A stretch of 46,385 bases of DNA. Origin: Oligosphaeraceae bacterium (GTDB lineage Bacteria > Verrucomicrobiota > Lentisphaeria > Oligosphaerales > Oligosphaeraceae). Numbering within the stretch: the first letter of the stretch is position 1; each line of letters opens with the position of its first letter. A program made the translations under genes and the position numbers. A model generated the notes under the pieces. That model ran no database searches and was not told the origin of the DNA. It saw only the letters and a program-made list of their open reading frames with translations. The stretch is taken from NCBI GenBank assembly GCA_012799725.1, contig JAAZKR010000046.1:1-46385 (forward strand), given 5' to 3'. Below are positions 1 through 46,385 of the stretch, in pieces.

Positions 1-30
1 ATAGAGCCGCCACCCGATGCCTTGTCCTGA

Positions 31-65
31 AAATCTGCGTACATCTGTGTAATCTACGGATAAAA
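31..65. repeat. ATCTGCG-type tandem-word repeat, copy 1
   Basis: Three imperfect copies of an ATCTGCGTA-like word in a row, ending in GGATAAAA. The same pattern recurs in the gaps at 12163, 13500, 17594, 28728 and 30676, so it is a dispersed family. Function unknown; it lies in noncoding DNA downstream of the beta-propeller gene. Confidence 0.7.
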
Positions 66-138
66 TGCCGCTTGAATACTTTGAAACGGGGTTGGCTATT
101 TTTGGGAACCGTGCTCTGTAGTCTATGGGACGGCTGTG

Positions 139-194
139 ACAAAATTTCGCACATTTACAATATTTACTACTATCACAAGATTTTGCACATTAAC
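139..194 (-). repeat. Two tandem copies of the GTTAATGTGCGAA..TTTTGTGAT element
   Basis: On the plus strand the copies run 139-158 and 175-194, each of the form ACAA(A/G)ATTT(C/T)GCACATT(T/A)AC. The second copy begins at the stop codon of the gene at 194-1369. Related copies lie at 3977-4003 and, degraded, at 17560 and 29280; partial TTTTGTGATGAAC pieces occur near 1716 and 10289. Most sit just outside gene ends. Confidence 0.55.
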
Positions 195-1369
195 TATTTT
201 TTCGTAAATTTGCTGACATCGATCAGGTACATTTGTCGCGAGCCTTCATGGATCGAGTCGATGCAGACGAAGCGGTCGTCGCGCGACCAGTTGGGATGCA
301 GATCACATCGGGTGGGTATGGGATAAGCCGGATCGGCATAAAATGAGCCGATTTCGAATGCTTCCCGATTATCGAGGTCATACAGGAACAGGCGTCGGCA
401 ATGATCTTCGAGCGGGTAGCTGTCGGTCAGCATCCATTTGCCGTCGGACGAGTAGGAGCAATGGCCGTCACCTGGGAAGACATCCTTTGCGATGAGTTCG
501 GTCTGATGCGTCTGATCGGTGTAATGGTAGTATTGCCAGCCATGCGTATAGCGGTTTGAAAAATTGATGATCGTATTCTTGCCGGTCCAAGTGTAATGGC
601 TGCTCATATTTTCGAGATTCAGCGGCCAGATGTCGGAGCCATCCCGATTGGCGGTAAACATATGGGTCAGATGCCAGCCGGGGCTGCCATCCTTGTTCCA
701 CAAGCGCCAGCGATGGAAAAAGGCAATGCGGCGGCTGTCGGGGCTGAACAGCATATGATTGAACCAGCCCGGCGTGCCCTCCATGTCCGAACGGTAATAC
801 TTCTCCGTTACCTCGGCAATACTTATCACCAATTTCGATGTATTGTTTTTCAGGTCAACCAGAAAAACACCGTCCTGATCTGGGCATTTCACTTTTTCGT
901 ATGGATCCCTTCCGCCGGGATAGCCATATCCGGGGCGTTCCCGGTCCAGGCGTGAGAAACTCAGGCTCAAGGCCCATTTTCCATCGGGGCTGAGGCAGTA
1001 TATCGGTCGGCAGATTGTCTGCTTCTCGCCGGTATGCAGATCCAGGATTCTTGCGACGAAGTGATCCCCTTCGCGGTCATTGTAGATGACTTTCGTCTTT
1101 GCATCATTGAGCCACTGGAACATGCAGCCCTGCTGCCAGCACCAGGCATCACTTTCCGCCAGCGGGATAAAACGCTCCTTATCTTGCAGGTCAACCATGC
1201 CCAGCGACAGCTTTTCACCGGGAACCGGCTGCCGCGCGACAAAATCAATTTCCTGAGCCAGCAGATACCGACCGGACTGATCCCAGGGGAACTTGTCAAA
1301 ATACCCAAAAAAATAGTGTTTCGGGCCATGCGTAATACGCCGCGCCGGAAGATGCTGTTTTTGAATCAT
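194..1369 (-). CDS. PD40/TolB-type beta-propeller protein, oligogalacturonate lyase-like
   Basis: A 391-residue protein without an obvious signal peptide. It opens with a GYFDKFPWDQSGRYLLAQE segment and then has repeated WD40-like (PD40) blades, for example YCLSPDGKWALS, MLFSPDSRRIAFF, SYSSDGKWMLTD and HPNWSRDDRFVCID. These SPDG/SxDG repeats define a TolB-like propeller, the fold used by oligogalacturonate lyases and many uncharacterised sugar-processing proteins of PVC bacteria. The start at 1369 follows a GAGG-containing ribosome site. An open frame continues upstream to 1609 but that part is the tail of a decayed LacI regulator read out of frame. Substrate is not visible; a lyase or sugar-binding role is inference. 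Next to a sugar-responsive regulator remnant, a carbohydrate role is likely. Confidence 0.75.
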   Translation of the reverse strand: MIQKQHLPARRITHGPKHYFFGYFDKFPWDQSGRYLLAQEIDFVARQPVPGEKLSLGMVDLQDKERFIPLAESDAWCWQQGCMFQWLNDAKTKVIYNDREGDHFVARILDLHTGEKQTICRPIYCLSPDGKWALSLSFSRLDRERPGYGYPGGRDPYEKVKCPDQDGVFLVDLKNNTSKLVISIAEVTEKYYRSDMEGTPGWFNHMLFSPDSRRIAFFHRWRLWNKDGSPGWHLTHMFTANRDGSDIWPLNLENMSSHYTWTGKNTIINFSNRYTHGWQYYHYTDQTHQTELIAKDVFPGDGHCSYSSDGKWMLTDSYPLEDHCRRLFLYDLDNREAFEIGSFYADPAYPIPTRCDLHPNWSRDDRFVCIDSIHEGSRQMYLIDVSKFTKK

Positions 1370-1380
1370 GGCAGATATCC

Positions 1381-1680
1381 TCAAGTCGATTGACGCACGA
1401 TCAGTGTTTGCAGGATGCGTTCCCGCTTGGCCGGGCCCGGTTTCCTCGTTGCGCAGACGTCGGATCATCATATTCCAGACCGTTTTACTGAAAAGGCCGT
1501 TGTCATAGCCGACCGTAGTGAGCGGCGGCTCCGTATATTGTCCAAAAACAATATTGTCAAAGCCGGCCACTGCGCACTGCTGCGGAACGGAAATATGATG
1601 TTTGCGCAAAGCGGCAAGAAAACCGATCGCGCCCAGATCATTGGACGCAATGACCGCATCCGGAAGTTCTTTCTCTTGTC
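1381..1680 (-). pseudogene. Remnant of a LacI-family regulator, C-terminal end only
   Basis: Reading backwards from about 1680 the frame gives DAVIASNDLGAIGFLAAL then VPQQCAVAGFDN, the typical effector-domain end of LacI/GalR repressors. After an EET/GPG stretch (near 1435) the frame must shift by one base to recover the usual tail ERILQTLIVRQST and its stop at 1381-1383. A stop codon lies immediately upstream of the remnant, so the DNA-binding domain and most of the effector domain are gone. The remnant ends 11 bases before the start of the beta-propeller gene, so it probably once regulated that gene. Broken by both truncation and frameshift. Confidence 0.8.
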
Positions 1681-1702
1681 AAATTTTCATTTCAAACAAC
1701 AG

Positions 1703-1894
1703 TTAATATACAACGTTTTGTGATGAACTTAGGGCGCCCGGTGCCCACAACTCATTTTCCCGCAGAAGGCGTTTAAAACACAGAAACATATAGAGGGTAC
1801 AGCTCTGGCGAATCAGCAGAATCAATCCATATTGCTTTTTTCGTATAGCTGCCCCGATCTCAAAACCGCACGCTACCAGGATTTTGCGCATCAT
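1703..1894 (-). CDS. Small hypothetical protein coupled to the heptosyltransferase gene
   Basis: A 63-residue frame whose ATG overlaps the TGA stop of the upstream glycosyltransferase gene (ATGA overlap), an arrangement typical of translational coupling. It has a basic N-terminus, a hydrophobic stretch around residues 22-40 and no recognisable family. Its last codons run through the TTTTGTGATGAAC repeat near 1716-1730, so it may be the shortened start of a longer former gene. It could be a chance frame; the overlap is the only positive evidence. Confidence 0.35.
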   Translation of the reverse strand: MMRKILVACGFEIGAAIRKKQYGLILLIRQSCTLYMFLCFKRLLRENELWAPGALSSSQNVVY

Positions 1895-2973
1895 TTAAGA
1901 TTTGTGCCCGGCTGCACGACACTGCATAGACTGGCATATACTTGTCGGGGCGTAACTTGGTGCAGGCAATGGTATTTTTGCTCCTCGGGCAATGGGCAGA
2001 AGCGCTTGAAGCATGGACGACACTGAGCCGTGGAGATTTCCAGTCGCCATTTGCCGCCTATAGGGCCGGTGGCTACTGGATCAGTGGAACCAAAGATAGC
2101 GACGCCATGCGCACCCAAACCGGCACCTAAGTGCATGATGCCGCTGTCATTGGCTACAATCGCCTGTACATTGGCCAAAATAGACATCAGGGCAGTCAAA
2201 TTGGTCTTGTGCACTAAATTAAGCACCTCGGGACAGGCCGCCGCGATTTCCGCACCAGCGGGAATCTCCTTTTTTGCTCCAAGCAAAACCACCTTGCCGC
2301 CCTGCTCCTGCCAACGCATAGCTATTTCGCTAAAATAGACTGCCGGCCATTGTTTGGCCGGCCCATAGGCCGCACCTGGCGCCAAAGCCAACCAGCGTTC
2401 CTGCTTGCTGATGCCGAACTGCATGGCTAATTCCGGATCATGACGCAAAGGTGGGCAATCTGCCTCAAGACGTGGCGATCCCAACGTGGAAATTAACTGC
2501 AAATAATATGAAAGCTGATGGAGTTTACCGATATTTTCGCCGCGTTTCCATTCAGGAATACGATGGTTGAGCAGCAACGAACGCCATCTGCCACGTCGGC
2601 CTATGCGCAGAGGCACTCCACAACGAAATACGTCCAAAGCAGAACCAAATGAATTGGGCAGCACCATTGCCACGCCGGGATTAAGGCTGCGTACCTGCTG
2701 TATTTCAGCGCTGCTGATGCGTTTGCCCTGCATGGGGATGACTGCATCCACCCAGGGGCAGGCGCGCCAAATCTCAGCCAAGGCTGCGGGCGTCAACACA
2801 AAAAGTCCGCATGTTTCCGGCATCATACGTTTCAACTGATATGCTGCCGGCAGGGTCATAAGCAGATCGCCCAGCCAATTAGTGCTACGCAGCAGCAGTC
2901 CTTCCTGCCAGCGTGGCGCGGCGATTTCTGGTATATGCGGCTCGAGCCGGCGCAATTCCGGTTTATATAGCAC
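1891..2973 (-). CDS. waaF: ADP-heptose:LPS heptosyltransferase-like glycosyltransferase (GT9)
   Basis: A 360-residue GT9 protein. Glycosyltransferase family 9 enzymes add heptose to the inner core of lipopolysaccharide in the cytoplasm. Family marks are LLRSTNWLGDLLMTLPA at residues 27-43 with the conserved Asp36, and the nucleotide-sugar binding segment IVANDSGIMHLGAGLG followed by AIFGSTDP. The C-terminal Cys-rich part with CRPCFKRFCPLP is characteristic of RfaF (heptosyltransferase II). Length fits the family. The start overlaps the last 11 bases of accD, so the two are probably co-translated. Use of waaF is by resemblance; donor and acceptor are not proven. Confidence 0.85.
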   Translation of the reverse strand: MLYKPELRRLEPHIPEIAAPRWQEGLLLRSTNWLGDLLMTLPAAYQLKRMMPETCGLFVLTPAALAEIWRACPWVDAVIPMQGKRISSAEIQQVRSLNPGVAMVLPNSFGSALDVFRCGVPLRIGRRGRWRSLLLNHRIPEWKRGENIGKLHQLSYYLQLISTLGSPRLEADCPPLRHDPELAMQFGISKQERWLALAPGAAYGPAKQWPAVYFSEIAMRWQEQGGKVVLLGAKKEIPAGAEIAAACPEVLNLVHKTNLTALMSILANVQAIVANDSGIMHLGAGLGAHGVAIFGSTDPVATGPIGGKWRLEISTAQCRPCFKRFCPLPEEQKYHCLHQVTPRQVYASLCSVVQPGTNLK

Positions 2974-3811
2974 GCCCGCCTCCCAGATAATGCAGCAAGA
3001 GTCCCAATTCCCGGCGTAATTTTTTGCGTTCCACGATACGATCTATAAAACCATGTTCGAGCAGGAACTCGGCGCTTTGGAAGCCCTCGGGCAGATCGGC
3101 TTGTGTGGTTTGCTTGATAACGCGCGGGCCGGCAAAGCCTATCAAGGCCTTGGGTTCAGCCAGAATGATGTCGCCCAATGATGCAAAGCTGGCAGTGACC
3201 CCACCGGTAGTAGGATTAGTCAGAATAATGATCAGGGGCAGTCCAGCCTCATCATGACGCATGACAGCTGCCGAGGTCTTAGCCATCTGCATCAGGCTCA
3301 GTATACCCTCCTGCATGCGTGCACCACCGCTGGCAGTGACAATCAGAGCCGGCAAACTGCGTTGTACAGCCATTTCGAGCATACGGGTGATTTTCTCCCC
3401 CACCGCTGAGCCCATGCTAGCGCCCATAAAACGAAAGTCCATTGCCGCCAAGGCGTAAGGTATGCGATTCAGTGTTGCGCTGCCGCATACCACCGCCTCC
3501 TGCAAATTAGTCTTCTGCTTAGAGCTGAGCAATTTCTCAGCATAAGAGCCATCGCCAGAGAAATTCAGCGGGTCACAGGAATGCAGGCTGGGGTCAATTT
3601 CCTGAAAGCTATCAGGGTCCACCAGCATTTTGATGCGTTGGGCTGCGGTCAACGAGAAATGGAAGCCACAGCTTGGGCAGACTTGCAGGTTTTCCTCCAA
3701 CGAGCTTTGATAAAGCAGTTCGGAGCATGACTTGCAGTTTAGCCATAGTCCGGCAGGTATATCACTTTTGACCTGCTGATTATTGGCAGTGGTATTGTTT
3801 GGGCTTGACAT
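2963..3811 (-). CDS. accD: Acetyl-CoA carboxylase carboxyltransferase subunit beta
   Basis: A 282-residue protein forming, with AccA, the carboxyltransferase that moves CO2 from biotin to acetyl-CoA to give malonyl-CoA for fatty acid synthesis. The N-terminal zinc ribbon is visible as Cys26, Cys29, Cys45 and Cys48 (CKSC then CPSCG). The crotonase-like core has the GSAVGEKITRMLE region and the oxyanion-forming TASGGARMQEGILSLMQMAK stretch, then NPTTGGVTASFA. An in-frame start exists further upstream at 3910, but the ATG at 3811 with a GGAAAGTGG site gives the normal family length. The gene heads a minus-strand operon with the heptosyltransferase, linking fatty acid and LPS synthesis. Confidence 0.95.
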   Translation of the reverse strand: MSSPNNTTANNQQVKSDIPAGLWLNCKSCSELLYQSSLEENLQVCPSCGFHFSLTAAQRIKMLVDPDSFQEIDPSLHSCDPLNFSGDGSYAEKLLSSKQKTNLQEAVVCGSATLNRIPYALAAMDFRFMGASMGSAVGEKITRMLEMAVQRSLPALIVTASGGARMQEGILSLMQMAKTSAAVMRHDEAGLPLIIILTNPTTGGVTASFASLGDIILAEPKALIGFAGPRVIKQTTQADLPEGFQSAEFLLEHGFIDRIVERKKLRRELGLLLHYLGGGRAI

Positions 3812-3976
3812 GATTAGCCACTTTCCAGATGAATAAAACACTAGGCAATAAATAATATAACCCCGGTTCCATCGAACGTGGTGGCTGCCTGCCTTTTGTC
3901 GCTGACTCAAGCCCAGCGTAATGGTTTAGCCTCCTGCAATAGCCGGACATGTTGTGTTTCAAGCGAAAAGGCATTC

Positions 3977-4003
3977 GTTAATGTGCGAAGTTTTGTGATG
4001 AAC
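3977..4003 (+). repeat. GTTAATGTGCGAAGTTTTGTGATGAAC repeat, most complete copy
   Basis: This copy joins both halves of the element seen separately elsewhere: a GTTAATGTGCGAA half (also at 139-194 in opposite orientation) and a TTTTGTGATGAAC half (also near 1716 and 10289). It lies in the divergent gap between accD and the pseudopilin operon. Confidence 0.5.
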
Positions 4004-4039
4004 ACGAATAGCTTCAGCGCAAGGCATATTTGTCATTGG

Positions 4040-4164
4040 CCGTTGGTGGCCATCAGTCAGGGACTAAGCCCTGGGAGCGTGACAGGACTCATGGAGCCAT
4101 GCCATGATGCATAACCCCGGGTGACTAAGCCCGAAGAGCAAGGGAGCCCGAGCCAGGATCACCC
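4040..4164 (+). other. Possible structured RNA leader upstream of the pseudopilin operon
   Basis: Several nested inverted repeats are packed in this gap: CAGGG..CCCTG at about 4058-4073, CATG..CATG near 4090-4104, CGGG..CCCG at about 4118-4133, and an outer GGGTGA (4119-4124) pairing with TCACCC (4159-4164). The word GACTAAGCCC occurs twice, at about 4063 and 4123, each inside a hairpin. No match to a riboswitch class I know; it was compared by eye with the GEMM consensus and does not fit. Leader RNA of the downstream operon is an inference. Confidence 0.3.
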
Positions 4165-4254
4165 AAAAAAATCAGCGTCCGCAAGAGCGCCATAACATGA
4201 TGGTTTTCAGTCGGGTCAATCGGATCGATCTAGAAAGTCACTCATTGCCGCAAA

Positions 4255-4458
4255 GTGGCTATGAATACTGAAAGTGCGCAATCTGGCAACCCGAGAAAAA
4301 CTACTCTATTAGCTTATCGCCCTAATTCTTCCACTGGAAAAATGTGGCACTTACTTGAAATCGCACAAAATAATGAGTATAGTAACCTTGACGCAGACGG
4401 AACATTGCGTACAAGAGCTCAGCTGGCAGCATACCTTGAGGAGTCCTCATGCCCATAA
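4255..4458 (+). CDS. Small hypothetical protein at the head of the pseudopilin operon
   Basis: A 67-residue hydrophilic protein with no signal peptide or recognised domain. It starts at GTG (4255) or ATG (4261), and its end overlaps the first pseudopilin gene by 10 bases. The overlap and the position support a real operon leader gene. No family is recognised and it may be a fortuitous frame. Confidence 0.4.
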   Translation: MAMNTESAQSGNPRKTTLLAYRPNSSTGKMWHLLEIAQNNEYSNLDADGTLRTRAQLAAYLEESSCP

Positions 4459-5117
4459 ATACCATAGCATCGTACCCCAGAGGCACCCGTAGACACTGCT
4501 TCACCCTGGTGGAACTCATGGTTGCGCTCATCATCATAGGCGTGTTGCTGCTGGTATTGGCACCGGCTTTCAACAGGCTAATGACCGGCAACGCAGTGAG
4601 TTCTGCCGAAAGAATGCTGAGCAGCCAGTTCGCCTTGGCCAGGGCTGAGGCCGCCAGCCGCAGATGCGAAGTAGCCATTGTTATCTACGATGAGAACACT
4701 GCCGCCGGCGCCACAAAAATCGCCAATCCCTCTTCGTTCCGAGCCGCGTACAACAACGGCGGCACTTGGGAATGGCTGCCAGGCAGCCAACAAACTTGGT
4801 TGCCGACCGGAGCAGTGGTCGGCAGAGTTTTACTCGGCACCGCCGCTGACGTACCCGCGCCGGTACCCGGCAGCCCTATACCGGACCTGCCAAATACAAC
4901 AACCGGTGTAACTGTACAAATTGACGGCGTTGATTTCCCTGCCGTCATCTTCAAGCCCAACGGACGTCTGGCACAAGACGTAGTTTTAACCATAATCGAG
5001 GCGGTTTATATTCCCGGCCAGGGATTGACAGCACGCAATGACAATTACTGCCGCATTCTGGAAGTCAGCCAATATACCGGCAGAGTCACCATCTCCCAAA
5101 AGGAGGCAACGCCATGA
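4449..5117 (+). CDS. Type II secretion/type IV pilus pseudopilin, GspH/FimT-like
   Basis: A 222-residue prepilin-like protein. A short basic leader ends in the class III signal RRHCFTLVELMVALIIIGVL, in which prepilin peptidase cuts before Phe and Glu+5 (VE) is kept; a hydrophobic helix follows to about residue 42. Downstream the SAERMLSSQFALARAEAASR segment resembles the FimT/GspH helix. The cleavage residue is Cys in place of the usual Gly (HC/FTLVE), which is unusual. The ribosome site GAGGAGT precedes the ATG. It is first of an H-I-J-K-like gene set that would form a pseudopilus tip in the inner membrane and periplasm. Confidence 0.8.
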   Translation: MPINTIASYPRGTRRHCFTLVELMVALIIIGVLLLVLAPAFNRLMTGNAVSSAERMLSSQFALARAEAASRRCEVAIVIYDENTAAGATKIANPSSFRAAYNNGGTWEWLPGSQQTWLPTGAVVGRVLLGTAADVPAPVPGSPIPDLPNTTTGVTVQIDGVDFPAVIFKPNGRLAQDVVLTIIEAVYIPGQGLTARNDNYCRILEVSQYTGRVTISQKEATP

Positions 5118-5740
5118 AATCAGCACAGAAGCAACTGTCTGCCTTCACCATGGTTGAATTGCTGTTAGCCATGGGGGTTTGTGTTATCGGCATTTGTGGC
5201 ATTATGGTGCTCTTCCCCGTTGGCGCAACCGCCAGCCGTGATGCCGCCATGGAAACATACGCCGCCAATGCAGCAGACCAAATGCTGGGCTGCCTTAAAT
5301 ACGCCATAACACAAAATGCCACTGAGTGGGACAAATATATCATTGCGGAAGGCGCAACAGCCACAGGAACAAGCTTGCCTGACGACAATCCAAGTAACAA
5401 AGAAAATCCAACTACACCCTATAATTTGCAAGATACCGCCGTCTGGTCAACCAGCCTTGGTGTTGTCGCTGACAATATCTTCAAGCACAATACCAACAAC
5501 GGGGTTTTCCAAATCATCAGTTGCCGGGACGATTCACCTGCCGTTAATTCACCCAATGTAGACTTCCGTGCCATCATGAATGTTTGGCGAAAGGATGTTA
5601 CTGTCGGTGCTGTCACTTTGCCCCACAGGATGGCTATTCAATTAAATGTTGAGGTAAGCTGGCCGGCGGCTCTGCCATACAATGCTCGTCAAAAGAGCAC
5701 TTTTATACTTGAGGTCTTCAATCCGAACTACAGCCCTTAA
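5114..5740 (+). CDS. Prepilin-like protein, GspI/PilV-like
   Basis: A 208-residue protein with the prepilin signal SAFTMVELLLAMGVCVIGIC near the N-terminus, Glu+5 present, and a single N-terminal hydrophobic helix. Ala takes the -1 position where Gly is usual. The start overlaps the preceding stop as ATGA and follows a strong AAGGAGG site. By order (second after an H-like protein) and length it fits the GspI/PilV minor pseudopilin position. The rest is not conserved enough to recognise. Confidence 0.75.
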   Translation: MKSAQKQLSAFTMVELLLAMGVCVIGICGIMVLFPVGATASRDAAMETYAANAADQMLGCLKYAITQNATEWDKYIIAEGATATGTSLPDDNPSNKENPTTPYNLQDTAVWSTSLGVVADNIFKHNTNNGVFQIISCRDDSPAVNSPNVDFRAIMNVWRKDVTVGAVTLPHRMAIQLNVEVSWPAALPYNARQKSTFILEVFNPNYSP

Positions 5741-5757
5741 TGATGAAGGGGGGCCTT

Positions 5758-6495
5758 ATGCGATACACAAACAAGGATAAACGAGCAAGGCACTACACGC
5801 TGATCGAGCTCATGATCGCCATGGCCATACTGGTCATCATGATGGGCTTTTTATTTCAGTTCGTCAATAGTGCCCAAAGACTGTGGAGCGCAAGCAGCGG
5901 CACAGAGGATAGCTTCGACCGTGCACACCTTTGTTTTGATTACTTGGAAAGAGACTTTATTGGCGCAATCATGCAGGACGAAGAGTCAAATCCCGGAAAA
6001 GGAATAGGCTTCATAATGGATACAAATGAATATGAGGCCACTGCCGCTTCGCCCAACTTCATTTTTTTGCTCGGCCTGGTAAGCCAAGTTGACAGCAATA
6101 ATGCCACAGACACAACTGGCGGCAGTGCAGCCTTCCCGATAATCTATTTCCTGAAGAAAATCACAAATCCGGTCAACAGCAGTGTTTCTTTTAGTCTGTA
6201 TCGCCTGATAATAGATAGCACTATGGCTGGCTTGGCACCCTTTGGCTTCTATGGAGATTCGACCGCCTTTTACAGTCAGGTCAATAGCAGCATGGCGTCT
6301 TTACCTGCCGACAACTCGAGATTGCTCTGCGAAAATATCGCCTCGATAAAACTCGGTGTGCATCCCTCTTCCATGAGCAGCGGCTCTAAGTTGCCAGAAC
6401 TTGTTAAAATCAATCTAAATTTGTTTGACACCGGTGTTAAAGACAGCAGCCAACCTAATACGCGGACTTTTAGCAAAGTGATTATGCTGCAATGA
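5758..6495 (+). CDS. Prepilin-like protein, GspJ/PilW-like
   Basis: A 245-residue protein with the motif RHYTLIELMIAMAILVIMMG, then QRLWSASSGTEDSFDRAHLC and FDYLERDFIGAI, the region where GspJ proteins keep a D-x(2)-RD-like helix. An earlier in-frame ATG at 5740 touches the previous stop, but the ATG at 5758 lies just behind GAAGGGGGG and gives a normal prepilin leader, so it was chosen. In GspH-I-J-K systems the J subunit joins I and K at the pseudopilus tip. Tyr takes the usual -1 Gly position. Confidence 0.72.
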   Translation: MRYTNKDKRARHYTLIELMIAMAILVIMMGFLFQFVNSAQRLWSASSGTEDSFDRAHLCFDYLERDFIGAIMQDEESNPGKGIGFIMDTNEYEATAASPNFIFLLGLVSQVDSNNATDTTGGSAAFPIIYFLKKITNPVNSSVSFSLYRLIIDSTMAGLAPFGFYGDSTAFYSQVNSSMASLPADNSRLLCENIASIKLGVHPSSMSSGSKLPELVKINLNLFDTGVKDSSQPNTRTFSKVIMLQ

Positions 6496-6526
6496 TTTCA
6501 CCATCTTTCCTTCCGTGGAGCAAGCC

Positions 6527-9238
6527 ATGAAAAACAAACAAGGCCATAATAAAGAGCGAGGCTCAGCTCTGCTGATGACGCTGGGCGTGCTGGCTCTGGC
6601 GCTCATATTAGCCATGAGCTTTGCTTTTACTTCGCGGGCCAGCAGGACAATCTCAAAAGTCAATGCCGACATGATCAGAGCCAGGCTATTGGCGCAATCC
6701 GGACTGAACCGCCTGATAGCAGCAATGTATAACGACAACGTCAATACTCCAGGCTACTATCTGGCAAGAAAAGGCGGCAACCTCGATTTTACCGGCTCCA
6801 TCACAAAATCTGATGCGGTCATCAAATATTTAAATATGGGCGGCGACAGCTCAGATGCAAGTGAAACTGAAAATTCCTTGCATGCAATCTTGGCTCGACA
6901 CGATAATTATGCCAAGCAACTGTATACGGGTTGCAGTGGCTTTGCCCCCACCGGTTTCCAGACCTACTTTGATGATGAGGGCAAGGTCATGGGCCGAATT
7001 GGCTTTGTCGTAATCGAGGAAAGCGGAAAAATTGACCTGAATCAGGTATTGAATCTTCGAACAGAAGCAAATAACATGCCCTTTGTCTGGGCAGATAACC
7101 CGCGAATTTACCATGGCACCGGAACTTTTAATGCCGCTACAGATTTTTATTACAATATCCTGTGGGGTTATCAACCCGGAACACAGGTTGACGAGACCAA
7201 CACCCAACGCGTGGGCCTGCACATGCAGGAACTTCGGGTGGCTGCCTCATATTTATCTGCTTTGCCGGCAACATCTGTTGCAAATAGAAAGGCGCAGTGG
7301 ATGTCTTATGATCACCTGCTCAACAGCATTTCATACACCGCGAATAATACAACATTTGATGATGATATCTTGCACTATACTTTCTTTAGCGGAGAAGAGC
7401 CGGAAGCCTATTGGGATCAAAGTGCGGAGACCGCAGTGCCCGGCACAGGAGAACGTCAGCGTTTCGATATCACCGGCTATGAATGGCGAGACGACGCCTT
7501 GGGCTCCTATTACACCACAGCTGGCGGCACTCATCCGAACCCTGCCACAAGCGGTTGGCAGCATCCTTCAGAAAGCGGCACTGCCAACGCCTCCGCTTAC
7601 GCCAGAAGCCTTGCCGCTGCCCTGCGGAGTGGCTCCCAGCCGTTCTGGAATACAAGCGTCGATCCACCTGAACCCGCAGATGTCAATCGCATCAGCGGAG
7701 CAACAATACCCGCCGACTTCAGCGGCATTCCGTGGCTGAATACTTTGCAGCCGGACTCTGTCCGTCCCCAGGTTGCCGCCAACCTCGTCGATTACTGTGA
7801 CAGCGATTCCTGGGCGACAATCCCGAATACCGTAACTTGGACAAGCACCACTGAACCGGAATACTGCGGCAATGAAAAAGTCCCATATTTCAATGAAGTG
7901 GCGCTGGCAGTAGTTGCGGAAAAAGCAGTTACGCTTACTCCTGATTACACGTTCCGTCTCCGGATAATACCTAGGGTGGAACTGGTTCATATTTTTGGTC
8001 CGCCGGGTCCGACTGGTGATCTGCATAGCGGAGATTTTCAAGTCCGCATCATTGGCACCTATCAGCTGATCGACAATATGGGGACAATAATACATGATGA
8101 TCCTTTGAACCAAATCTTCTCTTTCTCCAATAAGCCTGACGTCAAGTCCTATTCCTACGATATGACCATGGTCAATCCAACTGATCCGTCGACCATTGTG
8201 TACGAAGAGACGAGATCAGATGATATTGACGGCGCAACGTTTAATCTCCATATCACTCAAGTCATCATGATCTCCGGAACAGTGAACAATGAAGATCAGA
8301 TCAAGGATTATGGTTTCTGGGCAGGTGATGTAACGACCAGCATCATGGCGACTACGACGCCGCATCAAACACAATACGCTTCTTTGGAAGTCGCAGACCC
8401 GCGCTTCAATCACCGTAGTGACAGTTGGGCATGGTATGGCGGTGGTACGGTATTCTCACCCAACATCGCGCATCACACCATTTTCACAAACAACTCAAAT
8501 TTTAATCCTCAGAATGACGGCACAAATACGACTAAGGATATCGAAACCTTCACCGGTCTTGCCTTAAACAGCACTTTTTCCACGGCTTTTATCCGCAATG
8601 CACCGATGGAAAGCCTTTGGGAGCTCGGTGCCATTCATCGGGGCGCCCCCTGGCAGACCTTGAACCTGCGAAGCTTCGGCACGACTGGGAATTATGCCGA
8701 CGGCGATGCGATGATTCTTGATCAGGTCAAGATCGGCCCGGTGAAATTCAGCCGCGGCAAGTATAATGCCAATGCCATTAATCCGGAAGTATGCAATGAA
8801 TTGCTCTCCGGAATCCATCTGATGTCCCCATATGATGATGTTACGACTTGGAATCCCACCCCCCCAACGCTTCCGGGCACTATTACCTGGAAACCTGTCA
8901 GCGAATTCCGCGGGCAGATTGCCAATACCCTTGCTGCATGGGGCGGAACTACGGATCAGCGCATTGAAGCCTGGATCGGACGTACCGCCAACCTGCTCAG
9001 CACACGAAATGACTGCTATACGATTTTTGTAGTTGCTCAAGCCATGCAGGAATTACCAGGAATCGATGCAACAAACTTCAGTGCTGTCAGGGACAGTGTT
9101 ATCAACCCAACGGCTTATAACGTTTCCGGAACAGACCGGTATTGCAGCATTCTGGCCACGCAGATTCTGAGAGCACACTTGGTGCGTGATGCCTGGCGCA
9201 ATACCTATCAGATTGTGCAGCAGCGTTATCTGGAGTAA
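6527..9238 (+). CDS. Very large GspK-like minor pseudopilin
   Basis: A 903-residue protein, well over twice the usual GspK length of roughly 300-350. The N-terminus is basic with ERGSALLMTLGVLALALILA, a membrane helix at about residues 12-34 without the usual Glu+5, as in GspK. Then comes ARLLAQSGLNRLIAAM and, around residues 160-172, VVIEESGKIDLNQ, matching the E-x-GK-I-(N/D)-LN hallmark of GspK. The remaining 600 residues, rich in Thr, Asn and aromatic residues, look like an added extracellular or periplasmic region. The ATG at 6527 has a TGGAG site; a GTG 12 bases earlier is possible. It probably caps the pseudopilus made by the neighbouring gene products. Confidence 0.72.
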   Translation: MKNKQGHNKERGSALLMTLGVLALALILAMSFAFTSRASRTISKVNADMIRARLLAQSGLNRLIAAMYNDNVNTPGYYLARKGGNLDFTGSITKSDAVIKYLNMGGDSSDASETENSLHAILARHDNYAKQLYTGCSGFAPTGFQTYFDDEGKVMGRIGFVVIEESGKIDLNQVLNLRTEANNMPFVWADNPRIYHGTGTFNAATDFYYNILWGYQPGTQVDETNTQRVGLHMQELRVAASYLSALPATSVANRKAQWMSYDHLLNSISYTANNTTFDDDILHYTFFSGEEPEAYWDQSAETAVPGTGERQRFDITGYEWRDDALGSYYTTAGGTHPNPATSGWQHPSESGTANASAYARSLAAALRSGSQPFWNTSVDPPEPADVNRISGATIPADFSGIPWLNTLQPDSVRPQVAANLVDYCDSDSWATIPNTVTWTSTTEPEYCGNEKVPYFNEVALAVVAEKAVTLTPDYTFRLRIIPRVELVHIFGPPGPTGDLHSGDFQVRIIGTYQLIDNMGTIIHDDPLNQIFSFSNKPDVKSYSYDMTMVNPTDPSTIVYEETRSDDIDGATFNLHITQVIMISGTVNNEDQIKDYGFWAGDVTTSIMATTTPHQTQYASLEVADPRFNHRSDSWAWYGGGTVFSPNIAHHTIFTNNSNFNPQNDGTNTTKDIETFTGLALNSTFSTAFIRNAPMESLWELGAIHRGAPWQTLNLRSFGTTGNYADGDAMILDQVKIGPVKFSRGKYNANAINPEVCNELLSGIHLMSPYDDVTTWNPTPPTLPGTITWKPVSEFRGQIANTLAAWGGTTDQRIEAWIGRTANLLSTRNDCYTIFVVAQAMQELPGIDATNFSAVRDSVINPTAYNVSGTDRYCSILATQILRAHLVRDAWRNTYQIVQQRYLE

Positions 9239-9241
9239 TCA

Positions 9242-9772
9242 ATGATGAAAAAGAATCTTCTTTTAATACTGTTGCTTCTCTGTGGGCTGCCGGGTTTTGG
9301 ACAGGAAACTGAGAAATTAATGGATAAGCTGAACAGGGGGCAGAAGAAACATTTTCTGCTTTTCTGTCAAATCCAGATGGCGACAAAAGACGGTAAGGCA
9401 GACCACCAGAAAGTCTTTGAAGCTTATGTTTCAGTGATTGCAGAATCCTGTAAAGTCACTCAGCCGCAATACCAAAAGATAGCTGATAATTTGCAGGAGA
9501 GAGCCGACAAAGCTCTGATGAATGGCAGGAATGAAATTGCAGAACGAGTTGGCAAAGTCGCCAAGATATATACCGACATGAGCCAGTCACAACTGAATAT
9601 CATGAAGGCCTACGAAGACAAAAATACGGAAGCAACGCACCAGACTTTGAGTCAGATGCAGGCTCTTGAAACGCTAATGAATAACAACCGCCTGAAAACC
9701 CTGGAGCGGGATTGGCTCTTTCCCGCCGAGGCAGAACAATTCCTACTGCAGAGCCTAGGCAGCAAAAAGTGA
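9242..9772 (+). CDS. Secreted helical hypothetical protein in the pseudopilin operon
   Basis: A 176-residue protein. KKNLLLILLLLCGLPGFGQ is a clear signal peptide with cleavage expected near residue 21. The mature part is charged and almost wholly predicted helical, with heptad-like stretches around residues 70-150. No family recognised. It starts 3 bases after the K-like gene stop, so it belongs to the operon and may be a periplasmic partner or chaperone of the pseudopilus (inference). Confidence 0.65.
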   Translation: MMKKNLLLILLLLCGLPGFGQETEKLMDKLNRGQKKHFLLFCQIQMATKDGKADHQKVFEAYVSVIAESCKVTQPQYQKIADNLQERADKALMNGRNEIAERVGKVAKIYTDMSQSQLNIMKAYEDKNTEATHQTLSQMQALETLMNNNRLKTLERDWLFPAEAEQFLLQSLGSKK

Positions 9773-9791
9773 ATGGAAACAGGTTCAGAGC

Positions 9792-10280
9792 ATGAGAACA
9801 TACCGTCAATGCAAATCTTTCAGTCTCATTGAATTGCTTTCGGTGATAGGCATCATTGCCATAGTGGCAACTATCATCCTGGGTGGTATGAACTATGCCG
9901 GGAAGCGTGCCGACGAGGCAAAAACAATCTCTCTGATGACTCAACTCGAGATGGCTCTTGACGCCTTCAAGCAAGACCGGGGATACTATCCGCCAATGGC
10001 ATCAGCAGTCACGGTCGAATTTCTTACGGTCAGTAACAAGTTAACTCTGCAACTTGGTGGAGCCTCCGGGCAATACGAATTTGTACACAGCTCCACTCAA
10101 CGCCCGTATCTGGAGCTGGGCTGGGTTACAAATACCGCCCAACCCTACATCGATGCTTGGGGCAATGCATTTCAGTATAGCTGCCCAGGTACGAATAATA
10201 CCGCTTCATATGATCTCTGGTCAGAGGGAGCAAGCAGCTCCGCTGATGATGACATTTGCAACTGGAAACGCCGTCAATAA
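9792..10280 (+). CDS. GspG-like pseudopilin
   Basis: A 162-residue protein with the prepilin motif FSLIELLSVIGIIAIVATII and then KTISLMTQLEMALDAFKQDRGYYPP, the alpha-helix plus D-x-G-x-YP segment typical of the major pseudopilin GspG. The C-terminal part has PYIDAWGNAFQYSCPG, matching the DPWGNPYxYxxPG block of GspG, with Ala replacing Pro, and YDLWSEGA. Ser rather than Gly appears to precede the cleavage site. This is the last gene of the first operon block. Confidence 0.85.
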   Translation: MRTYRQCKSFSLIELLSVIGIIAIVATIILGGMNYAGKRADEAKTISLMTQLEMALDAFKQDRGYYPPMASAVTVEFLTVSNKLTLQLGGASGQYEFVHSSTQRPYLELGWVTNTAQPYIDAWGNAFQYSCPGTNNTASYDLWSEGASSSADDDICNWKRRQ

Positions 10281-10319
10281 CCCCGAGCTTTGTGATGAAC
10301 TTGGAGAGCTGCCGCCTAG

Positions 10320-10348
10320 ACCCAAAGTTTTCCGTGGAAAACTTGGGT
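10320..10348. terminator. Strong hairpin without T-tract after the pseudopilin operon
   Basis: ACCCAAAGTTTTCC, a 2-base centre GT, then GGAAAACTTGGGT: 13 paired positions with one bulged A. It sits 40 bases after the stop codon at 10278-10280. There is no following T-run, so it is not a standard intrinsic terminator; it may protect the mRNA 3' end or act with Rho. The terminator role is inference. Confidence 0.45.
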
Positions 10349-10576
10349 AGACCGACACCATAAGCGTTAAGTTGTTTTCATTTCTTGATCAATCTTCGTA
10401 GAACACGAGTTCTAGCACAAATGGGAGGAGGGAAATGCTCCTAGGCAACGGATTGTGTTCATGGAGAAACAACCTCGAAAAGGTGGCGCCATGAGTAACA
10501 CCAGGTGAAGCAAAGCGGAATCTGGGACATGGCATCCCCACTACCATCAAAGCCTCGGAGAGGCGGCACATAAAGG

Positions 10577-10615
10577 AAGCCCCGCCCAAAAGATAATGCC
10601 TTGTAAAGGCACTAC
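10577..10615. repeat. CCCCGCCCAAAA / GCCTTGTAAAGGC repeat, copy 1
   Basis: GAAGCCCCGCCCAAAAGATA followed by TGCCTT-GTA-AAGGCA, a small perfect hairpin, and CTAC. A second full copy lies at 38939-38978. The CCCCGCCCAAAA part alone follows stop codons at 12014 and 15587. Confidence 0.6.
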
Positions 10616-10691
10616 TCACAGGCAACTGGCCATACGCTACATCAAACTGATTTTTGTGATGCATCTTCCATCTAACAAGGAGATAAGTTTT

Positions 10692-11345
10692 ATGCGTTCA
10701 TTTAGATTCACTTTAGTTGAGCTGCTGATCGTTATCGGCATTATCGCCATCCTTGCCGGCATATTGCTGCCGGTAGTCAGCGGAGCGGCAAAACGCGCCG
10801 ACATGACCAAGGCAAAAGCCGAAATCACTACCCTCATTAATGCCATCAAGCAATTTGAAAGTACATACGGGCATCTGCCGCTACCAAATGGATATACGGG
10901 AACCGCAGCCCTTACTGACGTGGAATATAAAGATTTCATTCTCATGCTGCAGGCGGAAAAAAACTCTAGCGGCAACTATGATTATGCTTCCTATAACAAT
11001 TCTAATCCTAATACCCGGAAAACCCGTTTTTTAGATGTCGTAGGCAATACGCCAGGACAATTCATGGACCCATGGGGTGGAAACTACTTGGTCTATATGG
11101 ATCATAATTACGATGGTAAAATAGATGCTGGCACCATTGCGTCAGGCGACAAAATCGAAAACGGCAGTACCGGTGGCAGTTCTCCTACATTGACACATTT
11201 TGACGGCGAACTGTACTATAGCATCATCATTTGGTCCAAGGGTGCTGATGATGGCAGCTCGGTCAAAGCTGTTCGCAACGACAACGTTTACTCTTTCCCG
11301 GTGGTCTGGGATCGAGGCAGCAATTCTTATACAATCACTCAATAA
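10692..11345 (+). CDS. GspG-like prepilin-type protein
   Basis: A 217-residue protein with [20 protein letters not shown] at the N-terminus, followed by KAEITTLINAIKQFESTYGHLP, the GspG-type helix. A later DPWGGNYLVYMDHNYDGKID segment combines the GspG DPWG block with an Asp-rich loop that resembles the calcium site of major pseudopilins. ATG at 10692 lies behind AAGGAGATAAG. An upstream in-frame extension to 10596 lies in repeat DNA and was rejected. It lies 47 bases longer than unit spacing from its upstream neighbour gap and is followed 21 bases later by another pseudopilin. Confidence 0.82.
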   Translation: MRSFRFTLVELLIVIGIIAILAGILLPVVSGAAKRADMTKAKAEITTLINAIKQFESTYGHLPLPNGYTGTAALTDVEYKDFILMLQAEKNSSGNYDYASYNNSNPNTRKTRFLDVVGNTPGQFMDPWGGNYLVYMDHNYDGKIDAGTIASGDKIENGSTGGSSPTLTHFDGELYYSIIIWSKGADDGSSVKAVRNDNVYSFPVVWDRGSNSYTITQ

Positions 11346-11366
11346 TTCATAGAGAGGACACATGCC

Positions 11367-12014
11367 ATGAAACGTCAATTTACCTTAGTTGAGCTGCTGG
11401 TAGTGATCGGCATTATCGCCATACTGGGTGCCCTGCTCCTGCCAGTGTTGAGCAAATCACGTGACAAGGCCATCCAAGCCGAATGTGCCAATAACATGAA
11501 GCAATTAGCTTTAGCGGAAGCCGCATACGCAGCCGACAACGATAATTTGTTTTTGGGCGGTGTGCCCGACACGATCTCCAAAAGCTGGGTCGCCGCCTTA
11601 TATAGCTATGTTAACGAACCCAAGGTCTTTGTTTGTGACGCCGATGAATATGACGACAAAACTGAAGATTACGGAGATCATGGCGGCGTACTTACGGTCA
11701 GCTATTTAAACAATGCCGGTTTGCCGGCGAACAAAAAACGCTATATTGCGGAACGCCCGGCAGCAATAGCAACTTACGGTCCAAGGATGCATGAAGTGTC
11801 TGACAACCTGTCAACTTGGCCTAATGGCTATGCGGCAGAAGGCACAATGAAATGGAAATATTTTGATGATTTCGATAACGATACTTGTCGACACGATCAA
11901 GTATCCAACTTCGCTTTTCTTGATGGGCACGTAGCAAGCCAAACCGTTGAAATCTTCAAAGCCAATAACAGCGACTCAGACCTAACAAAGCGTACTTGGG
12001 CAAAGCTTAATTAA
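11367..12014 (+). CDS. Prepilin-type protein with H-x9-DG tail signature
   Basis: A 215-residue protein with the signal [20 protein letters not shown], an [20 protein letters not shown] helix and a C-terminal [16 protein letters not shown] block. The C-terminal block is the H-x(n)-DG signature that marks the large prepilin-like families of Planctomycetota and Lentisphaerota (DUF1559 relatives). RBS GAGAGGAC precedes the ATG. These proteins are exported and anchored by the N-terminal helix; their role is not established. It ends the plus-strand pseudopilin cluster. Confidence 0.82.
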
Positions 12015-12373
12015 CCCCGCCCAAAACCCCACGTTGCTTTTTTGACCTGTGCATCACTTGAGACGGAACACTTGGCGCAAACCAATGACTGCAAACCGTT
12101 TTTAACCACGGGAAACACCGAAAACTTAGTGTGGGCTATGCTCACAACCCAGTTGAGAAATTCAATCCGCAGATTTACGCAGATTAGCTCAGATTTTCCA
12201 GGGCGCAGACTTCTCAGGGGAAAGGCAGATTTTTAAAGTGCGCCCTAAGAAATCTGCGGCATCTATATGTTGTATTTCAGCCTAAAAGATGTTCAGCCTA
12301 AGTTCATTGCGCTGTAAGTGCCCCCTCATGCCTGGCCCCACTGGGGATCAACTATGCCTTTTTACTTCTTATA
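12015..12373. other. 359-bp intergenic region with repeat words
   Basis: CCCCGCCCAAAA directly follows the stop codon. An inverted copy of the ATCTGCG-type repeat lies at 12163-12199 and another half near 12247. GTGGG..CTCAC pairs near 12132 and CCCC-ACT-GGGG near 12338-12350. TATAAT lies directly on the start codon of the next gene (12369-12374). No gene is seen. Confidence 0.5.
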
Positions 12374-13474
12374 ATGTCAGCTACCAATATATATTTATTC
12401 AGCGGCAATGATGCCAGCCGCATAAGCTCGGAGGCCGAAAAACTGGTCTTGCAGCTTGTCGGCCCGGAGCCAGACCCTTTTTCCTGTGATATCATACAGG
12501 AAAGCGAAGGTGGTACTTCCACCCAGGAGCTCCTGCGCCGACTTTTGCGTTCGCTGGACTCACCATCCTTCATGGGCGGCCAAAAACTGGTCTGGCTAAA
12601 GAATTACGGTGATTTTGGCTCAGAACCTGCTGCCTCCGCCAAGAGCAAAAAGGGTACGGAAGACCCCATGCGCGAACTGGCACGACGCATACAGGAAGGA
12701 CTGCCCGCCGATGTGATTCTTGTAATGAATGGCCCGGGCATAGATAGACGCAAAGCACTGGCTAAAGCCTGCGACGAAAAAGGCGAAGTGCGCATCTATA
12801 ACGTACCTGACTTAAGCCGGAGTGGCGGCCTGGCTGAAATGGGGCGCATCATACGGGAAAACGCAGCCGAAAAAGGTCTCAAATTGAGCCGTGGTGCCGA
12901 AGATGCCTTGCTGGAAGCCCTGGGAGGAGATACCTCCCTGCTGGATGGCGAATTGGAAAAAATACGCTGCTATATGGGCGATGACACTCAGGCAGTCAGC
13001 CGGGAAACCGTGCAGGAGCTTTGCGCCGGTCAGGCAGAAAAGCAGGTCTGGGCCCTGAGTGACGCCCTGGGCAAACAAAGCCTGAACGAGGCTCTGACAA
13101 CCAGCGCCAATATTATCGCGCTTAGTAGAAACCCGGACAGTAGTGCGCGTGGCCTGATCTACAATGGTGTCACTTTCTTCAGGGAAGCGCTGAAAATGCG
13201 GCTGTTCATGGCAGAACGCAATCTGCGTGACGCTAATGCAGTGAAATACCTGTTGGAAAGCAATCCGGAACTGCGTAAGAATGCCGACAGGGGCGACGTA
13301 GAGTCTATGCATCCCTATCGTGCCATGGTAGTCGCCGGGCATGCGCTAAAATATACGCCGTCTCAGATGATAAAGGCAATGCGCATCCTGCGTGATGCGC
13401 TTTGGCAATGTAGCAGCTCAAAAATTACACCGCAACAGGCTCTGGAAAATGCTATATTAAGCATATTGAATTAG
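12374..13474 (+). CDS. holA: DNA polymerase III subunit delta
   Basis: A 366-residue protein matching HolA, the clamp-loader subunit that opens the beta sliding clamp during replication. The start has the typical IYLFSGNDASRISSEAEKL pattern, followed by a small Rossmann-like domain (SFMGGQKLVWLKNYGDF, LPADVILVMNGPGIDRRKAL), then the helical middle with GGDTSLLDGELEKIRCYMGD and the VWALSDALGKQSLNEAL segment characteristic of delta. Length is typical. There is no ribosome-binding site before the ATG; TATAAT overlaps it. The gene stands alone in the order usual for housekeeping genes. Confidence 0.9.
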   Translation: MSATNIYLFSGNDASRISSEAEKLVLQLVGPEPDPFSCDIIQESEGGTSTQELLRRLLRSLDSPSFMGGQKLVWLKNYGDFGSEPAASAKSKKGTEDPMRELARRIQEGLPADVILVMNGPGIDRRKALAKACDEKGEVRIYNVPDLSRSGGLAEMGRIIRENAAEKGLKLSRGAEDALLEALGGDTSLLDGELEKIRCYMGDDTQAVSRETVQELCAGQAEKQVWALSDALGKQSLNEALTTSANIIALSRNPDSSARGLIYNGVTFFREALKMRLFMAERNLRDANAVKYLLESNPELRKNADRGDVESMHPYRAMVVAGHALKYTPSQMIKAMRILRDALWQCSSSKITPQQALENAILSILN

Positions 13475-13499
13475 CAACGAGCTACTGCTGCGCGTTATA

Positions 13500-13536
13500 A
13501 AAATCTGCGCTCATCTGCGTAATCTGTGGATAAAAC
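13500..13536. repeat. ATCTGCG-type tandem-word repeat, copy 2
   Basis: AAATCTGCGCTCATCTGCG then TAATCTGTGGATAAAAC, nearly the same series as at 31-65. It lies between holA and the EIIA gene. Confidence 0.7.
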
Positions 13537-13578
13537 AAATTAAAATCTTTCCGAAAAAACTTAGAAGATAGTAATAAT

Positions 13579-14295
13579 ATGGCTTTTCAAGAACTCACAT
13601 TAGCTCAGGCCTCCAAGCTGTTAGGCTGCAAGCCCGAATTTCTCCGTCAGCAGGCCACTCAGCATGGTTTGCCGCACCGCATGCAGGGTGATGAGATGCT
13701 TTTCGACCAGGAAGAGCTGCTCAATTGGAGTTCCGTGCATCTACTTGAGGCCAGACAGGAGCACAAGCAGGAGAAAATACTGTGTGATACCGCACAGCCT
13801 GCCTGTCTATTACCCAGCTGCTACTGCCAGCTAGCCTGTGTTAGTACCAGCCTGCCGGGGCGCAGCAAAAGCGCCATACTGAAACATCTCACCGAATTGG
13901 CGGCACAAAGCGGCTTTCTTTACGACCAAAGCGAATTTCTGGAGTCGCTGCGGCAGCGCGAAGAACAGGCTTCTACCGCACTGCCCGGCGGCGTTGCCTT
14001 TGTACACCCATGCAGCCGCGATGAATTTCTTTTCGAGGAATCTTTTATCTGCCTGGCCAAATCGGAGCAGCCTATATATTTCGGCGAAGCCGACGGCAAA
14101 ACCAGCGATATCTTCTTTGTTATCGCTTGTCGAGATGAACTGCACCTGCCCATATTGGGCTGCCTGGGACGCCTGGTCAGTGAAGGCGATCTGCTTGAAC
14201 AACTGCGAGAGGCAGAAAGCGCTGAAGAAATGCTGCAAGCACTCAAAAATGCCGAAAATAGCCCGGCATGCAAAAAATGCCGAAAAAATTGCTAA
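13579..14295 (+). CDS. HTH-EIIA(Ntr) fusion: PtsN-like phosphoacceptor protein
   Basis: A 238-residue protein. Residues 5-50 form a helix-turn-helix of the excisionase/MerR kind (LTLAQASKLLGCKPEFLRQQ..FDQEELLNW). Residues about 85-230 are a PTS EIIA domain of the nitrogen/fructose class: SKSAILKHLTELAAQSGFL, then LPGGVAFVHPCSRDEF with the phosphoacceptor His143, then FFVIACRDELHLPILGCLGRL. EIIA(Ntr) proteins receive phosphate from EINtr/NPr and regulate partners instead of transporting sugar. A DNA-binding start on an EIIA domain suggests phosphorylation-controlled DNA or partner binding, but this is inference. No other PTS gene is present in the window. Confidence 0.8.
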   Translation: MAFQELTLAQASKLLGCKPEFLRQQATQHGLPHRMQGDEMLFDQEELLNWSSVHLLEARQEHKQEKILCDTAQPACLLPSCYCQLACVSTSLPGRSKSAILKHLTELAAQSGFLYDQSEFLESLRQREEQASTALPGGVAFVHPCSRDEFLFEESFICLAKSEQPIYFGEADGKTSDIFFVIACRDELHLPILGCLGRLVSEGDLLEQLREAESAEEMLQALKNAENSPACKKCRKNC

Positions 14296-14328
14296 TAGAA
14301 AAACCGTATGAAAAACACAGCCAGCCGC

Positions 14329-14389
14329 CTTGGCGTTCTTGGCGTCTTGGCGCTTAGTCCTGCTTCATTGAACTGCCAAGAGCGCCAAG
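14329..14389. repeat. CTTGGCG palindromic repeat, short copy
   Basis: CTTGGCGTTCTTGGCGTCTT on the left arm and CTGCCAAGAGCGCCAAG on the right arm around an AT-rich centre, able to fold into an imperfect hairpin. A longer relative is at 23493-23571. It follows the EIIA gene. Confidence 0.7.
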
Positions 14390-14456
14390 TATAGAAGAAA
14401 ATAGCCAAAGTTAAAATTCTGTGCCGGCCAGGCACGACACCCATTCACACTTTCCA

Positions 14457-15587
14457 ATGCCTGTGTCCCCCATTAATATCCGGCCCGATGTGCTACATGT
14501 CTGCGAGGCCTGTGCCGGCGGCGTACGGCGGCATCTGGAGCTGGTTTTGCCTGCCCTGCACAAACGCGGGCTCAAACAAGGCTTGTTTGCATTTTCGGCA
14601 CGGGCTGACAGCGATTTTATGCTCTTGTTAGAGCAGCTGCAAGACTTGGATTGTGCTGTAGATTACCTGGACCTGCACCCCGCATTGAGCTTGTCCGGGT
14701 TATTCAATGCAGCCCGGTGCTTGCAAGCCATGATCGATGAGTTGCAGCCACGCACCCTGCATCTGCATTCCGGCTGGGCCGGAATTTTGGGACGCTTACC
14801 CTTATTTGGCATTAGACATAAATGCAAGTTATATGCGCCACACGCCTTTGGCTGGCAGAGCAAAAGCCTCTGGGCCAGCCTGCTAAAACCCAGGCTGGAA
14901 AAATATTTAAGCCGGCATACCCAAGCCTATATCCTGGTAGGCCAGGAAGAACTGCGCGAAGCTGCATCGCTAGGCATAAATAACGACAAACTCTTTCTGG
15001 CTGAAAATGGCTTGCCGGCAGACTTCGCTGCCAGCCTCTGGCGGCGTCAAAAAGCGAGACAGGCGCTAGCCATCCCTGAAGATGAATGCGCCGTATTGAT
15101 TCCCTGCCGCCTGGCCTGGCAAAAGGGGCTGGACCTGCTGTTGCCAGCCCTGGCACAAAACAATATGACGGAACTTGAACTGAATTTCCATATCTGTGGC
15201 GATGGCCCGGAAAAAGACGCACTGGCAAAACTGGCAAAGAAGCTGAATCTGCAAGAAAAAATCCACTTTCGTGGAAACCTGCCTGGACTATGGCAAAAAC
15301 TGCGTGCTTTTGACGGCGCCATACTGCCGTCACGCTACGAAGGACGTTCATACGCACTGCTGGAATGCATGGCCGCAAAAATGCCGTTGCTGTGCAGCGA
15401 TATACCGGCAAATATGCTGAGCGCAGAGGTGCTGAGTTTCAAAGCCGGCGACCAGGAATCGCTAGGCCGAGGCCTGACTGAACTGCAAAGCAAGCTCGGT
15501 CAGGTGATAAACTACGAGCCCCAAACAAGCCTGGAAGAGCAAACCGAGCAGCTGATCTCAGCGTATGAGACGGCAGCAGGTACATAG
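14457..15587 (+). CDS. Glycosyltransferase family 4 (GT-B fold)
   Basis: A 376-residue protein from ATG 14457; a GTG at 14421 would add 12 residues and neither start has a good ribosome site. The N-terminal domain has VLHVCEACAGGVRRHLELVL, the G-G-(V/x)-x-(R/K) acceptor loop of GT4 enzymes. The C-terminal domain has ECAVLIPCRLAWQKGLDLLL, then FHICGDGPEKDALAKLAKKL and PSRYEGRSYALLECMAAKMP, the conserved E-x(7)-E nucleotide-sugar block with Glu at EGRSYALLE. Such enzymes build surface polysaccharides or lipopolysaccharide at the cytoplasmic membrane. Donor sugar and acceptor are not evident. Confidence 0.85.
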   Translation: MPVSPINIRPDVLHVCEACAGGVRRHLELVLPALHKRGLKQGLFAFSARADSDFMLLLEQLQDLDCAVDYLDLHPALSLSGLFNAARCLQAMIDELQPRTLHLHSGWAGILGRLPLFGIRHKCKLYAPHAFGWQSKSLWASLLKPRLEKYLSRHTQAYILVGQEELREAASLGINNDKLFLAENGLPADFAASLWRRQKARQALAIPEDECAVLIPCRLAWQKGLDLLLPALAQNNMTELELNFHICGDGPEKDALAKLAKKLNLQEKIHFRGNLPGLWQKLRAFDGAILPSRYEGRSYALLECMAAKMPLLCSDIPANMLSAEVLSFKAGDQESLGRGLTELQSKLGQVINYEPQTSLEEQTEQLISAYETAAGT

Positions 15588-15834
15588 CCCCGCCCAAAAA
15601 GGGTTCCGAGCGCATTTTTCCCGCAGATTATGCAAATTACACAGGTGAATACGGATTTCTGTGTCTTTCGTGCTAAAAAATCCCTGTCACCCGGGTTCAC
15701 GCCGATGCCTTATGGACACAAAAATTTTCGGGGCTTTTTTTGCGTTAGTCTGCGTCACCTGCAGACGAATAAGACCTATATTAATATACGAAAACAACGA
15801 ACCGCAACGACGTGGTGGATGATAACGACAGACT
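15588..15834. other. 247-bp gap with decayed repeats
   Basis: CCCCGCCCAAAAAGGG directly follows the stop codon. A degraded ATCTGCG-like series runs at about 15622-15654. GGGCTTTTTTT near 15735 and TATTAATATACG near 15778 are AT-rich patches that could hold a promoter, but no clear -35/-10 pair is seen. No gene. Confidence 0.4.
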
Positions 15835-17535
15835 ATGACAGAACAGTGGGTTATGGAAAAAAAGACACCTTATCAGGTATTGGTCAGTGGACATCGTAAT
15901 CCGGATATTGACAGTTTGGTGTCGGCAGTGGCAGTCGCTGAATTGCGGCGACGACAAGGCCAGACGAACATAACGGCGCTATGCCCTGGAGTCTTGCCGG
16001 AGCGGGCGCGACATTTGTTCAAGCGTTTTGGCATCGAGCCGCCGCAGAGCCGTAACGACGTCTACACTCGAGTGCGGGATATTATGACACCGGCCACGCC
16101 GATCAGCGCTGGCACGACCCTGTTTGACGCCGTTGGCAAACTCCGCGAGTCAAGCCGACATCAACTGCCGGTTGTCGCCGAGGATGGTCGATTCTTGGGC
16201 ATGCTCAGCGGCCTGGCGCTGCTCTCAAACTTGCTGGATATTGGCAACGACGCCGGCCGAGGCCTGACCGGACGCCGCATCCATAGCTCCATCCAGCTGA
16301 TCCAGCAGGTCCTGGAAGCTGAGGTGCTTACAGCTGACGACGCCGACAAAACGCAGGACTTCCAAGTTTATGTCGCAGCCATGAATCTGGACAGCTTTAC
16401 CGAGCATCTGCCGAACACAGCCAACCACGAACTGGCAGTCATCGTCGGCGACCGGCCGGAAATCCATTTGCGGGTGCTGCACCGGCGGATGCGCTTGATG
16501 ATCGTAACGGGCAATCGTCCGGTGGATCCGTTGATTGTCGAAGCGGCGGCACGCGATAAGGTGTCCATATTGCTAACGAGTTTTGATTCGGCGACGGTGA
16601 TCCGGCGGCTGAAATTCAGCGTGCCGGTCGAATTCAGCCGTTTTCCAGAGAACCAGTTGTGTTTGTCGCCGCGTGATCGCCTGCGCGATGTGCGCAACCA
16701 TGTGTTGAACAGCGTTGATGATTTGGTGCCGGTGGTGGACGAGGTGGGTATGTTGAGAGGCGTGGTGCTGAAGAACGCCTTTGATCAGCCGCCGCCTTTC
16801 CGCATGATTTTGGTTGACCACAATGAAATTGAACAGAGCCTGCCGGGTGTCGAAGAAATACCGGTGATTGAGGTAGTTGATCACCACCGTATCGGCATGC
16901 CGCCGACAGCGGCGCCAATACGCTTCACGGCTGATGTGGTGGGCAGCACTTGCACCTTGGTGGCGATGATGTTCCGCAGTGCCGGCGAGAGTCTGTCAGC
17001 GGGACTGGCGGGACTGCTGTTGGGCGGAATTATCTCCGACACACTGCTGCTGCGCTCACCCACGACTGCCGACCTCGACCGGCGCATGTGCGAATGGCTG
17101 ACCAAAATCGCCGGCGTACAGCCCGAGGAGTTAATGGATGAACTGCTGCGGATTGATTCACCCCTGGCCGCCAAGCCCGCGCATGATGTCATCCATGGCG
17201 ACCGCAAAGACTACAGCGATGGTCGTTTCCGCTTCTCCTTGGCGCAAGTGGAAGAGAGCAACATGGAACTGCTGCGACAGCGACGGGACGAGTTGCTGAC
17301 TGAGATGAAGAAGCTCCTTGACGAAGAGCAGCTCGACTTTGTCGGCCTGCTGGTGACAGACGCGGTACGGGAGACATCCGAACTGCTGATCATCGGTTGT
17401 GGAGAGCTGATTCGCAATCTGCCCTATGCGGCGGTAGCTGAGAATCTCTTTGTGCTGCCGGGCGTTCTCAGCCGCAAAAAGCAACTTTTGCCACAGATAC
17501 TGGCCATTACGGCGGTTCTGCAAGACCAGCGCTGA
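15835..17535 (+). CDS. ppaC: CBS/DRTGG-containing manganese-dependent inorganic pyrophosphatase
   Basis: A 566-residue family II pyrophosphatase, splitting PPi to phosphate in the cytoplasm with a Mn/Mg cluster. The N-terminal motif SGHRNPDIDSLVSA holds metal ligands His20, Asp24 and Asp26. The DHH motif is at 349-351 (VVDHHRIG) and the fourth metal Asp at about 402 (GGIISDTLLLRSPTTADLD). Inserted between are a first CBS unit at about 75-135, a DRTGG-like region (about 140-265) and a second CBS unit at about 265-330; a DHHA2 domain follows from about 430 to the end. CBS inserts in this family bind adenine nucleotides and inhibit or activate the enzyme. A second possible start is Met7. Confidence 0.88.
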   Translation: MTEQWVMEKKTPYQVLVSGHRNPDIDSLVSAVAVAELRRRQGQTNITALCPGVLPERARHLFKRFGIEPPQSRNDVYTRVRDIMTPATPISAGTTLFDAVGKLRESSRHQLPVVAEDGRFLGMLSGLALLSNLLDIGNDAGRGLTGRRIHSSIQLIQQVLEAEVLTADDADKTQDFQVYVAAMNLDSFTEHLPNTANHELAVIVGDRPEIHLRVLHRRMRLMIVTGNRPVDPLIVEAAARDKVSILLTSFDSATVIRRLKFSVPVEFSRFPENQLCLSPRDRLRDVRNHVLNSVDDLVPVVDEVGMLRGVVLKNAFDQPPPFRMILVDHNEIEQSLPGVEEIPVIEVVDHHRIGMPPTAAPIRFTADVVGSTCTLVAMMFRSAGESLSAGLAGLLLGGIISDTLLLRSPTTADLDRRMCEWLTKIAGVQPEELMDELLRIDSPLAAKPAHDVIHGDRKDYSDGRFRFSLAQVEESNMELLRQRRDELLTEMKKLLDEEQLDFVGLLVTDAVRETSELLIIGCGELIRNLPYAAVAENLFVLPGVLSRKKQLLPQILAITAVLQDQR

Positions 17536-17593
17536 AAAAGGCTGCGGAGGAGCCTCACACGAATGTGCGAAGACAAAATATAAGAGCGGCCTA

Positions 17594-17630
17594 TGAAAAT
17601 CCGCGCAATCTGCGGATTCTGCGGATTCAT
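17594..17630. repeat. ATCTGCG-type tandem-word repeat, copy 3
   Basis: GAAAATCCGCGCAATCTGCG followed by GATTCTGCGGATTCAT; same family as 31-65 and 13500-13536. It lies between the pyrophosphatase and rpoZ genes. Confidence 0.65.
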
Positions 17631-17753
17631 ACTTGATTCCTTGTTGTTGGCCTCGGCTACGTCCTTCGACTTTGGCGTCATGTTATTCATTCGCAATTTA
17701 TGTCTTCCGTATTATATTATTGGTTTGATTGCAGTTCACCTTGAGGTCATTAC

Positions 17754-17963
17754 ATGAACGAAGAATATCTTTCCAGTGCCCGTGCCAAGGTACGTGATGT
17801 ACGCCTTTTCATCAACGGCGTCGCCAAGCGCGCCAGTCAGCTTTCCAAAGGCAACCGCCGCTTAGTGCCCACCTTGCCGGATGATGATCGTTCCAACCTG
17901 GACATCGCCCTACTCGAGGTCGCAGAAGGCAAGGTCATCATCAAGGCCGAAGACGAAAAATAA
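17754..17963 (+). CDS. rpoZ: DNA-directed RNA polymerase subunit omega
   Basis: A 69-residue protein. FINGVAKRASQLSKGNRRLV corresponds to the omega core VNxVxKRxRQLxxGxRPLV, and NLDIALLEVAEGKVIIK to the conserved xVALxEIAxGKI tail. Omega assists folding and assembly of the beta-prime subunit. ATG follows TTGAGGTC at good distance. Size is in the family range. It is monocistronic, with a terminator at 18090-18120. Confidence 0.88.
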   Translation: MNEEYLSSARAKVRDVRLFINGVAKRASQLSKGNRRLVPTLPDDDRSNLDIALLEVAEGKVIIKAEDEK

Positions 17964-18089
17964 GGATTCGCACAAGCTCAGAGCTTTAGCGCAACCAGCT
18001 CGATTTATATTTTGGAGCAAAGATTTGAAGTCTTATATGCTTCAGGCACAGCTAGCTTGAATGCCGGGCTGTTGCATTTATGGTCTTTC

Positions 18090-18120
18090 ACCTGGCCAAA
18101 GAAGCCAGGTTTTTCTTTTT
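18090..18120 (+). terminator. Rho-independent terminator after rpoZ
   Basis: ACCTGGC, seven-base loop CAAAGAA, GCCAGGT, directly followed by TTTTCTTTTT. The stem is a perfect 7 bp and the T-run is in the right place for plus-strand transcripts. It lies 127 bases after the rpoZ stop. A smaller TGAAG..CTTCA hairpin lies upstream near 18025. Confidence 0.88.
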
Positions 18121-18220
18121 GTGTGTAATTTTCGGGTAGCCGGCCCGAGCCGTCTTTTTTATCAATTTTGCTCGAGCGGATTATTACCGCTATGCCTTTC
18201 CCTGTTTTTTGGTCGCCGTC

Positions 18221-19597
18221 ATGCTTAATGCGCCCAGTCAGATACCCGCCGCCAGCGTCAGCAAAGCACCTGCCCTTACCAAGAACCAGCGTTTTTATGC
18301 TTTGTTTGTATTTTCCTTGGCCGTGCTGATTTACTTTATTGTCAATATTCAGCGTGTAGCCATACCCGGGCAGATCTTCAATGAGTTGCAGAGCGATCTG
18401 CGCATATCGGCCACAGCAGTAGCCACCTTGGGCGCAACCTTCATGTATGTCTATGCAGCTACGCAGCTGCTGGTAGGCTTGCTGGTGGATAAGTACGGCG
18501 GCATGCGTGTAATGTTTTGCGGCAGCATCCTGATGAGTATAGGCTCCATATTATTTCCGCTCTCGAGGAGCTTGAGTGCACTGATGCTCAGTCGCATGCT
18601 GGTAGGCCTGGGCTGCGGCGCAGCATACCTGAGCATAGTAAAAGAATCGGACCGACTTTTTAGCCATAATTTCACCCAAGTGATGGGGCTGGTGATCTCG
18701 CTGGGCTACTTTGGCGGAGTGCTGGGCACCCTGCCCTTGGCTAAGACGGTAGGATGGATAGGCTGGCGTCCAACCCTGATGTTGATCGCACTGGTGACCG
18801 CAATCACAACAGCTATCATCGCCCTGATCTGGCGACGCTGCCCTAAGCCGGAACCCATGGAAGACAAAATCAGCCTGAAACCATATCTGCATGGCTTCCG
18901 AATACGTACCAACCTGATCAATATGAGTTCATACGCAGTTAACTTCGCTATCTATTACGTCATACTGACTGTATTCGGGCGAAAATTTCTCGAGGACATC
19001 GCCGGACTAAGCCCAGATGCAGCATCTTTCAGCTGCACCATGATGGTGGTGCTATCCGCGCTTTTGAATCAATTTATCGGAGTACTCTGCGGCTATACCG
19101 GCAATTTGCGCCAACCATATTATCGCACCTTGAATCTCTTTCCGCTTATCGCATGCAGCATGCTGGTTTTTGGACTGCTTTGCAAGGGCAATACACCGGG
19201 CTGGGGAGGTTTCTTTGTTACCGCTTTCATTATTATCAGCCTGACTTCCGGTTTCTCCCCTATCACCAATGCCCTGGCGCGAGAAACCAATCCACCAAAT
19301 CGTACCGGTGTAGCGGTGGGAATTGCTAATTTCGCAGCATATATTATGGTGGCGTTGCTGGGTAGCGTGTCAGGTCTGGTGCTGGACCTTTTCAAGGGCA
19401 AAGCAATTGAGACTGCGGGCAGATTGATTTATCCGGATACAGCCTATCTCTGTCTGTACAGCTTGTTTTTCGTGATCAGCATCTTTACTTTTCGCATCTC
19501 ACTTGCCTATCCGGAAACTGCCGGGCGCAACATCTATGCCGGGCGTATCCGGATGCAGCAACTCACCCGCTTTATCAAGTTGAAGCTTTACGAATAA
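18221..19597 (+). CDS. Major facilitator superfamily transporter
   Basis: A 458-residue membrane protein with about 12 hydrophobic segments, for example FYALFVFSLAVLIYFIVNI, TLGATFMYVYAATQLLVGLL and FAAYIMVALLGSVSGLVLDL. The loop 2-3 signature is LVDKYGGMRV (family D-x-x-G-R-(R/K) pattern). The first half has RMLVGLGCGAAYLSIVKE. The class resembles OPA/ACS or nitrate-sulfate-type carriers, but the substrate cannot be told. The ATG at 18221 is preferred over a TTG 12 bases upstream. It lies just ahead of an SDR gene with a 43-base gap, so the two may be one unit. Confidence 0.85.
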   Translation: MLNAPSQIPAASVSKAPALTKNQRFYALFVFSLAVLIYFIVNIQRVAIPGQIFNELQSDLRISATAVATLGATFMYVYAATQLLVGLLVDKYGGMRVMFCGSILMSIGSILFPLSRSLSALMLSRMLVGLGCGAAYLSIVKESDRLFSHNFTQVMGLVISLGYFGGVLGTLPLAKTVGWIGWRPTLMLIALVTAITTAIIALIWRRCPKPEPMEDKISLKPYLHGFRIRTNLINMSSYAVNFAIYYVILTVFGRKFLEDIAGLSPDAASFSCTMMVVLSALLNQFIGVLCGYTGNLRQPYYRTLNLFPLIACSMLVFGLLCKGNTPGWGGFFVTAFIIISLTSGFSPITNALARETNPPNRTGVAVGIANFAAYIMVALLGSVSGLVLDLFKGKAIETAGRLIYPDTAYLCLYSLFFVISIFTFRISLAYPETAGRNIYAGRIRMQQLTRFIKLKLYE

Positions 19598-19640
19598 CCA
19601 GACAGCTATAAAGCAAAACAACAAGGCAGGGAATGTGTTC

Positions 19641-20690
19641 ATGGATGATGTACCGGACAAAACAGAGGACATTGAACTGGGCAGTTGCCTGGTCATAGGT
19701 GGGGGCGGTTTTCTAGGCAGTCACATCGTACAGCAGCTGGTTAATAAAGCGCAAAAAGTTACTGTGTTTGGACGAAGCGAATATCCGCAGCTGAAAGCGC
19801 AAGGCTTGAACTGCCTGCGAGGCGACATAGTCAATCAAGGCGAAATTATTGCCGCTTGCCGAGGCATGGACACGGTTTTTCATACTGCTTCGCTAAGCTA
19901 TATGTGGGGTCGCCGTGACCTGATCTATCAAGTCAATGTGGAAGGCTGCGCCAATGTTATCAAAGCCTGCCGAGAAAACTGCGTGCGCCGCCTGGTCTAT
20001 ACCAGCTCGCCCAGCGTAGTCATAGGGGATGAAAGCATAATCAATGGCGATGAAAGCCTGTCCTACCCTAAACAGTATAACGCTGATTACCCCCACAGCA
20101 AGAGCTTGGCCGAGCAACTGGTACTGGCCGCCAATAATAAGCTCGAAAACAAACCGCAAGCCTGCCCTGAGCCACTGCTTACTTGTGCTATACGACCGCA
20201 TCTTATCCTGGGACCGGGAGACCCGCATATATTGCCGCGTGTGCGGCGTGCCGCCGAAAAACGACGGCTGCGCCAGATCGGCGACGGCCGCAACCAAATC
20301 ACTATTACACAAGTGGACAATGCAGCACATGCACATATTTTAGCAGCGCAAGAGCTTGCTGGACAAAAGCGCTGCGCCGGAAAAGCCTACTTTGTAGGCG
20401 ACAGCGAGCCTATCTATCTCTGGCCTTGGCTAAATGAACTGCTGGCACTCTGGGGTCTGCCACAAGTCACAAAACGGGTCTCCTGGGGTCTGAGCCGCAG
20501 CTTGGCCCTGCTATCAGAGGCGCTGCATCATTTCATGCCCTGGCTGGGCGAGCCCTTTATGACTACATTTGTGGTTGATCAACTGGCGCGCTCGCATTCC
20601 TTCTCGCATCAGGCCGCCAGCAGAGACTTCGGCTATCAGCCCATAGTATCCCCAGAAGAGGCGCTGCAAAAGCTGGCACAATGGAAATAA
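19641..20690 (+). CDS. Extended short-chain dehydrogenase, 3-beta-HSD/OleD-like
   Basis: A 349-residue NAD(P)-dependent enzyme with the nucleotide site CLVIGGGGFLGSHI (Gly-x-x-Gly-x-x-Gly pattern), then DTVFHTASLSYMWGRRDLIY and VNVEGCANVIKACREN, which are hallmarks of the 3-beta-hydroxysteroid dehydrogenase/epimerase branch. The catalytic pair is Tyr150 and Lys154 in YPHSK, with VYTSSPSVVIG providing the Ser. Related bacterial proteins include OleD and sugar or sterol-like ketone reductases; the actual substrate is unknown. ATG 19641 follows AGGGA; GTG 19635 is an alternative. Confidence 0.82.
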   Translation: MDDVPDKTEDIELGSCLVIGGGGFLGSHIVQQLVNKAQKVTVFGRSEYPQLKAQGLNCLRGDIVNQGEIIAACRGMDTVFHTASLSYMWGRRDLIYQVNVEGCANVIKACRENCVRRLVYTSSPSVVIGDESIINGDESLSYPKQYNADYPHSKSLAEQLVLAANNKLENKPQACPEPLLTCAIRPHLILGPGDPHILPRVRRAAEKRRLRQIGDGRNQITITQVDNAAHAHILAAQELAGQKRCAGKAYFVGDSEPIYLWPWLNELLALWGLPQVTKRVSWGLSRSLALLSEALHHFMPWLGEPFMTTFVVDQLARSHSFSHQAASRDFGYQPIVSPEEALQKLAQWK

Positions 20691-20815
20691 GGGCTTGTGT
20701 GGCAGCAGCACAGAACTGGGAACTGGCACCTCCGTAGGACTGACAGCAATAATATAGAACGGGCCGGCTACAGGAATAGCACCGCTCAAGACTCTTACCC
20801 TGTTTGTGGTATCGC

Positions 20816-23233
20816 TTATTCATCTGACAGTTTGAGGAGTCTTGGAGGTTGGAGCAGGCCTGACGGTGCTCGATATGCTTCGAGTTGATTGGCCAAGGTA
20901 TTATGGACTCGAATCTGCAAGCGCTGTTTTCCCTGCCATTCGCCCAAGTCGAAATGATAGGGTGCCCAGATGCGGCGCCGGATGGGCTGATCTTGCCAGA
21001 GGACTTCGCAGATACCGGCGGCTTCGGGTAATTCGAGGCGGACATTGGGGCAGTCCAGCTCGGCTTCCAGGTCATAAGTCACTGTTCCGGAATAGAACGG
21101 GGCGCCCTGATTGGCCCAGGAGCCGGGCTGCAGCAGGTTTTTACGCGGGGAAAGCTGCAACGTAAAGCTTTCCGGCTCAAATAACTCTAAATGATAGAAC
21201 TTAAATACAGAACGGTAGAAATCCTGCTGCGTTGCCAAATGCAGCTCGAAGTCACCGCATAAATAGACCGGTTCGGAAAATTCTATGGACTCAGGGATGG
21301 CCAGGGTATATGTCCCGGCGCCGCCGGAGATAGTATAACGCCAGTATTGATCGTCAAATATCTTTACGGGTTCGCCGTCTTCAAGCGGCTGCTGATTCAG
21401 CAGCACCGCTCCGCGCAAGGCAGCAGGCACTTGAATGCTCAGCTCCTTAATATCCGCATTATTGCTCCAGCAACAGCTTTTACGCAACGGTATCAGGTTT
21501 GGGCTTTCCCAGTGCACCCGCAGCGCCCCCTTGAATTCATGCAGAACCGGCATTGTCACCGGTTCCCGGTATTGCTCCCAGGGGCCGCCCAGGACTGCCA
21601 TTTCGCCCGGGTACAATTCCAGCTCGTAATTTTTGCCGTCAAAGGGGATGCTTCCACGCCAGAGAGTGTCGCCCCAGACATTGCCGAGCAGAAGGAATTT
21701 GCTGCCGTCGGTCAGGCGTCTTGGCATAAAGGCGAGCACATCACTGCTGAACGGGGCTTCAGGAAGACTGCCGTGTTCCGGTGCGAAAGCATCGATGCAA
21801 TGAGGAAATTTTACCGCTTCGGAAGAGTCGGCAATGACATATCCTCGAAGCTGACGATTAAGCTGGTCACAAAGCTCAAAAAAGGCACTGGTGTCGGTTT
21901 TTCCGTCCCAGATTTGCTCGGTAGGATCAAGCACAGCCAGTTCCGCGATGTAGTCTCCCTGACTTGCCACCTGGCAGAAATGCGCCAGCCAATCATTGAA
22001 TTCACGCAGACCATGCCGCAGACTGCCGTGCAAAAATTCCGGCGGGGCAAAATATTTGGTTTGACCATGCACGCGATGATGCACCGCATGCGGCACAAAA
22101 AAGTTGATGCCCTGTAATATCTGCCAAGTAGCAATCTGTCTCAGCCAAGTATAATTTGCCCCCCAGTTTGTAGCAGCAAACGCTTCGCAGAGCGCCCGTT
22201 TTTTACCCTGCAAAAAAGCGGCACTGGCGGCATATTTGGCGCGCAGGTCGAATTTACTGACGTTGAATTCCGGATTATGAAGCTTACGGTCATTGCCACC
22301 AAAGCTGACCTTTGGGCAGAACAACCTTGAATCATAGTGCGTTCCGCCGTCAAGAGCAAACAATTCATGGTCGGTTCCCGGGATATCGGCATGCTGAAGC
22401 AGGTTCAGGGGGCGACCTTCGGTAAATATCGAGCTGCGCGGGCATTCCTGCCAGCTAAATGGACCGGTATCGGAAGTATGGAAAGAATATTTCAGCCCAT
22501 GTTTGCGGCACCACTGATAATTGTTGGCAAACCACTGCTGATACAGATCGCCAGCCAGCTGCCAATAGTCACGGCGAGCTTGCGTAGCTTCTCCCTTTAA
22601 CAATGCCGACAGATGCGGCTCGATTGCATACCCGAAACGGCGCCGGAATTTTTCGCTAAAATGCCGCGACCAAGGGAAATACTGCCGTCCGCCCAAGATT
22701 TTTGTGGTCTGGAAATTGCATCTGCGATTGTCGGCATCGGAGAAGAAACCGGTGAATCCATTGCCAAAATATTTTCCCAGTCTTTTCCGATATTCTTCAT
22801 AGACCAATTCGACAAACAGCTGCGAGCTTTCTTTTTCTTCGAAAGCCGGAAATCCCCAATCGGCTTTCCGCACCGAAACGCGCCCGTCGTCTTCGAGCCA
22901 GAGATATTGCTGATACAAATCCGGCTGCCGTCTTTCAATGCGACCAGCCGCATCGCCCGGCGGGAAATCAAAGCCGTCATTGACCCAGAACTGCAAATCA
23001 AGTTCACGGGCTGCCAGCAGAAAGTTTTCAGTTACTTCAAACCAAAAATCCTCAAGATACTCCTCTGCCGAAAAACCGGTAGGAGGTTTATTGAAGAAAA
23101 CCAATCCGCCAAAGCCGCCATCCTTCAGAGCCTGCATCGCTTCACGCGCTGCTTTTCTATCCAATTCCTTGGGATCCGTCGTATTGATGAAATAAAAAGG
23201 TACCGGACGGAAATCATTTAAGTGCACAGTCAT
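20816..23233 (-). CDS. GH106-like glycoside hydrolase, cytoplasmic
   Basis: An 805-residue protein with no signal peptide. The N-terminal TIM-barrel-like half (about 1-430) has EAMQALKDGGFGGLVFF and later LDLQFWVNDGFDFPPGDAAG, the pattern of GH106-type alpha-L-rhamnosidases (a GFGGxxxH block and a DEDGFPSG-like block), then FTGFFSDADNRRCNF and CPRSSIFTEGRPLNLLQHAD. The C-terminal half is beta-rich with a galactose-binding-like end (SPRKNLLQPGSWANQGAPFY..TYDLEAELDCPNVRLELP). Known GH106 enzymes are longer and exported, so the family match is only probable. It is transcribed towards the SDR gene and stands apart from the other enzymes. Confidence 0.62.
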   Translation of the reverse strand: MTVHLNDFRPVPFYFINTTDPKELDRKAAREAMQALKDGGFGGLVFFNKPPTGFSAEEYLEDFWFEVTENFLLAARELDLQFWVNDGFDFPPGDAAGRIERRQPDLYQQYLWLEDDGRVSVRKADWGFPAFEEKESSQLFVELVYEEYRKRLGKYFGNGFTGFFSDADNRRCNFQTTKILGGRQYFPWSRHFSEKFRRRFGYAIEPHLSALLKGEATQARRDYWQLAGDLYQQWFANNYQWCRKHGLKYSFHTSDTGPFSWQECPRSSIFTEGRPLNLLQHADIPGTDHELFALDGGTHYDSRLFCPKVSFGGNDRKLHNPEFNVSKFDLRAKYAASAAFLQGKKRALCEAFAATNWGANYTWLRQIATWQILQGINFFVPHAVHHRVHGQTKYFAPPEFLHGSLRHGLREFNDWLAHFCQVASQGDYIAELAVLDPTEQIWDGKTDTSAFFELCDQLNRQLRGYVIADSSEAVKFPHCIDAFAPEHGSLPEAPFSSDVLAFMPRRLTDGSKFLLLGNVWGDTLWRGSIPFDGKNYELELYPGEMAVLGGPWEQYREPVTMPVLHEFKGALRVHWESPNLIPLRKSCCWSNNADIKELSIQVPAALRGAVLLNQQPLEDGEPVKIFDDQYWRYTISGGAGTYTLAIPESIEFSEPVYLCGDFELHLATQQDFYRSVFKFYHLELFEPESFTLQLSPRKNLLQPGSWANQGAPFYSGTVTYDLEAELDCPNVRLELPEAAGICEVLWQDQPIRRRIWAPYHFDLGEWQGKQRLQIRVHNTLANQLEAYRAPSGLLQPPRLLKLSDE

Positions 23234-23430
23234 TCTTCATACACCGAACTGCGGTGTCCCCTTTTCTGAAATCATTTGTTTGTATGCGAATAATACACTA
23301 TGATTTTTTTTTGCAGAAAGTCAAGCAATAAAAGTGATATTTAGGTTGCCTGTAACTGGAAAAATAATGCCTCAGTCTTCCCGTAGCATTTCTAAAGCAT
23401 TGGTTTAACGTGGCAATACATGGGACCTAT

Positions 23431-23609
23431 GGAGCCAACACTCTTCTTTTAACGCTTTGTAATAACATCGGCGACGCCATGCCGTAAAGTCGCCTTGGCG
23501 TTCTTGGCATCTTGGCGTCTTGGCGGTTAAATGAAGAAGCATTAACCGCCAAGAACGCCGAGGACGCCAAGCAATTAAGCCAGCACTACAGAAGAATGAC
23601 ACATTACCT
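23431..23609. repeat. Paralogous intergenic segment A, with CTTGGCG palindrome insert
   Basis: It matches 29008-29123. Shared runs include CTTTTAACGCTTTGTAA-like and AAGCAATTAAG(C/T)CAGC(A/G)CTACA, GAAGAATGACACATTACCT. A 74-base palindrome (23495-23568) sits in this copy between CGCC and AAGCAATTAAG, where the other copy goes straight from CGCC to AAGCAATTAAG. Confidence 0.8.
23493..23571. repeat. CTTGGCG palindromic repeat, long copy
   Basis: Left arm CTTGGCGTTCTTGGCATCTT GGCGTCTTGGCGGTTAA (split here for length), centre ATGAAGAAGCA, right arm TTAACCGCCAAGAACGCCGA then GGACGCCAAG. It forms a near-perfect hairpin of about 30 pairs. A short relative is at 14329-14389. Confidence 0.85.
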
Positions 23610-23616
23610 GGAAAAG

Positions 23617-23643
23617 TTAAACGCACGCTTTTTGTGCGTTTAA
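23617..23643. other. Perfect 10-bp hairpin after segment A
   Basis: TTAAACGCAC, loop GCTTTTT, GTGCGTTTAA. No gene ends here on either strand (the GH106-like gene starts at 23233 going left), so it is not an ordinary terminator. It follows the repeat segment as a different hairpin (29130-29165) follows segment B. Confidence 0.5.
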
Positions 23644-23683
23644 TTCTGCAAATTGCAAGTGGAACATTTTTTGTTGCCAGTAC

Positions 23684-23711
23684 TTGACAATGCCCTATTT
23701 ATGCTTATAAT
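23684..23711 (+). promoter_or_regulatory. Consensus sigma-70 promoter for the pseudopilin/DUF4838 operon
   Basis: TTGACA at 23684-23689, 16 bases, TATAAT at 23706-23711, all consensus hexamers. A second TATAAT occurs at about 23723. The transcript would start near 23718 and leave a leader of about 205 bases before the pseudopilin gene. The leader holds a GGTTTTTT-GGT-AAAAAACC hairpin at 23777-23795. Confidence 0.75.
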
Positions 23712-23924
23712 ATGGTTAATGCTTATAATCTCCATATTAATAAATCTTGTTTGTATTGTAGGCAAAAGGCTTGTGTGGTTTTTTGGTAAAAAACCTTTAC
23801 AAATCGAGCTTTACCGACAGGCAGGCATGATTTTCTATACAAGGCTTTCTGGTTGTCATAATTAATAAAAGCACAGATAATGGGGTCATCAAAAACGAAG
23901 CATACACAAACAAGAGGGCATAAA

Positions 23925-24662
23925 ATGCGTAAGGTTTTCACATTAATCGAGTTACTAGTTGTCATTGCGATTATTGCTATTTTAGCAGCCATGCTATTGC
24001 CGGCATTAAATAAAGCCCGGGACAAGGCACGCGGCGTCACTTGCCAAAATCAGATAAAGCATGCTATCATGTTCTGGATGATGTACTCAATGGATAATGA
24101 TGAGGCTATTATTCCCAGCTATTACAAAATTTCGGTGAGCACTCCTGGCTCATTCCAGGAATATTATGCGCGGTATAATGGCGCTCCAAATGCTAGCGGC
24201 GATGCCTTTACCTATACCAAGTTGCTGCATTGTCCTTGCGATGCAACAACAAGTATCGTTACCTCCCGTGCTGGTGTTGGTGCAGTGTATCTGGACTATT
24301 ATAACGTCTACGCAAGTTATGGATATAACTTTTTCCTGGGTGGGAACAATTCGGACCCCTGGTGGAATGGCGCAAGGCAAGCAGTTACCCTTACAGCCCT
24401 GAAGGGCAATACATCCCGGATTGTCGTACTGGGGGATTCCTGGTGCCAGGTGGCGACACACAGCGTAAACAAAGCGCGGATTGTCAGCGCTATTGATTAT
24501 TCTGTAGGGACTTTTGGAGCCCATGGCAAAAATGGAAATTTTGCTTTTGCCGATGGAAGCATACGGGCGTCAAATGTTGTTGAATATTACGAGTATGATA
24601 AATCTAAATATACTCTTGACGTCTGGAATACCACATCTGCTCTCGATACAGTTACCCGCTAA
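23925..24662 (+). CDS. Prepilin-type protein with H-x9-DG tail signature
   Basis: A 245-residue protein. [22 protein letters not shown] with the [20 protein letters not shown] helix is a textbook class III signal and N-terminal helix of Lentisphaerota pseudopilin-like proteins, and [20 protein letters not shown] is the C-terminal H-x(n)-DG block. The ATG at 23925 follows AGAGGG. A longer start at 23880 would give an unlikely leader. It precedes a secreted DUF4838 enzyme and a sialidase-fold protein in the same direction, so its role is probably tied to carbohydrate uptake or enzyme display (inference). Confidence 0.82.
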
Positions 24663-24752
24663 GCGGGCGCTTCATTTACGGGACGGGGTTTTTATATAAC
24701 TTTTTTCTCTCAAAAATCATTCTTTTCAAAGCAATCAATAGGAGTTGATTTT

Positions 24753-27047
24753 ATGAGTTATAAGATTTTGACTGTTGTGTTAGGGGTCTTGGTGCCTTGC
24801 ATACCCCTGCCTGGCTCCGCTCTGGTGCTTGAAGAAGGAAAGACAGTGCCGGTTGTGCAACCGGTTCAGGCAACCCCAGCTGAGAAAACAGCCTGCCAGG
24901 AATTAAGTGAATATCTTCATAAACTGACAGGTGGGAGTTACCCAATAATCCGTGAAGACGAGATCAACGGCATGCCTGCTATTTTCGTCGGAAATACAGA
25001 CTTTGCCAGAGGGCAAGGGATCGACCAGCAGTCTCTGAATCGCGAAGAGTGGGTGATGCGCAACACAGGGAAAAATCTGATTCTGGCAGGCGGTTACCCC
25101 AGGGGAGCCTATTATTCAGTTATTGAATTTTTGGAACGCCAAGGCGTTGTCTGGCCTGATGAATTGACAGAGCATGTCCCGCCCAAGCGTCCAATCGTGA
25201 TTGAAAATCTTTCGGTGCAGGGAGAACCTGGCATTGCATTTCGTCGAATTACGCTGGGAATGAGCACGTTCAATGAGACATCGAGAAGATTTATGGCCCG
25301 TTGCCGCCGGAATGACTTGGTGATAACCGAGGACTACGGTTTCGGCGAGGACATGAGCGGCTGCCATACGTTTCATGATTACACTTCTCCTGATTGGCCC
25401 GATGAGTACTTCAGCCTCAACGACGGAAAACGCACACGTAGCCGGGATGGTGGCGGACCTGGCCAATTGTGCATGAGTAATCCGGAAATGCAAAAGGCTG
25501 TTTTGGCGAAACTTAAGGCGAAAATTGCAGCAGATCGAGAAAGATTGCCGGCGGAACGCTGGCCTCGTATTTATGATGTCAGCCAAAATGACAATGAAGC
25601 CTATTGCACTTGCTCAAACTGCCTGGCAATCATGAAGCGCGAGGAAGCCTACAGCGGCGTTTTGCTGGAGTTCATCAATTTTCTGGCAAACGGAGTTGCC
25701 CAGGAATACCCGGATGTGTTGATACAGACTTTTGCCTATTGCCACACCTTGCAGCCTCCGAAAAACCTCCGCCCCGTTAAGAATGTATTGATGCGCGTAT
25801 GCAGAATGGGGGGAGAATTTTCAGTTGGCACAGCAGATACCATGACGCCCATATCCGGCAAGAACAACCGTACCTATGCGAAGATTCTGGCCCGCTGGGC
25901 AGAAATTTCCCATCATCTCGCCATCTGGGAATACTGGATCATTTATTACAAGGACTCTTTCCCGTATGTCAACGTGAAGGCAATGGCAGAGGATATCAAG
26001 ACATACAGCGATTATAAGGTAAATAATATCCTGGCTGAGTGCGAATCCCCTGAATGCACCAGCTTTTCTGCGTTCAAACAGTGGCTGGGATACCAAATGA
26101 TGGTACATCCCAATGCCTCCCTAAACGAACTGAAAAACCGGTTTTTTCCAGCCTATTACGGTAAAGCAGCTCCGCAAATGCTTTCCTACATGCACTATAT
26201 GGAAAAACGAATGGATGAAATGGAAAAACCATTGGCGCACGCGGGAACCCTGGCAATTCCATATCTGGATCGAGAGTTTTTTGAAACCGCAAATTCCTTG
26301 TTAACCGAAGCGGAAAAGGCTGCAAAAGGCGATGAAAACGCACTCAGCCATATTGCTTATGAGCGTATTCCTGTGGATGCGATTCTGCTTGCCATGCGGG
26401 CAAAATTTGTGGAGGCACTGCCTTCCGGCGGTTTGACTGTGGAACAGCTGTTCCGACGTTACAGCAAAAACCTTCTGGCACATGTGGCATATTATTTTAA
26501 TGATGGCAAGGCATATAATCCAAAGCCTGGAGTCTATGCAAAGTGTCAGGCAGTCCTGGCGGCAAAAGAGCAGGCATATCTTAGTGATGATTTGCAAATA
26601 CCTGCCGAATATCGTGACAGAGTTGTATTCGATGTCAATTGGAGTTTTGGCAATCCTGATCGTTTTGCTGAAGTCCCTGATGCGCTTTTTGGCAAGGCAT
26701 TGAAACTCCCTCGAGCAGACAACTATCATCGACTTCCATTGGATGTCGGCATTTACAACAACACAACGAAGAAGAGCGAACTGCTGAAAAATTTTTCAAA
26801 GGAGGAACTGGCGCAAGATGAAAAATTTCATTATTATTCATTGGGCAGACATAAAATCACCCAGGGAATGATGTGCTGGATTCATTGGTCCTGGCAGGTA
26901 AGCCTGAAATTGGATTACGCTTATACTCCGGATTCAGAAGAAAAGCATGAGGTTTTGGTGTCCATGAAAGTTACTGGGGAGCCATACGTGACCGGCTCAA
27001 AATCAAAACCTGACATCTTTGTTGATCGCATTCTTATTTTAAAATAA
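24753..27047 (+). CDS. Secreted DUF4838 protein, glycosidase-like
   Basis: A 764-residue protein with a signal peptide (KILTVVLGVLVPCIPLPGSA, cleavage near residue 24). Residues about 25-140 form a GH20 domain 2-like segment (TPAEKTACQELSEYLHKLTG then RGAYYSVIEFLERQGVVWPD), as in alpha-glucuronidases and hexosaminidases. The DUF4838 TIM-barrel part follows with SQNDNEAYCTCSNCLAI and LLEFINFLANGVAQEYPDV. Such proteins are abundant in Lentisphaerota and Bacteroidota polysaccharide loci; their substrates are mostly unknown. The gene follows the pseudopilin by 90 bases with an AGGAG site and is 35 bases ahead of the sialidase-like gene. Confidence 0.82.
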   Translation: MSYKILTVVLGVLVPCIPLPGSALVLEEGKTVPVVQPVQATPAEKTACQELSEYLHKLTGGSYPIIREDEINGMPAIFVGNTDFARGQGIDQQSLNREEWVMRNTGKNLILAGGYPRGAYYSVIEFLERQGVVWPDELTEHVPPKRPIVIENLSVQGEPGIAFRRITLGMSTFNETSRRFMARCRRNDLVITEDYGFGEDMSGCHTFHDYTSPDWPDEYFSLNDGKRTRSRDGGGPGQLCMSNPEMQKAVLAKLKAKIAADRERLPAERWPRIYDVSQNDNEAYCTCSNCLAIMKREEAYSGVLLEFINFLANGVAQEYPDVLIQTFAYCHTLQPPKNLRPVKNVLMRVCRMGGEFSVGTADTMTPISGKNNRTYAKILARWAEISHHLAIWEYWIIYYKDSFPYVNVKAMAEDIKTYSDYKVNNILAECESPECTSFSAFKQWLGYQMMVHPNASLNELKNRFFPAYYGKAAPQMLSYMHYMEKRMDEMEKPLAHAGTLAIPYLDREFFETANSLLTEAEKAAKGDENALSHIAYERIPVDAILLAMRAKFVEALPSGGLTVEQLFRRYSKNLLAHVAYYFNDGKAYNPKPGVYAKCQAVLAAKEQAYLSDDLQIPAEYRDRVVFDVNWSFGNPDRFAEVPDALFGKALKLPRADNYHRLPLDVGIYNNTTKKSELLKNFSKEELAQDEKFHYYSLGRHKITQGMMCWIHWSWQVSLKLDYAYTPDSEEKHEVLVSMKVTGEPYVTGSKSKPDIFVDRILILK

Positions 27048-27082
27048 CAGGAGAAATGGTGCTGCCATTATAAATTGAAATT

Positions 27083-28441
27083 ATGGAAAATAAAATCACG
27101 GGAATCGCCCGTACAAATCGTTTTTGCTGGGATGTATCGACTTTGATGGGCAATATGTCCGGCATTTATCAACTGGCACATCCCGCACAGCTTAGTCCCA
27201 CAGAATTCGCCCTGTCACTGAATATCCGTGCTTGCGGCGTCACTGCCATAGACTTGGAAATCGGCAATGACCTTTTGATTGCAGATGATCTGCAATCTGG
27301 GCAGTATCGCGTCATGCCTTTGGATCGCTATACATTTGGCCCAAACCCATTGACCGGAAAAGAGGTTCTTTTTGCCCACTATCCCAAGAACCTGGCATTT
27401 GTCCCCCTCGGCGCCAAACATGCTGATGGAACGCCGCACCCGTATGCAGGAACTGGATTTATTATTGGCCAGATCCTGAGTTTTCCAATCGAGGCACTCG
27501 ATAAATCAAATTGTTTCGACGGCATTCCCGAAGAGGAAATCTTTTACGGGCTGGAAATAGGACAATGCACCTATGACGGCAAAGATTTCAAAATCAGAGA
27601 CCTGCAAATACGCAAAATTTCAGACTTTTTGCCGGGCATGGTCATTGGAGGAGGAAGCTTAGGAAGCATCGTTCCGGATGGGGATGATATGCTTATAGCC
27701 TTTAATTGCGACAAGGATGTCGGGAAAAAAGAAGTTCGCGGATGCGGGGTGCTCCGTTGGAAAAACAAAAACGGGAATTGGGAAGTACAGGAGTACCTGC
27801 CAATTATTGAGCCTGATTATGAGCACTTCCATACAATGAATGGGGTCACGGCAAATTATGTCGAACCCTCATTGGCTCGTGCCTGGGATGGCTCTTTGAT
27901 ATTTACGGCACGCGAAATTGGGCCTGAACCCTTTGGCTATGAAACCAAGGAGGGGAGTCGCTTGACTGTCTGGCATTCAACCGATCAGGGAAAATCCTGG
28001 AAAGTCATTATCGAAAAAGAAAACTTCCATACACAAACCCCCCTATCCGTCGGGGTAACCGCAAGTGGTATCCCATATATCGTCGCCAATGAGTTTTGTA
28101 CCCATAATTCCAAAGGTGAGAGACTGACCTCCATTATTCTTCGGGAAAAACTCCTGGTATGGCCAATAAAGCAGGATTTCAGCGGTCTGGAAGAACCAAT
28201 CTGCGCCTGCGATGCCCCAGTTGAATTCGGCGAACCGCCAAATCAATCTTTCTGGAGAGTGGATCACCCCATCGGCCTGCCAGTGCGCTTGAAAGACGGT
28301 AAATGGCACAGCATTCTCTGCTTCAGAACACTGGAACACCTGGAATGCGACAGCAATGCATTGCCTACTCCATTTACAGGCAGCTATGTCCGTGAAATCT
28401 TCTCTACAGGAAATGATTTCCCGCTATGGATTTTTGATTAG
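27083..28441 (+). CDS. Sialidase-fold (BNR/Asp-box) protein
   Basis: A 452-residue protein without a signal peptide. It contains an Asp-box repeat LTVWHSTDQGKSWKVIIE (S-x-D-x-G-x-x-W), plus EPSLARAWDGSLIFTAREIG and GVTASGIPYIVANEF, typical of six-bladed sialidase/exo-alpha-sialidase superfamily propellers. The sialidase arginine triad was not assigned, so true sialidase activity is unproven. It may be a cytoplasmic glycosidase or phosphorylase-like sugar enzyme working after the secreted DUF4838 protein. A terminator lies at 28600-28629. Confidence 0.65.
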   Translation: MENKITGIARTNRFCWDVSTLMGNMSGIYQLAHPAQLSPTEFALSLNIRACGVTAIDLEIGNDLLIADDLQSGQYRVMPLDRYTFGPNPLTGKEVLFAHYPKNLAFVPLGAKHADGTPHPYAGTGFIIGQILSFPIEALDKSNCFDGIPEEEIFYGLEIGQCTYDGKDFKIRDLQIRKISDFLPGMVIGGGSLGSIVPDGDDMLIAFNCDKDVGKKEVRGCGVLRWKNKNGNWEVQEYLPIIEPDYEHFHTMNGVTANYVEPSLARAWDGSLIFTAREIGPEPFGYETKEGSRLTVWHSTDQGKSWKVIIEKENFHTQTPLSVGVTASGIPYIVANEFCTHNSKGERLTSIILREKLLVWPIKQDFSGLEEPICACDAPVEFGEPPNQSFWRVDHPIGLPVRLKDGKWHSILCFRTLEHLECDSNALPTPFTGSYVREIFSTGNDFPLWIFD

Positions 28442-28599
28442 TCACCCTGACCAAAGTCAATGTCATAGGCTCAGGAAGTTATCGCTCTTGAACATGCATC
28501 CCCGTACTATCAACTTCTTGTTTTTTCGGAAAGATTTTTCTGAAAAGAAAGCTCTAAGCAATTGGCATACAAGCACTTTTATGACTGATCCAAATGATT

Positions 28600-28629
28600 C
28601 AGCGCCTTTACAAGGCGCTGTCTTTTCTT
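28600..28629 (+). terminator. Rho-independent terminator of the pseudopilin/DUF4838/sialidase-like operon
   Basis: CAGCGCCTT, loop TAC, AAGGCGCTG: a perfect 9-bp stem at 28600-28620, followed by TCTTTTCTT. It lies about 160 bases after the operon's last stop. The CCTT-TAC-AAGG core is the reverse complement of the hairpin core in the repeat at 10597-10611. Confidence 0.8.
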
Positions 28630-28700
28630 GGGGGATTCCCCACCCCAAGCTAAAACCTGGCGCTAAGCATAGTTAAGCGCCTACGGCGCAAGTTCTTAAG
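28629..28700. other. Cluster of further hairpins behind the terminator
   Basis: GGGG-ATT-CCCC at about 28630-28642, GGCGCTAAGC..TTAAGCGCC at about 28660-28682, and GCGCC-TAC-GGCGC at about 28677-28689. The TTGCGCCGTAGGCGCTTAAC part, read on the minus strand, resembles TTGCGCCGTAGTCGCTTAAC at about 38901-38921 and a decayed copy near 43160. Confidence 0.55.
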
Positions 28701-28727
28701 CAGGGCATATGTTCGGTTTCTGATCCT

Positions 28728-28765
28728 AAAATCTGTGTTCATCTGCATCCATCTGCGGATAAAAA
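28728..28765. repeat. ATCTGCG-type tandem-word repeat, copy 4
   Basis: AAAATCTGTGTTCATCTGCA followed by TCCATCTGCGGATAAAAA. The same family as 31-65. Directly after it lies GGGTTGT-GGGCG-ACAACCC, a 7-bp hairpin at about 28767-28785. Confidence 0.65.
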
Positions 28766-28792
28766 TGGGTTGTGGGCGACAACCCACCCTAA

Positions 28793-28918
28793 GTTTTCCC
28801 TGATCGGCCAGAGTCAAGCCTCCTGTATCAGCTCAACAATCAGTCCCAGCAGCTCGACTATGACCTTGTGCTCAAAAACATCGACAACATTTATAAGCAA
28901 GGACTTAGTCGTCTGTAG
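28793..28918 (+). pseudogene. 41-codon coding remnant
   Basis: A short open frame with stop codons on both sides reads VFPDRPESSLLYQLNNQSQQ then LDYDLVLKNIDNIYKQGLSRL. The amphipathic helical pattern looks like the end of a real protein. No start and no family recognised. Likely the tail of a lost gene, but a chance frame cannot be excluded. Confidence 0.3.
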
Positions 28919-29007
28919 TGCGGCGTATGGAAACTGGAGAATTGCATGGGACGCATGGATGAGACAATGAGACAAAAGGTATCTGCGATTTTAGCTTGCC
29001 GGTTCCA

Positions 29008-29123
29008 TGAGCCCCATACGTCCAATACTCTTAACTTAACGCTTTGTAACCACATAGACGACTCAACTCCATAAAGCACGCCAAGCAATTAAGTCAGCGC
29101 TACAGAAGAATGACACATTACCT
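29008..29123. repeat. Paralogous intergenic segment B, without palindrome
   Basis: Counterpart of 23431-23609. ATACTCTT..TTAACGCTTTGTAA, then CGCCAAGCAATTAAGTCAGC and GCTACAGAAGAATGACACAT are shared. A GCAACTCG..CGAGTTGC hairpin follows at 29130-29165. Between this and the aldolase gene at 29326 nothing else is recognised, apart from a degraded TTTCGCATTAAC element near 29285. Confidence 0.8.
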
Positions 29124-29325
29124 TTATAAGCAACTCGTCAAAGGAAAATTGATCCTCCGAGTTGCAAAACACCAAATCCATGTTAACTTTCCTTTGTATC
29201 TGAATCTCTTATTTTATCAGGTGTAGAAAGTTTTTCAAAATAAGGACTCAGACACACTTTGTAAAATATTTTTTCCTGTCGCAAGATTTCGCATTAACTG
29301 AATTTAACTTGAGGTCTGTTTACAA

Positions 29326-30252
29326 ATGAAGTATGAAATGAATCAATTTGACGGGGCTTGGTCTGCCATGTCCACCCCTCTTACCCTGGATGGCCGTGTA
29401 GATGCAGATGCTCTGCAAAAATTGGTGGAACACCAGCTAAAATTGGGAATCAAAGGGCTGTTTCTCTGCGGCACCGCTGGCGAAGGCCCTTTCCTTTCTG
29501 ATGCGGAGCGTTTGCGCCTGATCAATCTCACTGTCCGTTTTGCGGCTGGGCGCCTGCCCATTGCCGTGCAAATCACCGACAACTCCGCTGAACGCATGAT
29601 TGAGAACCTCAATCGCTATCAGGACCTGGGCATTGACATTTCGGTGATTGCACCTCCATTTTTCCAATTGAATGCGACCGACGACTTCATATACGACCTC
29701 TATACCCAAGTAATTGAGGCAAGCCAGATTTCTGTTGGCATCTACAACCGTGGCAAGAATTCCAGCGTGCAGATCCCCCCCGAAAACCTGGGACGCATTC
29801 TGGATAATCCCAAAGTGTGCCTGGTAAAGGACAGTGCCAGTCAAGAGGACTTCAAGCAGGCGATCCTTGCAGCGAAGGCGCGCCGCAAGGGAACACTTGC
29901 CGCCCTCTGCGGCGATGAATTCGCATGTGTGCCCTATCTTCGTGACGGCTATGACGGCGTCCTTTTCGGAGGTGGCTGCTTCAATGGCGCGTACGCAGCG
30001 GAAATGCATCGCCTGGTGCGCGCCGGCAAGCCTGAAGAGGCACAGAAGCTTCAGGAGCATCTGAATGAAGTAATGTTCAAGGTCTTCGGCGGCAAGAAAA
30101 TTGCCTGCTGGCTAGCTGGACAGAAAGAACTGATGCGGCGGCTGGGCGTCTTCAATACAGCTCGTTGCCTGATCAACTATCAGCTGAATGATGAATGCTC
30201 CAAGGCCATTGACGAGGTGCTTCGTGACGAAAAAGCCTGGCTCGTACGATAA
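29326..30252 (+). CDS. Dihydrodipicolinate synthase/N-acetylneuraminate lyase family aldolase
   Basis: A 308-residue class I aldolase of the DapA/NanA family, which makes or splits 2-keto acids through a lysine Schiff base. The Schiff-base lysine is Lys168 in VCLVKDSA and the catalytic tyrosine is Tyr140 in VGIYNRGKN. The phosphate/carboxylate loop GTAGEG (49-54) replaces the usual GTTGES or GSTGEx. The IYNRG form differs from the common YNxP of DapA and NanA and is closer to the YNR seen in 5-dehydro-4-deoxyglucarate dehydratase, so a sugar-acid substrate is plausible. Located among carbohydrate enzymes and not with lysine genes, it is unlikely to be the housekeeping DapA. Confidence 0.8.
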   Translation: MKYEMNQFDGAWSAMSTPLTLDGRVDADALQKLVEHQLKLGIKGLFLCGTAGEGPFLSDAERLRLINLTVRFAAGRLPIAVQITDNSAERMIENLNRYQDLGIDISVIAPPFFQLNATDDFIYDLYTQVIEASQISVGIYNRGKNSSVQIPPENLGRILDNPKVCLVKDSASQEDFKQAILAAKARRKGTLAALCGDEFACVPYLRDGYDGVLFGGGCFNGAYAAEMHRLVRAGKPEEAQKLQEHLNEVMFKVFGGKKIACWLAGQKELMRRLGVFNTARCLINYQLNDECSKAIDEVLRDEKAWLVR

Positions 30253-30254
30253 GT

Positions 30255-30297
30255 TTTCACGAGCTCATTCAGGCCTCACCTGAATGAGCTCGTGAAA
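30255..30297. terminator. 19-bp perfect hairpin without T-tract after the aldolase gene
   Basis: TTTCACGAGCTCATTCAGG, loop CCTCA, CCTGAATGAGCTCGTGAAA: nineteen consecutive perfect base pairs with a five-base loop, starting 2 bases after the stop codon. The following bases GCAGACAAAG carry no T-run. A role as 3'-end or mRNA stability element is inference; it could also be a small palindromic repeat. Confidence 0.6.
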
Positions 30298-30543
30298 GCA
30301 GACAAAGACTATATGTCGATTGTTGAAAATTGCCCTATTGATTATTAAGGAGCTGTGAAAAATTGAGGCAACTGGCCTGGAATCTTTGAGCTGTTTTTCC
30401 CCTGTTCTGAAAGGGGCGCACATACGCGACTGATAGAAAAGGGGAAAGGCAGTCAAAATAAACCGGAGGCGCCCTTAATTTTTAAACGAATCCTTGCCCC
30501 TCGAATTTCATATTACAACATTTCGCACAATACCCACTATTCA

Positions 30544-30588
30544 ATTTTACAAGAGCTTCATTTTACAAGAGCCTGCTCTTGTAAAATG
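30544..30588. repeat. ATTTTACAAGAGC direct and inverted repeat array
   Basis: ATTTTACAAGAGC at 30544-30556, then CATTTTACAAGAGC (30559-30572), two bases, GCTCTTGTAAAATG (30575-30588). One direct repeat and one exact inverted repeat of 14 bases, giving a hairpin with a minimal loop. Confidence 0.7.
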
Positions 30589-30675
30589 CAAACTATACTT
30601 TATAGCTTCAGTCGAAAACAGAACCATAAACAGGTTTCTCGAAAAGGGATTTCCGAGTTACAAAATAATGCTCCT

Positions 30676-30710
30676 TAATCTGCGATAATCTGTGCTGTCT
30701 GCGGAAAAAC
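30676..30710. repeat. ATCTGCG-type tandem-word repeat, copy 5
   Basis: TAATCTGCGATAATCTGTGC followed by TGTCTGCGGAAAAAC. Same family as 31-65. Confidence 0.6.
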
Positions 30711-30813
30711 TATGGGCATCCTAACGCCAGTGTAGAAAAAATTATTCTTTGTTGTATGCCATGCCGCCAAGCATACAATCACATAAATTAGAGATGATGG
30801 GGCTGGAACTGCT

Positions 30814-33009
30814 CTATTCCTTCCAGTGGGTGTTAATCGTTTTTTGTATTGCAAGCGCGGATCCGTCCGGTCGCTCGATCCTTCCGGGAATACTGTCCGG
30901 CAGTTCTGCCTTGAATTGGATTTTCCCGCTGACACGCTGCCATTCTATATTTATTTTTCCATAAATCGTATCATACGATGCGGTCATATTACTCAGAGAA
31001 GCGATCGGACGCGGCTTCAAGACGACTTCGCGAAAGCCCGGACGCGAGAAATCGGGCTCGATCCCGGCAGCATACTGCATCATCCAGGCAAAAAGATCGC
31101 CATACATGATATGATTGTGCGAATATTTTCCTGCAAAGTCTTCGCATAGAGTGGTTTCGCCGTCACGGACCCATTTGCACCAGCCGGGATATTGATCTTG
31201 CGTGAAGACCTTGAATCCGTCATCAGCATATCCATGTTCCGCAAGAACACGGGGGACAAACTTTGCGCCAACAATCCCGAAATCGGCAGTATGAGCATCT
31301 TTCCGGACGCTGTCAAGGAGCATTCTAACAGCGTTAGCGGCCTCTTTTCCGTTGCAGAATCCAAACTGCACAGCCAACGCCAGCGCAGTTTTTTCATTGT
31401 TGGCATAGGAACCGTTTCCGTTGGAAAATTCTCGGTTGAACGCGTGAAAAACTTGTTCCGCCAGTTCTGAATAACGTTTGACATCTTCTTCATAACCAAA
31501 GAGTCTTGCGGCCTCGACAAGCATCTTCAGCTCGTGATAATACCATGCCGTAGTTGGCAGTTCCGGAACGACTGCCCGTTCTGCAAACGGGTGCATCCAG
31601 TCACCAAGACCGAACCTGACAAGGTGTCCCTTCGCCAGGCTTTTCGTAAAAGCAAGTGCACGCTTGAAAGGCTCGTAGTTTTCGCGCATGGGAACCGCAT
31701 CACCGCGGTAGATATAAATGTTGCGCGGTATCCCGAACAGGATGGTATCGAACATGGTGCCGCTGCCCCAGTTGTAGCCCCAGCCAGAGGTCGGAGCCAT
31801 ACCGGGGAGCTGTCCATTCGGGCGCATGCAATCACGAATTGTCCCGAGCCATTCCCGATACGTTTCCTTGCCATCAAAGAAAAAAAGGCCAGTATCTGAA
31901 GCAAGCTGTGCATCGTTCATCCAGCCATTCTTTTCACGATGTGGACAATCGGTCGGGATCCCGACAAAATTATTGAGATAGGACCAGTAAGTGCATTGTT
32001 TCAGTGCATTCATATCGGGGTCAGAACAGGTGAAATCGCCGACTTGTCTGACATCGCTGTGAATTGCTTGTGCGGTCATTGAAACGAGTTCCGCGTCGCC
32101 GCTGATCTCCACCGCCACATAACGAAATCCGTGATAGGTGAAATGCGAGTGCCAGACTTCCGTTGCCCCTCCTTTGAGCGTGTACCTTTCCGTCTGAAAT
32201 TCGCCGCTTTTGATAAATCGGGCAATATTATCGAGACAAAGTGTTCCATCCGGGTTCAAAACATCACCGTACTGAATTTTGATGCAGCTTCCGGCTTTTC
32301 CTCGGACTTCGATCTCGGCACGTCCGGCGAGATTCTGCCCAGCATCCCAAATGCCGCATTCGAGTTTGTGCATGGGAAATGTGCGGGTAACACGGCATGG
32401 CGCGGAAGTCTGTTCATATAGAATCCCCCCCGGTCCAGCAGTAATAGTGGCATCTTGCCATGAGGAATCATCAAAGCCGTTCTGATCCCAGCCGGGCATT
32501 TCGAGCCGGGCATCATAATATTCCCCGTTACGAAGTGAATCGAATACAATAGGACCATTGGTCGTGACTTTCCAGGTATGATCACTGGCAAGGATCGTTT
32601 GCCCGTCCGCAATAAGTTCCGCAATCATTTTTGGATAATCGCGCCAAGTAGCCTTATCGAAATGCCATACTTCGGCTGTTTGGCAGTTATAGAGGCCATT
32701 CCCAAGCGTAACGCCAATCGTATTGCGCCCAGAAACAAGATGGCCGCTAACATCGTGCACGAGATATCCTGCATGAGCATCGTACTTTGCCTGTGCTGGC
32801 GCCAGCTCGAAGTCACTGACACGGCGACCATTAATCCTGACTTCATGAAAACCAAGTCCGCAAATATAAAGTTTACAGTCTTTAGGCTCCGCTATTTCAA
32901 ATTCTTTTCGGAAATATGGAGCAGGAAAGTTTTTTGCGTTCCAGTCTACCATGGTTGCGCCAAATGATATCCAGTACGCATGCCAAACTCTTGTATCTGA
33001 AAACGACAT
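30814..33009 (-). CDS. Alpha-L-rhamnosidase, GH78 family
   Basis: A 731-residue protein without a signal peptide, removing terminal alpha-L-rhamnose. The N-terminal beta domains carry FRKEFEIAEPKDCKLYICG and GFHEVRINGRRVSDFELAPA, the fold that precedes GH78 barrels. The (alpha/alpha)6 barrel begins near residue 325 and its acidic triad is complete: Asp354, Glu359 and Asp366 in IPTDCPHREKNGWMNDAQ, at the spacing known for GH78 (D-x4-E-x6-D). A later RFGLGDWMHP block and the C-terminal sandwich with PGFREVVLKPRPI are also family traits. ATG 33009 follows GGGAG; a TTG 9 bases earlier is less likely. It is downstream of the LacI gene, same strand. Confidence 0.92.
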   Translation of the reverse strand: MSFSDTRVWHAYWISFGATMVDWNAKNFPAPYFRKEFEIAEPKDCKLYICGLGFHEVRINGRRVSDFELAPAQAKYDAHAGYLVHDVSGHLVSGRNTIGVTLGNGLYNCQTAEVWHFDKATWRDYPKMIAELIADGQTILASDHTWKVTTNGPIVFDSLRNGEYYDARLEMPGWDQNGFDDSSWQDATITAGPGGILYEQTSAPCRVTRTFPMHKLECGIWDAGQNLAGRAEIEVRGKAGSCIKIQYGDVLNPDGTLCLDNIARFIKSGEFQTERYTLKGGATEVWHSHFTYHGFRYVAVEISGDAELVSMTAQAIHSDVRQVGDFTCSDPDMNALKQCTYWSYLNNFVGIPTDCPHREKNGWMNDAQLASDTGLFFFDGKETYREWLGTIRDCMRPNGQLPGMAPTSGWGYNWGSGTMFDTILFGIPRNIYIYRGDAVPMRENYEPFKRALAFTKSLAKGHLVRFGLGDWMHPFAERAVVPELPTTAWYYHELKMLVEAARLFGYEEDVKRYSELAEQVFHAFNREFSNGNGSYANNEKTALALAVQFGFCNGKEAANAVRMLLDSVRKDAHTADFGIVGAKFVPRVLAEHGYADDGFKVFTQDQYPGWCKWVRDGETTLCEDFAGKYSHNHIMYGDLFAWMMQYAAGIEPDFSRPGFREVVLKPRPIASLSNMTASYDTIYGKINIEWQRVSGKIQFKAELPDSIPGRIERPDGSALAIQKTINTHWKE

Positions 33010-33186
33010 GACACACAACTCCCAAAAAAGGTCGAAAACAGTTAATAACCTGCTGGTTTTTTAGCATATTATGAGTTAAAAACAAAATTTCGCTCACCAA
33101 CAAGGTTGTCAATGCCTAAATTTAGGCTGAGTTGTGAAGAAATCAACTCAAACGGTGTTTTTGTCTTGACCGTTGGATGAGCACCT

Positions 33187-33402
33187 TTATTCGCTCCCTG
33201 TGCAAGTACTGCTGCAAGCACCTGAACAGGCGCTGTGCATTATGAATGTGCATATAATGTCGGCAACCTGTACAAAGAGACAATAGTTTTGCCTTGCGAA
33301 TCCCCTTGTGCCGAACGCCTTCTCCAGTGAAAGCCAGTGGTGCTTCTGTACGTCGAATTGTTCCTCAATGTTAACCTGCAGATAATGTTTTGCATCCTGC
33401 AA
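33187..33402 (-). pseudogene. Likely C-terminal remnant of a DDE transposase
   Basis: A 71-codon frame between the LacI and GH78 genes reads HYLQVNIEEQFDVQKHHWLS then LEKAFGTRGFARQNYCLFVQ and VADIICTF. The order IEExFxxQK..LExAF..xxxxNYxLxxQxAxII is the C-terminal part of IS4/IS1634-type DDE transposases (the final catalytic Glu region). A one-base shift near 33240 would continue as AQRLFRCLQQYLHRERIKVL, supporting decay by frameshift. The N-terminal two thirds and inverted repeats are not seen, so it is a fossil. The match is by eye. Confidence 0.45.
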
Positions 33403-33405
33403 CTA

Positions 33406-34428
33406 TCAAACCTTATGACAGCAGGATTCGCCAAGGATCAATGAACCTTCGACAAATATCTCGTGGAGTGGCGGTGATTCAACAGGAATGTTGTTGATGA
33501 TGACACGTACCGCCTCACGGGCGATTTCTGCAGGATTATTGTCCATCACGGAGATCGACGGCTGCATTGCCTGACTTCCTTTCCACGACTCCATGCCAAT
33601 AATAGAAACGTCCTCCGGGACGCGAAGACCACGGCTGTTCAGCAGGCGGATCGCCCACAAAGTGGCATTGCCATTACCGATTATTAGCGCATCTGGTCGC
33701 ATCGGAAGCACGTCGTCAAGAAGCTCGGTCATCAATTCCAGGGTATCGCATTCGCCTATGTCACCGCAGTAGATCTGCGCCTCGTCAAAGGGGATACCAT
33801 GTGCCAGATGAGCGTCGCGGAAAGCACGGGCACGCGCCATGGCATCCGGGGTGCGATAGTTGGATTTAACGTAAATGATTTTCCGCCGGTTCAACGAAAA
33901 AAGATAATCCATCGCTTTGCGAAAAGTTCCATGATAATCAGGGGAGACAAAAGAGAACTTCTCGTCAGTTGCCGGTTGACTAATGAAAAGTGGGTTTTTG
34001 AATGGCTTGAAAAGCGGTGGGACCTTCTCACTGAATTCGTAATAATGCGCCATGCAAATTACGCTCTGGATGTCATATCCAAGAAAATCATCCACATAGC
34101 TTTTGATAGCGTCAATGCTGTCATGCATCAGACCGACCTGTAGCCTGTAGCCTGCTTCGCGAGTGAGCTGCTCGATACAGCTTAAAATATCACTGTAAAG
34201 CCTGCAACACTGACTGTCAACGATGAGTCCGATGATGTCCTGCTTTCTACTCGCCAGGCGTTGCGCCATACGATTGGGGCGGTAGCCTAGTTGTTCAGCA
34301 ATCTTTTGAATGTGCAGCGATTTTTTTTCGCTGATCTTGGTAGTTTTCCCACCACCACCGTGCAGCGCCTTAGACGCCGCAGATCGTGAAACCCCAGCAG
34401 CCTTTGCTACATCAGAAAGTGTTATCAT
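33406..34428 (-). CDS. LacI-family transcriptional regulator of the rhamnosidase loci
   Basis: A 340-residue repressor. Residues 1-60 are the LacI DNA-binding domain: ITLSDVAKAAGVSRSAASKA with the hinge helix YRPNRMAQRLASRKQDIIGL. The rest is a periplasmic-binding-protein-like sugar sensor (IGLIVDSQCCRLYSDILSCI, RPDALIIGNGNATLWAIRLL, EDVSIIGMESWKGSQ, the Ile-Gly-Met variant of the usual GFD). A longer start at 34545 was rejected because ATG 34428 follows GAGGATAACAAT and begins exactly at the helix-turn-helix. Its intergenic neighbour holds an AATGTACC..ACATT palindrome next to a promoter for the divergent operon, so it probably controls that operon and, by a matching site at 39201, the pseudopilin/DUF4091 operon. 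Confidence 0.9.
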   Translation of the reverse strand: MITLSDVAKAAGVSRSAASKALHGGGGKTTKISEKKSLHIQKIAEQLGYRPNRMAQRLASRKQDIIGLIVDSQCCRLYSDILSCIEQLTREAGYRLQVGLMHDSIDAIKSYVDDFLGYDIQSVICMAHYYEFSEKVPPLFKPFKNPLFISQPATDEKFSFVSPDYHGTFRKAMDYLFSLNRRKIIYVKSNYRTPDAMARARAFRDAHLAHGIPFDEAQIYCGDIGECDTLELMTELLDDVLPMRPDALIIGNGNATLWAIRLLNSRGLRVPEDVSIIGMESWKGSQAMQPSISVMDNNPAEIAREAVRVIINNIPVESPPLHEIFVEGSLILGESCCHKV

Positions 34429-34538
34429 ATTGTTATCCTCGCTACGGTTCTTGTTTAAGATAACTGCATTTTGGAATATTGTCACGCTTAACAAATGAGT
34501 CATAAGGGAAAAAAACTTTTCCCCACCCTCCGCCTCCA

Positions 34539-34585
34539 TTGACAAAAAAAGAAGAAAGCATTACATTTTAATGTACCGCGACATT
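34539..34585 (+). promoter_or_regulatory. Promoter with LacI-type operator, GH78 operon
   Basis: TTGACA (34539-34544), 17 bases, TACATT (34562-34567), then AATGTACCGCGACATT (34570-34585), an imperfect palindrome whose outer five bases pair exactly. TACATTTTAATGTA is itself a perfect overlapping palindrome, so three ACATT/AATGT half-sites lie in a row. The same layout is at 39170-39216. The operator lies at the expected transcription start, about 240 bases before the coding start at 34819. Confidence 0.7.
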
Positions 34586-34818
34586 ATGGTTGTGACAATT
34601 TTTTTTCGAATATACAATTACAGTCGCCCACATATTCGCGGAACATCTTTTGAGAAGTTAAAAAAGTCTCCATCTCTTCATTTGGGTTTTACATAAAAAC
34701 GAGCGGGCGATAGCACTATAGTTTGAAAAAAGTGGCAATTTCTGCTTCAAGTGGGTAAAAATCTGAATCTGCGGCAAACTTCAAATACCAACCTTTTTCC
34801 CGACGAGGATAGAACGAA

Positions 34819-36363
34819 ATGAAACTTTATGCGACGGTGGATTTTGCTGATGAGATTATTGCATCGATCTGGACTCCGAAACGTTTATTGAAATATTTTA
34901 AATTGATCCGCTCCAAAGGGATCACACGGCTTTACTGGATCGACCAGCAGGAAATCATGGAGCGCTGCGGCAATGACGAAATCAATGCTAACATGGTCGC
35001 AACAATTCAGAATTTTTCCGGACGCATCCACGAAACGGCAGTGCAGCTGGCACACGAAGCTGGACTCGAAATTTTCGTTCTGATCAAACCCTACGAGTGT
35101 GGGCTGCTCGCTCCGGCGTTGTCAGATGATGCCATAAAGCGTCCTCATCTTCCGGTTGCCGGTGGCATCTGCGACCGCTTCACCAGTTTTGCAAAGAAGC
35201 ACCCTGAAGCGATGCTTCAGCGCATACCGGTTCCAATGCATGGTGAAGCGGCAGTTTTGACACTCCTCTTTTCGGCGCCGCTTGTCAAAAGCGGATTGGT
35301 ACGGCTGTGGGCGTCAGAAACGAATTGCAATTATCAATTAATCGAGGAAAAAAGCGTTCCAGCAGGGTTTCAGGAGATCAGTTTTACTCGCCCAACAGGC
35401 AAAAACTTTTTTGTTTTCCAGAGTGCTGACCTTGCCAGCGGTAATACCTATGAAAAGATCATTTCCATCAGCGATACCGAGGAACGTCCGGTGCCATTCT
35501 CGCTGGGAATTCAGCCCAAGCGGCGCTACGTACCGATCAAGTCCCACTTGGAACACCGCCCCAAGCCCTGCGATGACGGTGGATTTAAGAAGATGGGGAT
35601 GTTGTTCGATTATTTTCCGGGTATCCCGTCGGGACTTTATACCAGCAATCTGCCCCCAAACTGGTACTTTGATTTTGCCAATGCCACTGAAAACGCATTG
35701 GGTGTGTCCTTAGAGATCAATGACCGCATTGTCGGTTTCCCGGATCCGACACATCCGGCGCATTACGAAAGCATTCGCCAATGGGTTGAGCGTGATTTGG
35801 CCATGGGCTTTGACGGCCTGGATGTACGGGTTTCCAGTCATAGTTCGCCAATCTTCTGGCGCGATTATGGCTTTGGCTCCGAGGTGCGGCGCACCCGCGG
35901 GGAGGCTCACAACCAATTGCTGCGTATGATTTCCAAACTAGTGCGCGCTGCAGGAAAGGTGATGAGTGTTCACATCGAAGATTTTATGTATGACTCAACG
36001 CCGGAACTGCCCTCTCCTATGGAATTTTTCTGGGATTATCACCGCTGGATCAACGAACGACTGATGGACGAAGTAACTGCCAAGATGATCTTTACCGATG
36101 GTCTTTTGGCGGCAAACTTTGCGCTGGCGTGCGAGTGCCGTGCCGCCGGGATCAAAGTCAATACTTGCCCATTTTTGCACAATGTTTCGCAGCCGCTGGT
36201 TTTTGCATCGTGGTCTGCGCAGGCCGGAATTGAGGCGTTTAACATCTATGAAACAGCGACGGTCTGGCAAGCTGATGCGGAGGGTGACGGCATTGCCGAG
36301 ATTAACCCGGCGATGTTGAAACAGCTCTGCCGTATTACGGAAATCGAGGTGCCTGAATGTTAA
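34819..36363 (+). CDS. Unknown TIM-barrel-like protein coupled to GH78, candidate new glycoside hydrolase
   Basis: A 514-residue cytoplasmic protein (no signal peptide); family not recognised. The N-terminal part (1-110) has LLKYFKLIRSKGITRLYWID and AVQLAHEAGLEIFVLIKPYE, beta-alpha units like those of a TIM barrel. A beta-rich insert spans roughly 135-255. The C-terminal part has MGFDGLDVRVSSHSSPIFWR, GKVMSVHIEDFMYD and CRAAGIKVNTCPFLHNVSQP, again barrel-like with acidic and histidine residues at strand ends. It is the first gene after the LacI-type operator and its stop overlaps the GH78 start by 7 bases. A glycosidase or isomerase acting next to rhamnosidase is inference. Confidence 0.6.
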   Translation: MKLYATVDFADEIIASIWTPKRLLKYFKLIRSKGITRLYWIDQQEIMERCGNDEINANMVATIQNFSGRIHETAVQLAHEAGLEIFVLIKPYECGLLAPALSDDAIKRPHLPVAGGICDRFTSFAKKHPEAMLQRIPVPMHGEAAVLTLLFSAPLVKSGLVRLWASETNCNYQLIEEKSVPAGFQEISFTRPTGKNFFVFQSADLASGNTYEKIISISDTEERPVPFSLGIQPKRRYVPIKSHLEHRPKPCDDGGFKKMGMLFDYFPGIPSGLYTSNLPPNWYFDFANATENALGVSLEINDRIVGFPDPTHPAHYESIRQWVERDLAMGFDGLDVRVSSHSSPIFWRDYGFGSEVRRTRGEAHNQLLRMISKLVRAAGKVMSVHIEDFMYDSTPELPSPMEFFWDYHRWINERLMDEVTAKMIFTDGLLAANFALACECRAAGIKVNTCPFLHNVSQPLVFASWSAQAGIEAFNIYETATVWQADAEGDGIAEINPAMLKQLCRITEIEVPEC

Positions 36364-38687
36364 ACAAATCGCAATGGATCAGTTGCCCCGGACTTCCCGA
36401 AAAGGGATGTGTGGTTTTCTATGCCCGGAAGCGCTGGCAACTTGCAGCGCTTCCCGCATCGGCGATGCTGAAAATCAGTGCCGATAGCCGTTTCCGGCTC
36501 TGGATCAACGATATATTCGTAGGTTCAGGACCGGTGCGCGGCTCGACCGTATTAAATTTTCATGAAGTGTTTGAGATCGCGCCGCTGCTTCGCATAGGCG
36601 AAAATGAGTTCTTTGCCGAGGTTTGGTCACAGCGCGAAGAGAATTTTGTCTTTCATTCATTAGAAGCTGCATTGTGGGCAGAAGTGCGGGGAATGTTATA
36701 CAGCGCTCCCGGCGATGGTTGGGAGGTAAAACCAGCGCGCGGTTGGCGCAGCGATGTGCCCCATTACACCTTGCAAAGCGGCTTCATGGAGTGGTACGAC
36801 TTTCGCGAAGAGACGCAACCTGAGTCATGGTGCCCTGCCATAACAGCAAGAAACCACCAGCTCCTCGCGAAAAAACTTTTACCGAACCCTTTGCCCGCTT
36901 TCCCAGAATCATCACTACGTCCGGTGGAGGCGCTTTCGTGGTACGCAGTAGGCCCGCTGGACATTTTTGACGCGCATCGCATCCCCGACGTTCTATCCGA
37001 AGAACCACACATGGCGCTTTCTCCCGAACGGATCGTAAATCCCAGTGCACTTTTCAGCGGCAAAGGTGCTGTTATATTACGACCCGGCGCACCCGGAGAG
37101 GGTTTGGGCGTAATCCTCGATTTTGCCTCAGAAGTCTCCGGCCGTCTGGAAATCGAACTGGATGCACCTGCAGGAACCACGCTCCAGATTGCTTACGGCG
37201 AAGCTTTAAGCGGCGGTCGCATCGCCACCAAATTTTCCATGGATTACCATTTCACCGATGCATTTATCCTCAAAGATGGACGTAATCTTGTCACTACTGC
37301 CTTTTCTGAACGCGGCTTCCGAATGGTCGCGATTTCAATCCGAAACTTTGATCGACCGATTCGACTGGAGCGTGTAAGCGGCATAAACCGCCGCTATCCT
37401 TTTATGAAACGGGGCTCTTTTTTTTCCAGCGATTACCGCTTGAACCGTATCTTTGAGGTGTGTACGGAAACCTTGAGCGCCTGCGCTTCGGACGTTTTCA
37501 TGGATTGCCCATGGCGGGAACGCGCATTCTGGGTCAATGATTTGCTGGTCAACAACCTGGCAACACTGCACTGTTTCGGTGCGTCGGAACTGCACCGACA
37601 CTGCCTTGAACTCGCGTTTTCGCAACCGCACCCGTCAGAATTGCTTTCGGCGGTGGTACCGATGCCAAAGATGGCAGGACAGTGCGATTTTATCTTCGCC
37701 CCGACCAATCTTTATATGATGCTGATTCTTAAAGATTACTGGCACTTTTCCGGCGATGATGCAACAGTACGGCGCTATCTGCCTGACATTGAACGCATAT
37801 TCAATGCGATATGGCGTTTGGCGGACTCTGACGGCATCCTCCGCACCTCGGGAGTCACCGCCGAATGGAACTTCTATGACTGGAGTTTCGAGGAAAACCA
37901 TCTTTGCTGCAACAACGCCGGCGAGTCGATGCTCAGTTCGCTCTACCTTATCGCCTCCAGTACCTTTGAAGAAGTGGCCACAGCACTCGGGCATGACTTT
38001 GACCGCAGCGAATTGCAGCGGCGGCGTGCCTTGACCGCTCGGAACTTTGAAACGCGTTTCTTTTCAGAGGAAAGCGGACTAATCGAAGACGAACTGCGCT
38101 CGACTGACGATCTAACACCAGTTAAACGTTCGACTCAACTGGCGCACGCATTATGGCTCCTCACCGGCGAGGCATCACCCCGCGTTGCCGAAATCTGCCG
38201 CAAAGCTATTTCCGATGAATCGCTCCTAAAGCCTGATTACTATTTGCACTACTTCTGGTTCCAGGCCGCCGCATCAGCAGGAAAGGCACAAGAAGCGTTA
38301 GATCGCATCCGGCGCTACTGGGGACGCTGTATTGATACTGGCTCGCCTACTTTATATGAGGCCGGCATCCACACCTTCGGCAAACAGGCAATGGATGGTT
38401 CCGGCAGCCTCTGTCATGCTTTCGGTACTATTCCGGTGGCGTTCCTACACGAAGTGATCCTAGGCGTCAGAGCACTTGCACCGGGTTTTCGTGAATTTTC
38501 TTTTGCACCTAATCGATTCGACCTTGACTTCGCCGAAGGGCGCATTCCGGTTCCCGTTCCAAGTGGCTGCATTCGCGTGCGGCTCACTGTGGAATACACG
38601 GAGTTGACGGTCCCAGCTGGCTGCACAGCAGTGCTGCCAAACGGTGTGCGGCTCAATGCCGGATTTCATAAATTGAAAGCAACCTAA
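36357..38687 (+). CDS. Second GH78-like alpha-L-rhamnosidase
   Basis: A 776-residue protein, no signal peptide. The acidic triad of GH78 is fully kept: Asp383, Glu388 and Asp395 in DCPWRERAFWVND. N-terminal domains include ISADSRFRLWINDIFVGSGP, the galactose-binding-like module, and LDFASEVSGRLEIELDAPAG before the barrel; the C-terminal sandwich has APGFREFSFAPN. The conserved IPTDCP start of the motif reads FMDCPW here, so it is a divergent member compared with the protein at 30814. Its ATG overlaps the stop of the upstream unknown gene, so the two act as a pair on the same glycan. Confidence 0.85.
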   Translation: MLNKSQWISCPGLPEKGCVVFYARKRWQLAALPASAMLKISADSRFRLWINDIFVGSGPVRGSTVLNFHEVFEIAPLLRIGENEFFAEVWSQREENFVFHSLEAALWAEVRGMLYSAPGDGWEVKPARGWRSDVPHYTLQSGFMEWYDFREETQPESWCPAITARNHQLLAKKLLPNPLPAFPESSLRPVEALSWYAVGPLDIFDAHRIPDVLSEEPHMALSPERIVNPSALFSGKGAVILRPGAPGEGLGVILDFASEVSGRLEIELDAPAGTTLQIAYGEALSGGRIATKFSMDYHFTDAFILKDGRNLVTTAFSERGFRMVAISIRNFDRPIRLERVSGINRRYPFMKRGSFFSSDYRLNRIFEVCTETLSACASDVFMDCPWRERAFWVNDLLVNNLATLHCFGASELHRHCLELAFSQPHPSELLSAVVPMPKMAGQCDFIFAPTNLYMMLILKDYWHFSGDDATVRRYLPDIERIFNAIWRLADSDGILRTSGVTAEWNFYDWSFEENHLCCNNAGESMLSSLYLIASSTFEEVATALGHDFDRSELQRRRALTARNFETRFFSEESGLIEDELRSTDDLTPVKRSTQLAHALWLLTGEASPRVAEICRKAISDESLLKPDYYLHYFWFQAAASAGKAQEALDRIRRYWGRCIDTGSPTLYEAGIHTFGKQAMDGSGSLCHAFGTIPVAFLHEVILGVRALAPGFREFSFAPNRFDLDFAEGRIPVPVPSGCIRVRLTVEYTELTVPAGCTAVLPNGVRLNAGFHKLKAT

Positions 38688-38938
38688 AAAACTGGATCTA
38701 CGACGGTAGATGTAAAGCCTTTTTAACCTGGCACGGGCTGACGCCTACAACCTATTTTTAACCACGACCACTTGAAATGGCAGGAATTTTTTATGGTTGC
38801 TCCGACGAAGGTTGTTGCCTCGACGGATGAAATGGCACTTGAATTTGCGGTCTAATTTGTTGGTTTCTCCGACGGATCGGTCAGATCTGCATAATACTTT
38901 GCGCCGTAGTCGCTTAACCCTAGACTTTAGCCTAGAAT

Positions 38939-38978
38939 GAAGACCCCACCCAAAGACAGTGCCTTGTAAAGGTACTAC
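38939..38978. repeat. CCCCGCCCAAAA / GCCTTGTAAAGGC repeat, copy 2
   Basis: GAAGACCCCACCCAAAGACA then GTGCCTTGTAAAGGTAC and TAC. It aligns along its whole length with 10577-10615; the hairpin is kept with a G-T pair in place of a G-C pair. Confidence 0.6.
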
Positions 38979-39169
38979 AATCAGTCGGAAAAGTCAGATA
39001 AATGATTATGTGCCAATGACTTGAAGATCACTTTTTAAAAATCTTCCACAAAAACAAGAAGTCGAGTGATAGTAACATAAGGTATCATGCAGAAACAGGA
39101 CAATTCCAGAAAATCACAGCTATTCCTGATCCTGAAAATACGCACTATAAAAACTTTTTCCAGCAGGAC

Positions 39170-39216
39170 TTGATTTTTCGGTTTAATAGCTTACATTCAT
39201 AATGTACCGGTACATT
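39170..39216 (+). promoter_or_regulatory. Promoter with perfect LacI-type operator, pseudopilin/DUF4091 operon
   Basis: TTGATT (39170-39175), 16 bases, TACATT (39192-39197), then AATGTACCGGTACATT (39201-39216), a perfect 16-base palindrome with central CG as in LacI-family operators. The ACATT-CAT-AATGT half-site pair overlaps it, giving the same three half-sites as at 34562-34585. Transcripts would have a leader of about 215-255 bases. Confidence 0.75.
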
Positions 39217-39462
39217 GCGCCTGTGTTTCAACTCTGGAGGCATGCGTTCATTGGCTTGCATTGTTTGTTTTACGATGCGACAAATCATGCTTTTTTTCAG
39301 TTAAACGCGCGTATGATTTATTTTGAAGCAATTGAGACGATTCCATAAAGCATTTTATAGGAATTTAATATATTTTTCAAAACGGAGACGGAAAATTACA
39401 AACATAAAGGAAAAATAATGCAACGAAAATCATTCACTCAACTACAATATGAGGAAAAAACA

Positions 39463-40173
39463 ATGAAACGTGGATTGTTCACCTTGATTGAATTGCTTGT
39501 TGTCATTGCGATCATCGCGATACTCGCCTCCATGCTGCTGCCGGCCTTGAACAAGGCACGTACGAAAGCACGTAAGATCAACTGTCTATCCAACATCAAA
39601 GCGCTGACCCTTGCCTCGATCATGTATACCGATGACAACGACGGATATACGGCTGCTGTTTTCTGCGACAGACCTGCTGGCCAGCGCTGGTGTGTTGAGT
39701 TATACAGCAAATACATCATGAAGGATACTAGGGTTTTCCTCTGTCCGTCTAAACCACAGTCCAAGTGGGATAAAAGCGATTTCTGGACAACTGGCAACAT
39801 CGGCTACGCAGTTCCTCGCGGTATTGTGGGCTGGAACCCTAGCGGAAACAACGGTGAAGGTCAGAAATGCACACAGATTGGCAGGCTGAAGAGCACGACT
39901 GCAATTATTGGCGAGGGTCTTATCCAGGCTGAAGGCGGCAATGAATACTCCATCTGGAACGCCGGTGAATATGGTGGTATGGCGCCCACGGTTATGATCC
40001 TCACTGGCGCATCAACCTCCTATCCTATTGATGATACACGCCATGAAGGCGGTGCTAACTTCGGTTTCGTTGACGGTTCCGCAGCATTCCTGGCAACAGC
40101 CCAAATCAAGACCGGGCACCAGACATACTTCAGACCTATATGCTTCGGCGGCATACATCGCGAAATCTGGTAA
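39463..40173 (+). CDS. Prepilin-type protein at the head of the DUF4091/CBM9 operon
   Basis: A 236-residue protein from ATG 39463 (leader MKRG, then [20 protein letters not shown] and [20 protein letters not shown]). It has a [13 protein letters not shown] block and the C-terminal H-x(n)-DG signature in [20 protein letters not shown] start 45 bases upstream at 39418 also has an AAGGA site and would add a 15-residue leader; the inner ATG, behind GAGG, gives a normal prepilin leader. Only 22 bases separate it from the DUF4091/CBM9 gene. Its near-identical N-terminal pattern to the protein at 23925 fits a paired role with secreted glycan enzymes. Confidence 0.82.
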
Positions 40174-40195
40174 AAATTCAAAGGGGAAACAACTC

Positions 40196-43009
40196 ATGCA
40201 GGTATTTAGAATCCATGTGTTCGTCCATGCCATACTATTCAGCTTGGCAGCGATAGCCGCGCATCCTTTTGCAATTCTCGACAAAGAAGCTGATGGCATT
40301 GCAAAGATACGCCCTGTGTTTGTCATGTCCGAGGCTTTTTCGCAATATAGGCCAGACGAGCAAGCAGAGTTGCGTGGATTCTGGGCAACTGCTGTTGACC
40401 TGAATATGAATTTGTCGAAGGAATTCAACTGGGCTGCACCAACGCTGAATAACACCATGCAGCTGCTGACTGCCCAAGGTGATTATACATGCGCGGCATT
40501 CTCCGTGTTTTTTGCCAAAGAAGCTCCCAAACTGGAAATTATTTCCAGTGAACTGAAAAGTCGAAATCATGTCATTCCAGTTTCTGAAACCTGTGTGTTA
40601 CAGATTTCGCCGGCAAAATCTGTTCCACGTTTTCCCTACTGCAATCTGATGTGGGAACCAGTGACAAACGATATGAAACCTGGCGATCAGCTCAATCTGG
40701 TCTATATGGTCAATGTTTCAGCGGACACCCCCGCAGGTCTCTACAAAAGTCAGGTTACACTTGTTGCAAATGGTCAACAAATGGCTCTGAATGTGGAATT
40801 ACGTGTGGCGGATTTTACTCTGCCGGAGTGCGGTAATTTCGGATTCTTTCTGAATGGAAATCTCTATCAGCCAAGAGACGGTTACAACTGCAACCAAAAA
40901 GCCTTTGTTAAGGAAAATCTCAAGCTGTATTTCAATTATTTTAAGACACGCCGTTTCAATTCTATTTCAATTTTCGACAATCTTCCAGACTTGCGCTATA
41001 TAGATGGTAAAGTCACAGGCAATTTCAGCGACATGTCAGCGATTGCAGCCGCCATGAACGCCAGCGGTTTGAAAGGCAAGCTACTTATTGACCTACGTGA
41101 TATCGGCTATTGGTGCAACGCAGTTGCCATTAAATTGGAAGAGTTGGGCAACAAGGTGACGGCAGGTGACCTAGGCGTTACTATGGTACAACGTAAGCCC
41201 AGTATAGAGCCATATCCGGAAAAAGCAAAAGAACTATATGCTGAATCAATCCGCCTGCTTATTGCCCAGGCAAAAGCAGAACATTGGCCGGATATTAGAA
41301 TCTTTGCAGATGAAGAGCTGGGCAACCAATTCCCGCTAAAAATCAATAACTATGAGTGCTTTATGCCCGTTATCATGAAAGAGTTTGCTGAATATGCCGC
41401 TGTCATTGACAACGGCATTGGCTGGGGACGGAAAACAGCAACCGAATACGCCGCACGAGACCAAGTTCGTCACAGGCAGTATAACAGCTGGACAGAAGAA
41501 GCCTTGGCAAATGCTGAGGCGGAAAATGCTGAGGTCTGGACGTTCAATTACGCAACCTCGAGGCTGGCAAACGGCTTCCTGCAAAGTCGCATGAACTCAA
41601 AAGGACATCACCAATGGGCGGATCTTTGGGATGCGAGCAATTTCCAGTGGCAGTTTACCAGGCTTTCGCCCAAAGGAGTAGTCACCTCACTAAATGCCGA
41701 ATGGATGCATGAAGGCTGTGTTGACTACGCGGCCTGTGAATATCTCAAGACCTTGATCGCAGAATGCGAAGCGGCTGGAAACACTACTCTGGCGGCAGAA
41801 GGCAAAGCAGTCCTTGCTGAGATTTTCCGTGATCTGTCAGTTAACCACACAACAGCCCAGAACTATGGGCAGATGATGCCGAATTCGGCGCTGTCTGCCT
41901 GGCGGTGGCTGGTTTTCCAGGCAATTGAAAAACTGCAGGATGGCCATTTCACGGCCGCCACAGTTGGAGATGGCAAGCCGTCCATGCGCCTTGAACCGAC
42001 AAAACAGATTACAGTTCCCAACAATGACTATATTCTGAAAGTGAAGAATATGGATGGAATATTTCAGGAAACCGCAGAAACACCCGAAGACTTCTGGAGT
42101 GAATTCATCGGCCCGTTCTCACATCTGACAGAATACGAAGCGCAGCTCCGTGCATTCTGCAGCACCCCCGAGGAATTCAAGGCAAAGAATGCCCCCAGCT
42201 ATACGATGGCACGCGTGGCCAGCATTCCGGCTGGTCTGGCGATCTACACCTATGCAAATCACGTTCAGCCAAAGGATCCCTACCGTTATGAGCGCCAAGA
42301 TGACGATGGCGATATGTGGCAGGATGACTGCATCGAATTTTTCTTCGGTTTCCCCAACGGCAAGCACGCACATCTGATGTATAACTCAGCAGGCAAAAAG
42401 ACATTTTTCTATGGAGGCCAAGTTATTCCTGCCGAAGACAAAATCAAGAGTTTCATCAAGTCACCGATCAATGTGACTGGTGGAACAATCAATAAAATGC
42501 TTATTCCGTGGAGCTATTTTGGTCTGACTTTGCAACCGCTCCCCGGAACAGTCTGGGAATTCAATGTGGGACGTGAAATGCACACTTTCCGTACCCCGAC
42601 TGAGGCTCCGATGAGCTGGGCGCGCCTGGCAACAAGCTTCCACGAGCAAGATAAGTGGGGAAGACTGGTCTTTACTGGCAGCGATGGCGTCTCAAACGTA
42701 AAGGCAGAGCCATCACTGATGGTTGAACCCAGCCTGGCCAAGATGGTTACTGTTGGTTTGCCGTTCCCTTTCAATATGGAAATCCGAGCCGATGTGCAGA
42801 TACTGAGCCTAGATGTCACCCTCGTCCATGAGGACGGCACGGAAGTCGCCCTGGAGACAATCAAGGCACCGGTTGGCAGCTCACGGCTTGTCATTGAAAC
42901 TGCGGGCCTGAAACTAGGCAGCTGGACGCTTTATCCTCGAATCTCCCAAAAGCCAGTTGCTCCATCCAATGTAGTCTCATTCAGAGTTGTGGATTCACCT
43001 TGGAAATAA
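40196..43009 (+). CDS. Secreted DUF4091/GH123-like protein with CBM9-like domain
   Basis: A 937-residue protein with an N-terminal hydrophobic signal (RIHVFVHAILFSLAAIAAHP). Residues about 150-215 (VSADTPAGLYKSQVTLVANG, LNVELRVADFTLP) match the beta-sandwich found before the GH123/DUF4091 barrel, and the barrel covers about 220-600. An Asp372-Glu373 pair in IFADEELGNQ is where GH123 enzymes have their Asp-Glu pair (assignment by eye). Residues about 615-820 form a carbohydrate-binding CBM9-type sandwich (DDDGDMWQDDCIEFFFGFPN, then MLIPWSYFGL). The start was set at 40196 behind AAGGGGAAAC; the open frame upstream overlaps the pseudopilin gene and is a shadow. Likely a cell-surface enzyme acting on a hexosamine-containing or rhamnan-type glycan; substrate unknown. 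Confidence 0.78.
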   Translation: MQVFRIHVFVHAILFSLAAIAAHPFAILDKEADGIAKIRPVFVMSEAFSQYRPDEQAELRGFWATAVDLNMNLSKEFNWAAPTLNNTMQLLTAQGDYTCAAFSVFFAKEAPKLEIISSELKSRNHVIPVSETCVLQISPAKSVPRFPYCNLMWEPVTNDMKPGDQLNLVYMVNVSADTPAGLYKSQVTLVANGQQMALNVELRVADFTLPECGNFGFFLNGNLYQPRDGYNCNQKAFVKENLKLYFNYFKTRRFNSISIFDNLPDLRYIDGKVTGNFSDMSAIAAAMNASGLKGKLLIDLRDIGYWCNAVAIKLEELGNKVTAGDLGVTMVQRKPSIEPYPEKAKELYAESIRLLIAQAKAEHWPDIRIFADEELGNQFPLKINNYECFMPVIMKEFAEYAAVIDNGIGWGRKTATEYAARDQVRHRQYNSWTEEALANAEAENAEVWTFNYATSRLANGFLQSRMNSKGHHQWADLWDASNFQWQFTRLSPKGVVTSLNAEWMHEGCVDYAACEYLKTLIAECEAAGNTTLAAEGKAVLAEIFRDLSVNHTTAQNYGQMMPNSALSAWRWLVFQAIEKLQDGHFTAATVGDGKPSMRLEPTKQITVPNNDYILKVKNMDGIFQETAETPEDFWSEFIGPFSHLTEYEAQLRAFCSTPEEFKAKNAPSYTMARVASIPAGLAIYTYANHVQPKDPYRYERQDDDGDMWQDDCIEFFFGFPNGKHAHLMYNSAGKKTFFYGGQVIPAEDKIKSFIKSPINVTGGTINKMLIPWSYFGLTLQPLPGTVWEFNVGREMHTFRTPTEAPMSWARLATSFHEQDKWGRLVFTGSDGVSNVKAEPSLMVEPSLAKMVTVGLPFPFNMEIRADVQILSLDVTLVHEDGTEVALETIKAPVGSSRLVIETAGLKLGSWTLYPRISQKPVAPSNVVSFRVVDSPWK

Positions 43010-43089
43010 TCAAGGTTTACTTCAAACATTCATCCGAAGCAACAGTCTGAGGGAAAGGTGGTGATAAGAGACTGTAAAGAATTGCTGGC

Positions 43090-43105
43090 GTCCCAAAGTT
43101 GGGAC
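43090..43105. terminator. Possible hairpin between convergent genes
   Basis: GTCCCAA-AG-TTGGGAC, a perfect 7-bp inverted repeat with a 2-base centre. ACAGTC..GACTGT (about 43049-43079) and AAGTC..GACTT (about 43118-43133) are smaller hairpins in the same gap. No T-run; function uncertain. Confidence 0.3.
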
Positions 43106-43201
43106 CTGAACTCTAAAAGTCGTCAATGACTTGAAAAAAACGGAGGTTCCCCGTAGATTCTTTGCGTTGTAGTTAAGCAGTAACTAAAAAAACGGGCTTA
43201 T

Positions 43202-44194
43202 TCAGGAATTTAGTTTTACTGAGACACCGCCCCCTTTTTCGCGAGCTTTATTGAAAGCTTTTGCGGCAGCGCTGACATCATGAGCACCCAGGCCAACCAA
43301 GACGCAGAGGATCTTCTCCTGATCGGAACTGCGTCCCTGCGCCTTGCCGGCAACTATGCTCCCAAGCTCAGGAGACAACGAAGCTTCCGGAATTTTGTTC
43401 TGCTCGACCAAGTTTTTAATTTCACCACGATGTGCGGCCTGTCCCGCACTGTCAACAACGATTTTATCGAAGCTGAGCAAGGCATCGTCTTCTGCCTGCT
43501 GGTATGAGCCCATTCCCAGCATCAGCACGCCGGGCTGTAGCCATTCCTTGCGTATGAATGGTTTTGCAGCGGTAGTCAACAGCACCACGACATCGGCCTT
43601 GCTAACAGCAGCGGCGGCATCAGTCGTTGTCTGCACCTGAATTCCGTATTCGCCAGCCATGGTTTGCTGGAAGGCGACCAAGCGTTCGTTGTTGATATCC
43701 ACGACAGTCAGCTCGGCTTTCGGCGCCACCTGATGGATGCAAACAGTCGCGGTATGACCCTGCGTTCCCGCGCCAACCATGGCAATGCGTTTTGTCTCTT
43801 TCCTGGCCAGATATTTTACTGCAATGGCAGCTGATGCACCGGTACGCCAGTCTGAAATATAAGTACCATCCAAAACGGCCAAAGTATCTCCGTTTTTAGG
43901 GCTGGTCAACACCAGCAGCCCGCGAATATAAGGCATCCCATTTCCAGGATTTTCCGGGTAGCCGCCCACCCACTTAATGCCAGCGGCGTGTTGCGATACC
44001 AAGAAAGCCGGCATTGCGTTGTTCCAAGAATCCGAACCGCTCCGAGACATGTCCAAATGAATTTTCGGAGGCATCACCACCTGCCCAAGCCCCCAATCCC
44101 TAAATACCGCCTCTACAATCCCATTAAATTCCGTGTATGGCAACAAGGCTTTTATCTCACTATGCCGAAGAATAAGCGTCTCGGATTTGCTCAT
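43202..44194 (-). CDS. Ornithine cyclodeaminase/mu-crystallin family protein
   Basis: A 330-residue NAD(P)-dependent enzyme. Family marks are KWVGGYPENPGNGMPYIRGL with the substrate-binding region, LDGTYISDWRTGASAAIAVK with the catalytic Asp-Trp-Arg-Thr block, and the Rossmann motif IAMVGAGTQGHTATVC. Family members are ornithine cyclodeaminases, alanine or imino-acid dehydrogenases and ketimine reductases; the reaction here is not decided. ATG 44194 follows AGGAGG and was preferred over an in-frame start 18 bases earlier. It is the last of the minus-strand genes at this end and is not in an obvious operon with the ATPase-TOPRIM pair. Confidence 0.85.
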   Translation of the reverse strand: MSKSETLILRHSEIKALLPYTEFNGIVEAVFRDWGLGQVVMPPKIHLDMSRSGSDSWNNAMPAFLVSQHAAGIKWVGGYPENPGNGMPYIRGLLVLTSPKNGDTLAVLDGTYISDWRTGASAAIAVKYLARKETKRIAMVGAGTQGHTATVCIHQVAPKAELTVVDINNERLVAFQQTMAGEYGIQVQTTTDAAAAVSKADVVVLLTTAAKPFIRKEWLQPGVLMLGMGSYQQAEDDALLSFDKIVVDSAGQAAHRGEIKNLVEQNKIPEASLSPELGSIVAGKAQGRSSDQEKILCVLVGLGAHDVSAAAKAFNKAREKGGGVSVKLNS

Positions 44195-44212
44195 GTTCGT
44201 CCTCCTGATCAA

Positions 44213-44248
44213 ATTGTACCAATTGAAGCTTTCTTGAACCGTAGAATG
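44213..44248. repeat. Direct repeat flanking the ATPase-TOPRIM cassette, left copy
   Basis: TTGTACCAAT..TTTCTTGA.CCG.AGAATG on the plus strand. The right copy is at 46290-46324. About 29 of 35 positions agree. Between them lie only the ATPase and TOPRIM genes. On the minus strand both copies can be read as related short peptides, ILRFKKASIGT and ILRIKKFPIGT, so the repeat may derive from a coding sequence. Confidence 0.55.
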
Positions 44249-44269
44249 TTTTCGTAAAAACGCTCTACG
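44240..44269. other. Imperfect hairpin downstream of the TOPRIM gene
   Basis: CGTAGA and TCTACG pair at the base, then a two-base mismatch and a GTTTT/AAAAC stretch. No T-run follows on the minus strand. It overlaps the end of the left direct repeat. Confidence 0.35.
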
Positions 44270-44284
44270 ACTATACCTGCGTGG

Positions 44285-44902
44285 TCATAAGAAAAACAGT
44301 TCCTTTAACCAGTTGATGAAGTTTTTCGCGGCGTTGGCTTTCAGGTATTGTGCTTTGATAGCCGTGCCGAAAGGTTTACCCGGCTCTTCCTGCCAAGCGA
44401 GCCATGTGTGGATCAATGCCTTGGACTTGTCCTTGTCCGCAAACAGCTGGTGCCCTTCAGGAATGTTGTCGATGCTATGTTCAGCATGGTCGAGCAATTC
44501 ATTCGGTGTTGGCACTAGTAAACGCAGAAAGTCTTCCAGAATGCCGTTGCTTCGATTGTCGGGCATCAGCCATATGCCGACCTTGGGTAGCAATGCATCT
44601 GCTGGCGGGGGAAGAATAGTTCCCAGAGGTGCAGGAGTCTTCGGAGCAGTATATCCAGCGGCGACCAAGTGGTCACGCAGGGAGTCCCAACGCGCCTGCA
44701 TGTTTGTGTCAGCATCTACAAGAATGCCGAGAGCCTTGACATCGCTGCCTTTGAGCTGGACAGGTAAACTTTCGAGCAACTCGGAAATGCCGCCAAGGTT
44801 CTTGATCTCGTCGATTCGCCCAAGATTATGATAATCGCAGAGATGCTTCACGACATGTTCGTCGTCGGTGCCTTCCACCATGAGTATATTTTTACTTTCC
44901 AT
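44285..44902 (-). CDS. TOPRIM-domain protein, DUF3226-like, partner of the upstream ATPase
   Basis: A 205-residue protein. The TOPRIM fold is visible as NILMVEGTDDEHVVKHLCDY with Glu10, and LGILVDADTNMQARW with Asp63 and Asp65, the acidic set used by TOPRIM nucleases to hold metal. The C-terminal half contains AKNFINWLKELFFL and a helical region of unknown role. Such single-TOPRIM proteins (DUF3226, DUF4435-type) are often encoded beside AAA ATPases related to OLD nucleases, as in the PARIS defence system (AriA/AriB). The ATG lies 2 bases after the ATPase stop, so the two are translated together. Nuclease activity is inference. Confidence 0.75.
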   Translation of the reverse strand: MESKNILMVEGTDDEHVVKHLCDYHNLGRIDEIKNLGGISELLESLPVQLKGSDVKALGILVDADTNMQARWDSLRDHLVAAGYTAPKTPAPLGTILPPPADALLPKVGIWLMPDNRSNGILEDFLRLLVPTPNELLDHAEHSIDNIPEGHQLFADKDKSKALIHTWLAWQEEPGKPFGTAIKAQYLKANAAKNFINWLKELFFL

Positions 44903-44904
44903 GG

Positions 44905-46032
44905 TTAGCGCACCTCAATTCCATCGCGTGTTGCCACGGCGAGTTCATCTTTCTTGAAGAGCGTCGGAATGACGGCGTCGCCTTTGCGGGATAGTCGTAC
45001 AAGGGCAACGTCTTCAGTGGTTTCAGCAGCCGTTTTCTGGAACGCCTCGATAGCATCCCAACTGTGAGACGTGGCGAAGACTTGTACGTTCAAGTTTTTA
45101 GCCAGGCGAAAAATGGCTCGCCAAACATCCGGTTGCACAGTATGGTGCATCCCATTCTCGAACTCGTCGATAAGTAGTAGGCCATCTTTGGCGTTCACCA
45201 GCGAAAGTGCGATGCTGAAGAGCCGGTTCAGGCCGTCCCCATATGAGCGAAGAGGGAGAGGACGCTGATAGTTTTTTGACCGAACAATGGCAGCCCGAGA
45301 CCGGCGGGGGTCGTTTCCACCGACCATCGAGACGGCAAATATACTTGGATCAATGATCTGGAGCGCATGAACGACCTCTTTTTCGCTGTCGGAAAGCGCG
45401 ATGTTGTCCCAAAGTGCACCAAGATTAGCGGTGCTTTCGCCGCCATAGGGGCTGACATAGACGCACTGCAGCAGAGGTTTTTCGCCGAACATAGAACGGT
45501 ATGATCTATTACTACTATAAGGGAAACGCTGGAAGAAGGATACCAGCGAAATTTCACGCGTTCCATTTGGTGACTTGATCACCAGCGCAGGCCAATTTTC
45601 TCCTAACAGTTTGGGGAGCTTCAGGTCGATTTGGTCGGATTGGGTCTGTGACCTCGTTAGCCACTCGAGCTGCAAAGTCAACCCAAAACCATGTTGCTTG
45701 CCTTTCGCTTTTATCTGGATTGGTTTGAAATCCTTGATAGATTGCGGAAAACCGGCAAAGAGACTGGCAAGCCAAAGCAGCGTATCAGCTTCGTTCAGAC
45801 GCAGGGAATCCGCCATATTGTCGACATTTTCTTCCCGATAGCTCAGAATACTGGAGATGACGGACGGGTCTGCATTTGAGCTTAAGATGCGAAGCGCCTC
45901 TAATATGGACGACTTACCTGTATTATTACGGCCAGTGATCAGGTTGACTCGCCCCAATCCCTTGACAGAGAAGTCCCGCAACGCTCGGAATCCTGAGACC
46001 GTAAGTTCAGTGATGCTTGGTTTCTGTTTCAT
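44905..46032 (-). CDS. OLD/RecF-type AAA ATPase of an ATPase-TOPRIM pair
   Basis: A 375-residue ABC-type ATPase of the AAA_15/AAA_21 (OLD, SMC-like) group. Walker A GRNNTGKS at 34-41 with Lys40, ABC signature-like LRSYGDGLNRLFSIALSL at about 261-278, Walker B GLLLIDEFENG with Asp289 and Glu290, and the switch His323 in FATSHSWDAI are all present. The C-terminal TOPRIM domain that OLD nucleases carry is missing; the downstream gene supplies it as a separate protein. ATG 46032 starts MKQKPSITELTVSGFRALRD, the family N-terminus; a TTG 12 bases upstream is possible. Likely an NTP-driven sensor of a nuclease system. Confidence 0.85.
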   Translation of the reverse strand: MKQKPSITELTVSGFRALRDFSVKGLGRVNLITGRNNTGKSSILEALRILSSNADPSVISSILSYREENVDNMADSLRLNEADTLLWLASLFAGFPQSIKDFKPIQIKAKGKQHGFGLTLQLEWLTRSQTQSDQIDLKLPKLLGENWPALVIKSPNGTREISLVSFFQRFPYSSNRSYRSMFGEKPLLQCVYVSPYGGESTANLGALWDNIALSDSEKEVVHALQIIDPSIFAVSMVGGNDPRRSRAAIVRSKNYQRPLPLRSYGDGLNRLFSIALSLVNAKDGLLLIDEFENGMHHTVQPDVWRAIFRLAKNLNVQVFATSHSWDAIEAFQKTAAETTEDVALVRLSRKGDAVIPTLFKKDELAVATRDGIEVR

Positions 46033-46385
46033 TGCAGCTCTCAATTAGTGTGTTGCATTATATACCACTTCTGGGTGACCGTGGCGCAGCTGACATGCAC
46101 GTGCCGAATCCTCCATCGCGTCGCTCCCCATGGCAGTATGGTGTAAAATATAGCATCTGATGCAACGACTGCAATTGTTTGTTAATCGTCCGGCGATATG
46201 TGATATGGTACACCCCAAAGTTAACTTTTCCGTGGTTAAACAACTTTTTGTCCAGGGCTAATAATGTGAAAAAACAGAAAAACTGGTGTTGTACCAATCG
46301 GAAATTTCTTGATCCGCAGAATGTCAGACCCATACTATAACTCTGAATTTCACCTGCTTCACCGTGCATATCACAGGGAGTAGGA
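46033..46385. other. 353-bp region upstream of the ATPase gene, window end
   Basis: It holds the right direct repeat (46290-46324) and AT-rich stretches (TTGCATTATATACC near 46052, TATGTGATATGG near 46197) that could be promoter elements of the ATPase-TOPRIM operon. A minus-strand frame (46058-46369) has no recognised content. No other gene is seen before the window edge. Confidence 0.45.
46290..46324. repeat. Direct repeat flanking the ATPase-TOPRIM cassette, right copy
   Basis: TTGTACCAATCGGAAATTTC and TTGATCCGCAGAATG. Partner of 44213-44248. The two copies enclose a segment of about 2.1 kb that holds only the two-gene cassette and its upstream region. Confidence 0.55.

Follow-up and report, generated by a model that had tools for sequence, protein, structure and literature searches.

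Two-gene defence systems that pair an ATPase with a separate Toprim-related effector are represented by AbiL and PARIS. In PARIS (AriA/AriB, proposed as class 4 of the OLD family), a hexamer of AriA holds AriB, a tRNA-cutting Toprim nuclease, until it is triggered (PMC12409363). PARIS is detected by AAA_15 and AAA_21 matches of at least 32 and 27 bits, respectively, and AriB is defined by DUF4435 (PF14491) (PMC9122126). In AbiL-like pairs the Toprim-type effector is toxic and is neutralized by its AAA ATPase partner, and type I restriction operons are known to include RloB-type proteins (PMC10440598). The PDC entries of PADLOC, among them PDC-M38, are unpublished or putative defence candidates nominated by guilt-by-embedding and are mostly without experimental validation.

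The cassette and its bracketing repeat

The analysed stretch of DNA, referred to here as the window, comprises 46,385 nucleotides from an Oligosphaeraceae bacterium. The following features lie at its right end.

43202–44194, minus strand: ocd, ornithine cyclodeaminase/alanine dehydrogenase family (OCD_Mu_crystall; PF02423, 2.2e-64)
44214–44249, no strand: left (downstream) copy of a 36-bp direct repeat, in the ocd leader, 35 bp past the Toprim stop
44285–44902, minus strand: predicted DUF3226 Toprim nuclease, 205 aa (PF11536, 2.3e-67; PDC-M38B, 170 bits)
44905–46032, minus strand: ABC-type (SMC/Rad50/OLD-like) ATPase, AAA_15/AAA_21, 375 aa from ATG
46259–46385, no strand: 127-bp assembly overlap with contig C302, identity checked
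46289–46324, no strand: right (upstream) copy of the 36-bp direct repeat, 256 bp before the ATPase start

The preliminary description of this DNA had reported two coupled genes, for an ATPase and a separate TOPRIM protein, and both open reading frames are indeed intact on the minus strand, with 2 bp between the ATPase stop and the Toprim start. The ATPase frame (44905–46044) extends to a TTG at 46044, the ATG at 46032 being the likelier start. The ocd gene is downstream of the pair, co-oriented with it and outside the cassette. On the other side, the right repeat copy is located between the ATPase gene and a prepilin-like gene on C302, which is on the same strand as the pair and ends about 75 bp before the repeat. 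C302 is most simply the continuation of the window, because the last 127 bases of the window equal one end of that contig (7977–8103, reversed) exactly, contig end to contig end. This overlap is a k-mer branch point of the assembly; the second branch, absent from the bin, may represent a strain variant close to the edge of the cassette.

No defence island is visible around the window's pair, which is surrounded by sugar-degradation and prepilin genes. A sugar-use region near the cassette (30814–43009) contains two alpha-L-rhamnosidases and a LacI-family regulator, together with a DUF1559 prepilin-like protein and a large protein without a Pfam match. The GC and GC3 values of the pair are ordinary, giving no sign of compositional foreignness, and consensus scans for promoters and terminators returned chance-level results. 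Since the window contains no tRNA gene, tRNA-linked integration was rejected.

We consider it probable, from the analyses below, that the two genes form an abortive-infection anti-phage pair of the PDC-M38 kind that works like AbiL and PARIS, and that the repeat is an old target duplication of the ocd leader. By analogy with AbiL (PMC10440598) and PARIS (PMC12409363), an oligomer of the ABC ATPase would hold the DUF3226 Toprim protein inactive before infection and would sense an infection cue. The triggered ATPase would then release or activate the Toprim protein as a two-metal nuclease, which may cut nucleic acid (tRNA or DNA) and so stop growth. The pair would spread as a unit, by way of plasmids and of chromosomal insertion. 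The defence activity, the sensing step and the substrate are what we infer from this analogy.

The bracketing repeat had been given as an imperfect one of 35 bp; it is real, and its length is 36 bp, with 30/36 positions identical (83%) in an ungapped alignment. The similarity ends sharply at these limits, and the ungapped score is 24, whereas dinucleotide shuffles of both flanks (n = 300) averaged 10.7 and never exceeded 16. The longest identical core is at most 10 bp, and about 20 bp separate the left copy from the start codon of ocd. Searching the whole genome with up to three mismatches returned the two cassette sites and one site on C302; the latter was rejected as a third copy because it is inside the exact 127-bp overlap and is thus the right copy again. 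A genome-wide repeat or IS end was therefore rejected, and the proviso that the repeat might be a common genomic motif falls away. Weak further copies at 34810 and 47978 were judged to be unrelated similarity. The repeat core motif, with up to two mismatches, was not found in 27 further family genomes and gave one chance-like match in another, and the repeat was absent from IMG/VR. Because no recombinase, terminal inverted repeat or genome-wide copies were found for the window's cassette, the bracketing repeat does not look like that of a transposon or an att site. Like the target duplications of related cassettes, it occupies the leader of the gene downstream, and it is best read as an insertion scar left in the ocd leader; the 17% divergence between its copies would make the insertion old.

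It had also been suggested that the cassette arrived or moved as a unit. The horizontal distribution of the family and the agreement of the repeat with a recurring signature (both below) bear this out for the family, whereas for the window's exact site we infer movement from the repeat, because no empty site was found. No empty allele of the insertion was detected in 28 other family genomes, which have no synteny with the window through the ocd orthologue (in genome G290), the left neighbour P0004 or the right neighbour P0005. The G290 orthologue is 86% identical to ocd and stands in a different genomic context without the cassette, and the DNA similarity of G290 to the window stops at 44210, beside the repeat. 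In a distant-mode search for polymorphic empty sites, the pair was absent from E. coli.

If the pair is an AbiL/PARIS-like defence unit, its repeat may still be unrelated to its arrival and represent a duplicated regulatory element, an operator or promoter piece present in two leaders. The confinement of the similarity to 36 bp would suit such an element, as would the drift of the copies to 83% identity, the position of the right copy 256 bp from the ATPase start and the TACAAT-like box in which one copy ends, just upstream of the ocd ribosome-binding site. However, a regulon would need more copies and none exists elsewhere in the genome with mismatches allowed, 36 bp is long for a single operator, and related cassettes are repeatedly bracketed by unrelated sequences. 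We regard this explanation as unlikely, though worth keeping in view, and prefer the old target duplication.

The two proteins compared with described systems

The ATPase matches the Pfam profiles AAA_15 (1.5e-23, 84.4 bits) and AAA_21 (1.6e-20, 74.9 bits), which puts it above both PARIS thresholds. Among 45 homologues, the Walker A motif GxN..GK, the Walker B residues DE and the H-loop H are invariant. Its AlphaFold2 model (pLDDT 87) matched the retron Eco7 and Ec78 complexes, Septu PtuA, Rad50/SMC heads and GajA in Foldseek.

The TOPRIM partner had been called DUF3226-like and distinct from the DUF4435 protein AriB, and the profile searches agree. DUF3226 spans the whole protein and is its sole Pfam match at E ≤ 0.1, DUF4435 being absent, and no match to AriB was found among the PADLOC models at E ≤ 1; neither RloB nor AbiLii was matched in either profile collection. 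A Toprim nuclease fold is expected to carry an E after strand 1 and a DxD after strand 3. The AlphaFold2 model (pLDDT 94.5) has the alternating fold, with E10 after strand 1 and D63/D65 (DxD) after strand 3. E10 is kept in 43/43 homologues, D63 and E123 in 45/45 each, and K161 in 42 of 45, with R in the remaining ones; D65 is not universal (35/45). In Foldseek the top matches of the model were OLD Toprim domains and retron Eco2, at weak values (best E 0.04); the OLD domains led with E values of 0.04–0.14, and PARIS and RNase M5 ranked lower.

Both proteins were compared with the PADLOC models. The best match of the ATPase was PDC-M38A (294 bits, 5.9e-88), ahead of AbiLi (220 bits, 1.4e-65, covering the full length) and AriA (86 bits), and the best match of the Toprim protein was PDC-M38B (1.1e-50). 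The two PDC-M38 subunit models are thus matched by adjacent genes, 2 bp apart, in the same order and pairing. Judged by its sequence, the pair is a real, intact member of the known defence candidate family PDC-M38, with the layout of AbiL and PARIS and, by its Toprim, with membership of neither; it is not unrecorded, because PADLOC PDC-M38 matches both proteins. While PDC-M38 is a guilt-by-embedding candidate, the window's pair stands among catabolic genes instead. The literature found reports no activity for PDC-M38, no phage challenge of any DUF3226 pair and no duplicated-leader bracket for PDC-M38.

The resemblance to AbiL extends from the two-gene layout of ATPase and separate Toprim-related effector to the genomic setting, in that one relative of the pair, locus L024, precedes an hsdR-like gene, just as RloB-type proteins occur in type I operons. 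The difference is in the partner, which is DUF3226 here and RloB/AbiLii in AbiL. A PARIS-like layout had been proposed for the cassette, and this holds for the split ABC ATPase and Toprim nuclease in a two-gene unit; the nearest family is nevertheless PDC-M38, followed by AbiL, with PARIS clearly further away. It could be argued that the pair is a true PARIS that responds to anti-restriction proteins and whose AriB is too diverged to be recognized, given the shared split layout with an AAA_15/AAA_21 ATPase, the presence of PARIS chains 8ux9 and 8v46 among the structure matches of the Toprim model and the restriction genes adjoining some relatives. Those structure matches are partial (78 columns, E 0.2), DUF4435 is unmatched, and AriA scores far below PDC-M38A and AbiLi on the ATPase, which makes this account distinctly improbable. 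Gabija GajA, a class 1 OLD protein, shares the ABC ATPase with Toprim chemistry and is among the structure matches of the ATPase model; however, ATPase and Toprim are fused in OLD classes 1–3, whereas they are on two separate open reading frames in the window, and no UvrD-like GajB is present beside the pair, whose neighbours are ocd and the prepilin-like gene.

Distribution and neighbours of related pairs

DUF3226 was found in 16/289 genomes of the phylum and in 17/387 in a second phylum search, which gained two genomes; it was not found in any other genome searched from the family to which the window belongs. Scanning of genomes yielded 34 DUF3226 loci, many of them in other phyla, the closest having 53–59% identity. 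The pairing is obligate in practice: among loci not truncated by a contig end, nearly all have the ATPase gene next to the Toprim gene, usually at a spacing of −4 to +5 bp. Distant family members gave alignments too diverse for a pattern search.

A tree of the concatenated pair is incongruent with taxonomy and places the window in a strongly supported clade that mixes Verrucomicrobiota, Planctomycetota, Armatimonadota, Latescibacterota and a Lentisphaerae genome. The simplest reading of this tree is that the pair has moved between phyla by transfer, with the proviso that MAG bins can mislead. More distant pairs are found on plasmids of Citrobacter (6.4 kb, mobilizable), Acinetobacter and Plesiomonas. 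Prophage or satellite origin was rejected, DUF3226 having no match in 50,697 phage records or in IMG/VR.

Genes of defence type stand beside the pairs of relatives, namely HmaB, a DUF1156 methylase, an hsdR-like gene and HEC-01, and they support a defence role, although none is present around the window itself. Directly after the ATPase–Toprim pair, two Latescibacterota loci carry a further AAA ATPase gene (L051, 6706–8450; L060, 6673–7917), accompanied in L051 by a small partner gene; these are probably the PADLOC candidates HEC-01A/HEC-01B.

A housekeeping role would cast the pair as a DNA-repair unit of a RecF/SbcC-like ATPase and a Toprim helper. The likeness of the ATPase to Rad50 and RecF heads is compatible with this, and an archaeal OLD-family ATPase serves the cell cycle and not defence, according to PMC12796447. 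A pair that is rare and patchy even inside the phylum, transferred between phyla and carried on mobilizable plasmids and beside restriction-type genes does not behave as such a unit. The sporadic occurrence also answers the concern that the pair might be fixed in all relatives, and we hold the repair role to be very unlikely. As a putative defence pair, it adds a Lentisphaerae-lineage member to a widespread candidate ATPase–Toprim family between AbiL and PARIS.

Direct repeats around related pairs

Bracketing direct repeats recur in the family. With 800-bp flanks and E ≤ 1e-5, they were detected at 7/45 cassettes against 1/317 control windows, which were drawn from the same loci, the window and two further loci (Fisher P = 2e-6); excluding the window and one member of a pair of related loci gives 5/43 (P = 1e-4). 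This excess needs an independent repeat, because the controls were unmatched to the cassettes in gene density and intergenic share and the hypothesis came from the same data set in which the excess was counted. The repeats of the relatives are unrelated sequences of 20–325 bp, and in most cases the duplicated DNA comes from the beginning or leader of the co-oriented gene that follows.

The cleanest case is L024, where 88 bp around the start of the hsdR-like gene are present before the ATPase gene and again directly after the Toprim gene; the hsdR-like gene that follows is intact (1125 codons) and was named from its N-terminus as read, not from a profile search. In two loci, L045 and L048, the Toprim gene is immediately followed by an intact DUF1156 methylase gene, and a collapsed fragment of that gene's 5′ end lies upstream of the ATPase gene (L045, 4719–4834; L048, 799–912). 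This collapsed fragment is common to a Hydrogenophilales and a Rhodocyclaceae bin. In L057 the duplicated part is a gene start that reads MTIPFVIDNQQ, and in L011 it is a leader that stops a few bases short of the next ATG, whereas L071 deviates in being flanked by tandem paralogues. A pair outside the 45, on the Plesiomonas plasmid (L092, 6856–8600 with flanks), is bracketed too, by a 119-bp repeat of 76% identity.

The closest known process is insertion with long, variable target duplication, described for restriction-modification genes (Nobusato et al. 2000, as covered in PMC1643837 and PMC3031569). In both cases defence genes without a recombinase of their own are flanked by long and variable target duplications; here, however, the insert is an ATPase–Toprim pair, and the window's copies are short, 17% diverged and without an empty allele to compare. 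A circular molecule with a homologous fragment, integrating by a single crossover, would produce the same trace, indistinguishable here. We tentatively suggest that ATPase–DUF3226 pairs may be minimal recombinase-free mobile units that have entered genomes many times over, each insertion duplicating tens of bp from the 5′ end or leader of the co-oriented gene that follows. If so, this would account for small defence modules embedded in restriction operons, and the window would be an old case at an ordinary locus. The excess of bracketing offers a testable entry route for two-gene recombinase-free defence units beside hsdR, DUF1156 or other genes. That the cassette is instead a mobile element with its own recombination site, its repeat being attL/attR of a recombinase acting in trans, would explain why a 36-bp direct repeat brackets an otherwise minimal two-gene unit, yet the lack of an identical core longer than 10 bp and the relatives' mutually unrelated repeats, mostly 5′ ends of the next gene, render it highly doubtful.

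Within the genus of L024, the search for an empty site found none and returned only the locus's own copies and the hsdR-start fragment. The Plesiomonas plasmid pair is a few kb from phage tail genes. The 87-bp hsdR-start fragment of L024 recurs at a second apparent type I restriction locus in genome G042, where it follows another gene and precedes an apparent transposase (copies at L090, 263–352, and L085, 1317–1403 and 3258–3346), as if this spot received several inserts.
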